A stretch of DNA of 64,000 bases from Pempheris klunzingeri (Eukaryota; Chordata; Actinopteri; Acropomatiformes; Pempheridae), in NCBI RefSeq assembly GCF_042242105.1, contig NC_092028.1, forward strand, positions 11,703,338 through 11,767,337, in the 5' to 3' direction. Of the stretch, positions 1-64,000 are shown piece by piece. The notes below the pieces were generated by a model that searched no databases, was not told where the DNA came from, and was given only the letters and a program-made list of their open reading frames with translations. The translations under genes and the position numbers were made by a program. Numbering within the stretch: position 1 is the stretch's first letter; every line of letters starts with the position of its first letter.

Positions 1-714
1 TAACTGGGCAGCAGTGTTCGGACTGGGCTTTTTTTTTTTTATAGCACTTTTACTCCTTGTATTATAGCTCTGACTCAGTGGACTGAGAATGGACTGTGCT
101 GCTGTGCTGAACAATCATTTAGTTCCAATGAGCCAAAGAAAACAATCTGTTTACTTGTACGCTTCAATTCCCGAGCGCATTCATGTACAGAGCCACTGTT
201 TACACTTTCATCGTCCCCAAATACTGAAATAAAGAAAAAGAATTTACAGCTACAGGCGTCACTACAATCAACAGTCAAGCCATGACTACAATAAGAAAGC
301 AGAGCGCTGCTGCAAAGCTATCCACAGCCAAAAAATTCCACTAGTGACATTTAGTGTATCAGCTGAATACAACTGTGTTAGAGCTCAGACATCACTCTTA
401 TTTTATGAGTGGGGAGTGATTGTTTTGGATTGACTTTTCCCAGGCTCTTGTCTCCATCTCCGCAGGAGTGCTTAACAATCTACTTTACTATTCTAGTGTG
501 CCAATGCAGGCTGAGAGCTGGAGCTATTTTCTGCTGCAGACATGTTGGATGTCTCACGCCTTTTACCTCACCCATCTCCTATTAGAGCTTTCAGCAGCCT
601 GCGACTGTGAGACTTCTTAGTTTAAATCCCCCTTAATACTCGTGTGAGAATGCACATCACACACGAATTTTATGCACACATGAGCTACTTTTCTTCCTCA
701 CACCTGTCTGTGTC

Positions 715-926
715 TGTGAGTGTGTGTGTGTGTGTGTATGTGTGTGTGTGTGTTTTATTTTCTCTCTGTCACACAGTCTCTCTCATGCAAACTCATAAAC
801 CTATTTTTCAATTACGTGTGTGTGTGTGTGTGTGTGTGCATATGCAGCAGTCACAGATTAACATGCATTTAAACTGGCAACCCTGGTTTAATGAAACTCA
901 CTAATAGCACCAGGTCTCTCTCTCTA

Positions 927-979
<53 letters not shown>
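715..979. repeat. Cluster of (GT)n and (TC)n/(CA)n microsatellites
   Basis: Three dinucleotide tracts lie close together: (GT)n at about 715-753, (GT)n at 815-838, and a compound (TC)n then (CA)n tract at 915-979. Short open frames across them are low-complexity artefacts. Confidence 0.9.
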
Positions 980-980
<1 letters not shown>

Positions 981-1401
981 GCCCCCACTAAGGCCATCAT
1001 TCTGCCATCTCTGCTGCTGTGGAGCTGTTCCATAGGGAGCCTTGAGGCTGAATTATAGCCATCCACACACCACATTACAGTAGGGATGTAATGTGTTGCT
1101 GTGCGAGAAGGGAGGAAAGAACTAATTTTCGAATTGTTGCTGTTGATGCGGGAAAAATCCAGTTTCATCTTTAATGAGAGCTTGAGAAAAAAACCAAAAA
1201 AAAAGGAAAAGTCACACATTTGAACCTTTTCTTAAAGGCTGCATCTCTGTGGAAGAAAATCAGATGTTTGTCTCCTGTCTCCTGTCCACAATACAAAAAA
1301 AAAAAAAAGAAAAGCACAGATTGCAGTTTAAACACTGGTGGAAAAATGAGCTCTGGGCTACAGGAGGAAAAAATAATGTAGGCTACAAAAACTGCATGGA
1401 G

Positions 1402-1404
<3 letters not shown>

Positions 1405-1440
<36 letters not shown>
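1405..1440. repeat. (TC)n microsatellite
   Basis: A nearly perfect run of about 18 TC units, roughly 350 bp upstream of the nptxr start codon. It may fall in the promoter or 5' UTR. Confidence 0.9.
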
Positions 1441-1449
<9 letters not shown>

Positions 1450-1780
1450 TCCTCCATCTCTCCCCCTCATTCTGCTTCACTATTAACAGGCTGGATTTTG
1501 CCTGAATACCGAGGACATGCGCGCTGAAAAGGGGGAGGAGGTGTGAGGCAGACTGCTCGCTTCTTCTTCTGTTTTGACTCCATGATCACTCAATTATGGT
1601 GTGCGGAACTCTCATTTTCTGATCGCCTGTTCTAGTGGAAAAGGAGAAAAGTGAGGACCTTTTTTTTTCTTTCTTCATTTACATACATGAAAAATTATCT
1701 GACACTTTTGTTGTTTTGGAGCTTTCAGTCTCTTACGGAGTCAGAGTAGTGTTATTAGATTTTTCTAATAATCGATCGCC

Positions 1781-1798
1781 CCCGCCGCCACCCTGAAG
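1781..1798 (+). promoter_or_regulatory. Non-AUG (CTG) translation start of nptxr in optimal Kozak context
   Basis: The CTG at 1793-1795 is preceded by GCCGCCACC, the full optimal Kozak sequence with CTG in place of ATG. An in-frame stop lies at 1769-1771 and no in-frame ATG lies between. From CTG the frame reads (L/M)KFIVIILAAGMVAFIGAV, which aligns from its first residue with the start of mammalian NPTXR as I remember it. Mammalian NPTXR is known to use a CUG initiator. The first in-frame ATG (1826) would remove 11 residues from the start of the signal-anchor segment. Confidence 0.85.
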
Positions 1799-4700
1799 TT
1801 CATTGTTATTATCTTGGCCGCCGGGATGGTGGCCTTCATCGGAGCGGTTATCTGCATCATCGCAGCCGTCCACACCGGATCCTCCAGGGCTGCTGCGGCA
1901 CAACAGCAACCAGCAACCGACAACCAGTCGCTGCACCCGGACGCGGCGGCGCAGAGACCCGCTGCGGGCGGCTCCGTGGCCCGACCCGGATCTTTGGGCG
2001 CTCTCCATGGTTCTGAAACACCCGATTCAGAAGCACCGACCTTCAACATCGGGCTCAGCGGGCTGGACGGAGTCACTGGCCTCACCGGGCACGACCCGAC
2101 GGTCAGTCGACTCATCTGCACGCCGATCCCCGCCGGGGAGTGCAACCCGAAAAACTTTCAGCAACAAGCGGATGACCCGTCGCTGTACGCGGGAGAGGAC
2201 TGGGGCTACCTGAGCACCACCGCGGAGGAGCTCCGGCAGACGGTCCTGCAGCAAAAGGACCAGATATTAACGGACCAGCGGACCATCAGAGAGCTGACGG
2301 GGAAACTGTCCGAGTGCGAGAAGGGGCTGGACGGACGGAGCACCGGCGCGGACAAACGCGAGGGCGCTGCGGGGCTGCTGGGGGGCAGAAACGCGGCGGA
2401 GAGGACGCACCTGGAGCGGATGATGGTGCGGGACAGCCCGGCTTCGACCCACGACAGCGTCCACTTGCTCACCGTCAGGGCCGTGGATGAACTGGAGCAG
2501 GCTATCACACAGCTCAAAGACCGCATAGAGAAGCTGGAGGTAGGTGGAGTGTGAGGAAAATCACACTTGCATCCACATAAATCATCTGCTGCATGCAACT
2601 AAAACAATAGTTGAGGATTAATCAACTATTAACTAATCAACTATAAGGAGCAGCCTTTAGTCACCATATGATGGCATTCAAAAGACATAAAGTAGGATCT
2701 CCCTATTATATTAATACTAATATATAGCTCTTAGTGGTCTGATGACAGCTTTGAATATCAATATACTATAACTCCAACTCTAGCTACATGCTGCTGCCAT
2801 AAATGATCATGAGAGCTGACATCCATGGCTGTATTTGCCTCCTCTTCACTCTATAGTCCATCTGAGAATTTCTAGGCACATTTCTAGGCATGGTTTTCAA
2901 TACTGAATGAGAACAAGTGAGTTTTCCTAAAGGCTTTATGTGTGTTATTGGATGTTACCAGGCAGATACCATTTTTTAGTAAACAACAGCAACATCAAGT
3001 GAAGCTTTTTCTGACACAACAGTGGAATCTAACATAACTAATCTATAGAACAAGCTCCTCCCCTTTGTCTGCATACTTACAGCATAATCAATTAAATGGA
3101 AAATTAGAATGATGTCAATTGCTGATAAGATCCACGTGAATCCACACACACATATACCGATTGCTCGGGCGAGCTTGCTAATCTGTCATGCCAAGAAACC
3201 AAACTGAGATCGAAAACGGAAAGAAAAAACAGAGGTGAAAAGTGAGGCAGGGAAGCAGAGAGGGTGAGGAAGGAGAGAAGGGGGGGGGGTGATAAAGATA
3301 AGTGGGGAGGAGAAGAAGGAGCAGAAGGAGGAGGAGGTGGAGGAGAGTAAATGGCAGAGTAACATGAAACGTGCCCTTATCTGACCAGAATCCGATGATG
3401 TATAACCTAATTTTTGGCTGAAGAAATCCCATCCATAATTCATGGGTTGCCTATATTTGTTAAAAGCGCAGACTAAACGTGCTTCTCTGCAGTATAGTAC
3501 TCCCCACTCGGTGGTAGTTTATGTAGGACATGTCTGTATGGGTCATTTTCTTTGTATAATGTGCTCACATTAGCACAAACAGTCGTGTTGTATTAATATT
3601 CCACTGTCAGATGAAAACCTTGACGATGCGAAGAATGGGATTATCTCCACGTCTGACACCTTTCAGGAACTGAGCAACTCGCACATTTTCCTGCAACAGA
3701 ATGAGATTTGTCACAGGTCTCAGGCTGATGCGTAGTTAAACATAATAGTGTACATAATAGTGTACTCCCCGCTGTGTCTTTCCCCATCCAAATCATGTTT
3801 CTGTGTACACGAGGTACTTGGCCTACTTCAGTAGCTCAGTGTGGTGTTTACATCATATCCTGTGTACTGGTAAATGCACAAGAAGAACACTCATCTGGGA
3901 ATACTAGTCAGGTCAAATAAGGGTGTTAAATTCCTTACCTTAGCAGCTTTCCTCTTGCATGTGGTCTGCTCATGATTGGTTTCCTCATTACGCCTCATGT
4001 GCACACTCCAGCAATACCACTCGTTTTCTTTATCACACATTTCTGTACAACCAGAACAGCTATAAGTCCTGGGTCAAACATGTGACACAAACAAGGCGAT
4101 ATGGTTGCAAATGGTATAAATGTGCAGGTGACACAGTCTCTGATTGCAGTTTAGTAGTCATGATTGTTTTTGTTTTTTTTTCAACATCAGTATGATTTTG
4201 AAGAGCAAGGTCTTCTACCTATGCTGTGCGGCTCATTTTCTATTTTATTATCATCATTTTTTTCGATTGCTCAAATGAAAAAATAGATGCTCTTGCTTTC
4301 ATGCAGTGGCAGCGTGGACTAAATGACTATGTTTATGCATCTCTAATTATAATATTACTGCTGTGTAGTTCTGTCAACATTTAAATTGCTCAAAAATGCA
4401 AGAATGTCAAATGCAAAAACATAAAAAAAAAACATGAAGCTGTATTATTGAAAATACTGCAGAAAAACCAACTACCTATAACAAGATTATGGCCTATTCC
4501 ATCAGTTGCTTGCAAAACAAGCCATGTGCAGAAATGTCTAAAATCGTGGAAACCAGCTTAATAAATGTTTGACATTTCCCTTGTTTCCCAAACCAAAAAC
4601 GTGATCCTCATGGTAGCCACTAGTGCAAAAGTCAGAAGATCATCAAGTCATTGGGATTCATCATCTGGGAACCATGAATGTCTGAATAAAAACAAATGTT

Positions 4701-7700
4701 GAGATATTTACAGGGGTTAAAACGCGCCAAGGCTATGTGTGTCCTGGATGTGCACAAAAAGCCTGCTGTAGGAGCACACAGACAATACATACATATACGT
4801 GTCAGTAGATTGTATCAGTTGGCAGCGACAAAGGCAGTAAAATAATCCTCTAAGGCGACTTCACCTGTCAAAGCACACCCACTAAAAGTGCTTGTTTTTT
4901 CCTCTACAGGGGTCTAGAGTCCTTTTTGTTTGACCAGAATCATCATCATCATCAACAATCGTTCAAAGGCACCAGACACCACTGACAAAAAACAGTGACA
5001 AAAAGTTTTCCCTTGCAGAACACGAGAGGTGCTACTCTGGTTGCTGTGACGGGTGTTTTAACACATTACTCTGGTTCCAAACTAACTATTTAAAGTACAA
5101 TAGAAGTACAGAATGAGGCAACGGTAGACCAGCAGCTCTTGTGTTTTGCAAGGTAAAATTAAGTTTTTTGTCAATGGAGTCTGGTGGCCTGTTTTTGGTT
5201 TAGCAAAAAGGATCTTACAGGTCTGTCTCTGTAGGGATCCTTTCTGTTACGCAGCCCGTTCACGTCCTCCAGCAGAGGCGATCTCCTGGGCCAAAACCTC
5301 TTGTACCTACCAGCACAACATTTGTAAAAACTATGGCCCAGAGTTAAAAATACAGGAGTTATACTTTAATGTGACATGAAGGCATGTCATAGGCTGTTCA
5401 AGGACTTAAGACCACTCATGATACCTTCATCGCACGTACGACACTCTAGATTGATTTTGTATGTATGTACTAGAGGATATTGAAAATGTTTTCACTGGAA
5501 ATGTTTTGACATCTACATATGTAAGTACCTGCCTTCGGGTGTAACCTCAGGCACGATAGCAGAACTGTCAAATAGATGGTGGAGAGCGGAGATAACTTAT
5601 CATGCCAAGACTCAAGAGACTCTCTGGAAAGGTCTATATATCATTTTAGATTCAGTTTTTAAAGACACCAACTATAACAGTAAATGTGTTTGCGCTTGCT
5701 GATAGTGGCTTTTTACCACCTTTTGATTTATTGGTGGAGGTGATGCAATTTTGTTGCTGATTTTCACCACAAAGATGAAAGTGTTTCTACGGATGAAGTG
5801 ATAACTCTACGGAAAAAACATACTGATGAGAGCAGAGCATTACGTAACCTTTCATGCATCGTGTGTCTTTTTAGAGACAACAATCGATACCTGAACTCTT
5901 TAAAAATCTTTGAATATACACTTGTATAACATGTTCTTTTTTTAAAACCAGGGTTTACATTAACTTCTGTCCTATTCTACAGCATGTGTTACCATTTCAA
6001 ACTGTCTCAGTTTCACATAGTAGTTATTATTGTATGTAAGCACACACTGTATGGCTTATATATATAGTTCAGCGTACTGTATGGGTATGTGTTTTCTGTA
6101 TCAATTTCTATATTAGTGTCTATGTATTTCTGTAGCATATCGTCAAACATTATACTTGGCAAATATACTGTACCACGCAGGTTTCAGGAGTCTGTATTTC
6201 CCACAATCCTTCCCTGGTGATTTGAGTGTTTATTTCAGTGAACCATTATGCAGTGGGGCCCTGCAATTTGTTGTTGTCTGAAACAGTTTGTCCTCTTGAC
6301 AGTCTTTTTACAGCTAATTATGTGTTCTGTTATGCTTAATTGAGAAAAAAACCCCGTAGACACGAGATGGCTCAGCTCACTTAAGTTCTGTTCATAGCCA
6401 AAACTTCACTTCTATCATCTTCTCTGTGAAATTCGATGTCACAACAAGAGCGTTAAAGGACACGCCCTGCTTTTGTCATGCCTCGTGTCTGTTCGATCGG
6501 TATGCAGCGAGCTCCCAGTTAGCTTAGCTTAGCATAAAGACTGAAAACGGGGAAATGGCCAGCACTTTTGAAAGTCTACTTTCTAATTAACACATTACAT
6601 CTAAGGCCATCAAAGGTGTAAAAACAAAATATAATATGGGGGAGGCACAACAATTTGTGTTTTATGAGGGACAATTTCTTTACAGACAAAATATTATATT
6701 GACTACAGCACAGTGAACTGAATTAAATCAGCCTTTAGATGCATCCTTATTTCAGGGTTAGGGTTAGGGTTAAGGTTAGTAATGTTTCAGAAAAAACTAT
6801 TATTAATTAGGTCTAATAACTTTTCCTTACACAGGCATGCAGTCAAGGTTATGTTCAGAATCATAACTAAAGCTTGGATGTGTTTTCATAGTCACTACAC
6901 TATATTACCTGAGTATTTTCACTTTTAACCTGTTTTCATTCACTGCGTCCCTCCTCTGCAGTCAGACATTGGCCCATTTCCTCACAACCAGACGGACAGC
7001 ATCACCTCAGGAATGCCAGAGGAAGGCGGGATGTCTGGCGGCCCAGAAAGGTCGGCCGATCGCAGGCACAGAGCTGATGCTGACAGGCCTTGGAGGATGG
7101 AGGACTTGGAAGGGGAGCTGGAGAGGAAGATGGAGTTGCTGGACAAGGAGAGAAAAGCCCTGAGACTGGAAACAGAGAAACACAGACAGGAAATTGACCG
7201 GGGCATCAATAAACTACACCACCGACTCTCAGGGCTGGAGGAAGGTAGGTCTTAACAGAGAAGGTATAAAAAGAAAAAGCTAAATCAGAATGTGTGCGTG
7301 TGTAGGTGCAGGTGAATAATCTGCAAATGAAGATATAGCAAACGGGCATACAAAATGCTGAGAGAAGTGATTAATCACTTGCATCTTGCTTCAAGTAACA
7401 AATAATGAGAAATAATCCGGCATAAAAGTTACCTCAGATGTTTAATTTTTTTATTACTCTTAATAAAATCAAGCAACTTGATTTCTTTATGATGAATAAA
7501 TGATGTTGAACTTATGTAAAAGAGAAAAAAAAAGCTCAGAAAGACTGTGAAATTCATGTCCTGCTTAAGAAACACATCACATGTTTTTATGTGAAGAAAG
7601 TGCAGATACAGTATATGAGAAAAGCAGGAAAAGTATTTGATCCTCTTGTCAGATAGATGACTTTCTCCTTGCGTTCTGTATCACTTCTTATGTTTCCTTA

Positions 7701-9965
7701 GTCATGCTCTCTCTCTCTCTGTTTTCCCAGGTATCTCAGGGCATTCTTTCCCAGAGGGCTACAGACTGTCTTTCCCAACTCGGACAAACTACATGTACGC
7801 CGTTGTGAAACACTCCGTCCCAACACTGCGAGCTTTCACCATCTGTTTGTGGCTGCGGCCCGCAGAGGGAGGAATCGGGACGCCTCTGTCTTACGCCGTT
7901 CCTGAGCAACCCAACGAACTGGTGCTGCTGCAAGGCCTGCACACCCCCACTGAGCTGCTCATCAATGACAAGGTACTGTATCAATACATCTGCATCTACT
8001 GTATTTTTGTCCACTGCTCACGGTACTGTAGAGTCCACCATTACAAGTACATGTTTTGCAGAACGTTATTTTTATCAGTCGAGATGTTGAATGTATGCAT
8101 TTGTTCAAATATTGATGCTGTATATATTAACATATGTTAATATCTGCAGTTACCCCAGTTATTGAATATTGACAATCATTAGCGGTATATTATACAACAT
8201 ATTGGCAGTACAGTACAGCATACATTATAAATTTTGCATGTATTTCAAATATATGTAGATTTTATCCATTCAAATGTATTTAAATATGCAAAAGTGATTT
8301 TTCAAGCTTGTTTTTGATGAAAACAGTAAGGATAAGATAAATGAAAGATAAATGTTCAATCTTAAACACAGAGCATTTTATAACATTCCCATACAAGCAA
8401 AGTGACTGGATCCAAGTGTCCTCTTCTTTGTTTTTATGGTAATTTATTAACACCATAGTAACCCCCTCGATGAGTTTCACTACTGCTTTCTCCAAAGCTC
8501 GCCTACTTTCTGAGATTCTTTCAGTAGTACTGTACATAAAAAGCATTACACTCTTGGGTAGAATTTTAATGTCTGTTATATAAGAAATATTGCACTGTAT
8601 TAGCATACAAATAAGCAGAATGCATCAAATGAAAGAGCCAATTTAGCAGACAAGCTAAATAACCTCATTCATGTGGGGAAATGACAAGCTAATGTGCCAC
8701 CTTGACAGCATCGCAGGGTGGTGTAGTGCAGCGCAGTGCCTTCAGGTGTAATTCAATGAAGTCATTATGGTAATAAATGCCTGGAGGAAAGTTCTGTGTC
8801 CTTGGAGGTAGCACAGTGTCTTTGGGACGGAGGGACTACTGTAAAACAGCAAGCTTTTGAACTTTGCATAAGTGAAAGAGAAATAAGATGTCAGGGGGTC
8901 GTCAAACAGCGACAGAGCTGAGCAGAGCCTGATGACACCTTTCTCTCGCATTCCTAGGTGGCGCAGTTGCCTTTAAACCTCTCCAGGGGCAGCTGGCAGC
9001 ACATCTGTGTGAGCTGGAGCCAGAAGGAAGGAACCTGGCAGGCTTACCAGGGGGGAAAGCTGAGGGGCGAGGGTCGCGCACTGGCAGTCGGACACCACAT
9101 CAGACCTGGGGGAGTGCTCGTCCTAGGGCAGGAGCAGGTGAATGCATGGACTAGGGTGTGAAAAACTGAATGAATGATGCTTTAGCTGATTGTAGGCAGT
9201 TAGGGCTGGCATGTTAATCCAGAACAAATCTAATTTGGTTTGCCCTTCCGGCTACTGCTGACTGCAGCACTGCAAGCAAATAGTAGGTTACTCACTGCAA
9301 TGGGTGGTGTGTTACTGTCTTCTCCATGAGTTGTAAATAAATGTAGCACTTTCAGAGCCTTGGTGAAAGTAGACACAGTAAATCTACAAATCTGATTTAC
9401 TTTGGAGTATGCTGCAAACCAAAGTGTGGAAGTGGTGTACTATGTTGTAGTGTTGGGTATATAAAGTTCCTGTGTGCATAATGGTTACAGACGTAATAGC
9501 CTAGGGGACCCTCATCCAGAGCCAAAAGAACTCCTTTCCTCTCCTTTATTTCACAGTTTTGCATTCATACTGGTCACGTCTCTCACATCTCCTTCATTTT
9601 CCCGAAAGTCCACAGTCTTGCCCAAGGCAGCATAACAGTTGAACCTGAGCCTGTCTGTGTATGAAAGTAAAATGATTTTTGTCTTCAAGCTTTCTGTCTG
9701 TAATTCATCTAACTTTTCTCTTTTTTCTCTCCAGGATTCCCTGGGAGGAGGCTTTGACTCATCTCAGGCCCTGGTTGGAGAGCTGTCCCAGGTGGGCCTT
9801 TGGGACCGGGTCCTGTCTTCCAGCCAAGTGGCCAGCTTGGCTCGCTGCGGCAGAGTAATCCAGGGCATTGTGGCTCCCTGGGCCGAGAATGGAGTTGAGG
9901 TTTACGGTGGAGCAACCAAGGACCCGGGGGAGCCATGTAGTAAACACAACAGGAGTTCACAATGA
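1793..9965 (+). CDS. nptxr: Neuronal pentraxin receptor
   Basis: Coding exons are 1793-2539, 6962-7244, 7731-7972, 8958-9137 and 9735-9965, all with GT-AG borders and compatible phases (0,1,0,0), giving about 560 residues (human about 500). NPTXR is a type II membrane pentraxin that gathers secreted neuronal pentraxins and AMPA receptors at synapses. Visible parts: an N-terminal signal anchor (about residues 2-26), a long linker with heptad-like coiled-coil stretches (about 140-180, 230-249 and 300-340), then the pentraxin domain (about 348-550). The pentraxin signature HxCx(S/T)WxS is present at 439-445 (HICVSWS), and its usual disulfide partner is Cys382 in the ICLWLR segment. The N-terminal membrane anchor in place of a cleaved signal peptide separates it from nptx1 and nptx2. 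Exon 2 has an inserted charged linker, so the protein is longer than in mammals. No damage is seen. Confidence 0.95.
6500..6640 (+). repeat. Interspersed repeat fragment (AGCTTAGCTTAGCATAAAGACT family)
   Basis: The core TTAGCTTAGCTTAGCATAA and the following 'gactgaaaac' recur at 26380-26410, and in reverse orientation at about 10980-11000. I recognise this as a high-copy teleost repeat, but I cannot name its family from the sequence. Confidence 0.6.
6754..6776 (+). repeat. Short telomere-like (TTAGGG)n run
   Basis: Three to four TTAGGG-like units, the last one imperfect (TTAAGG). It is too short to mark a chromosome fusion with any confidence and most likely arose by chance or by microsatellite growth. 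Confidence 0.6.
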
Positions 9966-10376
9966 CCAGTGGGTGGGGGTGGGCTTTGAGGAAAGAGAAA
10001 GTGAGAGAAGGGCAGAGGGAGGGATGAAGTTGTAGCTTTTTGAAGAAGATGGGATTCCATCTGCCCAGTAACACTGACTGACTGACAAGTATGTAAAATT
10101 GGAAAATGAATGCTAAATATTTACATGTCGTAAGTAAAGGCTTTGCATTCATATCACTAAACTATGTTGTGATTGGTTCTAACTCCTCCCTGCACTTTGT
10201 TACCAAGCCAACTAGCAGGGAGATCAACTATTGAAAGCAACTAATGTAGCCTATACGCTACCATTAGTACCTAGCAAACAATTGAACCTTATGCTAGCCA
10301 TTGATTAATTAGTGCCGCAACAACATTGCGGCAGTTAGCCAGTGTGATTAACTAGCTAACAAACTTTATCTATCCC

Positions 10377-11083
10377 TTAAAGGAATTGTGAAACATGTTG
10401 GAAAATACGCGTATTCACTTTAATCCCGAGAGTTAGATGAGAAGAGGAACACCATTCTCGAGTCTGTACAATAAATATGGACCAATCATCAGCAGATGAC
10501 TCGCTGGGGTCTTTATCATAGACTGTATATAAGAAGTGGACGAAGCCACAGTGACGTCACCCATCGGTTTGTGGACCCCAGTTTTGAAGCCTCGAGTTTC
10601 GCCCTACAAGAGTCGGCATCTTGGTTTCATAGCCATCGCCATCTTTGTTTTTTGGAACCAGAAGTGACGTTCGCTCCACGAAGTCCACCTCTGATTCTTT
10701 AGTCACTAAACCTAAAGCATAGCTATTGTCTATTTTTCTCAAAATGGGACCATAAAAATGAACATCAGGCTGTGTTGAAGGCTTGTAGCTAGTGACTGAG
10801 AACATAAACTCATTAGAAAGGTGTTTACTGAGGTAATAAATCTAGTGAGAATTAGGGTCATTTTCTCATAGACTTCTATTCATTCCAGCAGAGTCGCCCC
10901 CAACAGGTTTAAGGCACTTCCATATTAGGCTAATTTTTCATACCCGGTAGCTACGTCCACTTCTTTTGTACAGTCTATGGTCTTTATGCTTAGCTTAGTT
11001 TGCCAGCTGCTTCATACCTATTGTACTTACACGTGAAAGGTATCGTCTGCAAATTTCCCAAAACATTTAAACTTGTCCTTTAA
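10377..11083. mobile_element. Outer non-autonomous repeat, interrupted by a second element
   Basis: The interval begins TTAAAGGAATTGTGAAAC and ends, read from the other strand, TTAAAGGACAAGTTTAAAT, an imperfect inverted pair at TTAA borders. Its right part carries the reversed AGCTTAGC core shared with 6500-6640 and 26380-26450. A second, well-bounded element (10517-10979) sits inside it. It encodes nothing. Family uncertain. Confidence 0.55.
10517..10979. mobile_element. MITE with ~30-bp inverted ends and 8-bp target-site duplication (hAT-like)
   Basis: The left end reads CATAGACTGTATATAAGAAG, and the right end, reverse-complemented, reads CATAGACTGTACAAAAGAAG; similarity continues for about ten further bases. 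Both sides are flanked by GTCTTTAT (10509-10516 and 10980-10987), a perfect 8-bp duplication as made by hAT transposases. It has no coding capacity. It interrupts an older repeat, so it is the younger of the two. A diverged reverse copy lies at 40286-40765. Confidence 0.8.
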
Positions 11084-14019
11084 ACTGCAAACCAGCTGAG
11101 TTGTGAGACGCCCAATAAATTCACAGCTGTTGTAGCTTGGGAGCTGTTCACCTCCACTATGGCTGCCAGAAGTTGTGTCAAGCCAGCTGAAATCCCCCCC
11201 CCCTGAGTGCAGCAGGGTCAGAGTGAAGTTAATTAAGAGCCACAACATCTTTCGAGTTGGGAGGGAAGGTAAGGCGATGAAAAATGTTCGAGAAAGTGGT
11301 GGGAATATTAAGTAGTAGATGGCAACAAGGAGTAGATGATGAAAGAGAAAGGAAAGTTGGAGGACAGGGGAAAAAATCCATAGATCAGGCACTTTGAAGG
11401 AGTGATGCTACATTGTTTTCACCGTTGCATGATGTATTCATATACTTGTAATGTCTTGCCACTGCAATGTGCAGCTCACAGCTCGAAGTTTCACAAAAAG
11501 AGGACAAGGTGTCCTGCAGCCAGTGCTGGCAGGTGGCTGTCTTTGTGTTTGTCTATAAAGGCCTGAGGGTCCCTTTTGTTCCCTAAATAAGTTACTGAAC
11601 AAATCTAAAACAAGAAGTCTTATTCCCTAAGGAAATCACCTCCACTATCAGAATCTTGCTCCTTTTGGGGTGCATTTTACATATTGTTGACAAGCTTTAG
11701 TCCCATTTAAGTCATTCTGGGTGAATTCAGAAACTTTATGTTAACCAAGGACATATGTCTCATGATGTCTCAACTTTGCTTGACCTTGCTGTACACTTTG
11801 TTTTCTTTAAAATCATGGACTTGAATGCCACCTTCAAACAGTCATTACATATATTAGTGTCAAGTTTATACAATGCACTCACAGTAAGTTTAACTTTTCT
11901 TAGATGCTGACTGTTTATGCCTTGCAATTTTATACATGCAGCCACTCAGTAACATGATTTGATGAATTTACAACCTTCAACCTCCGACTCCTCCAACCTT
12001 CCTACATTCCATGCATGAGTTTTGATGTATGTTTGCGTCGGTGCATCAAGTAAGTTTCTATAATTCCGTCACTGATCATGTTTTGTGCTCCGAAAACATT
12101 TTGATGATTATTCTCAACCAATGTATGAGACGTGATGTTCAATAAAAATCCATTTCAACAGTTCTAAACACCGGCTCTCTCTAGCGCAACAATTATCCTT
12201 AGTGGAAAGTGCCTGTCAGGGTGTTTGTACCCGCATAAACAAATCATCAAATGTATTATCCTGACGGAAAAATTCACACTGCGAGATATTTTGAACTAAT
12301 TAAGCATCAGTGTTTCTGAGAGTTCTCTGGTGACTTTTTTAGCATTCAAGAGGTTTGATAAGAAATTCGAGAACACAGACACAGTCCTGTGCAGTGCCAC
12401 CAAACGGATGCTAAATCAGGTCAAAATCATCTTGCCGTGCCTAATAGTGTCTTTGATGATGCCTCTCAGTCTGCAACGTTATTATTAATATTATGCCTGG
12501 TGTCTGTTCAGCTCATGTCAGGGCTTTTTTGGGCTTTTTGATAGTGATGTGGCATTATTCTGTTTACAGTTATTGGAATTGAAAGCTTTTTAATTCTACT
12601 GGCAATGTTTGTCTTTTCTTACATGACTGTTGTTTTTTTCACTGTATGCATTGGTATCTTGTCCGTTTTCACGTTGTTGTTTGTATAAATACTGTATGTC
12701 CGTGTCCTGTATTGTGTTGTATTGTTCTGCATATGTGCCGTGTACAAACCTCAAATCTTTATTAAAGTCCTAATTTTCAGATGTAAAGAATGTGATTCTG
12801 TTCGTAGTATCTAACACTATATCAGGAAAAAAGAAAGTGCAGTGAGTTAAGTCTATAAGAGATTCTCTCAGCTGCTCTTTTACACACATACACACACTTG
12901 TAAAGTAAGTGCAGCAGGAGCAAAACCTGGTGTGGAAACAAATCCTCCTACAGTAACAGTACTTCCCATGAAAACAATTTTTTTTGTAATGGCATAAAAG
13001 AAAATATATTTCTTTGTTCACTTGTACCTTTCTTTATTCTCCTTCCAAGCAAATTAAAGATGAGATTTCAAGGAGAAAAGCCTGGAGCCTTCTCCCCCGG
13101 GTGCAGCAGGTGTAGATGTGAATTTAGAGCCTTCTTTTGTTAGATACTCATCGTCGTGAAAATACTGGTTCTATTTCTATAGCACATATTTAGAGGCATA
13201 ATGGGTTTGGGGCCTCACTGAAAGTCTTTAATGGACAGCACTCTATATGTCGTACCATGAAGGATGCGTCGCACACACTGGATAGAGCAGACAATATTCA
13301 TAGACTGTCCATTATGGACTTTATGTGTATTCATGCTTCGGCCTGTAAAGACATATACATTTTATATGACAGGTCATAATCTCATATACAATAATATAAA
13401 TATCTGTCCGCCAAATAAAGGGTTACAGTTAGCAGTCAAGTTGCAGCTTTAAATGAGCATATGTGTGGGACTACTTCTTGGCTGATAGCAGTGACTTGAA
13501 TCACTGTGCTGATTTGAATCATTTTGTTCACTTCAGTCACTGACTGTGTCATTTCTTTGCCTGATCATTGTTCAGCTGTATCTCAGTCCGTACGTCAGTA
13601 AGTGAATCCCATCACTGCGGATTCCACCTTGTCAGTGAACGCTGATCTGTTTGTAGGTCAGTGGTACATTTAGTCTTTTGCTGGTTCAAGCTGTAATATT
13701 TTTTCTATTGTTTCAATATAAAATGCGGGTCTTTTACAAGCACTGCACATATGTTAATGGCTCAGCAGCTTGTCATTTACGTCAGCGTTGTCATGTCACG
13801 TCTGTTTCTTGGCTTTTACAGTTTTTTTACATGCTCTCAGTCACCAGTGACAAGCTCCACTCATAAAGGCTACTGATTCACTCACTGACAATGGTGACTC
13901 ATCATACTCAGTTCAGTTTGATGATCTGGTGTCAAAGATTGCATCATGGACCAAAAAACTCCAGTGGGCATATTTTGACCATAGCTGTATCTGTATATTA
14001 TATATCAATCATTCTTACA

Positions 14020-14360
14020 TTTAAAGGTAAAAAGGGCTTTTTAATGTCTTCTCCACATAAAAATGTGTCCCCCCTGTGTGCCAAGAGAGAAAAGAAAACC
14101 CTGTCTCCTTTTCTCCTGTTTCATCTATCAGTGAATGTGCATGAAAACACTCCGTTTAGATTTGGCTCCCTTTATGATGTCACGAGGGGCGTCTGTTGAT
14201 CATGTGACCTTCTCCAGAGCTTCAGCAGGCCGACTGTCCCAGCCTACTAAAAAAACACCTCGCTATTGTTTTTTTCCTCATAAACACCAGCTCCCAGCTA
14301 CACGAAGATGTCGAAGGCGAGAGCAAAGCAAATCGTTCTCTTCTTGTAAAACAGAACATG
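14020..14360 (+). repeat. Interspersed repeat, copy 1 of an inverted pair
   Basis: Blocks such as GATGTCACGAGGGGCGTCTG, CATGTGACCTTCTCCAG and CTTCAGCAGGCC match, in order and at similar spacing, the reverse complement of 22370-22620. No coding capacity is evident. This looks like a dispersed element of unknown family. Confidence 0.65.
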
Positions 14361-17139
14361 CATACAGGGGCTAAAAACAGCTGCCTTCATGGGTGTAAGC
14401 TTCCAAACATATTTTATTCGATAGTATCAAATTGCGTAGGTGTGTCCATGTCTCAATTTAGTATATACTGTACATTAAGAAAGACACACTCAGTTTTCAC
14501 TCTGTATTCATTCTCTCCTCCTCGCTGTCATCCTCCATTCTCACCCTCTTCTCATCTTCTCACTCCCCCTCTCGGAGACGTGCACACTTGAGACCTCCTC
14601 CTCCTCCTCCGCTCACTGTCGACTGTCACCTGCTCTTTTCTTAATACCGGCATTCCTCATGTACCAATTTTCATCAATTTCTTTAGCCATAACACCCTCA
14701 ACTCAGCTACTGAAAAAAAAAATGAGGCTCTGAATTTTCAAGGATGTTGTCACAAAATTGGTTTTTCATTACTGATATTTTAGGGAAACAAGAGATTTAT
14801 AAAAACAAACATCTATGGAATGGAATATGATGGATTTTAAAAAGGAGTTCATTTATCTGTGCTTCACCCGCCTCAGGACATAAGTCATGCAGCATCATTT
14901 TTTCTGAGGCTTGATTTTCTCTGGAGCCTGTGTACCAACACACTACGGTGATGATCTGACAAGTCATCACGTGGATCATGAATAACCCTCCAGTAGTTAC
15001 AGCAACCAACACATACTATACAGCACCAAGTGGTGATGAACAAAACAGCAATATCTGGAATCCCCGACCAGCGTGAGTCAATCTGTTCAACCGCTCCAGT
15101 GGATAAGACGAGACTTAGCATCATTTGTTCACGCAATCCTCTCTCTTAGTAATGGACTTACAACTTAAGTCAATCACCGGCTCTCCTGTTCGTGCCGGAC
15201 AGTCACAGTCAGCTGGCTGGTGTCGCACAACTTAGATCAAAACCGTGTCAAAGTCCTGTTAACCTTGTTACTGTGTGGAGTGTAGTCTGCTGTGTGTGAG
15301 AAACTGCTTCCTCTGACTGATGTGTGAGAAGATCCGAATATGAACCCCCTCAACACTGATGTTACGCATCTTACGCATGTTTTTATTGGGTGAAATATTA
15401 CACTAAAAGAAAACTGAACTATCAAGATGTTTTGTTTCATTGCAAATTCTATCTGGATATATTTGCAAACTTTTTCTGCAGAGTCATTTTATACATTTGA
15501 AGGATTCTCAGACATACATGTAGCGATGGATCAGCCAGTGAGGCTGTGTAGGCCGAACCACGTTACGCCTTATCCGACAGGCTTTTTTGGGTTTGCTACG
15601 TGTCTCACACCTGCTATGTCACTGTAGCTTTAATAAAACTGCCTGTCACAGCTAGTTTCTAACTGCTTTTGGCAGCCTGTTGGGTCTCAACATTTCTCAG
15701 AGGCAGCAAACGGATGAGGAGGAGGAGGAGGAGACACAAATTCAAATGTGTGATTCTTAAACATCAATCCAGATCTCTTCTGCTCGTTTTTTTTTTTGTT
15801 TGTTTTAGCACCTCAGACAAAGGCATCACACTTAGGATTTGGTGTCTTTGCTTTTTGCACTGAAACAGAAAAAAACAAAGTGCAGTGGCAGCCTACAGCA
15901 CTGCGTGTGAAATGAAGTATAGCACAGGATGCTCTGACAGGAACAGATATATAGACTGCAGCAGGGATTTAATCTGTGACCTTTCAGTTCCTGTAAAACC
16001 TCTATGAGCGCCAGGCTGACCTCCTTTAGCTTTCAGCATATATCACCCTCAGCCAGAAAATGATATTCCTGTTGGATTACCAGTCACTATCAAATCCATA
16101 ATGTTCCAGCTAGCAATGAACAGACTGCAATCCTATATCACCGATATAATCCATGGACTGACTAATTGACCTCTAAGGCCATCATACAGTAACTATATTC
16201 AGTCCATTAGTCCATAGTTTATTATGTCCCTGCATGTGCTTTTCTAGTTGTCTTTGAGTGTGTTCCAGCTTCCTTCACAGTAAATTAAAATTCTTTGGAT
16301 ATGGGGTGACTTTTTCTGATTTGAAGTTATATAAATGAAACTCAGTGGGTTTTAAAAGCTCAGGCAGATATTCAGCTTTGAAGCTGCTTTTTTCCCTCCA
16401 TCTCAAATGAGCTGCTCCAGGAAGTGTCTGTTGATCACAAAATGAAGTGTTGCTCTGCTGGGATTTGACTTTCGGAGGAAGACTCTTTTTTTTTTTTTTC
16501 ATTTACAGCGCTGATAAATATGCAGTGAACTGTCCCGTTTGTAAGTAAGTAAGATGATTATATTTCAGGGTGCATTTCAAAACAGAACAAACAAAACTTC
16601 CTTTTCTTTTCATGGCATTACATGACACATACAATAAAAAGTAATCAAATACATTTCACTAAAAGCTGGAACTAAAGGTGGGAATCAAGTTAAAGAGTAA
16701 GTTAACACCAGTCAATTCTGTATAACCCCAGCATCACTGTGATGTCACTGCATCCTGGAGCAAAACGATTTTCAGATTTTCAGGGGTTGTTGGGTCATTT
16801 TTTAAAGCTGTACTCATCAAGATTTCAGTCCTTGTTGATTTGCTGACACCCATGGTTACCAGTGTTCACCACAAGAGTGAAAATACAAGCTGCGGTTTTC
16901 CCTGAATACCTCAAGGAAGTAATTTGAATCCTGTACGGGAATGGCGGACTCCGCCACAGAACATAAATGCTTTTGAATGCATATTGCTGGAAAAGTGCAA
17001 CCAACAAATTTCAGCTGATTTAAGATGCCACAGCCACAATCGTAACCAGGTTCAACAGAGGAGAAAACAACTCACCGGTTTTAAAATCCCTTCATTAGCT
17101 CCAAGTCCATCTTAAAACAGATTTTCAAATTTCATTCAT

Positions 17140-17330
17140 CATTCATTCAAGGCTTGTAGAGGATTAGCCCCAGAATAGATAGCTAACCATTCCTCAGTCT
17201 GACCTTAAACCTAACAATGACCTTTTTTGTTTGGGCCTCTCGATTGTGGAATGACCTGTGGCAGAGATCTGGCAAGTCATGTGTAAAAACTCATTATTTT
17301 AAGACTGGCTTTAAATTGATTTTACTATTT
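17140..17330 (+). mobile_element. 3' end of a degraded LINE (L2/Rex1-type)
   Basis: The + frame near 17233-17310 reads a fragment with LWNDL...KTHYFKTGF. This resembles the extreme C-terminus of L2/CR1-group reverse transcriptase ORFs (WNxLP...FKxxLKTHLF). Only this terminal stub is seen and the rest of the element is absent. Family placement is from remembered motif only. Confidence 0.45.
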
Positions 17331-17625
17331 GTTATATTTGCTGTTGTTGCAGTTTCACTAATACTTTGTTAATTGCTTGCTTATTGTCTTTTTTAATTGT
17401 ATTTTGTAAGTAGTAGTAGCAGTAATATCAAAAACTAAGTTTGATTTCATGAAAATTTTAAGGATTATAAATTTGAAGCATTTTGGCATTTTGCGATCAT
17501 CATGACAACTGCTTTCTATCAAAATCCTCAAATCCACCTACTCATCACTTTCCCTTTTGAACCAGAGTAGGTAATCCACCCACTCAGCCTCCACATGGCT
17601 GTGTACCAGGATCGTTACTCTTTAT

Positions 17626-17675
<50 letters not shown>

Positions 17676-17683
17676 GCACACAC
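17626..17683. repeat. (CA)n microsatellite
   Basis: A long, almost uninterrupted CA tract of about 28 units with a few CG variants at its right end. Confidence 0.95.
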
Positions 17684-18683
17684 AGTCCAAAATCCCCACA
17701 GAGGCTCCATCTGGACAGGAACACGCTTTGTTCTTCCTCCGTCTTTGTCACCCACTTTGCATCTCATATTCCTCCCTCCCTCCTTCGCTCATCCTCCCTG
17801 CTTAAATGCAATATTCTTTCAAGTACAGGTAGGTGGCCTTGTATAACTCCATGGGCAAAGCAAGGTTGTAATACTGCCAAAGTCAATGGTTTTGTTTCCT
17901 CTGAGGCCACTTATGTTAAAAATGTATACTCCATGGTGCTGTAACATGATACACCAGATGGTGTATTAAGTGATAAATAAAAACGGCATTAGTTTCTTTT
18001 TTCTCCCTTTAGTTAAAACAGAAAATCGCTATTATTCAGTTGCTTAGAGTTGGTTTCCTGCCATTTGTTGATAAAAATAATTCAGCAGTCTTGACTCACT
18101 TGCAGTTGTGTAAGAAATGTTGTCTCAGCCAGTCAGTCAGCGTTTTGTCTGACTTCTCTTAGAAAAAGCTTCATTTCTCATATGCATTTCAGTTGCTGAT
18201 TGTTTTATTGGTTATTTGGTCAAGGGGTGTCCCATTCAAATCAATATCCCCGTTCAACTGGAGATGAATAACAACTACGATAACAATATTTAGCAGAGAA
18301 GAAGGACGTAGACTCTGAATCTTTTTTTGAGATCTAACCTTATGAAGACAGGAGACGGGACACGATCCTTCATTGGATTCTACGTGCTGGTGGTGGTGAA
18401 GCGAGAGAGCCGCTGGGTAAAACCATGATTAAGCACCCAGAAGGGAGAAATTTATATTCTGTTCAGGAGATGCGCTGGTTTGTTGTGATGTGATATAATC
18501 TGACAGGCCATACGCCTTTGAGCAGTATAACCTTAATAAACTACATTTTCCTCTGCTGACAACCATAAATCGTAAAGTGTGTCTATGAGTTTTTGGTGAC
18601 AATAACACTTTCCTTGCAGTGCTAATGTTATTTTGTCAATAAAACTATCTTAGGTTGTGCATAGAAAACCTGATGGTCTATGG

Positions 18684-19542
18684 CAGGGTTGTCCAAACTA
18701 TGGCCCGTGGTCCAATTTTCATTGGCCCGCAGGAAATTCTAAAAATGTACTGGACTACGGCCCACACATGGAACTTGCGTTGGACTGTATTGTACTTCTT
18801 AGTCTCACCGCTAGGTGGAGTAACTGTCTTGAACGAGGCAGCTTCTCTATAAAATGAGTAATCGAAGAAGAAATTTGCTACAGGTGACCCAAGATGGCAG
18901 AATTAAGGAAGTGTAAGAGAGCAAGTGAGTGTAGAAAGTTTCAGACGCGGTGTGCGATGAGAGCACAGCTAATAACTAATGACGATCACTTTTGCATTAC
19001 GGAGGAGCTGCTTGATGTTAGCAGTCTAAAGAGCACCACGACAGGATGTTTCTGAAGCTGTGCCAGATGCAGTTGGCATGATGGGACATAAATGGGACGA
19101 GCTGTGTGGAGGTACGACGGATGGGGCTTCAGCTGGGACAGGCGAGCACAAAGGAATGGCCTCTATGGTGTCCGCCGAGGGGCAAGAAAGTGGAGGTAAG
19201 ACTGTTGATGATGTTGATGATTGGCATTTTTAGTGGATCTCACTGATCACCCTTAACACACTGAACAAGAGCCTACAAGGCAAAGACCAGCTTGTACCAC
19301 AACTAATAAATGAAAGCCCACTAATGGAAAGGCTGTTTTTTCTTCTTGAATCATATTCAGTTATCAAGCAGAATTTACCTACATTTGATTGATTTTGCCA
19401 ACTTTAATCCACTAGAGTGTGGCGATATACATCACCTCTAGTGGATTAAAGTTAGCAATATAGCTCACTTCTAGTGAGTGGCCCAGCCCCTTGTATGTTT
19501 TTCTGTATGTGGCCCTCAGGGAAAAAAGTTTGGACACCCGTG
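18684..19542 (+). mobile_element. hAT-Charlie-type DNA transposon, internally decayed
   Basis: Ends are CAGGGTTGTCCAAACT and, reverse-complemented on the right, CACGGGTGTCCAAACT. The element is flanked by a perfect 8-bp duplication GTCTATGG (18676-18683 and 19543-19550). A broken + frame from about 18893 still reads ITNDDHFCITEELLD and SLKSTTTG. These resemble the hAT transposase region also found in GTF2IRD2-like domesticated proteins. The element is only about 860 bp, so most of the transposase is missing. It also contains an 18-bp perfect hairpin (19400-19453). Confidence 0.85.
19400..19453. repeat. Perfect 18-bp inverted repeat (hairpin)
   Basis: The left arm AACTTTAATCCACTAGAG (19400-19417) and right arm CTCTAGTGGATTAAAGTT (19436-19453) are exact reverse complements around an 18-nt loop. 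It lies inside the hAT element and probably records a local inverted duplication. No host function is implied. Confidence 0.85.
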
Positions 19543-20596
19543 GTCTATGGCAACAGTTCAATTTTACATGACTGTGAACATACGCAGCATTACTTGCAGG
19601 GAAATGAATTAATAAAAGTAACTTCTTGGCACTGCACACACGTTGAGAATTCATTTTATGACACAGTTGACTGCAACAAATAACAGCGAGACTTATTTGT
19701 ATAATCTGTGAACAATTTAATAATCATTAATCAATGCGTAGGTGTGTGTTTCTATCAGAGCTATACACTGTACAGCACTCTTCACACTACCATACATTTC
19801 AAAGGATAACTGTGGTAATGTTAAACCTGGGAACTATTTTCACATATTTCGGGTTTCAAAATGACTGGTAGGTGTAAAAATGTGACCACCTGTCAAGTCG
19901 ATTGCCTGAACCGGCAGCAACGAACGGGCTACAGTGGCTGTAATGCGACCCTTTGGGGCAAATTCATCTTTCAGCGTATGTCTTTTTAAAAGTGCTTGTT
20001 TTTTCCACCGAGATTGTTACTCGTGTAGTTTTATGACGCTGGTTCGGATCCACACCAACTCTTTAACACACCAAAATCACACAATAACACAAACAACAAC
20101 CCATTGAGGAAGCAGTAGAAGCACTTTGAAGGGTCAAGGATTAAGTTAGAAAGATTTTTTAAAATTGTTTTCATATTAGTTCCTTTAGTGTCTGCCTGTG
20201 AGGGGGAAATTAAAATGTATTTATTTCGTTTTATTTAAAGTTCCTTATTGACAATCATCCAAAATGTAGAGACACCCACAACACTACCTGAAGGCTCACA
20301 CAGGTCGAAGCTCTACTTGACCACTCCTCAAAATGATTCCTCACATTAGTGGGAATGTGTTTTATAGTCAACATGGGCGTTCTTGATTATTTATTTTCAC
20401 AATAATCTCTTCCTGACATTTCCCTCCAGATCTCCCTCTTCCTCTCTCACACATTCACTTTCTCTCTCTATCTAATTACATCTGTTTCTCAACCGTTCGT
20501 GTCTCATCTCATGTAATTTCACTGCGAGGGGATGAGCAGATGCATGATAATTTTTGAAGCATGTGACTTGGTTCAGAGAGGGCTTTGGCTTCAAGT

Positions 20597-20637
20597 GTGT
20601 GTGCGTGTGTGCGTGTGCGTGTGTGTGCGTGTGTGCA
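20597..20637. repeat. (GT)n/(GC) imperfect microsatellite
   Basis: GT-rich dinucleotide tract with scattered GC units. Confidence 0.85.
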
Positions 20638-22289
20638 AATGCAGCTTCCTCTGCTCTTGGTCGTGCCTGTCTGTGACAATTCACTTTGTGCCTTCATTTA
20701 TTCATAAAACACATCCCCAGCGATTCACTCGCTGTACTTTTTAAATGTTCCCTGCACTTGTGTCCTTCGTGCATGAACTTACTTTGTTTTATTCTCGTCT
20801 GTGACCTTCTCTCTGCATTTTAAAATTAAACAGCCAAGGTGTGCATCTCCAGGCAAGGTACTGTCAAGTATTTTGTTTTCACTGTGATCATTTATGATAA
20901 CAGATCGTCTTGCAGTTTTGAGAGCTCATACAGTTTGCTTATCCATCCAACATTGACATTAAGATTCAGCATCCACACTCTTTTCATTAATCAGCATTAA
21001 AAACATTAATTTCCCTGCCCCTGGATTCTGCATAATCAACAAAAAAGCAAACAATTGGATGATTAAAGTGCAGTGTAAAGACAAATGAGTGTCAGAAGAT
21101 GAGTGGAGGAGTGTGAGGATGAGTGGGGTGATGGTGATAAATGCAGAGTGACAAGGCTGACTGTTAAATTGTCTAATTTCATACATTCAAAGAATCAAGA
21201 GGAACAAAAGTACATTTAAACTGGTGACAGTTGACCAAATCTAATCTGTTTGTCATTAGTCTGTTGCGATAAGCCTCAAAGACTGCTATCAACCTGTTGA
21301 CTGTATGTGTCAGTATAGAATTACCTCAACTAAAACCCAAATGTGTTCTGCACTCAGTCCCCCTTCAATCCTCCTGCTGCATTTCAAGATGCGTGTTCTT
21401 GTGACTGAATAGACCTGCTTAAAAATGCATCCGTCTCTGTGTTTCATCTTCCAAATATTTTCTGAGCGAGCAGACACTCCTCTGTCCTCTGAGGGCTTTT
21501 CGTGCCATCTGGAAATCAATTTTCTGCTGGGCACAAAGATACATACAAATAGGTATATACTGACGCGCACAAACACGCACATGCACACTTTGCAATCTTA
21601 GCTTTTTGCTGACAACTTTATCTTGAGGAAATTAAAAATGACTCTCTCTCCATGTGTTCCCTCAGCTCTCCTCTCAGTATTTGACGATTACAGTCAAGAA
21701 ATAAACAAAAAACAAACACACAACCACCGTCATCAGTCTGACTTCATGAGTAATGGATCCCCCGAATCCACCACGCAGTCTCTCTAAATAAGACTCATCA
21801 ATTAAGAAGCATGTACCAGCAGCACGACACTGGTGCAGCTGTCTGAGTCATAAGCCTTATGGCCTGTTACGTGTGCTGCAGTCTTTTAACACTCTAACTG
21901 TACAGTGTGTCAAATTTCTGGGATGCTGTGAGGTGTAAGGAGGCTGGGCAGCTGTCATTACTAGTGTGGGGTGCTGCCAGTCCCAGTGTCACTATCCTCA
22001 TACTAACTGTGTCATGCTGCTGTAAGATATCTACAGCAAAAGCCTGCATATTGCTTCAATGCAGACCACCTGCAACGACCTCTGACCTCTCCCATAGACC
22101 ATAGACCCCCACCTATGGGGCTCTACAGTTAACAAGCCAGATCCAATGGCCAGAGCCTGGCTATGTGTCCAGTTTGATACTATGTGCCATTTGAAAGTTC
22201 ATACTTGTGTTTGTAGGTCCTACTATAGCAGGTCCACGTGGTTTAATGTTCAACATTAAACATAAAATGTTTTTCTCATACAGACTGCA

Positions 22290-22640
22290 GCAGCTGTTTT
22301 CAGCCTTTGTGTGAATGCTCTGTTTTAGAAGAACAGAACTATCTCAGCTTCGACATCTTTGTGTTGGCAGGAACGGGCGTTAGCAAGGAAAAAACAATGG
22401 TGGTGTCTCAGTGGGCGGGGACAGTTGGCCTGCTGAAGGGCTGGACGAGGTCACGTGACCAACAGATCCCCTCATGACATCACAAGGGGAGCCAAAGCTA
22501 AACAGGGCGTTTTCACAAAACTCTTACTGACAGATGACAGAGTTGGAGAAAAAGGGAGAGGTCTTTTCTCATAGTTTGGCGACCAGGGACACACATTTAT
22601 GTTGAAAACATGAATTAATTATATAATATGGGACCTTTTC
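22290..22640 (-). repeat. Interspersed repeat, copy 2 of an inverted pair
   Basis: Reverse-complement counterpart of 14020-14360: the same ordered blocks are present (CACGTGACC, TGATGTCATGAGGGG, CTTCAGCAGGCCAACTGTCC on the - strand). The two copies lie about 8 kb apart in opposite orientation. Confidence 0.65.
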
Positions 22641-22907
22641 TTTCCTTTGCTCATATGTTTGTTATATGTCTTGCCCTAAATGCAGGCTGGAGTTGTTCTC
22701 TGTTTCATCCCTCCTTTCCATCTTAATTTTCCTTCCCTCATTTCTTCTTTCTTTCCTAATTGTCCCACACTTACTCTGACAGCGACACACGCATACATAT
22801 ACAACACAGACCCACACACTTATCTACAGCTGATGACAGATTGGTCCATGTGGAGAGATGCAGGATTAGATTATCCCACAAGCTGTCACCTTGAAATGGA
22901 TGGGAAT

Positions 22908-22921
22908 GAGAGAGAGAGAGA

Positions 22922-22955
<34 letters not shown>
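22908..22955. repeat. (GA)n microsatellite
   Basis: A GA tract with one interruption. Further GA tracts occur at about 23543-23568, and CA tracts at 23778-23815 and 24014-24038. This part of the desert is microsatellite-rich. Confidence 0.9.
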
Positions 22956-22959
<4 letters not shown>

Positions 22960-25900
22960 GGACACATGAGCTTATGAAAGATGGATGGAGGGAAAAAATG
23001 TAGGCAATGAAAAAGATAAGTATTACTCCACTGGGAATATAAGAAGGCTGGATTGCAGAGGTTTCATATGGTCTTGTATATGTGTTGTTTTTGTGAGTTA
23101 CAGTGCGTGTGTGTTAACGGAGGACAAAATGTGTCTCTCCGAATAAAATGCACGTATCAAACACATTGTCGCTCTAACTGTAGTTGGTATTCCAGGCGAG
23201 TCCTCTCCTCATGGTCTAACCCTCCTCCAACATCTATCTTACCTCTCCTCCCCTCCATTTCTCCCTCTCCTCCTGTTTTTCCTCATTTCCTCCCCCTCTC
23301 CATTTTCATTTGTTCCTCTTGGTCTTTATTTGTACCTATTGCTCTCACCTGTTTTGCCCCATCACATCTGTCTCTGCCGCTCATTCTCTCTCTTTCGCCC
23401 CCCCCCCCCCCATCTCTCCTTCTCGCTCTCTCTCTCTCTCTCCCCGGATGAAATATTCATGCCCATCCATACTGGGAGCGTAGCAGCAGCAGCCGGAGCC
23501 ACAGGAGTCAATGCTTTCAAAGACTTTGGGCCTCTGAGCTTACAGAGAGAAAGAGAGAGAGAGAGAGAGGTGGTGGGTGAGGAAGAGAGGGAGTGGGCGG
23601 AAGACAAAAAAAGAGGTGAAGACAGAAGAGAGCAGGTGAGAGAGAGGAACACAGAAATAAGCTGTGACGGGAGTGAGGAAGGGAAAGAGGGAGTAGGAGG
23701 ATGAGTGAAAGACCAAGGAGCCCCTCAATCACATCAAACAACAGGCAACACATGATGAAACGCTTTTCTTGCATTTCACACACACACACACACACTCACA
23801 CACTCACACACACCTGCAAACAGATACTGTAGGTTAAACACAAAGAGAAAGAACACCAGAGAGACTCAGCGCCTCCAGCACTTCAAACATCGGCCGACAC
23901 ATGATTAAACACTTTGCTCTCTTTGTATTCCACACTCGCACACACCTAAAAAGAAAAAAACCTCTCGCACCCTCGGGTGCTCATAAGGCCACTTAGGCAG
24001 TTTTTACAGTGGGGCACACACACACACACACACACAGCTAGTACTTGTGGAGACAAATTTTATACCCATACAGGACACTACACTCACACTCTGTGTAAAC
24101 AAGCATACATGCAAGCATAAGCAACACACACATTAGGGCTTTAAGGCTTTCATCAGCCATCGGCCCTCCCCCATGATCCGATTGGCCCCCTGCTGCCCGT
24201 TCTCCATCTAATGTGCCAGATGTGATCTTAAATTCACTTTGTCTTATTATCCTGAGTTTGCACAACAGAGTCGCTGTCCGCTTGCCTGCTGGATAAAGCA
24301 CATGCACGCTCCAATTAGGTGCCAAATTCTGGGTTGTTTCCAAGCAACCTACATTAAGCTGCAACTGCTGTGAGGGAAACGGGGCTTCAAAGCTTTGAAA
24401 GATGTTTTTGCTGTTTGAATGTGAGTGCTTGAGTGTGTTTTATGTGTGTGTGAATGGGAGAAAGGCAATAAAGATGGGGGAGAGAGGATATAAAGGAAAT
24501 GAAAGCATCACAAATTGAATATATCTTACTGTATTTCACTTTCTGACATCCTGTAATAAGTCCGTGACACTGATTCACTAGATGTAACATTGTGCCTTCA
24601 TTCGTAAGAGCAGCTCTGAACAAAACATAGTCTTCGTTTTAGTTGCTGTTGTGAGGCCGCTGACCCTGAAGTGACCTTGGCTCTCCCTCTGGAGGAAGAA
24701 ATATGTAAAAATATGGCGATTCACAAGGTATCACATTACATAACTCTACATTATATTTAATTATACAGCATGTTTTGTGTGTGTGAGAGAGCTCTCATTA
24801 CGCCTGTGGCCAGTGTGACAGGATGTAATTACAGTATTTTACCTTCAGGGTTCACACCTTAAGAAATACCCTTTGGTTTCTGTCCTCTTTGATAAGGACT
24901 GTGCTTTTTAACAGTGTCATTCTGTTTGTTTGTTTGCTATGCATTATTTTAGTATGTTCAGAGACAGATATTAGACAGCCAACAAAATCCTTGAAATGAC
25001 CGTACCCAACGATTTATCCAGCAAACAAGTGTTGCCTTTGAATTGTTGTCCAAAAGTTATTAAAAACACACCAGTGAGCCACAGTGTTGCCATTTTCCTT
25101 CACTACCACTATTTGGATCAATCTTTTCACAACCTTGCTGCCGTAAATCCTGCTAATGCATATCAATCCACAGCTAAAAATAGTCCCCAACAAATTCCCT
25201 AATTACTCCAGATTGTGTAACATGGCTTAAAACTACAGTGCCTTGCTGTTATGGGAAATTATTTATAGTTATTTAAAAATTAAACTATATATGTGTGTGA
25301 CATGTCTGTAAAGATTTCCGTCGCAGTAGGAACCAGTGGGCTTGAGGTTGAGAACACATAGTTGGTTCTGCTGTAGAAAATATCGCCTTGTCCTTCAAAA
25401 GTTCCTGGGTTAATCTTACTGAATATTCTTTTCTCAGTGCAATATGTTATATTGTATCGTGCTTTTCATTGCATAGCTCACCATTCAACGATGTGGTGAA
25501 CTGAAGGTCTATGCGTTTCAGACCATGACAATAATGAATCAACATCCCTAAACCAATGGTCCAGTTACATTATTTCAGTTCATTATTTAGATTTTTCCAT
25601 CATGAAATATTTATCTAACAATGGATCTATTCTCTGTATGTGTGTGTGTGTTTTTGTGTTTATATTGAAATCCCATTTGTGACATTTAACAGTAGTTCAC
25701 ATCTAAAGAAGCACTCAGAAGCTGCTTATAATAACACAGCATACTGCCCAAGGTTTGAAAAACATCAGTCTACTCTGATGGGACCTGCTGCAACATACAT
25801 AATGCATTTGCTCTCAGAGCAAAGTTAGCTAATTAACAGAAACATATAGTTGGCTAATTAGCAGTATGCGAAAGAATGATTTTTTTCATCCCTCAGAGGA

Positions 25901-26364
25901 CTGAAAATGCTGAAAGTCAGACAGAGGGACTTTAAGTCGTAGCAGGAAATATAATGGATGGTTTATGATAAACAGGGGGAAATATGGAGAGGGGACAGAT
26001 TCAAAGAAAGACATAAAAAGAGGCTGTGTTAAAGAGATGAATATTTGATTTAATCTGGGCTCCTTTAGAATATGAATTCATAATTATGCATGTTCCTCTG
26101 AGTGCGCGTGTCTGTGCACCTTAATTTGCTGCCTGTATCAAACAGTTTGTAATAGAAGATCCAGCTCACTGCTCTTGACATCTCCTGCATTTTCATTAAA
26201 TGTTAAAGCAAAGCGTTGATGGAAAAGGGGCCCTCATGAATTCATAAAATGAACACAAACCATTGAGTGTCCTCTCAAAAGTCAAAATCAGACAGGAAGT
26301 ATTGGCTTGGAGTTATATGAGGATCGGCACCATCCCTCATGGCTGTATGGTAAACATGAAGCTA

Positions 26365-26470
26365 CTATGAGCAACCGGTTAGCTTAGCTTAGCATAATGA
26401 TTGGAAACCAGGGGAAACAGTTAGCCTGGCTCTGTCTGGAGATAACAAAATGCGCCCACTGATCCAGGCA
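26365..26470 (+). repeat. Interspersed repeat fragment (same family as 6500-6640)
   Basis: Reads CGGTTAGCTTAGCTTAGCAT followed by 'gattggaaacc...cctggctctgtc', a familiar teleost repeat core. No coding capacity. Confidence 0.6.
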
Positions 26471-27532
26471 GACTAAAAGAGCATTTGGCAGTACATTATG
26501 ATTGACCTGGGTCATGCAGACCCAGGTCACTGCAACATGCCAGTCCTCTGACTTCTGTTTGGACTACAGTGATTGTGTGATAACAAACAAACAAAAGGGA
26601 AGAGCAAAAAAAAAGGTAGAAAGGCCGCTACACTCTCAATATCTATCTCATGAACAGAGGAAGGGGTGTGAATCAGAGGGACTGAAGGGAAAAAAAGGTC
26701 TTGAAGGAAAAGAGATGTAAGTAATTCCTCCAGCCTGCTGGTCCACACAGGGAATTTAGGAGCAGCATGTTGTTCAATAATGTATTGATTTTTTTAGTGA
26801 GCTTTTCTTCCTTTGAGGATTTGATTCAAATGATTGTGTGACAGTTTTGTGCTTGACTAGTGCGGTGTGAATGCACGTAACGGCGTCTACCTGTCTGACA
26901 GTGCAAATATATCACTGTTCCTTCTTCAAAATGTTTGCTTATTAATGTAACTTCAGTTTACTGAGGAAAAAGCAATGCAGAAATATCCCATAAAGTCTCG
27001 GATTTGTTTAAACAAAGCAAAGCAGGTGTTTAACTGCATCCTGATGGTCATGAAACCGCTGCTGAATCTCTTTAAAAAGTGCAATGTTATTGTGCTGGTA
27101 TGGGAGCAGCATCCGCCCCACGGTGTTTGCTTAGAGATGGGTACCAATACTCCAAAAGGTATCTTGTTAATACAAAATACTGGTATGAGAAAAAGTATTT
27201 AATTGAAATACAAGTAATTTGTAATTTTAAAAATACCAAAATACATTCTATACAAACTGATATTATCACATTTTAGGAGTCTAATGGGAATCTAAATGAT
27301 GTGGTAAGTGAGAGAAGTGCCTGCACCTTGACACAGCCACAGAAATTCTTTGAAAGAATTCTTTGGTATTTCTGGATGTTGAGTCAACATTCTTGGGAAA
27401 AATCACAAGCTGCGTTTGGTTGGTCCACAACAGAGGGTACACACAAGCTTTTTTCTCAGGTTTTTTCTCGACTTAAATGGTTACCGCGGCCAAACAAAGA
27501 AAAGATCGATGACTACAGACAATGATACTTGA

Positions 27533-28002
27533 TGGTGGCCCTGAGAGGTCGACACACTGCAACAACACAAATGCGAAAAAGCCAGAACACAACGGAAGTG
27601 AGCAACAGCGGATGTTGACAATAAATTGGCCGCCTATTATCACAGATTCCAATTAGCTTGCCAACTAACTATGAATACTATCGCTATGTAATAATCACAA
27701 ATGAGCAAAGTTATTCAATGCTTTTATATGTTCATATGTATGTAAACTCTGTCATCTTGCATTAGGCTATTATGAAGCTAGCTCTGCAGTAGGGTTAGCA
27801 TTATGTCGCAGTTAGATGAATGAAACTGGTAGAAGGTTAGCTGCATCACTAACGCTAATAGCTCCTGGGGACTGAAGTTTTTCTATTTATTCATTTTTTT
27901 CATTTCATTTTCAACATTTGTTGTTGCTCATTTCCATTGTGTTGTGGATTTTTGCTTTCGTCTCGCCCGTTGTTGCGGTGGCTTGAGCTCTCAGGGCCAC
28001 TG
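27533..28002. mobile_element. Fold-back / MITE-like element with long inverted arms
   Basis: The left arm from about 27533 (GTGGCCCTGAGAGGTCGACA, then CAACAACACAAATGCG) is matched by the reverse complement of the right end (GTGGCCCTGAGAGCTCAAGC, then CAACAACGGGCGAGACG). Similarity extends about 80-90 bp, down to GAGCAACA(A/G)CxxATGTTG in both arms. The roughly 300-bp centre encodes nothing. I could not identify a convincing target-site duplication, so the exact borders are provisional. Confidence 0.65.
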
Positions 28003-29127
28003 TAGAAATTTCTACCAACAACATGCACACAGGAAGGGGGTGCACTCTCAGAGTTCCTTGTCCGCCAGCCAACCCTAGGGGCAGATATGATGATAATAAT
28101 GTTGATTGTTTGGAATACTTAATGATGAGGGTATACATCACATACCTGGGTAATGCCAAACTAATTCATGACTAATTCATAATTCATGAATGCATGAATT
28201 GATTTCGGATGTAGGAGTGTTAGTTCACAGTTTTCTGCATAAATCAACTGATCAAGTTTGCGGGATTTCAGTTACATAGTTGCAGTTGCATCTGACAACC
28301 CAGTGTTTTTTCTTCTTCTTTTTTCTGCTGTCAGAGAGGCTGAGCACATACATGAGTCTGACAGAAAATTTTATGTAACTGAAATCCAGCTAATGTGGCA
28401 TTAATTAATTATAATGACATTAATTAATGCAGTAACTGCAAACTAGCATTCCTTAAATAACTGATGATCTATTAAGTGTGAACTAAACTATATAATGTAA
28501 TAGTGACTTGATCATTTACTGGTAGGCAACAGGAATTTATAATGCATCCTCCATTAATGTGTGCATTCAATCATCATGGATCATGCATCACTTAAGCATT
28601 ACTCATCTATATTATTTGTACCCTTATTACAAAGTCTTTCCCAGTGTTTTAAATCTAAATCTGTTTAATAGACAGGCTACACTGTGATAATTTATACTAA
28701 AAAAGGGTGTCTTTAAGGTTCCATCCACCCCATTAGTCCTTTTACCAAATATCGTGTCTCAAACTATCTACATCAGAGACCTTAATTATAACTATTTAGA
28801 GTTTTTTTTCTATATATTCAGCATTTGGTCACATTTCTGACTGTTATCTTTGCTACGTTAAATCATTTTGCATTCAAGTTGGTTGCATCAGGTGTGTGCA
28901 ATGCTCAATGCAGCTGCCTTTGAGAGCAATTCAATTACTTTCAAGTAAAAGCTCTTGTTCATGTGGTGCTATCCACTCCTGGGATGCAAAGAGGAATGCA
29001 ATGACCAGGAAATGTTTCATCATAATCAGGTTTGAAGGGTTGGCAGGGCAGTCTTTTTTTTCCACAGTCTTCTTGAATATAAATATAAAATGTCCCTTTC
29101 TGTTATCGCCCCTCTCTCTCCTCCAGC

Positions 29128-31939
29128 ATGATGAGACCGAATCTGCGTCTGTCCACTCGCTCCATCTATCTGGGTCTGGCGTGTCTGTCCCTAGCTCTCC
29201 ACCTCCTTCTGGCATTTTTTTGCCTCTCTGTCCTCCAGACAGCTTGTGTCCTTCCCACCTCCCCCTCTTCCTCCATTCCAAGAACAGACGCCCAGGACCA
29301 TCCGTCTGTCTCCCACTCCTCCTCTTCTTCAGCTGACTCCTCCTCACACAAACTGCCGACGATCCCACACAATGACGATCATCGCAAAACTTTACACCCC
29401 CAAGACGAAGACTCCGTCAGAGATGCCGCTGAGAGGGAAAAGAAATTGACGGGAGCTGGAAAAGTGACTCAAAAGGTGAAGGGTCGCTCTAAGCTGGAGG
29501 TGCTGTTCAGGCACCCGCTGTACAACCTGCCACGCCCTGAGCTCCAAGATGATGATTGGCTGCTGAGAGTGAAGACAAATGAACATGCAGGAAGTGAGGA
29601 AGAGGAGGGGGAAGACACTGTTTATAGTGACAGCCAGTGGTAAGTGAAACAGGAGAAATGAAGATCAATTAATGCATCAAGTACAAACAACACATGTCCC
29701 CTGTTCTGTGTCTTTGTTAAATGTTAAAGATCATAAGTCTCTTTTTGGCCATGCCAACCTGTTACATTAAATCTAGTGCCATCAGGTCAAAACGGTTGAT
29801 TGTCCAAACCTTTGGCTTATACCTACAAAATGACAAAATGATTCCCTGAGCCTGCTGACACATTAAACTAAGATAGTGAGCAATGTTATGTGCTAAGTAG
29901 AAATTATTACAGCAGCTAGTTAACACACTAAACTAAGTTATTAAACTGTTTTGTTGAATACTCGATTCTGATTTGTCAATTACAGCATTGTGTTATTTCT
30001 GTATAGCAGACTGTTGCCATGTATAACACATCACTGCTATGGGCACAGTTCCAAGAGTGGAAGCAATAAAATCATTTTTAAATCAATAGATCATTTTTAA
30101 GTGGGACAATGTACCTTCAGGATGTTTCAAGTCCTGCATCACCCAGCCAGAGTTTGTTTTGCAATAATGACCAGCTCGCTGTATATTATCCCTCATTTAG
30201 GGATATTTATTTTCATTATTTCTGTCTTATTTGGCCATTTCTGCCCAGTTATCACCTACACTTCCTCCCCTGAAGGCAGAGCGCCAGTCAGGAGGAAGGT
30301 TACGACAAAGTCTCTTGGACGAGCGACGTGGAGACCCACCCTCTCTGGCTACGGTTCCACCTGGGCATCTCTCGCTGGGAGCTGTACAACAGGAAGGATC
30401 CCAACGTGGCCCAGCTGACTCACTATTTGGCAACGCAGCGTATCCTCGGTGCTGGTGAGCAAATTAGGGGGGCCGGGCTAACAGCTGAGAGAAAAAAGGA
30501 CGGGGCCAGGGAAAGCCACCAGAGACAAAGGAGAGACATTAGAGGAAGGTGAAGGATTACCAGTGAATGATATTACCCTCCCTTTAATCATCCTGCGCCA
30601 AATTCTTTAAAGATTCTTTAAATATTAGTGATGTTCTGCCAAAACCTGCACAACCCACTTATGTAAAAAAATCCTTCATTTAATCATTAAGATATTAAAG
30701 ATCTGGAATTGTATCCTGCACCATATTTATGATGTCGTGATGAAAGCTTTTATTGAAATAAGGCAGCCTGAGGGGCCACTTATCAGGGAATGTGTTATAA
30801 GTGCCATCGAGTTTACCAGATTTGAGTCTACATAACAGTTAAATTACATTAACTTTTGCTTTTTTTTCATTCCCAGTGCCACTATCCCCAAGTTTGTCAG
30901 ACTTTTACACATTACGCTCTCTAGTCGGGTTCAAGGCCACATAGACAAAACACAGGACTGCACTTCAGATTGCTCAATACGCCGAAAATAAATTCAGAAC
31001 CTGACCCAGTCTTTGCCTTGTATTGTCCTAGTAGCGCTGGGGTTTAATTTAAGTATGATTCAGATTCCTCTTGACACAATTACAAAGTCACAAGTGTGCT
31101 GCTTTTGTTTTAAGTCTAATCCCTTTATAGAAACAAGCTAGTCTGTGACAGAGCCAAAGGCAAAAAGAGAGCATTCACTAAAGTTTATACCCAGTGAATA
31201 CAGTAAACTGTGCCAAAGTTCATGCTTGGAACAGTGAAGATTACATTTTAGGAGACACATACACAAAGTGGTGCATGTGGGTGGATAGATCCTCAGGTGA
31301 ACAAATCCTTTTATGCCCAGCTCACACTGCAGGAGTTTTGGGCCAATTTATCTGTGATTCAGCCCCCCCAACAGTCACAGGAAAAATCTGCTCTTGTACT
31401 TTGTTAGGCCCAGAATATCTGGTAATTTTAGGACTGTACAGATCCAATCTTAACACTCCAGATCTGCTTACAGAATCATCGGAGGTGGAAAAGCAAACAT
31501 ATAGGGGGCATGACTATAACTGATTTTGCCTGTGCAATGTGACTGTATGTGTATTATATTTATTGCATGGTGAACACAGTGGCACGAACACTCATACTGT
31601 AGTGTGTATTAGCTAAAAACCTTGCAGTAAAAACTAGTTTTATCAAGCTTGTAAAGTTGTGCAAATGCAGCTGTAGCTTGTGCTGTTGGTGTGGCGGACC
31701 GTATTACACTGTGCTGGACTGAGCTGTAATTTTCAGACAACACGGAGCACCAACAAAGACACACAAACTATAAATGAAAGTCAAATGCATAGAGAGAAAA
31801 TGACAAGAAAAAACAACTAAATCTTAAATCTGCAGCTCACATGATTTTTTGTTGTTGTTGTAAAGTCATAGAAATAACACCCACTCACGCTACAGACACA
31901 CACACACACATATAAAGACGCTGACCCAAGTGCACACGT

Positions 31940-31982
<43 letters not shown>

Positions 31983-33602
31983 TGGATGTACACAAACATA
32001 AACGCGCAGCTTCACTTGCATCAGCACTCGTTCATTTTGTGTCTGCTCATCTCAGACACCCTGTCCCCGTCTTCAACACGCCGCAGAATGAATAATGCAT
32101 TGAGATTTGAGTTACACGGCTCAGATTAAGAACTAATCTCAGCTACAGGCTGATTTTTTTTTTGTGACCGTGTCATCCCTTTTCTTTTATGTTACACACT
32201 CACAGCAGTGTAAAAATCTTGAAACATTTGAATTCAGATCAATTCTCCTTTAATCAGAGTTATAAACAGGTATTATAAATAAACATGAGAGGATTTGATT
32301 TATATCTCAGGATTTAGATCTGTTGAATTATTTACCGGACTCTCTCCTACAAGCGTGGCACGCAATCAACCAAAGCACCCTCTTCGACCTTAACGTCGAA
32401 TTTCTTCACTTGTACGGATGCACGCTTTGATTGAACGCATTCACACTGCACTGTTTTCAGAAGTTAGGGTGAGGGGGGGGGGGCTCAGTGGTGTCCGATT
32501 TACAGCCAGTAGTGCTAAATTAAGTTAAACTCGCAAACTCGCTGGTGATGCACTGAGTTGTTTATGTGTTGCAGAGACCTTCAAGATGACATATGCTTCT
32601 ACATTAATAAATCATTAAGGGGCACACAACTGCTAAAAATGCTGCCACAAAACTAACTAAATAAATGTATGTATTACAACATTAGGTATTTTATCCAGGT
32701 CTTAGTGCAGTTCTGTACCAAATGGAGGGAATACTGGTGGTTTAACACATAACTACACAATATAATACTCGTGTAAGATCCTTTTTTTTAATCAAATACG
32801 GAAGTGTGTGACAGGTTTATGCTTATGCTGACTGTATCTGAAGTGAGTGTCTAAGCAAGAATCTTACCCTTCTATTTGCATCATTAATGCGCGCTCCATA
32901 TTCATTTTATGAGTATCTTTCAGTTCAGAAGACAGGAGGTACTCAGCTCAAACTGCTCACATCGTTCCCAGACTACGGACAAGCTCTGCTGAAACCCATG
33001 AAGTAAGAAACTACTGTAGTCATATTCACTGACTGAACGCTGTTTATGCAACTAAAGGTGACATTTCTCTTAAAACAACAGCAGCACAGCAGAGTGGAAT
33101 TCTAGTGTCGCACTTTCGATAATCAGCACATGGCGTCACGCATTCGTGTTTATGTGTGTTTTTGGCGCACAGACAGTCCAGAGACGCAGAGACGGACGTA
33201 AACCTCTTCTACTTCTCAGACTTTGAGAGGCACAACGCAGAGATCGCTGCCTTCCACCTTGACAGGTACAGCAAGCAACAGGTGTCCTGCTGTGGGGACA
33301 CAGAGCGTTCTGTAACCACCAGGTCACTGGACTGTCAGCTTGTATCACAAGGGATACAAGTGAATACAAGAAAAGAATTTTTAAAAAATATTTTATTTTT
33401 AGACTTGCACATTTTGCCTGTCTTTATGCTAGTTTTTTGTGTATCTTTTGTCTCTCTCACCGTCTCTTCCTGTGTCAGATTGCTGGGTTTTAACAGGATC
33501 CCGCCCGTGGTCGGTCGACTCATCAATGTCACCACAGAGATCAGAGAGATCACCACTGACCGCAGGCTGTCGAGGACCTTCTTCACTTCCCCTGGTAGGT
33601 AG

Positions 33603-33641
<39 letters not shown>

Positions 33642-35469
33642 TGTGTGAGTGCATGTATGTCAGTATGTATCCAGGCCTGCACTCATCTTCAAAACCTGGT
33701 GCTCAGCAAACACCAAGTGAACTCATGCTGTTCTTTTTCTGTCTGAATCCCTCTAGTGGGGAACACATGTTTCTATGGCCAGTGTGAGTACTACTGTTCA
33801 TCAGAGCACCCAGTATGCGGTCAGCCACATGCACTGGAGGTCTCCCTGTCTGCCATGCTGCCTGACCTCTCCCTAGCTCCTCGCAGATCCTGGAGGTCAC
33901 CATGGAGACGCTCCTACAGCCGTACCAAGCTAGCACAGTGGGTGCACCGTCTGCCTCTGATTCATTTTTCTGTTTAAAGGCATCATTATTGTCTTTAGAA
34001 GCGATGGCATCACTAATGTTTACAGCATGTGTATTGATAAGTTTGAACAGAAAACAGCCCTACAGTGGCTACCATCTTTGTTTTGTCCAGCAGCATTCAT
34101 AGAGTCAGACAGAATATCAGAAACACCTCTGTTTGTTCTATTTTTAACCTTTTAACCCGAAAGTGTTCATGTTGTAACGTTTCTACATTGTTGCTGGTGG
34201 AGTTTACAGTCAGGGTGAGATGTAGAATCGTGAGTCGCTGCTGTCCTCCAGTGTGTGAATGAAGAGTTGCAACACGACATTAAATGTGCGGCTAACACAC
34301 AACAGTTAATGTTAAACAGTTAAAAAAAAAAAGGATGAGGGTTAGATGAGGGTGGAGGAGGGCTGAAGGGGGAAATGGGGCAAGGCCGGAAAGAGGGGGC
34401 GAGAGAGTCGGTGGAGGGAGGGAGTGAGGGGGGGAGTGAATGTGAATGTTATCACTGTGTCCCATCTGTATCCATTTTCCCCTTCTTGAGTCCACTGTCG
34501 TTCCCAGGTGGGAGAAGGAGCCGGCCTACTGTGACACAGTGAAACAGACGCCTCCTTACAACCACGGCACCAGACTGGTGGATCTCATAGACATGGCTGT
34601 GCTGGACTTCCTCATGAGTCAGTCTTTGTATTTTAAACACTTGCAACACACACACACAGCAGAATTTCAGCATGCTTCAAAATAAAGCAAATAAGAGCAT
34701 TATCTCCCATGACAGTGTGCTCAGAGTTTCCATCAGTACATGCTGTTATTACCTTAATGTTGTTCATCCAAAGGCAACATGGACAGACATCACTATGAGA
34801 CATTTGAGAAATTTGGCAACGAGACTTTTCTGTTGCATCTGGATAACGGCCGGGCGTGAGTACCATGGATAATGTTGTCATAATGTTATAGTGGAAGCAA
34901 CAACAGAAGGGGTTTTATCAGGCATATATTTCATTTGATTAATTTTAATTTGTCAAGACTGAAATGTTGATGATGTTTTCCAGGTTCGGGCGTCACTCTC
35001 GGGATGAGCCGTCTATTCTAGTTCCTTTACAGCAGTGTTGCAGGTAAAACAACACACACTGAGTGACCTACACACACAACAGTGAAGGATGGGTGGAATC
35101 AATTGTAAGAAACCCGTTCATGTCATTCGAGCTAGAGCGCAGCGAGTGAGAGGACCCAGAGAGGATGAGGAATCCTTTGTTAATATCTCCTTCTTAATCT
35201 TGGTCTCCACTCACGTTTGTAGGATCCGTCGCTCCACCCTCCTCCGCCTGCATCTCTTGTCCCTCCCAGGCTTCCGTCTGAGTGATGTCATGCGGGAGTC
35301 GCTGGTCCAGGACCCTCTGGTGGGTGTGGCTCCCCTGCTGTCTGAACCACACCTCTCAGCTTTGGACCGGCGCCTTGCAACCGTCCTGCAGGTGGTGCAG
35401 ACCTGTCAGGACCGCCACAAAGATGTCATTTACAACGACTTGGAAGGATATGATCAAGACCACGATTAA
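29128..35469 (+). CDS. fam20cl: FAM20C-type secretory pathway protein kinase
   Basis: Coding exons are 29128-29639, 30276-30454, 32924-33002, 33173-33265, 33479-33594, 33757-33937, 34508-34617, 34774-34855, 34984-35043 and 35223-35469 (about 552 residues; human FAM20C 584). FAM20C is the Golgi kinase that phosphorylates S-x-E motifs of secreted proteins, including biomineral proteins. Visible: a signal-anchor segment (about residues 10-38), a poorly conserved Ser/Thr-rich stem, then the kinase fold. The metal-binding Glu (Glu275 in [11 protein letters not shown]), catalytic Asp (Asp427 in [10 protein letters not shown]) and metal-binding Asp (Asp447 in HLDNGRAFG) match human E306, D458 and D478, so it should be active. 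The Cys-rich [10 protein letters not shown] insert is also kept. FAM20A-type loss of the Glu is not seen. The start sits just after a polypyrimidine-AG acceptor (AG at 29125-29126), so a non-coding 5' exon is likely. The exact paralogue name (fam20c versus fam20c-like) is uncertain. Confidence 0.93.
31941..31979. repeat. (CA)n microsatellite in fam20c-type intron 2
   Basis: About 19 CA units. Another short CA run lies at 31896-31910. Confidence 0.9.
33602..33650. repeat. (GT)n tract directly after a fam20c-type exon 5 donor
   Basis: The GT repeat begins about 8 bp downstream of the exon 5 splice donor (gt at 33595-33596). It belongs to intron 5 and is not coding. Confidence 0.85.
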
Positions 35470-35934
35470 CAGGCTGACTAAGGGAGAAAACAAACAATGA
35501 ATTATATATTTGTGTCGTATATTTAAAAGTATTTTGTTACATTCTACTTATGAAGTCATTAGTAAGGACACAGCTGGTGAAAAGAGCCAAAGCTTGAAAA
35601 CTTTGTACTTTTTTCTGCAACATTCAAACTTTAGATCTAATATGACACATGCTAAATATTTTCCAATATCAAGTTGCTCACCAGTAAAACTGAAAAAAAT
35701 GGTTCAGTCCATAAAACGTCTGAAACACCTGCTTTTACCCTGAAAAAGACTGAGAAGGCCGATCTAAGCCATTAACTTCAATCATAACAGACAGATGTGT
35801 GAGAGGTGAGAATGATGAGGAGCTATTTCATGCTCAGTTTCACAAGGAAAAAAGTGAAAAATTGGACAAAACTGTAAAAAAATATATTATATATATATTT
35901 AAGGGAGCCACTGATACAGGATGCATAAACACTG

Positions 35935-36230
35935 TGTTAGAGGAAGTATTCAGATCCTTTACTTCAGTAAAAGTACTAATAGTAGTAATGCACACAAGCG
36001 AAACCCTCCACAAAAAATATTACAATAGTATAAGTACATAGATAAAATCATATAAAATAAAGTATTCAAAGTAAAAGTAATGAAAGTGAAAAAAACTGAA
36101 AGTTTAAAAAGAGTAAACTGTTGATTTTAAGGTTTGTTAAAAGTTCAGAAAATAGTGAGAAATGCTGCCACAATTACCCAAAGTGACACCATCACAAAGC
36201 AACCAACAGTCCAAACCTTAAAGTTATTAA
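35935..36230 (+). repeat. Interspersed repeat, left part
   Basis: Contains GTATTCAGATCCTTTACTTC and AGTAAAAGTACTAATA, a block I recognise as a common teleost repeat. A matching right-hand part rich in AGTAGAAGTATAAAGT-like sequence appears at about 36815-36895. The two may be halves of one element split by other insertions. Family unknown. Confidence 0.45.
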
Positions 36231-36239
36231 AAATAAGTT

Positions 36240-36447
36240 TAAATTAATTATTGAACTTAATCTGGCCTCCATAACCGTCTGACCTAAACCAAACTGAGAT
36301 GTTTTGGGATAAGTTGTTTGAAAAATAGTTCCATATGTGTTCCTTCATAGTTTTGTGTGTTTAATATTAATCTACAATGTAGAATATAATTTTAACCATT
36401 GAATTTTAACCATTGAATGTGTCCAGACTGTTGACTGGTACTGTGTG
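36240..36447 (+). mobile_element. Tc1-like transposon, 3' end remnant
   Basis: The start retains the nucleotide shape of the Tc1 transposase C-terminus (conceptually SDLNQTEMFWDKL, compare DLNPIExxWD). It is followed by CTACAATGTAGAATATAA and GTGTCCAGACTGTTGACTGG, close to the well-known Tc1 terminal sequence ending in 'ttgactggtactgt'. Only the 3' end is present. Confidence 0.65.
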
Positions 36448-36690
36448 TCAGTATGTGTCCAGGCCTGCACTCATCTTCAAAACCTGCTGCTCAGCAAACA
36501 CCAAGTGAACTCTTCAGACAGAACAAGAACAACATGAGTTCAGGTTTCCCTAGTGGGGAACACGTGTTTCTATGGCCAGTGTGAGTACGACTGTTCATCA
36601 GAGCACCCAGAACAGAAAACAGCCCCACAGTGGCTACCATCTTTGATTTGCCCAGCTGCATTCAAAGACTCTGCGTTGGCCAGAATATCA
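36448..36690 (+). pseudogene. Partial duplicate of fam20c-type intron 5/exon 6/intron 6
   Basis: From 36448 the sequence matches 33659 onward (end of intron 5), then the first ~58 bp of exon 6 ([12 protein letters not shown]...), then jumps to material matching 34047-34118 in intron 6. About 230 bp of exon 6 and intron 6 are therefore missing. Because it carries intron sequence, it arose by DNA duplication and not by retroposition. The polypyrimidine tract before the exon copy is replaced by the inverted complement of the original 30 bp (36513-36542 versus 33718-33747), which removes a usable acceptor. It directly abuts the Tc1 remnant. It is not a functional exon. Confidence 0.85.
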
Positions 36691-37573
36691 GTGCAGTTGT
36701 GTGTTTTTTTCATTTCAGCTGTACTTGTATATGTTGTTGGTTAGTTTAATCTAATACAAAGCATCATATTTTAGGACCTCTACATATGTTTTGCATATTA
36801 TTTAATAAAGCTGTGAGTAAAAAGTACACTCTGTAGAAGTGGTAGAAGTATAAAGTGGCATGAAAAGAAAACACTAAAGTACAAGTAGCTCAAATTGACA
36901 CGAATGAACATCCTGTTTGAGGAAGTCTTTTGCTGAAGAAAACTTCACTCAGTTCCAGATTGAAGGAAACAACTTTTACATGAGCTTCAGAAGACAGCAG
37001 ACGGTTATGATGAGCATTTTTTTTTTCATGCAGTGTGCACATACAGGTTGCGTCAGTACTTATCTGACCTCTATTCTTTTCACTCACAGGGACAATTTGT
37101 CTCAGCACAGAGCTTAATGTCATTCAGTATTCAGCAAAGCAGGGACTTAGTCAGAAAACCGTGAAAAAGACAACATTAGGATAAAATAAGAAACTTAGGT
37201 TATACATTTCCTTCTATCAGTACTTAGTTACACACCGCCGGTGCAGATAGAGAATGAAAGCGAGCATAGGACTGAACGAGTATAAGAACAGGGTGTCTTG
37301 TCACTTAATACTCTGGCATCCAGAGCACAATAACTGCTTTGCAGCTGCCAGTTTGTCGGTGTTAGAAATACCAAAACATGCTGATGAAATTGCTTCAACA
37401 TTTTCACATAAAATACACTTTTGCATAGAAATGTTGCATATATATACATAACATTTTATTCCACAGGATGCACTGATAGCTATTCAGTCAAAGAGAAAAG
37501 ATGCACACACAAAAAAAAAAGATTCAGGATTCAGTCACCCTGCAGTGGATGCTGCCCCCTGTTGCCACTGACC

Positions 37574-37708
37574 GGAAGTGAAAGTACATGGATCGGTTTC
37601 ATTTTCCAAACGTCACCAGAAAACAGGAAAGGAAGAATTTGCAATGCAATGAGTCCCGCCTATTCTTAAATCTGCTCTATTGTGATTTCTGACCCACTTT
37701 CATTTCCT
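37574..37708 (+). promoter_or_regulatory. IRF / ETS-IRF motif cluster upstream of the Sp140-type gene
   Basis: Three motifs lie within 135 bp. GGAAGTGAAA at 37574-37583 fits the ETS-IRF composite GGAANNGAAA. GGTTTCATTTTCC at 37595-37607 (other strand GGAAAATGAAACC) contains the IRF element GAAANNGAAA. Around 37697-37708, on the other strand, GGAAATGAAAGT again fits GGAANNGAAA. They end about 80 bp before the start codon. Mammalian SP100, SP110 and SP140 are interferon-induced, so the placement makes biological sense. Transcription-factor use is inferred, not shown. Confidence 0.6.
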
Positions 37709-37785
37709 AAACTTTTAGTGCGCTCTTGGAGCATTTTCACTCGGTGTGGTCTGCAGAGAAGCGGGGTGAGCTCAGCTGTGCAGCG

Positions 37786-39170
37786 ATGGACCCGGTGGAT
37801 TTCCTGGAGCCTGAGGTGCTGCTGCAGTTTTTCCACTGTCATAAAACAGAAATGTCCTGCATGGAGAACCCGCTCACCTTCCTCAGGCAGCTCAGGGATC
37901 ACAACCTGATCCCGGAGAACAGATACAAGGTGAGGCGCTGACGTGGAAACGTTTTGCGTTTGTGGCGCACGGGCACCTCCTCACATGGCGCCCTGTTTGG
38001 ATTAAAATTGCGCGCGGGAACTGCATGACGAGTCATCCTCCCTAGAGATTTCATAATAGGCCAAATGTTCAGTGTCTGCAAAGTTTTACATGTATCCTCT
38101 AAGCTGCTGTAGAATAGTTTAACCATAAATGAGAAACAATGAACAGGGAAACTATTTAACAGCCCTGGGACACAGTTGTTTATGAACTGCACCATAAGCA
38201 CTACAGTATTGAAGTTAAAGTTACATAAAAGTCCACTTAAAAGTAGATTTTAACTCAGAGCTCCTTCATTTTTATAATTAAAGGGATAGTTCAGATTTTT
38301 TCTAGTGGGGTTTTGTGGGGCACCAGACTGCCATCGGCACACCACGGGTTTGCAGGATGGCAGGACACAGGCGCTGCTCTGTTGTCCACAGGATCAGCAG
38401 AAAAACATCAAGTCTGGGCTTTATTTTAGAATATTTCAGTAGCCCCTTTTCCACCAACATTCCCAGGAACTTTTATTACCAGGAATTTATTTACCTGGGT
38501 TAAAATAATACCTGGTAATCTGTGTGGTTTGCGTTTCCACCGCACCTCCAAGTTCCAGAACATATATTCAAATCAGGCTGATGATGTTTGAGGGGAGCGA
38601 CTGTTGTGGTCCTTCAGCTTCTCATAATCTTTATTTAAGTTTCTTCAACTTTTCACAAAGTCTGCCTGGACCTCGTCGTCCGTCCACGTCTCGTAGCTTC
38701 TCTTCCTTTGCTCCATTTTCCAAATGATCAAAACACAAACGAAGTGAAGCTCGTAGAAATGACATAAACAAGTTTGCAGCCACTCTGGTTTAAACATGGA
38801 GTGTGAACGGAAGTGCGGAACGCTGCAAGTGTGTTTCCACCAATCAGCGTTCTTCCGCACACAGCCCCGCCCCACAAATATTCCGGGTTATCAGAAAAGT
38901 ACCACCCCCCCACTAGGTACTTTTTTCAGGGAAAGTTCGGGGTTGAGGGAAAATTTTTTCCCCGGGTAATAACGGTGGAAACACGCCAAGGTTTTTCAAA
39001 ATCGCAGGTATGAATCTGTAAGTGGTTATCCTGTATCAATCAAGTGTAAGTGATTAAGCCAGAAGTGAGCCAGCGTGATGTATTTTTAAAAAAAAAAGAC
39101 AACCGTCCTTTTACAGATATCATTATTGAGCTGATGGCACGTGATAGATAGATGTCATCCAACCCTACTG

Positions 39171-39208
<38 letters not shown>

Positions 39209-42200
39209 AGGGTGAGTCGCATGAAGAGTAAAGACAACAAGCAGCAAGGTGTTTATGACATTTTGGACTGGTTGGAGACGGCGCGATCGAAGTACATCGA
39301 AGTGTTCTGGAGATGTGCCTTCAATGAGACCATCATGAGCCATTACCCCACCCTGCGACTGCTGCGCAACCGTCTCATGGACGGTTAGTCAGTGTTCTCT
39401 TTGCCTGTGATTCATGTTTTTACCCCGACAAATTAATAGAAAAAAAAAGAAAAGAACAGCACAACACAAACTGAAACATGCATATATACAGTCTTCACTT
39501 TTCACAGTGTCTCAGATTCCAAAAACTCCATTTGCAAGGTGTTTATTGGATAAACGGTTGAAATACTTTGCTACTGACAAAAAGTAAAACTGCCAAAAGA
39601 TGGATAAATGATCAATTCAAAATGTTACAGGGAGCCAGTGCAGGGCAGCTAAAACTGGACTAACTAAAGATCTAAGATATAATGGATCTAATGGACCAGT
39701 CCCACTTGACCTCTTGACAGTGATTTTATACTACCTTCCACATATCTTTAGCTAGCAACTGAACACAGAAAAAAATTAAAGCTATTACCTTCCTCTTTTT
39801 AGTAAATGTTTGATTTTGAAATGCCTAATAGCCAACAAACTTTTGTTACAAGAAAAGGCACATGCAAAATACAACTTTTTTTTTTTTACACAAAGTGGCC
39901 AGATAGACGTAAGCATGACATCACACAAAATGTATAATATCAATATGATGAAACAGCACCAACTTGTGGGACGACCAACCCCGTTCTCCCCTATTTACAA
40001 TACCCATCATTTAATTGCAGGGTCTTACCTTGTTGACGTGCAACTGCCTGAGAGGTTGGAAGAGACGGATGAGGGGAAAAGGAAGGAGCTTTCAGTGGAG
40101 GAGGAGGAGGAGGAGGGAGAGGAGAAGCAAGCAAACTCTGTGAAAAAGAAGAGAAAACGGAAAAGTAGGAGCTCGTGCGATGATGATGAGGAGGAGCAGG
40201 CCGGTCCATCGTCTCAGTTGACTCCAGCTCAAAGGAAAAGGTCAAAGAAAATACCCCTGTGTAAGTCACCTCCTTTAGTCGCCACCATCGGCTGTATAAA
40301 AGAAGCACATGCAGCTTGTGATGTGAAGCCAGTGCAGAAGTGCTTGAAACCTGCACTCCATTGGCTCCAAAAAGGAGTCCAATTGCATGAAAGTCTATGA
40401 GAAAAAGACCCTACTTCTCATTTGATTTATTCCCTCAGTAAACACTTTCCCAATGAGTTTCTGGTCTCAATAGCTCCTTCTAAGTCTTCTTCAATACAGC
40501 ATGATGTTCATTTTTGTAAGTGATGGTCCCATTTAGAGGAAAGTAGACCGTAAAGCAGGGTATGCTTTAGGGCGGGACTACCCTGTGACTAACCAATCAG
40601 AGGCGGTCTTCGTGGAATGATTTCTGGCTCCAAAAAAACCAAGATGGCGACGACCATGAAACCAAGATGGCTCTTAAAGCCAAACTTTAGGCTTCAAAAG
40701 CAGCAGTCCACAAACCACTGGATGACGTCACGGTGGCTACGTCCACTCCTCATATAGAATCTACGGTTGCCAACACCTTTGTTAACATGACTGAACAAGT
40801 CTACATTTTTTAAAACATTTTTTATTTCTCAGATTCTCCTCTGAAGAAAGGACAGAAGAGCAACATTTGGACCTGGCCCATCTACAAGATCCAGCTGCCT
40901 GTGACCTGTGCACAACAGGAGGGGACACTGAACAGAGACAGACTGGCCAAAGGTTGGGGTGGCTGAAGTGTCTGTTTAAGAATTACTATTATCATTGTCT
41001 GATCTAAAAAGGAAAAATAAGCCCACTGGAAATGGTGAATTAGTACCAGGCTTAGAGATCTCTAATCCGGTTTATTGATATTTGACAAATATATTTGATG
41101 ATTGACATTAACACCTTCCCAATCCTCAGGGCTGAAATGCATTGTGGTCGGGAAAACGTGGTTTACTCCCGCTGAATTTGAGAGGTTTTCTGGGAAGAAG
41201 AACTCTAGGAACTGGAAGCTAAGCATTCGATGTATGGGCACCTCCCTGGGAAAACTCATACAGGTTGGTTGAAAAAGCTTTTTTATTTTGCCACACACAC
41301 GGGACAAGACTGTGACTCATGAAAACCATTTCTTTTTCTGCGTTTTGAATATCACTGCAGGAAGGTCACCTGAAAGCAGTGCGTTACAAAGGGCGCAAAA
41401 AGGTGAGGCCAGAAACTGGTGAAAATGCATAATAAATATAAATAAATAAGTTCAGACTTTTGTAGTGTACCCTCTTCTTTTTAGTGATTTTGAGCCATCT
41501 CCTCCCTTTCTTTTCTTCTAGGCCAAGAAAACTCTGTTCACATCTAATCACACAAGCACAGGTATGTTGTATTCTATCTATCTATCTATGATGCAGCCTC
41601 TCAATTATATACACTGATGCCCATATAGTTGGAATAATTGTTCAATACCCCCAATTTTGTTAAAGCCTGAATACACAATTTGCAAAGGTTAATTGTGGTT
41701 TAAGTTTCACTGTGATATGTTTGGAAGAGTTTGATCAATAAAGTTGAGAAGATATACACTTTATTTATCAAGAATAAATCACATTGTCACAATCATTTCA
41801 TGAGAAGAGGTAAAAAACATTTTATTCCCACTTTATGGGCAACAGTGTATTAACATAATTATCTTGTTACATTATCTAATGTTGGAGAAAGGATTGATAT
41901 AAACAAGCAATGGAAAATGGCTCTTCACCTGCTTTTTTTAGTGTCTGAGGGAGGAGAAGAAGAAGAAGAAGAAGAAGAAGAAGAAGAAGAAGAGCAAGAA
42001 GAAGTAGATGAAGGTGAAGATGAGGGCTTCGACCAGCTTTCGTCAAGTAGCAAAGACAGTTCCACAGAGGGCACAGGTGCTGCTCTCTGCAAAGTCATAA
42101 TCAGGGTTAAAATGAATTAAATAAATTCTAACAACAATAAAAATTTTCATAGATCCCCGTATCAGTTATACCGTCAGTATGTGTCCATTACAGGTGATGA

Positions 42201-44751
42201 AGGAGAGACGGAGGAGCAGCAGACAGAAGCCAGCCATGGCGGCAGCAAGAAGGTGTTCAAAGTTACATGTGGAGACATCGCTGGGACCTTACATGAAAAA
42301 CGATTTGCATCGGGTAACTATATCTCTCTGGACTGTATATAAAGATGGATGTCTGATTTGTCGCTCTGGTTAACGGTGTGTACCGGCTGAAACCCAGCAG
42401 AGTGTATCTCCTCTAAACCTGTATTCACTGCCAGGGACTTCTGGGAAGTGCGTTCGTACTGAGACCAGCTGGATGACCCCAGTGGAGTTCCTGCAGGCCG
42501 CGTCATGTCCCGCTGATGCCAACTGGAGGAGAGACATCAAGTGGGATGGGAAACCACTCAGTGTTCTAACAGAGGTAACCGTAAAGTGTGCGTGAGTGCT
42601 GATAGCATTTTGAATTATTAACTATGCACAGAGAGAGAGAGAGAGAGAGAGAAATTACACTTTAAAGTTATGATTTGATTCCTGGTTGCTTTGGCAACAC
42701 TTGATTTGCATTAGCAGCTACTTAATGCAGCTCTGATATGGTTGTTATCAATGAAACGAACTTGCTCTCTCGATTACATGTGCACTAAATCTAGTGTGGG
42801 GATGGTGAACTCCACCATTACTAGTGACAGCTACTATACAGACAGATAGATTTTTGTCGTTCAGTCCTGCGAGAACTCATCAAGTCAAAGTCAAGTCAGA
42901 GAGTTAAATGTTCAAAAGTTAGACTTTCATTGACACTTTCACCAAATGTACCAAATACGTGCAGAAAGCATAATTCCCAAAAGTGGCAAGATGAAGTTAA
43001 AAGACAGAAGAAGACGAATCTTCAATTTGGTTCATGACAGCGGACTGCAAAAGGAAATCTACCACATCTTGGACTTAAATCAGCCTAAACTGACGCTTAA
43101 AAAACCAAAATGTGAGGTTATTTAATTCAGCATCGGATTCAGAAACATGTGACTAACGATGCAGTAAAAATGACAGTAACCGTAGCCCGGGAGGATATGA
43201 GAGCCTAAAATTAACAATTATTCATTTGTCAATTTGTCTATTTCAGGCAAACATCTTGAATTTCCACTCACTGCTGTGTGCTTGCAGACTGTGCAAACCA
43301 AATATTACAGAACTGGTAAGTTTGTTGATTGGCCGGTTTAGAAGCATCTCCTTATTCTACATTAATCATTGTTCTGCATTGACGCTGTGATGGTCGTGGT
43401 TACAGCATTTTACATGAAAAACACTGACTGTGGATCTTCTAGCAACAATATGCAACTATTTCGCCTTAAAATATGCTGCTGTGGGTTGCTGTCCTGCCTG
43501 GTGTTGATTCAAAGTCTGTTCCACTTGAACTATTTTTGCTCTTGTTAGAATAGTTCAGTATCCTTCGTAGCTCAGAAATGAACAGAATTAAATGTGGCAA
43601 TCACCTGTAATTACCCACTTGAGCCAATAGAGGCCGTCGTTGCCAAAGCAAATCAAAAGTTCCAAAGTCTTAGTACAAAACCTGTGTCTCACAAAGAGCT
43701 ACAACACAAGTCTGAGTGAAAACCTTTTTTCTCTCAGATGCAGCGTGTAATTGTATCGTGTATCGTGTGCAAACAAGTTGCTGTCATGTCTGTCTTGGCA
43801 GGACAATCAGAGAAATGACGATGAGTGCTGCATCTGTAAAAGTGAAGAAGAAGAGGAGGGAGACTTGGTGGAGTGCGATCAATGTCCTCGTTCCTTCCAC
43901 CAGAAATGTCACCTGCCTCATATAGAGGACATCATTTTAACGTGAGCTTTGACAACCAAGACACAAAAAAATGATTTTGTTGATTTCTCTTTTATGTGAT
44001 ATTATATGGTCGTCTTGTGTTTTTAGCTATTAGCATCTTGTTGAGGCTGAGAGAGAAAACTGCACTAATCAATGTTTCATATGAACAGTGGATCGTGCCA
44101 TGTGAGATTTGTTGTTTCTAGTGAAGAAACAGTAAATTATCATCCAACTCTGCAGTGCCCCTCGGCTCTAATGAACAATCTTTTAGCTCATTTCTTCAGT
44201 AACTTTCCTGTTTTGGTTCAGTCTCATGAATGTCATTATTAGCTGTTCTCAGAGAAAAGCTCTGATAAATCGATTGTTCACTGATAAACCTGCCAAGCAC
44301 CAAACTAAAGACAGACACAGTCAACAACTTGCTAGTAAGTCAGTGGTGGAGACCAAAAAAGAGCTCAGAGAGCGTTACATTTTACACAAATATTTACAGA
44401 AACATGACCCCAAATGAATGCTGATGCAAATGCCGTTAATCAAGGCTCAACCTCAGATATTTATTCTAGCTGCCTGATTTTTCTCTCTCTTTGCCTATTA
44501 ATAATGGAGGCAGCAGTAGCAACGCTGAACTCAGAAAGAAGCATCTTTTTCAATTCAACGTTTGTATAACTAACTGAATAAATTACAAACTATTCAAACT
44601 GAGTAGTTTCTTTGCTTTTTGAAGACACTTCGAGTTAATAAAATCTCCACCTAAATCATCATGTTACAATAGTCCTGTGTGTATCTGCATTTGCATTAAA
44701 CCCATATTCAAGATAATAGTTTGACTATATACATATATATGATATATATTC

Positions 44752-44806
<55 letters not shown>

Positions 44807-45607
44807 CAGGGACCATAGGCCATGGATGTGTACGTTCTGTGTATTCACAACCAATCAAGAGTTTTACCGGGACCAGGTGGAAAGGGAAGCAGCCACGTCC
44901 CATCAAATATCACAACGCATGCTGGTGAGCTCACCGACTGTCTCTCTGCCTTCAGGTCTGAACATGTTAATGCCCGTGACGTCTTTCTGTCACATTGCCA
45001 TCGTTCATCCCTCTTTTCTTACTTCAACAGCAATGCCAGTATCTCCTCCTGTCTCTGTGGAGTGCCGATGAGCAACAAACTTTTACGATGAACCCTTGCC
45101 TTTATGTAAGTGGTTTCTTTGCTATTCCAGCAGACATGTTTACTGTCCTCCTGTTCCTGAGAAATACTACCAATTATGTGTTTTATATCAATCAAAGGGC
45201 ACTTTATCATCTGGCTATTTGCTAATGGTAGTCTGCTTTGCACCCACAGTTGAAAGACTACTCCTCTGTGATCAAGACTCCCATGTGGCTGGGAAAGGTA
45301 ATAGACAAACTCCAGGAGCAACTCTACAAGACTGTCGGGGAGTTTGAGTCCGACATCCAGCTCATTTTCACCAACTGTGCTTCGTACAACCGGGTAAGAA
45401 ATGGCGTCATTAACCTCCAGATGTCACGCAGGGTGGTTTAACTAAAGGATTTCAAACGATTTTTTTTGTTTTATTACTATACATACTATCCTGACGAAGA
45501 TTGTTCTTGTTCTTTTACAGGGCAATGCTGAATTCCTCACCCTGGGCAACAGACTGAAGGAGCTGTTTGATGAGGAGTTTAAGAATGTGTTCAACATCTG
45601 TGAATAA
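37786..45607 (+). CDS. Sp140/Sp110-type nuclear body protein with two SAND domains
   Basis: Sixteen coding exons: 37786-37929, 39209-39383, 40021-40260, 40833-40952, 41130-41263, 41361-41402, 41522-41561, 41942-42076, 42194-42313, 42435-42574, 43247-43315, 43802-43941, 44810-44924, 45031-45105, 45250-45393 and 45521-45607 (about 639 residues). Domains in order: HSR/CARD (about 5-105), acidic stretch and lysine-rich nuclear signals (about 125-185), SAND 1 (about 205-285, NWKLSIRC core), poly-Glu (about 303-325), SAND 2 (about 358-450, NWRRDIKW), PHD finger (C462-C465, C478-C481, H486-C489, C507-C510; complete C4HC3) and bromodomain (about 540-639). This is the architecture of Sp100/Sp110/Sp140 chromatin readers of PML nuclear bodies, except that the human proteins have one SAND. 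The ATG at 37786 precedes MDPVDFLEPEVLLQFF; no upstream in-frame ATG is seen. Exact orthology to SP100, SP110 or SP140 is not resolvable here. Confidence 0.92.
38441..38987. mobile_element. Non-autonomous DNA transposon in Sp140-type intron 1
   Basis: The left end GCCCCTTTTCCACCAACATT and the right end, reverse-complemented, GGCGTGTTTCCACCGTTATT are imperfect inverted repeats. The interior holds matching motifs (TACCTGGTAAT and CCCCGGGTAATAA) but no transposase frame. No clear target duplication was found, so the superfamily (PIF/Harbinger or hAT) is left open. Confidence 0.55.
39173..39205. repeat. (GT)n tract abutting the exon 2 acceptor of the Sp140-type gene
   Basis: About 16 GT units lead directly into the GCAG acceptor (AG at 39207-39208), with no pyrimidine tract between. 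Confidence 0.9.
40286..40765. mobile_element. Reverse-oriented, diverged copy of the CATAGACTGTATA MITE
   Basis: The left end CATCGGCTGTATAAAAGAAG and the right end, reverse-complemented, CGTAGATTCTATATGAGGAG match the ends of 10517-10979. Internal blocks (GATGACGTCACGGTGGCTAC, CCAAGATGGCGAC) are shared in reverse order. Flanking GTCGCCAC and GTTGCCAA are a 6/8 match, consistent with an aged 8-bp duplication. It lies in intron 3 of the Sp140-type gene and has no coding capacity. Confidence 0.75.
41953..41993 (+). repeat. (GAA)n coding microsatellite
   Basis: A GAA triplet run inside exon 8 of the Sp140-type gene encodes an uninterrupted run of about a dozen Glu between the two SAND domains. 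Length changes would stay in frame. Confidence 0.9.
44752..44805. repeat. (GT)n tract abutting the exon 13 acceptor of the Sp140-type gene
   Basis: About 26 GT units run to within a few bases of the acceptor (GAGCAG, AG at 44808-44809) of the exon that carries the last two PHD cysteines. Confidence 0.95.
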
Positions 45608-45917
45608 ACAGACTGTGAACAATGTCGATTAGCTAACGGGTAAAGGTTATATATAAAGGTTATAAGAACATGAATGCTGAGGATTACAGCCTTGTGATAT
45701 ATTTGCATATGAAATACAGCTATATCCCAAATAGATAATTTCTCTGTTGCAAGTTAGAAAATGGAAAAAAAAAAAATAAAAATCTCCTCATCCTCTTCTC
45801 TGCTTGAGGCCACATTAGGAGATACCAGCATAACACGTCCAGATTTCAGATCGGACTGCTGGCAGACGAGTTGCACTGTGGGTAGTGTAGACACCACATT
45901 TTGAGAAGAATGTGTGG

Positions 45918-45923
45918 AATAAA
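45918..45923 (+). terminator. Poly(A) signal of the Sp140-type gene
   Basis: AATAAA about 310 bp after the stop codon, followed by a T-rich stretch. An earlier A-rich run with AATAAA (about 45775) is an alternative. Confidence 0.55.
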
Positions 45924-46947
45924 GGAAACGATAATTCTCTCCAGTCGATTTTGTTTACTCATAGAATTACTAAATGTAATGAATTACAAGCCACTTTTTA
46001 ACTTTGTTTGCGGCTGAGATAATCCAAGTGGTTTTTCTTGAATAAGACTTTTTACAATAGACACAAAGCATTTTATATTAATGATATGATTTTTTTTTTA
46101 AAAAAGGATTTTGCTTAATGTTTTTCTGATGTTGCAAATTTTATAAGGTAGATAACATGAATGATAACAATGTATTTGCGACAAGCATGAATATACTGCA
46201 TTTAAAGTGTGACTCTTTAGTTTTATCTTACTGTCTCTGATGATGTGTTCCTTGTGGATCTTTGTTTTTAAAATACAAAATGTTCAATGACGTGATTGGT
46301 TTATTTTGATTTGTCTATAATCCGTAGAAAAGGAGAAGATTGATACTCTACACTTTCATTTTTATTTCTAATAAAATAATGTTTGTTATTCACACAGCAG
46401 GAAGACAAACCCACTACTACTACTACTACTACTACTTACACTTATGGTGTCATGTACATATACAGATTGCATGTACAGAGTGGTTCCTGTTGTGTGAGCT
46501 CCATGATGGGAGTTAAATCCTGATAGCAGCCTCCTTTATTTTGATCCTTTATTGTTCAGTAAGCCGTCCGTGCGGTCAGCTGACGTCACGGCCACAGTCC
46601 GCCAGCAGCAGATCTGTGCTGAGAGCTGCGCAGCCGCTCTGCGCATCCGTCGGCTGAGGTGGACAGCGCAGCCATTTCTCTGCCCCTCGTGAAAAACACG
46701 CAGGGGGGGGTAGTTGGGGGTGGCGGCGACTGTCCATTACGCGCACAACTAAGCCGACGCGCGGGAGTCATGACTTCATCAGCGCGTATCGAGGCTGAAC
46801 TCCCCATCTGCGACTGACATCCGCGATCTCCAAAACTTTCTCCCAATTCAACGCCTGCGCAGACAGAACACCCCCCCTCCTCCTCCTCCTCCTCCTCCTC
46901 AATCTCTCCCTCCATTTGGCTCATGTGTGTGTGTTTCTGTGTCAGCC
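45924..46947. other. Interval before the Myb/SANT-like gene
   Basis: No gene is seen. A (TAC)n microsatellite lies at 46413-46436. From about 46560 the sequence becomes CpG-rich and holds a CRE, marking the probable promoter and 5' UTR of the next gene. The open frame on the other strand across 46586-47155 is best explained as a CpG-island shadow. Confidence 0.6.
46581..46588. promoter_or_regulatory. CRE palindrome TGACGTCA
   Basis: A perfect CREB/ATF palindrome at the edge of the CpG-rich segment, about 360 bp upstream of the Myb/SANT-like start codon. Perfect CREs near CpG-island promoters are common in housekeeping genes. Use is inferred. Confidence 0.5.
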
Positions 46948-49900
46948 ATGGAGGGAGATCAGCGAGAGGGCAGCGGCGGCGACGTCGTAGCGATGCACGT
47001 GAAGACCGAAGCGGTGGATGAGAATTCATCTGCGCTGGTTTTGGGCAGCCAGGAGTCGCCTGCGCCCTGCGGAGATACCGCATGCAGGGGAGGAGGAGGA
47101 GTGGATCACACTGCAGAGGAGCTGGCTGACACAGAGCTGCAAGCAGCCACCACAACTACTCCTGTTCTGCTGTGTGCGTTGAAAAGATTCCTATTAACAT
47201 GTCAAGTGACTTTTTTTCCCCCCCTCTATACTGCAAAACTAAAAGAAGAATGTCACATTTGGGTCATTTCCACCTTTAAATTACGGCTATAAATCTGTTG
47301 CTCATTCACGATGACATAAATGTGTCTTTTTATCTTTCTCGCCATTAGATCCTGTGAGCACAGAACGCTTCTTCACCACATCAGGGGATGGAAAAACTTA
47401 CCTGAAGATAGCTCCAGGTGAGCACTCGCAAACACTCCCATCAGCAGAATGAAATAAAACGCACACTCCCTGCACCGTGCACGGAGATTGAAGTCTTTTG
47501 TGTAAGAAATTAAGAACTTGCTTAACCTCCCACAGTTTTTAGTGCAATACTATGAATACAAATGGATACAATGCATACAAATAAAGTTCTGTGGCAGTGA
47601 AAACTTTATTTAACTAATTAAATCTCAGGCTCTTAGAGGAGAGTTTCTCAACCTTTTCTGACTCATGATTCCGTACTTTAGTATCCAAAATGTTATGTAG
47701 TTCATGAATAGATTTTACATTCAAATGATGCTTCCTGTCTATTTCATATTTAAGTCATATTAAAGTCCCTTAAAGTAAACTTGGGGTCAATATGCGACAT
47801 CAAAGTTAAAAATGATCCATCTGATATTTTGATGTTCAAAAACTCATCAGGATCGCATGGGTTGGGTTGGGTTGTCTGACCAGATTTGACTGACACTCAT
47901 CAAACAACCCAACAACCATCTGTTGATGACTCTGATCCAGTCGTTGCTAAATCCTGATTGATGCTCGAGAACCGCAAACCAGCAAAAAATGCACAGAGAA
48001 AACCTGAAATCTCCTGAAACAACCATGAGCAGAAAAAGGTGTCCCTGTAGGACCCCATCGCTTAACGTAAGAAACGTTTGTTGGCAAAATGCTCTATCAG
48101 GGTCTTTAAATCGCCCCATGTCCTCCCCCAGCCTCAGCGATGCCACCTGCTCCTTCAGAGAAGACGCTTCCCTCTGGTTCAGATTTCTCCTCCAAAGCTG
48201 TTCTGTGTCTAATCGAGGCCGTCGGGCGCCGCTGGGGCCTGTATGAGACCCGGGAACGTTCGCAGCTCTTCCAGAGCGTCCAGGAGGAGATGGCCTCCAA
48301 GGGGCACGTGCTTCCTGTCGAAAAGATCCGCCGCAAATGGAACAACCTCATCGTCACATACAAGAGGGTCAAAGACCGCAGCCGGGAGACGGGACACGCC
48401 AAGACGTCCTGGGAGTTCTTCGATGTAAGTCTGATAGTAGAAGTGTTTCTTCCTTGCACTCCGTTTCTCTCAGGGTTTGGATGAAGTACAAAAACATCTT
48501 TAAACATCACACAACTCGTATGTTTTATAAAGAATCTTTGGGGATAATTTGGAACTCCAACACTGAACCATGCTGACCTATTATGATTGCTGTGCAAGCA
48601 CTTGCTTTTTCATTAGATTTGTAAGGAAGGTCATGAGTCAGAATTTACCTCCCACTGCACGACTGTTGCTGCTCCCTGTTCAAGTCACCCAAGTATCATA
48701 GACATTAATGAGCATAAATAAATATATGCAGACTGTATTTACAGTTCTTGAAACGTGTGAATATGTCTCTGAGCTTTGCCAGGCATATTTCACCTGAAAG
48801 ACAAGTATGAAATGACAAATGACAAAAAGTTTTCTAAATCATGCCCTCGAACAGCAATCGTCCAATCATAGCTGAGAAACCAAGATAAGAGGAGGCCTGT
48901 CGAGCTGTGGATTTCTCCCTATGTTGGAGCACTGTGCGCAGTGCTGTAGTAAGAGTGATATTTGGCATCCAAGGAGTTTGGAGGGTAGTGTATATTTTCA
49001 GCCTTTACATAGTCCCAACTACATCCACTACTGTGCAAAAGTTTTAGGCAGGTGTGGAGAAATGTCACCCCACTTCCTGTGTTTTCATGCATATTTGAGT
49101 CACTTGGCCGCGTTTCCACGTCAGAGGTTTGGATTTTTGGCTGTAGTTCTTCCATTAATCTGGCCAGACTTCTCCTGACAGTAGATGGGTGTACTTGGGT
49201 CCCACTGGTTTCTGCCAGTTCTGAGCTGATGGCACTGCTGGACATTTTCCAATTTCGAAGGGAAGTAAACATAAAGCGTCTTTCATCTGCTGCATTTTGG
49301 CCGACCTCGAACAGCACATCTTGAAACCCCAGTCTGCTTTGAAGTCTTTGCCTGGGAGAGACCTTGCTGATGTAATATAACTACCTTTTATTGCTGTGCT
49401 CAGTCTTGTCATGATGATCTGTGACATGAAACTGTCTTCCACAACCTCACCTTGGTAGCAGAGTTTGGCTGTTCCTCACGCAGTTTTAAGCCTCCTACAG
49501 CTGTTTCTGGTTCAGTTAGTGACAACCTTCACATGAAATCAATGATCATTGGTACAACTTGTTAATCATACACCTAACTATGATCCTACAAAATTTTTAT
49601 AAGTGGAGGAGGAAGAAAGAACCTGGGATTTTTCTTCATGTCATGGGTTACAGTGCTATTCAAAGATTTATAGAACTAGGGTGTACGGCGCGTGCTTCTG
49701 TGGAAGAAAAATGTATTGTAATTTCAAATGAGTATAGTTGTTTTTTGTTTGCATTTGCATCTGAAGCACTGCTACAGCAGATAGAACTGACTGTTGTGCA
49801 ATATGGCTCAATACAGAAAGCCCAGCCAGTCAATAGCAGTAAGCAACAGAAGCGTATGGAGCTTATTGTTTGAATGGACTGTTGTATCATGTGAATGGGT

Positions 49901-50876
49901 GTGTTCTTAGTGCTGACAGGTCAACTGATGATCACCTGATCTGGGTGCCACAAATAACTTGTTTATTTCCTTTTTTCTTTATCTTTGCATCTGTCTTTGC
50001 TCGCTCCAGCTGATGGATGCCACACTGTGTGACACTGTTGGCACTCAGATACTCAACAACAAAAGAGGCAAAGGTGGAAACACTGTTTCTGCGCTGCCGG
50101 GTTCTTTGGCAAAGATCACTGCAAAGCCACAGCTTCCACAGCCCACCACCATCATCCGCCCTAATGGGGACTTTGCTTCGGAGTCAGGGGGTCAGGGAGC
50201 CGTCAGCAGTCAAATCAACAGCACTGCTGCCGTTACCTCAGTGACTACAGCTAACGTTAGCCCAACAGATACTCCAGAGCTCAAGCCCCTGATCGTCCTC
50301 AACAGTGACATCGTTACAACCAGTATTCACCCAGCTACCATTGTGCCATCTCCATCTTTCATCTCCTCACCTTGTTTCACAGAGACGGCCTTCTCTTCCC
50401 CGTCCCTTGGCTCAAATAGTAACACAGACCTCAACACATCACGCTACGCCGGCCACAAAGCTCCATCATTCTCATCGGGGGTCGTACCCTTTCGCCTGAG
50501 CAGCGCGTCACTTGGCAACAATCAGAATCTCCTTGGCCTCTCCACCTCTTTCCCCCCTACCTCCTCCTGTCTCGCGTCTTCTCTTTCCACCTCATTATCT
50601 GCCACAACTACGTCAGGAGCAGAAGGACAGAACCAGAAAGGAAACGAGGAGCCAACCAGCGCCACTTTGTTCCAGGAGATCGTGAAGCGTCAGGAGGAGC
50701 AGGCCTACCTGGACCGGGTGGCTCGCCGCAGGGTGGAAGCAAGAGAGAAGAGGCGCGAGAGGAGGGAGGTGCGGATGGCAGAGTCCCTTGGCAGGATAGC
50801 CACAGCGCTGGAGCTGCTGTCCTCCAAACAGGACACAGTCATTGCCCTCTTGCAGAGACTGGCTGATCGGAAGTGA
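46948..50876 (+). CDS. Myb/SANT-like (trihelix) DNA-binding domain protein
   Basis: Coding exons are 46948-47173, 47349-47417, 48132-48424 and 50010-50876 (about 484 residues), with matching phases 1, 1 and 0. The ATG sits in a good context (GTCAGCCATGG). The N-terminal third is acidic and low in structure. Residues about 112-205 form a Myb/SANT-like trihelix domain with the spaced tryptophans GRRWGLYE, KIRRKWNNL and SWEFFDLMDATL; the last helix is split between exons 3 and 4. A long Ser/Thr/Pro-rich region follows, then a highly charged coiled coil (about 425-484: QEEQAYLDRVARRR to LLQRLADRK). This layout suits a sequence-specific DNA-binding regulator, and such domains are often derived from Harbinger-type transposon accessory proteins. 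I do not recognise a named orthologue. Exon 1's donor (gtgcgt) is the weakest splice call. Confidence 0.85.
49028..49620 (-). mobile_element. Degraded Tc1-like transposon in intron 3 of the Myb/SANT-like gene
   Basis: The - strand reads KMQQMKDALCLLPF and, in another frame, FMFTSLRNWKMSSSAISSEL and STVRRSLARLMEEL. These resemble the N-terminal helix-turn-helix part of Tc1 transposases. The terminal motif CTGTGCAAAAGTTTTAGGCA (49031 on) is typical of fish Tc1 elements. The catalytic DDE portion is absent and the reading frame is broken, so it is a dead, internally deleted copy. Confidence 0.75.
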
Positions 50877-50991
50877 TGGAGGATGAGCAGGGAAAGCGGG
50901 GGCGCTATAACCTTTTTCATGCTTTTGAGACCTTCATACTCCTGCCATGTAGTGGCAGTAGAAGATGGTTTTACTTTCTGAACTTAATGTA

Positions 50992-50997
50992 AATAAA
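50992..50997 (+). terminator. Poly(A) signal of the Myb/SANT-like gene
   Basis: AATAAA about 115 bp after the stop codon in an A+T-rich context. Confidence 0.65.
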
Positions 50998-53050
50998 CAT
51001 TACTAAAATCATATGATCTGCTTACTTTTCTAAACTAAGTGAAATGGGGTGGTAATGCGACATGCTTTATATTTTAGTGCATTACAGTTTGCTGCTCTAA
51101 CATCCAATGAAATCATTCTCTTTGAACCCTCAGTTAATTAGATTTTGTCTGAGTGGTTCAGAGTAAAATGAATGATAATTCCTGATTTCTCCTAATGATC
51201 AAAATATGTTAAAATTATTTCACCGTTTTCTCAGGGTGACAAAACTTTAAGGAATCATTATGTTCACTAAACATTTTGTACTAATTTAGTACTAAAAACA
51301 CCAAAACCTTGGAAGACAGACAACTTCTGAGCCTCATATTAGCTTCAGCTGAGCTCCGTAGTGAATTTTTACACAAAACAATGACTGTGGATTCTGTTCA
51401 TTATCACATCCATTAAAATGGCAGCAGGAAGGGACAGGAGGAACAAATACAGCAACCGATTTACAATCTTGAAACCCATTGATTATTGTGCGATGATGAT
51501 TTAGCCTCTGGGGACAAGGGCCAACGTTTTGACTCCGGTGTTGAGAGCAGATGTTGTATATTGGAGCCAAGACCTGCTCTATCATCCGTGTGACTCTGAA
51601 TTTCTAAATTTAAAAGAGCTAATACTCGTCAGACACTAGCCGATGGGTTCTGAGGTAGCAGCTAATGTGTTCCACTTCTTCTGCTCTCCACATGGACTGT
51701 TGCTCAAACATGATTGGTCAATACTACTTGGACTACAAATGTATTTCAAACAGAAACCAGAACGCTCCTGATACCAAAATCTTGTCCCTTCCCTACAGGT
51801 TCTGCATTTATGTGCAGATATCTGTTTATACGGATTAATGTATCTACAGTCATGTGGTGTTCAGAAATCGCCTGACAGAAGCTATTCTTCAAGGCTAAAG
51901 CTATGGTCCTGTCCTTCCTTGGACACTGACTGTACGACTGTGGATCCCACAAAGGCTTATAATGTACCAAAAAATGGTTCATTTCCACCATTAAGGCACT
52001 GTGCTTTTACTTTAAATTATTGTTTCAGGCCCTTGAAACTCTAAAGTTGTGGAAGTTCTTCCTGCCTGCCTCTTGCTAAATCTGCATACATTTTCACTTT
52101 CACTTAACAGAAGTGGTATGAATGAAGTTGTGGAGAGGACAGATCTGAACAAAGAAACTTCACCAGGGCCAGTCAGCCTTCCCCTGTTGTTCAGAAACTG
52201 CTTTAAAACACCCACATTTTAGTTGGCTTAGCTTGGGTGATAGCATAGTAGCTGGATCTGCTTCTGCCATGATCCCTGATAACATGCCTGGTGCTGAGGG
52301 AACGTGAGTATGAAACTGAAATCTTGTACGTATTGAAAGGATTTCACTTTTGTTGTACGTGACAAAACACCACTTTGTTACTTATCACTTATTTTAGTCA
52401 CATGTTTCACTTTTTAAGACGTTTTTTTAAGCACTACAGGAGTTGACACAAGTTGACAAGAACTTGGCATGGAAATTTTGCTTTCTTAGAGCTTCCTTAA
52501 GAGTGTTTTTCCTGACCAGGGTGGAGGAACATCATGACCATAACAGGTTCTCTCTGATGTGTTATCCCTTCTTTTCCATTCATTGCATTTTAACCCGTAG
52601 ATTTACATGTGGGTCACAGGAACCTAAACTTCTCTCTGTAAGTGTGTCAGCATTCAGCATCGTCCTTTATTAGAATCTGTGGTTTTCCTTCATAATGAGT
52701 TTACCCTATCCTCCTACCTACTAGTACCAATCTACTTAGTCATGTCAGCACAACTACAGTAGTAGTTAGATGTTACTTGTTATGAAGTAGACTAACAATG
52801 AAATATATAGACAATAGATCCATCCATCCATCCATCCATTTTCTATACCGCTTATCCGTCAGGGTCGCGGGGGAGCTGGAGCCTATCCCGAGAGGCGAAC
52901 CCTGAATTGGTTGCCAGCCAATCGCAGGGCTAGACAATAGATACATCTAACAATTTTGACATTCTGGTGCATTTAAGGGTTTAAGGGTAAGACTGTCATA
53001 ACAAACACCTTATTATGGCTCATACACCATCATAACCCGTACATCACATT
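50998..53050. other. Intergenic interval, no gene recognised
   Basis: A+T-rich sequence with short open frames only. None shows domain motifs. A LINE/SINE-derived insertion with target duplications lies at 52820-52930. Confidence 0.6.
52820..52930 (-). mobile_element. LINE/SINE-derived insertion with 12-bp target-site duplication
   Basis: (ATCC)n followed by TTTTCTATACCGCTTATCCG and GGTCGCGGGGGAGCTGGAGC, a very common teleost repeat tail. It is flanked on both sides by TAGACAATAGAT (52808-52819 and 52931-52942), a perfect 12-bp duplication typical of LINE-mediated insertion. The short tandem tail at the + strand left end implies a - strand orientation. Confidence 0.8.
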
Positions 53051-53612
53051 TAGTGTATTAACCTGCAGAGGAAGGGGACGTGTTTGAATCGGACGAGAGC
53101 CACTAAACATTGTGAAAAGGAGGTTGGGACAATTAAGGATGTGCCTGTCGCTGTGATTGACACATCTGGCCTCTTTGAAACAGACTGCGAAAAGGAGGAA
53201 ATAGTGCGAAAGATCCGGAGGCGCGTGAAACTCCAAGAACCAGGACCTCACACCTTTGAGCTCGTGATCCCTGTGGGAAGGATGACCCAGGAAGACACCA
53301 ACATGCAGACTGCAGCAAAGTTTGGCCTGAAGGTGTGGGGGGGGGACGATGCTGTTCATCCATGGGGATCGCTTGGAGGGAAAAACGATAAACGATGTCA
53401 TCACCGAGAGTGATGCCAACCTCCACAACTCCCAACACAGGTGTGGCGGTGGCTTCCACGTCTTCGGCAACATGAACACACAGGACCGGGAACAGGTGAC
53501 CGCTTCATAAGCAAAGATTCAGACTCTGGTGGCCTTGAACGGAGGGGGCCATTACCACGGTGACCTGGATCCCAAGGAGGAGAGGAAGATCAGGAAAACA
53601 CAGGAAGATTAA
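53051..53612 (+). pseudogene. GIMAP/AIG1-type GTPase pseudogene fragment
   Basis: The + frame from about 53054 reads VPVAVIDTSGLFET (G3 region), PGPHTFELVIPVGRMTQED and AKFGL, characteristic of GIMAP (AIG1-type) immune GTPases. After a run of nine Gs (53336-53344) the continuation (GDRLEGKTINDVI, RCGGGFHVFGNMNTQDREQV, LVALNGGGHYHGD) is in another frame, so a frameshift lies in or near the G run. A TAA also interrupts it at about 53508, before the natural-looking end at 53610-53612. The P-loop (G1) part is missing upstream. It appears dead and 5'-truncated. Identification of the family is firm, of the member not. Confidence 0.85.
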
Positions 53613-53830
53613 ATGATTTAGTTGAGCAAGATTTCTTTCTAATTTAGGATTATTTTTCAGTGTGCAGGGACAGTTTGTGTAATAAGAAAGAAAGAGAGAA
53701 AGAAAACCTGCAGTCGTTTTTGCACCTGATGATCTCTCACTGATCTCTGTGATGGGTGTAACGCGGCTGTGATCTCCTGTGACTTTCCTATCACAGCGCC
53801 CTCTGGTGGAGGAAGAGCGTGCCTGCCGCT

Positions 53831-53946
53831 GGGCGGGCCCTCCAAAGTGAGCCGAGCCTCACTGGCGGTGACTCATTAACTTTGTAGGTGTGTCTCTCCC
53901 TCACACTCACTTTCTGTTTCATTTCCTCTGTTGAAGGTCCGCACAG
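53831..53946 (+). promoter_or_regulatory. Candidate promoter and first non-coding exon of the downstream SAND gene
   Basis: A GC box (GGGCGGG, about 53831), an AP-1 site (TGACTCA, 53869-53875) and, at 53910-53926, TTTCTGTTTCATTTCC occur together. The other strand of the last motif, GGAAATGAAACAGAAAG, holds overlapping ETS-IRF (GGAANNGAAA) and IRF (GAAANNGAAA) elements. A good splice donor (CACAG|GTAAAA, gt at 53947-53948) follows at once and could join the acceptor (GATAG) at about 55472, just before the SAND gene ATG. Assignment to that gene is inference. Confidence 0.45.
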
Positions 53947-53948
53947 GT

Positions 53949-55333
53949 AAAACAAAGCGACGGGCTTCGATCTATGTTGTTTTGTCTCGTTATGCTCTTG
54001 AGAACAGACGCTGGTTTCAGGTTGTCTTTGCAGCAAGTGCACCAGGTCATACTGAACAGACATGATTGTACAATGCAGTGCGCTTTTAGATAACTGTGTC
54101 AGACGAGTTAAAAGTGTTCTGTATACATTGTGAAAGCAGTGCTCTGGTGCAGTGTACAGTAAAGGCTACAGAAGACATTTGAGATGGATTATTAGATTTA
54201 TCATCAGGGATTACTTTCTTGTGCAAAGTGTGCTGCTTATGTTGTGATCATAGATGTGGAATTACTGTATGTCCCCCCCCCCTAACTGATCATCTGACTG
54301 TTTCAGCCCTGTCCACCCATCCTCATACACTCAACTTTTCATATAATTAATTCAGCAGCTGTATGATCAGATTTTATGGGGTCCAGATCTTCAAAACCTC
54401 GTCAGTCCAGCTTGCATTTGTCACACAGATTTGCAGCTTTAACAGATGAGTGACATGAGCTCAGATTGATGAGTTTACCCAATCACTTCATCGCTGACTG
54501 TGACTCTTCAGTGAAAACCCACTTTCTCGTTTCCTGCCGCGCCTTTTTGTGCACAGGAAATGGAGTGATATTTGATGCCTTCCTTAACACTTAAGTGCTC
54601 AGTATCCTCCATCATGCACGTTATTTGCAAGATACATTTGAATTTTTACAGATGAATGAAACTGATTTTCATCAACAGTGACTGTTGGATGCAAGACTGA
54701 TCCAGTACAGTTAATTAAAAACAAGGTGCACTAATATTTATTCACACTTCCAATTTATTAATAACAGCATACTGTGTCCCAGTGGGTCTGGAACATGGAC
54801 TTAAGGTGGTCAGTCTGTTGAAAACACTGTGGGAAGTTTATTGCCATCTGTTTACTGTTATATCTATACAGACTGACTTTCTTGTATCAGCGTACTTTGA
54901 ACTTAACACACAAGCATCCAAGTTGCAGCTCATAAGATTACAGATAAACAGTTGTTAAAGAATGTAACGGCATTGTGAGGCTTCAAACAGGAAGTCCTCA
55001 GACGGAGGTGTTCACTGAGCTTAGAGGGTCACAGAGTGTCATCAGGAGGTTGTAACAGTGATACAGAGTGACTGGAAGAGTCACAGAAAGGAGAGGAGTG
55101 GACGTCCTTTGGCCACATCCCAATTTATTGAGACACTGAAAATTTTTTGTTGTGGTATACCCACCACTGTTGTTAGCTTTTCTTTCAATAAATTGTTTGA
55201 GATGAAGAAATTACCATTGCATGCTTCTACTTAAATGCCCTACTTTCATGATATAATATCACTGTAGCATTAACTTTTTACATTTTCCATAAATTTCACC
55301 TGAAAGTCGAATATCCCTAACTTTTTGTGAGTA

Positions 55334-55370
<37 letters not shown>

Positions 55371-55483
55371 TATGTTTTTTTAATAGAAATAATATGTAGT
55401 TGGACGTGAAAAGAATCTTAGGATGCGAATCCTGTCTTAAGATTTCTGTTTTTTTATTGTTTCATTTGGATAGAAGACCGTGA
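53949..55483. other. Non-coding interval upstream of the SAND gene (probable 5' UTR intron)
   Basis: No coding exon is seen. At about 55110-55345 the sequence (AATTTATTGAGACACTGAAA to TCCCTAACTTTTTGTGAGTA) resembles a Tc1/mariner remnant, low confidence. It is followed by a (TA)n tract at 55336-55368. Confidence 0.45.
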
Positions 55484-58400
55484 ATGGAGAGGAAAAGAAT
55501 CCGGTTAAGGCGCATTTCCAGTGAAGGAGAAGAAGATGAGGACAGGAGAATAAGCAGCAGGAGCAGAAAGAGAGTCAGATATATGGAAGACGAAGAAGAA
55601 GATGAGAGCAACGAGGAAGATGACGAAGAGGAAGACGACGATCAGCCGGGCCTGTCGATGCAGACCGGCCACGACCAGAGAACGCAAGGCAACAGTGAGT
55701 TTTTAGAGGCGGGTCATGCATTGAGCATCTGTTTCTCTTTTTTTAAAATGTGTGTTTTTGACAGCATGTTCCCCAACGAAGTACTGCACTGAATTCTCTA
55801 CAGATCATTGTCTTACGATCACAATCACAGTATTCTCTTGTGAAGTACTGGTAACTGGTACTGATGTGTGCAGTCATTAATATGCAAAATCTAGGACTCC
55901 TACCTGTAACATGTGGAAGCAAAACGGGCATTCTGGATGTAGAGAAGCTGGACAGGGGTAAGCAGAAACTGATTCTTATTCAGTTGACTTCATCATTCAT
56001 AAAGAAGTATATTATTCCCTTAATCTTCTCTTTTTTGTTTCTTTGCTGCTGCATGGGGCCGCTCTGTTTAGGGGAGGAGTGCATCATGTGTGAGGACCAC
56101 TGGTTCACCCCCCCTACCTTTGAGGACTTGGGCGGAAAGGGTTGCAGCAAAAAATGGAAAACAAGTATTTTCTATGAAAATAAGCCTCTGCAGTTTTGGT
56201 TTGAGGTAAGATTTTAATAATTCTGCACAGTGCACTTGTCTTTACCCAAGAAACACAATGAGCAAGAACTAAAACTAAATAAACTGGCTAACTTCTCACA
56301 GCAAGGTTCCTTAACCACTACGGGGTATAAAAGGAGAGGAAACGAGTCCACAAAGGTAACTGAACATCAGAATACGATGTGATATTGGTTTTGTCGAGCA
56401 AATTCATGCAATTGTTTTCTTTATTCTCCCAGAAAAAGAAAGTCCCGTCATCAAATTGCACATCAGAAGGTTTGTCTGCATTTTCTTATTGATGTAACTG
56501 AAGCCCGAATTAAAACAGCAACAATAAGCAGAGTGCATGCCGAAACCATGTCATTTATTTAATGTTTATTCAATGTCTAGACCTAGAAAATAGTAATTAA
56601 CGACTACTCTACTCTACTAAAGTATATGTGCTATTTTATTCATTAGAGTCAGACATACAGTTGGCAGAAGAAACTGAGGAAGATGATGTTAAAGATGAAG
56701 ACTGGCTTCCAGGCAGTGAAAAATTGGTACTGGGGAAAGAGGAGGGAGAGGAAGAAAGGGCGGGGGCTGGAAGTAGAGGAGAGGTTGTGGACTCTGGGAG
56801 TAAAGAAGAGGAAGATGAAATAGAAAAGTGGGAAACGGAGGATGAGGATATTCCTGCTGTTGCCGATAACGACAAAGACCGCGGTGTCTTTGAAGGTGAC
56901 GTTTCCTGCAGGAACCATCATCTGTATAGAAATACTATCGCTGGAACGATTGTTAGCACGTGAGCTACTAGGCATCTCTTCATGGGAGGATGAATGTCAG
57001 TCTTCCTCTTTCAGAAAGGGAGCCAAAGTTGACAGTTTCAGCGCTCAAGAAAAGAGTATTGCAGAACGAAGTGAAAGTCCTCATCAAAAGGCTTCCACAG
57101 GTAAGATGGAGAGAAACTGTGGAAACATTTTTACACGTCATAGCATTTAAAGCACAGGTGTATTTATTATTATAGCTGCTTTCTACTGAGGGAGACTTTT
57201 TAAAGGCACTGAGCTATCTCTAATGTTATTTATTAATTCCTCCTGTGCTTTTCATACCATGACAAGTCACAATGTCTGTTGTGAAAAATGAATTCACGTG
57301 GTTGACAATTCACGCCACCCATTTGAAATATGCTTTGTATTCTGTAAAGTTCATTAACTCAGTCTCGAACCAAAAACATTTCAAATATGTGAGCGTGCAG
57401 AGACGGCTGTTAGCAGGACTAGTTTATGTAGTGCTCCTTTTTCTCTGCCTTACAATTTAAGATTTAATTGTCGGCTCATTTGTATGATGAGAGGCAGGGG
57501 TACACCCTGGAGTGGTCACTAGTCAATCACAGGGCCAACAAATAGAGACAGACAACCATTCATGCTCACATTCAAACATACAGGCAATTTAGAGTCACCA
57601 GTTAACCCTAAATGTCCGGAGTAGCCGGCAAGCACGGGGAAAACACCTATCTCATCAGCAAGCCTCAGCTAGCCGGAATACAGTTTGGTTTTTCAACTCT
57701 GTTTTATAGTGTTGTGGAAAGATGAGAGGTTGTTGAAGGATCATGGAGGCCGACACAGAGACACACGGGAGACCCAGATGGCTCACGTTGTAGTAATGTT
57801 TACTGATGATCAGGAGAAGTGACACCAGCAGAGCAGCAGTTCATGCAAGCAGTGCCAACATCAATTCCTAATTCCCATTAGGTATACGTATATTGTCCAG
57901 ATTACAGACCAATACGGAGACAGCTAGTCTCAATAGACAGAACTCAACCTTGACTAGCACAGAGAGCTCTAGCATATCTTGCAGTGTCTGTCTGTCGGAA
58001 AGCCATCTTAGGGCAAGATAAGGCCTTAACGTGGAGACAGGACTCAGACCTGTGGAGGTTAAAGTGACCTACTCTAACCTAGAGCATAATTTAGGGTGAA
58101 AGGGGAAATTTTCCCTCACATATAGTTCTACTTACATTTTCCATGTGTTTTTTTTCCCTCAAAAAATGATATGATGATATCATAAATTTCTGTGGTAAGA
58201 TGCAATGCCAAAAAGTCAGACTCTTAACTAATAATAATAAATAATAATAATAAAAAATAATGATCATATTGTATGTCAGTTGCACACCAACCTTTTATTT
58301 TCAACCTGGGATTTTGGGATTGTTGTTTTTTTTTCATATATTTTTCCAATTTCATCCATTATTCATAATAATTACTGGCAAATTCTTGGTGTTTTTAAAA

Positions 58401-59903
58401 ATAAAAATAAGATACAATAATGAGTCCCTCTGTAAACATACTGTAGCATGTAGTGCACGTCATCAACTCATCTCACGGAGGCTTTTTGTTAACTCTGTTG
58501 GTGATGATATCACTTTGTACCACAGAATAGTGCTCTGATGATTGTGTATGTGCTCTTGTTTCAGGCCAAGACTGACTGTCAGTCCAACTGCACGGACCAT
58601 CCAGAACAAGGTTTGCAATAATTGTCATAATTGTCCTAATTAAGCAAATAGAAGTTATTAGTGTATGAGCAATGTGTTTTATTTGATTAATTTGTGAGGG
58701 CAACCAGGGCACCGCTGGTTGATTCTATGGCAATGATTAAGTGTTACTTGTGAACAGACAGTTGGTGTAATCCACTGGACTCCATCACAGCAGCGACACA
58801 CTTCGAGCCCTCGCAGACGTCACTCTCACCCGTCGGTGGAGGCGTTGAGGAAGAAAATGGAGGAGAGTTCGCACAAAGTAATGAAAGCAAAGAGCACGGA
58901 CGGAGAAAAATCAAAACTGAAACAGGAAATTCCCCAACACTCGCATCTGCACCAGTTACCTCAAGCCCAAACATCAAACCTGAAATACTAAATGAAACTG
59001 CACTCATTGAATCGAGCTCCCCTCCGCCGGCAGTCACTTTGGTATTTTTTGGTGGCAACAGGATAGGTTAGCATCTAATTTTAAGCTCTTCAGTTGGCAA
59101 GATGATTTGAGATTTCAAGGATTTGTTTTGATATTTGTATTTTGTCTCTTCTTGCCTAGACGGCTTGGAAGCGACAAATGAAGAAACGGGGCATTGCGGA
59201 GAAGAGGAGGAAGCAAGAAACAGAGCTGAGATTGTGCCTGGAATGCAGAGGCGATGGCTCAACAGATTTGAATGCTCTGAAAATGCCACTAATGAGCATT
59301 TTGATATGTCAAGATCTGAAGCAGGTGGTCAAGCCTTTGCAGCTGGAAATGCCCAAGATAGCAGCGCAAATGCATCACCCGTTCTGAGAGATGTTAAGAA
59401 AGAATTCGTAGAAGCAATGAGTAAGTTGTTCGGAAACCAGAAAAGAGTAATTGTGTGTTTTGTTCGTGCATTAAAACAGAACATATCATTTGAAATCGAA
59501 TTTTCTACTAACTGTGCAGGTGGGGGCCCTCCCACTGAGCAGGTCGAGGGTAAAGACGAGAACACAGATGGCTCCACCTCTGGCCACGATGCAGCACAGT
59601 TACATGTGGCGAGCCTACATAAAAGGTAAGGTCTAACAATCTCATTATTTGGGGTAAATAAAGATTAATTCATTTGTATGCAAGGCACAAAAGATTTTTT
59701 CCTTCCACAGCCGCCCACAAACAGTCCAAACCTCAGGCGGCCCTCAGTCCCCCGACATGGAGGAGGGTCTGCCCTCTGGGCCCTGTGATCTGGATGCAAT
59801 GGACCTTGATCAACTGAGGAGAGAGAAACTTAAAATGCAACTAAAGGTCCTCAAGTTACAAGAGGAGTACTACACCCAGAAAATGAAGGGACGTAAAAAG
59901 TGA
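55484..59903 (+). CDS. SAND domain-containing protein with acidic stretches and C-terminal coiled coil
   Basis: Twelve coding exons: 55484-55694, 55874-55957, 56072-56205, 56302-56355, 56433-56469, 56647-56895, 57015-57100, 58565-58610, 58758-59066, 59160-59420, 59520-59625 and 59711-59903 (about 589 residues). The ATG is immediately preceded by an in-frame TGA (55481-55483). Order of parts: basic nuclear signals (ERKRIRLRR, SRKRVR) and an acidic run in exon 1; a SAND domain (about 79-160: LPVTCGSKTGIL, CEDHWFTPPTFEDL, KKWKTSIFYENKPL); an acidic region (about 174-256); long linkers; and a C-terminal charged coiled coil (about 550-589: QLRREKLKMQLKVLK, LQEEYYTQKM). SAND domains bind DNA in Sp100, AIRE, DEAF1 and GMEB proteins. 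HSR, PHD and bromodomain are absent. Nearest relatives are probably the Sp100/Sp140 SANDs next door. The exon 2 acceptor (cag at 55871-55873) has a weak pyrimidine tract but the frame and SAND alignment require it. No named orthologue recognised. Confidence 0.85.
57490..57650 (+). repeat. LINE/SINE-derived repeat fragment
   Basis: Reads GGGGTACACCCTGGAGTGGT then CAATTTAGAGTCACC, a familiar teleost repeat that in complete copies continues the 52820-52930 type. It lies in intron 7 of the SAND gene. Confidence 0.6.
57710..58120. mobile_element. Solo LTR of an LTR retrotransposon
   Basis: A 411-bp segment begins TGTTGTGG and ends CCCTCACA (TG...CA ends, short inverted termini) and is flanked by a perfect 5-bp duplication TATAG (57705-57709 and 58121-58125). 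No internal region is present, so this is a solo LTR left after recombination between the two LTRs of an element. The family (gypsy/ERV-like or other) cannot be set from the LTR alone, and age cannot be estimated without a partner LTR. The intact duplication suggests it is not very old. It lies in intron 7 of the SAND gene. Confidence 0.75.
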
Positions 59904-60592
59904 TACTCATTGGAGGTGGAAAATAGGGCAGTGCCATCTCTCAGGGATGTCTGAAATGATAGTTGGTGTCAAAAACCGCATCCTAGTCCATGTCCGCCAC
60001 TGTCGACGTCACCATCTTCACCATTTCCATCTGTGCTGGGCTCTCTCTCTCTCTCAGTGGAACATGGAGGGATTTCTTTGAACTTCAAACAATGAAATCA
60101 GCGGCTCGAGAGCTGAATCACAACAAACCCTCTCACTGCGAATTCGTGTTTAACCCTGTGTTTTCCCATCTGTTGCTGTGGTGCAAACCCAACACGCCCT
60201 CCCCTGATAGGTCTGTGCATGTCTTTGCCCGAACACCATCTCCTTGCAACTAATTGGAACCGCCAGGACTCGTCTGTCACGCAGAACAGACTGCTGATCT
60301 CAAACAAAGGTTAGGTAAAATAAACAGCTTAGGGCAGCTCCTCCAATATGGCCGACATTGTAATAGATCTTAATCCTTTTGCTCTTCCGTCACTCAGTGT
60401 GAAAGAAAATGATCACACTGCGCACCAGTCACAGACTGTATATTGAAGATGGTACGAACATAATCAAAGATGTATTTTTCAGAGCTGCAAACTTTAAACT
60501 TCATTTGAGTCGCTCTGCTGTTTGCTGTTGAACTTGACTTACAGGCCTGACTACGTTTGTGACTCACTTTTGACCCTGCAGAATCCGGAACC

Positions 60593-60610
60593 AATAAAAA
60601 AGCGAATAAA
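60593..60610 (+). terminator. Twin poly(A) signals of the SAND gene
   Basis: AATAAA at 60593-60598 and again at 60605-60610, about 700 bp after the stop codon. Confidence 0.6.
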
Positions 60611-60837
60611 GTGCTTTAATATTGTTCTCATGGCCTTTGGTGGCTGTGGCAGAAAAATGTTGTGATAATTAATTATAAGCACTGTTCAGTAATTAATATG
60701 GTCTGTAAAATGTGAGAATAGTTTCTTATTCTGATGAAAATAACATGCTAAAGTGAAAGAAAAAAAAAAAAAAATACACTGAATTTGAAACACTGAGCAG
60801 AATAATGCCTCCACTAAGTGCATTCATGAGACAAGCC

Positions 60838-61030
60838 TGAGCCCTCGATGGCTCAGGAGGTGATTTATCGGACTATTAATCTGATAAGCTGCCATTTTTA
60901 CACTCTTCTGCGTGAATCCGTGTGTTTGTTCTATGTAAGTTCCTTGTGTTTACAATCAGGCAGTGCCCGATTCCCTGAGCAAGACGCCACACGTCCTGCT
61001 CTGTCTCCAGGCTGAGATTCAAACTAGGAG
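60838..61030 (+). repeat. Possible tRNA-derived SINE fragment
   Basis: CCTCGATGGCTCAGGAGGTG followed by CGGACTATTAATCTG resembles the 5' half (A box to anticodon arm) of a tRNA-derived SINE head. The B box and acceptor pairing are not recognisable. About 100 bp on, CCTGAGCAAGACGCCACAC resembles the body of teleost SINEs. Low confidence; not a functional tRNA gene. Confidence 0.35.
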
Positions 61031-61242
61031 GAGTGTGGGAGAGTTATATTCTGAATACATCTGTGAGCAAAGCCAAGTCAAAATCGATTTAATGATCAGT
61101 GTCTGGTGACTAAAAGTTGCAGCTAAAACTGCAGTTTACGGTGGACAGTAAGATCTATCCTGTGTTCTGTCTCTGAGTCTCTCAAGTGTTGAGCTAAGTG
61201 ATGTAATCGAGTACAGATGGACACAACAAAGAGCCCAGAACA

Positions 61243-61248
61243 TTTATT
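61243..61248 (-). terminator. Poly(A) signal of ccdc97
   Basis: TTTATT on the + strand (AATAAA on -), about 135 bp beyond the ccdc97 stop codon. It lies 630 bp from the end of the convergent SAND gene, so the two transcripts end tail-to-tail. Confidence 0.6.
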
Positions 61249-61380
61249 ACCAGCTTCTTTTGCATTTATGTGTAACCTTAAAAAAAACAAAAAACAGACT
61301 TACATACCATTATTTTGTACACTTGTATTTACAGTTCAGTCGAAGCAGTGAGCGTTAAACAGTCGTTACTGCGACAGCCT

Positions 61381-63690
61381 CTACTCTGTCATATCTTCTT
61401 CCTCCTCATCTTCCTCCTCTTCGTCATCTTCATCAAAGTATTTATCCTCCGCATCTCTGCTGACTATGTCCAAGTTGTCGTAGTCTGGGTTCTCATCCAC
61501 TTCCCTGTAACGAACACACACACACACACACACAAACACTTAGAATACACACTTTAGACAGCAACATACAAACTTTGGTGATATGTTTGAATGACAGACT
61601 TTCTTGTAATTTTTTCTGGAAGTAACTTTTCAATGTATTATCATTAATTCACTATAAGTGCCATGTTGTCCCTTTATTATTTTGTATATTAGGACATATT
61701 TAACCATAGTAGAATATTTTAAGTAGATATTTATATACACATACATCAGGGGGACTTGACTGACAACTGATTCGTGCATCAGAGCTCCCACTTAGCTGAC
61801 TGTTAAATGTCTGTGTGCCACAAATGCAATTTTAACAATAGTGATGTAGTGACATTAAGTGGTGTTGTGGCTGACCTGTAGTTGAAATCCTTGTCTTTGC
61901 CGTCAAGGAAGCGTTGGTGCATCTGACTGATGAACTCCTCCTTGAGCAGAGCCTTCTCCTCTGGGGTGGGCCCCCCCTCCTGCTGCTGGACAGTATCATC
62001 TACAGCGGGAACAAAGAGGGAGACGCGTGTCGACTGACAGAACAGAGAGGGGAGCAGTCAGAGTAAGATCGTGGTGGTGGTGGTGGTGGGGGGGGGTGAA
62101 GGAGAGCAGAGACGTCTAAGTCTCTCCGCTTAAGCTCGCAAGACTTCAGCTCCATCCCTCAGCCTCTCTTACCATCATCCTCTTCATCCTCGTCCTCCTC
62201 CCGTGCTCCCTCCTCTCTCTCCTGCTGCTCCTGCAGACGATTCTGGATGAGACGCTCCTGGTAGGAGTCGAGAAGCAGGTGGGCGAGCCCTCCTGTGGCT
62301 CCCGCCGGCGCCCCCCCTGTATCATCCAGCTGGGCCTCCAGAGAGCGCTCCAGCATCTAAACGTCAAACATTCAGAAAAGAAAAACTTAAAAACTGCTAA
62401 AACTGAACTATTAATTATGAAATAAAACTAGTGCGTGTTTTAAACCTGACAGCACTGACGCTGCGTCATGCTCTCACCTCCTCATCAGTCAGGTACTGGC
62501 CAATATATTGTTCATACAGCAGCGGCTCCCTCATCCGCATCTGTTCCTCACTGAAATACTGACCCTCTGGAGGAGGAGGAGGGCAGAACAGGGGGATGAA
62601 ACTATTTGCATGACACCACTAGTGGCAAGTGAAAAATATTTTGTACTATAATATGATTTATGTAAACGTAAAAGAGAAAGCACACACTTTTACAGGAATC
62701 ATGTTTGGCAGCAACCTTTAAAGAATGTGCTTTACAGTCATTTTAGCATTACTATGGTAAGATAGAAGAAGTCTTAACTGGTGTGAATCGATAGACTCTT
62801 TAAAAAAAAAAGGCCCCTACCCTTCTGCAGGACCCTGAGGGCAGCGTAGCGCTGGTTTCGAACTCTGGTCCTGTTGGTGCACGCTGCAGCTCGCCTCTGT
62901 ATCACCTTGCTGTAGTGTTGAAAACGTGGATCTGAGCTGACGTGGGCAAACTCCGAGAGATGCTTCGGCTTGAGGTGGGCCTAGAAACAGGGGGGAGTGC
63001 ACAACACACAGAAAATAGGTTAGCAGACAATTAAAACAAAAAACAAATATAGAGACTTGGAATATGATAATATCCTAATAATAGTCTTCAACTTAGTCTG
63101 GGAACTGCCTGTGTCTCATGGAGAAGCAAAAAACGCACAACAATTAAACTTAATCACCTCTGACATGTTTAAATCTACTGACACTAGAATCTTAAGGTGG
63201 ATCATTCATACTTTTCATTTAATCACCGTACTCTGAAAGTATGTTTTGAGGAAGCTACCAGCCCCTTTCAGATGAACACATACATGGTACCTCTCCAGGA
63301 ACACCAGCGGCCTGCTCCGGTACTGATGCAGGAGCTCCTGTGTGCGCTCCTTCAGGGTCAGCTCAGCCTCTCCTATCTGCTGGCTCTTCACAGGGCTCCC
63401 GCTCCTGGCTACGGCCTCCACCATGTCACTCACACAGGCGGACTCAGCCTAGCAGCACACACGCGGAGGCATGATAAGTAAAGTATGTTTGCGCTACACG
63501 TGTATAAAAAGAGAGCCGGTGCTGCTGGTCTCACCTGGGTGTCTTCCCGTGGCTGCTGGGTGTCTGTCGGGCTGCTAATGTAACCTGTCCGCGACAATTC
63601 CTCTGGTAATTCACTGTTGTCTTCACTGTTGTCTTCACTCCTACACAAACTCGGTTGTGTTTTGACAGGAGGCTCGATTTCTCCCCACAT
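61381..63690 (-). CDS. ccdc97: Coiled-coil domain-containing protein 97
   Basis: Seven coding exons on the - strand, listed from the start: 63690-63535, 63448-63284, 62980-62821, 62566-62478, 62356-62173, 61999-61876 and 61504-61381 (about 333 residues; human 343). Hallmarks match human CCDC97 as I remember it: KPLVFLERF-like [69 protein letters not shown], and the acidic C-terminus [14 protein letters not shown]...[14 protein letters not shown]97 is a nuclear protein reported with the SF3B/U2 snRNP spliceosome machinery; its biochemical role is not well defined. In exon 2 the donor at 63282-63283 (CAT|GTATGT) is preferred over GAGAG|GTACC because only it keeps frame and length with exon 3. 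No damage is seen. Confidence 0.95.
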
Positions 63691-64000
63691 AATGGACTGT
63701 TAGCCGGCTCTCAATAGAAAGCTCCGGTTAGCTAACCATTAGCTAGCTTAACGTTTGTGTCCGTTGTCAGATTATTTTAACGTCACCGTGTGTGATATGT
63801 TATCATAGGCGGCGAAACAAGCTGGTTTATTTTTTTAATGTATTTATTTGAGTCTCACGTGAAGAATATAATTAATTAGAAGTTAATTTCACACATACGT
63901 TTACCCCTGTATGTTTTGCTGCCATGTTGGTCCGTCATTATTATCTGCCCCCTGATCTGTGACCGACACATTGGTTCCGTCCTGGTGCTGTTTATTTTGT
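63691..64000. other. ccdc97 promoter side, no further gene called
   Basis: The sequence upstream of ccdc97 contains TTAGCTAACCATTAGCTAGC and a CCATGTTGG-type motif but no exon chain I can support. The window ends before any divergent neighbour can be judged. Confidence 0.5.

Follow-up and report, generated by a model that had tools for sequence, protein, structure and literature searches.

Two different SAND domains, SAND1 and SAND2, are encoded in tandem by a predicted SP100/SP140-family gene in the window, i.e., the whole stretch of 64,000 nucleotides analysed here, and the unlikeness of the two domains suggests a division of labour that is absent from single-SAND relatives. The reading that we modestly favour is that SAND1 acts as DNA reader and SAND2 mainly in self-association, two old SP/DEAF1-type cassettes having become specialised within one chromatin protein.

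The rebuilt gene is a predicted model of 16 coding exons and 639 codons, all on the + strand (37786..45607), with GT-AG boundaries at all 15 introns and a single open frame that ends in one terminal stop. The encoded domain order is HSR, a basic NLS-like run, SAND1, an acidic linker, SAND2, PHD finger and bromodomain. Exons 1 (37786-37929) and 2 (39209-39383) supply the HSR/CARD domain (residues 10-104, 37813..39376; PF03172, E 2.7e-19), and exon 3 spans 40021-40260. Beyond the SAND region, exons 12 (43802-43941), 13 (44810-44924), 14 (45031-45105), 15 (45250-45393) and 16 (45521-45607) complete the chain, with the PHD finger at 43826..44840 (residues 462-510; PF00628, E 3.6e-08) and the bromodomain at 45250..45532 (residues 564-615 by Pfam; PF00439, E 3.6e-13). 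Scored separately against the Pfam SAND family (PF01342, cut-off 22 bits), the SAND1 segment alone reaches 79.6 bits (E 1.4e-22) and the SAND2 segment alone 86.8 bits (E 7.9e-25). The whole 639-residue protein likewise yields two SAND stretches, with HSR, PHD and bromodomain also above their own cut-offs, and the two-SAND reading is well outside chance. The initial annotation had proposed two different SANDs in tandem in one Sp140-type protein, a claim confirmed by the open frame, the GT-AG introns and the Pfam match of each SAND. The span given there, 40833..43315, runs exactly from the start of exon 4 to the end of exon 11; the order of the SANDs before PHD and bromodomain is borne out by the Pfam positions in the model, and the domain search proposed there returns two SANDs together with HSR, PHD and bromodomain.

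From the open frame we infer that both SANDs lie on one mRNA. Between residues 105 and 506 the only methionine codons are M262, within SAND1, and M397, within SAND2; the SAND2 half is therefore not preceded by a start codon of its own. Two separate genes, one for each SAND, were considered and rejected: there is no methionine between M262 and M397, the frame is open through exons 7-9, and one gene is the simplest reading. Splice sites can be combined in 576 ways that keep the frame open; within exons 4-11 the alternatives move a boundary of exon 4, 5, 6, 7 or 10 by 4 or 6 nt, exons 8, 9 and 11 are invariant, and no variant removes a SAND.

Judged by its sequence, the gene is a member of the SP100 family, because it joins an HSR to a PHD-bromodomain unit whose best solved matches are SP100 and SP140. 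Among the best 60 of 375 PDB matches of this unit, human SP100 ranks first (1.1e-26), the top five are all SP100 or SP140 (1.1e-26 to 3.9e-24), and TRIM24 comes next (3.9e-20). The protein is kept in the SP100/SP140 family as a variant, since a single SAND is the mammalian description and not a family rule. A PF01342 search of the host genome gave 11 matched places (18 candidates), corresponding to seven SAND genes, only one of which has two SANDs; the HSR genes found are two, the two-SAND gene and an AIRE-like gene. These SAND and HSR searches turned up no other SP gene in the host genome. PF01342 revealed no second two-SAND SP gene there. For each of the five loci outside the window, a surrounding stretch of 9.9 kb was scanned with a home-made SAND profile; of the nine hits, one lay under the HMMER inclusion threshold, and all amounted to one SAND per locus, whole or halved. 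An apparent extra SAND at C17:18693872 (E 0.297) had neither a profile SAND hit nor a tblastn hit and was set aside as chance. Pattern matches in prokaryote and virus collections (62 + 4) included no relatives, as expected there.

How SP proteins, a group of interferon-linked chromatin readers, recognise DNA is as yet little understood. A pattern search located a candidate interferon-response element, GAAAATGAAAC, 180 bp before the ATG (37596..37606, - strand); GAAANNGAAAC occurs once in the window, against 0.90 expected by chance, and it is the position alone that is suggestive. Turbot sp100.1 figures in a gene list, in an excerpt of PMC12263217, as up with poly I:C in vitro and down with Vibrio, and SP genes are variably kept and lost among teleosts according to the available portion of PMC9454494, the main text of which does not use the word SAND.

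Intron positions and phases within the SAND are common to SAND1, SAND2, the DEAF1 of the same genome and SAND3, the SAND of a neighbouring gene. The first half of SAND1 is encoded by exon 4 (40833..40952; 120 nt, phase 1-1), for which an end 6 nt later also leaves the frame open, and the second half, with RNWK, by exon 5 (41130..41263; 134 nt, phase 1-0), in which NWKLSIRC is coded at 41210-41233 and which in the alignment is two residues short relative to SAND2, SP100 and DEAF1. Exon 6 (41361..41402; 42 nt, phase 0-0) adds a basic, cysteine-free tail, EGHLKAVRYKGRKK. Most of the SAND1-SAND2 linker comes from exons 7 and 8 (41522-41561 and 41942-42076, within 41522..42076), and its acidic run, with 30 D/E over the 75 residues 287-361, extends into exon 9. 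Exon 9 (42194..42313), identical to exon 4 in size and phase (120 nt, 1-1), encodes the linker end and the first half of SAND2, and exon 10 (42435..42574) the second half, with ANWR at the KDWK place and NWRRDIKW coded at 42521-42544; the size and phase of exon 10 (140 nt, 1-0) are those of its DEAF1 counterpart. The SAND2 tail, ANILNFHSLLCACRLC, is encoded by exon 11 (43247..43315; 69 nt, phase 0-0), contains a zinc-motif-like H-x3-C-x-C-x2-C and pairs with the DEAF1 tail exon of this genome (66 nt, phase 0-0). Because exons 4-7 (336 nt) are phase-symmetric (1-1), the SAND1 cassette could be cleanly gained or lost; the SAND2 exons 9-11 as a unit are asymmetric, running from phase 1 to 0.

Over the core, SAND1 and SAND2 are 34% identical, which rules out a recent tandem duplication as their source and upholds the earlier statement that the two differ strongly. 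For both, SP100-B (1h5p) ranks first and SP140 (8j70) second among solved structures. SAND1 is SP-like, being basic, with RNWK and a tail free of cysteine; in SAND2 the first KDWK lysine is missing and the helix region carries no net charge, but the tryptophan and two arginines of the helix are retained. The charge of this helix is +3 in SAND1 and 0 in SAND2, against +2 to +4 in the remaining 10 of the 12 compared sequences. Core net charge is +7 in SAND1 and +2 in SAND2, compared with +6 in SP100, +8 in SP140 and +10 in DEAF1; it is a poor guide when taken alone, because SAND3, despite its KKWK, shows the lowest core charge of the SANDs compared (-2). Aligned over 16 positions, the tails of SAND2 and DEAF1 agree at 7, a score equalled or bettered in 304 of 200000 shuffles. 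Tail and core tell different stories, because the SAND2 core is nearer to human SP100 (42% identity) than to DEAF1 (34%), and the SAND1 core is about equally close to DEAF1 (44%) and SP140 (45%). Three GMEB-like genes of this genome carry a Cys/His tail too, and the tail therefore looks ancestral.

With the domains, cassette match and motif differences of the gene model as observed, DNA-binding and interaction roles would be divided as follows. The HSR would multimerise the protein, SAND1, with its near-canonical KDWK helix and basic tail, would select CpG-type sites, and the PHD-bromodomain unit would read histones. SAND2, with its weakened KDWK patch and a DEAF1-type tail that presumably binds zinc, would probably serve mainly in SAND-SAND contact with itself, partner SP proteins or DEAF1-like proteins, stabilising or spacing the assembly, and would make at most low-affinity DNA contact beside the PHD and bromodomain. 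An interaction role is favoured for SAND2 because the first KDWK lysine is absent, the helix charge is 0 versus +3 and the tail is DEAF1-like. In the accessible passages of two papers, the DEAF1 zinc motif acts in DEAF1-DEAF1 contact (PMC3307728, PMC4274154), and in one of them it is required for DNA binding too (PMC4274154); with the tryptophan and two arginines kept in the helix, SAND2 may therefore bind DNA as well. Of the two mechanisms put forward in the initial annotation, a SAND turned interaction module thus fits better than the reading of two DNA sites.

As to origin, the alternative to an in-gene duplication is that exon shuffling brought in SAND2 from a DEAF1-type gene, or SAND1 from SAND3, a scenario that we regard as conceivable but doubtful and that would be compatible with any of the mechanisms. 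SAND3 belongs to a separate, related single-SAND gene outside the 639-residue protein, 10 kb downstream of the two-SAND gene (55484..56355, + strand; Pfam SAND 8.6e-21, in a piece joined by eye), and its tail exon is cysteine-free (54 nt, phase 0-0). SAND1 and SAND3, about 15 kb apart, have the same two-residue deletion and the same 134-nt exon of phase 1-0, as a capture from SAND3 would have it; two exons that SAND2 has in common with DEAF1, the 140-nt one and the one for the Cys/His tail, speak for the other source, and the phase symmetry of the SAND1 cassette for shuffling as such. The SAND2 core, however, is closer to SP100 than to DEAF1, and the SAND tree (12 SANDs, 74 columns) settles nothing. 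The trees under LG+C20 and LG+G4 disagree, the GMEB branch being the only starred branch in each, and no well-supported grouping of SAND1 or SAND2 was obtained from the 12 SANDs. Under LG+G4 the three mammalian SP SANDs fall together with SAND1 and SAND3 on one side of the tree (57/72), a group absent from LG+C20, and SAND2 falls with DEAF1 (47/31). All four constrained clades tried are not rejected: SAND1 with SAND2 (p 0.238), SAND1 with SAND3 (p 0.288), the SP SANDs with SAND1-3 (p 0.437) and SAND2 with the mammalian SPs (p 0.221). We suggest only tentatively that the two-SAND form is ancestral for the speckled-protein family in jawed vertebrates, one SAND, of SP type, dealing with DNA and the other, of DEAF1 type and zinc-tailed, with assembly; mammalian SP100, SP110 and SP140, on which the understanding of the family is based, would then be reduced forms that have lost the zinc SAND.

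That both SANDs bind CpG half-sites, so that a monomer reads variably spaced double sites and one polypeptide takes on a task that in DEAF1 and GMEB may fall to oligomers, appears unlikely. DEAF1 picks two CpG half-sites 6-11 nt apart and GMEB1/2 half-sites 4-11 nt apart (PMC4274154, in the part available), and SAND2 retains the tryptophan and arginine of the motif (ANWR) and scores as a full SAND; the missing first lysine and the neutral helix region weigh on the other side, and a very acidic joint of about 75 residues between the SANDs permits a spacing but does not fix it.

Still less probable are alternative isoforms with one SAND per mature protein. In-frame skipping could produce single-SAND or hybrid forms, because the two cassettes have common intron phases: the frame is kept if exons 7-11 are skipped (leaving SAND1 alone, in the layout of mammalian SP140), exons 4-7 or 4-8 (SAND2 only) or exons 5-9 (a hybrid SAND), and read-through of intron 7 would terminate early as an HSR-SAND1 protein. 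That intron holds two AATAAA, but so do introns 6, 8 and 12, and with GT-AG at all splice sites and the full chain open the DNA shows no call for skipping.

If the division of labour that we favour holds, with DNA assigned to SAND1 and zinc-tail contact to SAND2, functions that are mixed in DEAF1 become separately testable in one natural protein. The Cys/His-tail exon before the PHD is a marker with which to trace how the SP family arose from DEAF1/AIRE-like ancestors. Should the layout turn out to be widespread in fishes, it would be of moderate, descriptive weight, yet still without a match in the literature search: among the papers listed, none dealt with an SP protein having two SANDs, a weak negative given 'sand' homonyms and the few subscription journals covered.

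Compared with known systems, the protein follows the order of SP100, SP110, SP140 and SP140L, i.e., HSR, basic NLS-like run, SAND, PHD and bromodomain. The AIRE-like gene of this genome has an HSR and a PHD, as does the two-SAND gene; Pfam finds no SAND in the AIRE-like piece (joined by eye). AIRE is not known to carry a bromodomain. AIRE differs in carrying two PHDs (PMC8773594, in the portion available), compared with one PHD and a bromodomain in the fish protein. Members of the SP100 family are described with 'a SAND domain' in the available text of PMC5021326 and PMC4548144, matching the contrast drawn in the initial annotation, whereas the fish protein has two. Mouse Ipr1, the Sp110 homologue, shares the HSR/Sp100-like domain and an SP-type SAND, its one SAND being C-terminal (PMC5021326, same excerpt). 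The human SP140 SAND compared here is without the DEAF1-like Cys/His tail that SAND2 has; the SP100-B and 1ufn segments in this comparison end before the tail. GMEB1/2 have the SAND fold and a Cys/His tail in common with SAND2, but their cores are only 26-34% identical to SAND1 and SAND2, and their open frames break after MLR and near KC(V), whereas the SAND1 and SAND2 introns lie elsewhere (GMEB exons spliced approximately). DEAF1 combines SAND and MYND (PMC3555993, in the part available); MYND is absent from the fish protein among the 14 Pfam families listed (E up to 1). The H-x3-C-x-C-x2-C tail of DEAF1 and its SAND intron positions and phases nevertheless recur in SAND2, which, by motif and exon phase, appears to be the only one of the two SANDs to match the zinc-binding-type SAND tail of DEAF1.

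The SP gene, a 16-exon member of the SP100/SP140 family at 37786–45607 (+ strand) of the window, which lies at C17:11703338-11767337 of the 646 Mb host genome, carries two SAND domains and is real and well formed. The DNA is of animal origin, and its gene content, together with the two-SAND observation itself, suggests a fish. The exon chain was built from AG/GT sites listed near open stretches, retaining phase-compatible paths, of which the one adopted spans 16 exons and 639 codons and ends in a single stop. There are 576 open splice-site combinations, which within exons 4–11 vary solely by 4- or 6-nt shifts at exons 4, 5, 6, 7 and 10; no combination alters exons 8, 9 or 11. Pfam assigns, all above cut-off, an HSR domain (residues 10–104), two SANDs, a PHD finger (residues 462–510) and a bromodomain (residues 564–615). 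With SAND found twice and GT-AG borders at 15 of 15 introns, the proposal of the initial annotation, two tandem SANDs (40833–43315, exons 4–11) in one open chain before the PHD finger and bromodomain, is borne out. The family assignment is based on matches of three separate protein parts to solved structures, i.e., SAND1 (exons 4–6; SP100-B, 2.6e-14; SP140, 5.4e-14), SAND2 (exons 9–11; SP100-B, 6.2e-13; SP140, 1.7e-10) and PHD-bromo (SP100, 1.1e-26). Relative to human SP100, the PHD finger has an acidic insert, EEEEE (43844–43858), and four extra residues ahead of PWMC.

A comparison of motif, charge and tail across 12 SANDs sets the two domains apart. The KDWK motif reads RNWK in SAND1 and ANWR in SAND2, the only SAND of the set with a non-basic first position. 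SAND2 is also the only one with a neutral helix region (net charge 0), the other 11 ranging from +2 to +4. The core net charge is +7 in SAND1 and +2 in SAND2; low core charge is not peculiar to SAND2, however, since it reaches its minimum (−2) in SAND3, a single-SAND gene at 55484–56355. The SAND2 tail, ANILNFHSLLCACRLC, is identical to that of DEAF1, ERILNPHAASCTCAAC, at 7 of 16 positions, including the histidine and three cysteines, a match reached by 304 of 200000 shuffled SAND2 tails. A related H-x3-C-x3-C tail is present in all three GMEB-like genes, and the tails of SAND1, SAND3 and the SP140 chain are cysteine-free; SP100-B and 1ufn were left out because their segments end before the tail.

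According to the available text of PMC3307728, the KDWK patch of DEAF1 binds TTCG motifs, and DEAF1–DEAF1 interaction involves its nuclear localisation signal as well as its zinc motif. The accessible part of PMC4274154 states that the zinc finger adjacent to the DEAF1 SAND is also required for DNA interaction, and that the sites preferred by DEAF1 and by GMEB consist of two CpG half-sites with a spacer between them. Combined with this literature, the motifs suggest a division of labour in which SAND1 would be the DNA reader and SAND2 would chiefly serve assembly, itself recognising DNA weakly or not at all. The alternative that both SANDs bind DNA is unlikely in our assessment.

A PF01342 search of the host genome gave 11 places at E ≤ 0.001, representing seven genes: the SP gene, SAND3, a presumed DEAF1 (C5; named by sequence resemblance), three GMEB-like genes (C8, C16 and C11:25.7 Mb), whose identity is backed by 82–87% core identity to human GMEB1, and one at C11:10.26 Mb, presumably SAMD11-like. 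In a profile search of 9.9 kb around each, the five loci outside the window have one SAND apiece. An HSR search gave four places in two genes, the SP gene and one at C15:8.85 Mb, where a piece joined by eye (C15:8847539-8847983) contains HSR and PHD in Pfam; no Pfam SAND was found in this piece, which may miss exons. We take this gene to be AIRE-like, its SAND lost or changed beyond recognition.

The SAND exons are 120 nt (phase 1-1), 134 nt (1-0) and 42 nt (0-0) in SAND1; 120 nt (1-1), 140 nt (1-0) and 69 nt (0-0) in SAND2; 140 nt (1-0) and 66 nt (0-0) in the host DEAF1; and 134 nt (1-0) and 54 nt (0-0) in SAND3. The agreement in where the introns fall and in their phases looks inherited from a source common to the SP and DEAF1 SANDs, but does not by itself show duplication inside the SP gene. 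In the GMEB-like genes, by contrast, whose exons were spliced imprecisely, the open frames break elsewhere. In the alignment, the same two residues are missing from SAND1 and SAND3. By identity, the SAND1 core is closest to SP100, SP140 and DEAF1 (48, 45 and 44%, respectively); that of SAND2 is closest to SP100 (42%) and SP140 (38%), followed by DEAF1, SAND1 and one GMEB-like gene at 34% each. The signals of SAND2 conflict, the tail pointing to DEAF1 and the core to SP100, and trees of the 12 SANDs favour no origin. Because DEAF1, the GMEB-like genes and SAND2 have the Cys/His tail in common, its loss in SAND1, SAND3 and SP140 would be simpler than a gain in SAND2. This leaves room for an old two-SAND form from which mammals lost the zinc SAND, a tentative and rather unlikely reading.

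In the neighbourhood, SAND3 has the motif KKWK and an N-terminus that is basic, then acidic (MERKRIRLRR...); in the surrounding 9.9 kb, a tblastn search with the full-length SP protein matched nothing beyond the SAND of this gene. Between it and the SP gene lie a gene with a Myb/SANT-like DNA-binding exon (48110–48484; Pfam Myb_DNA-bind_4, 3.5e-12) and an AIG1/GIMAP-type GTPase fragment (53054–53410; Pfam AIG1, 3.5e-14). The open stretch 48919–49380 (− strand) is similar to Tc1/mariner-type transposases; a 56-residue piece of 49155–49475 (− strand), an overlapping frame and not that stretch itself, had no Pfam match.

SP100-family members are described with 'a SAND domain' in the available portions of PMC5021326 and PMC4548144; those of PMC9454494 and PMC12263217 report variable SP gene number among teleosts (PMC9454494) and name sp100.1 in tilapia (PMC9454494) and turbot (PMC12263217). 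Our literature searches brought up no report of a two-SAND SP protein, a weak negative. The layout may already be in protein databases. The significance of the gene is moderate, and greater if the ancestral two-SAND reading is true.

Over the range covered, exons 4 to 12, frame is kept by single skips of exons 4, 6, 8, 9 or 11 and by joint skips of 4–7 (336 nt), 4–8, 5–9, 6–11 and 7–11, so that SAND2-only, SAND1-only and hybrid proteins are possible products of splicing. Joint skipping of exons 9–11 breaks the frame; as a bare cassette SAND1 (exons 4–7) is phase-symmetric and SAND2 (exons 9–11) is not. Intron 7 (41562–41941) contains two AATAAA signals, which are no evidence for an early end because introns 6, 8 and 12 have two each, and an early in-frame stop upon read-through. 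Such read-through could yield a short HSR-SAND1 protein, which would resemble mouse Ipr1.
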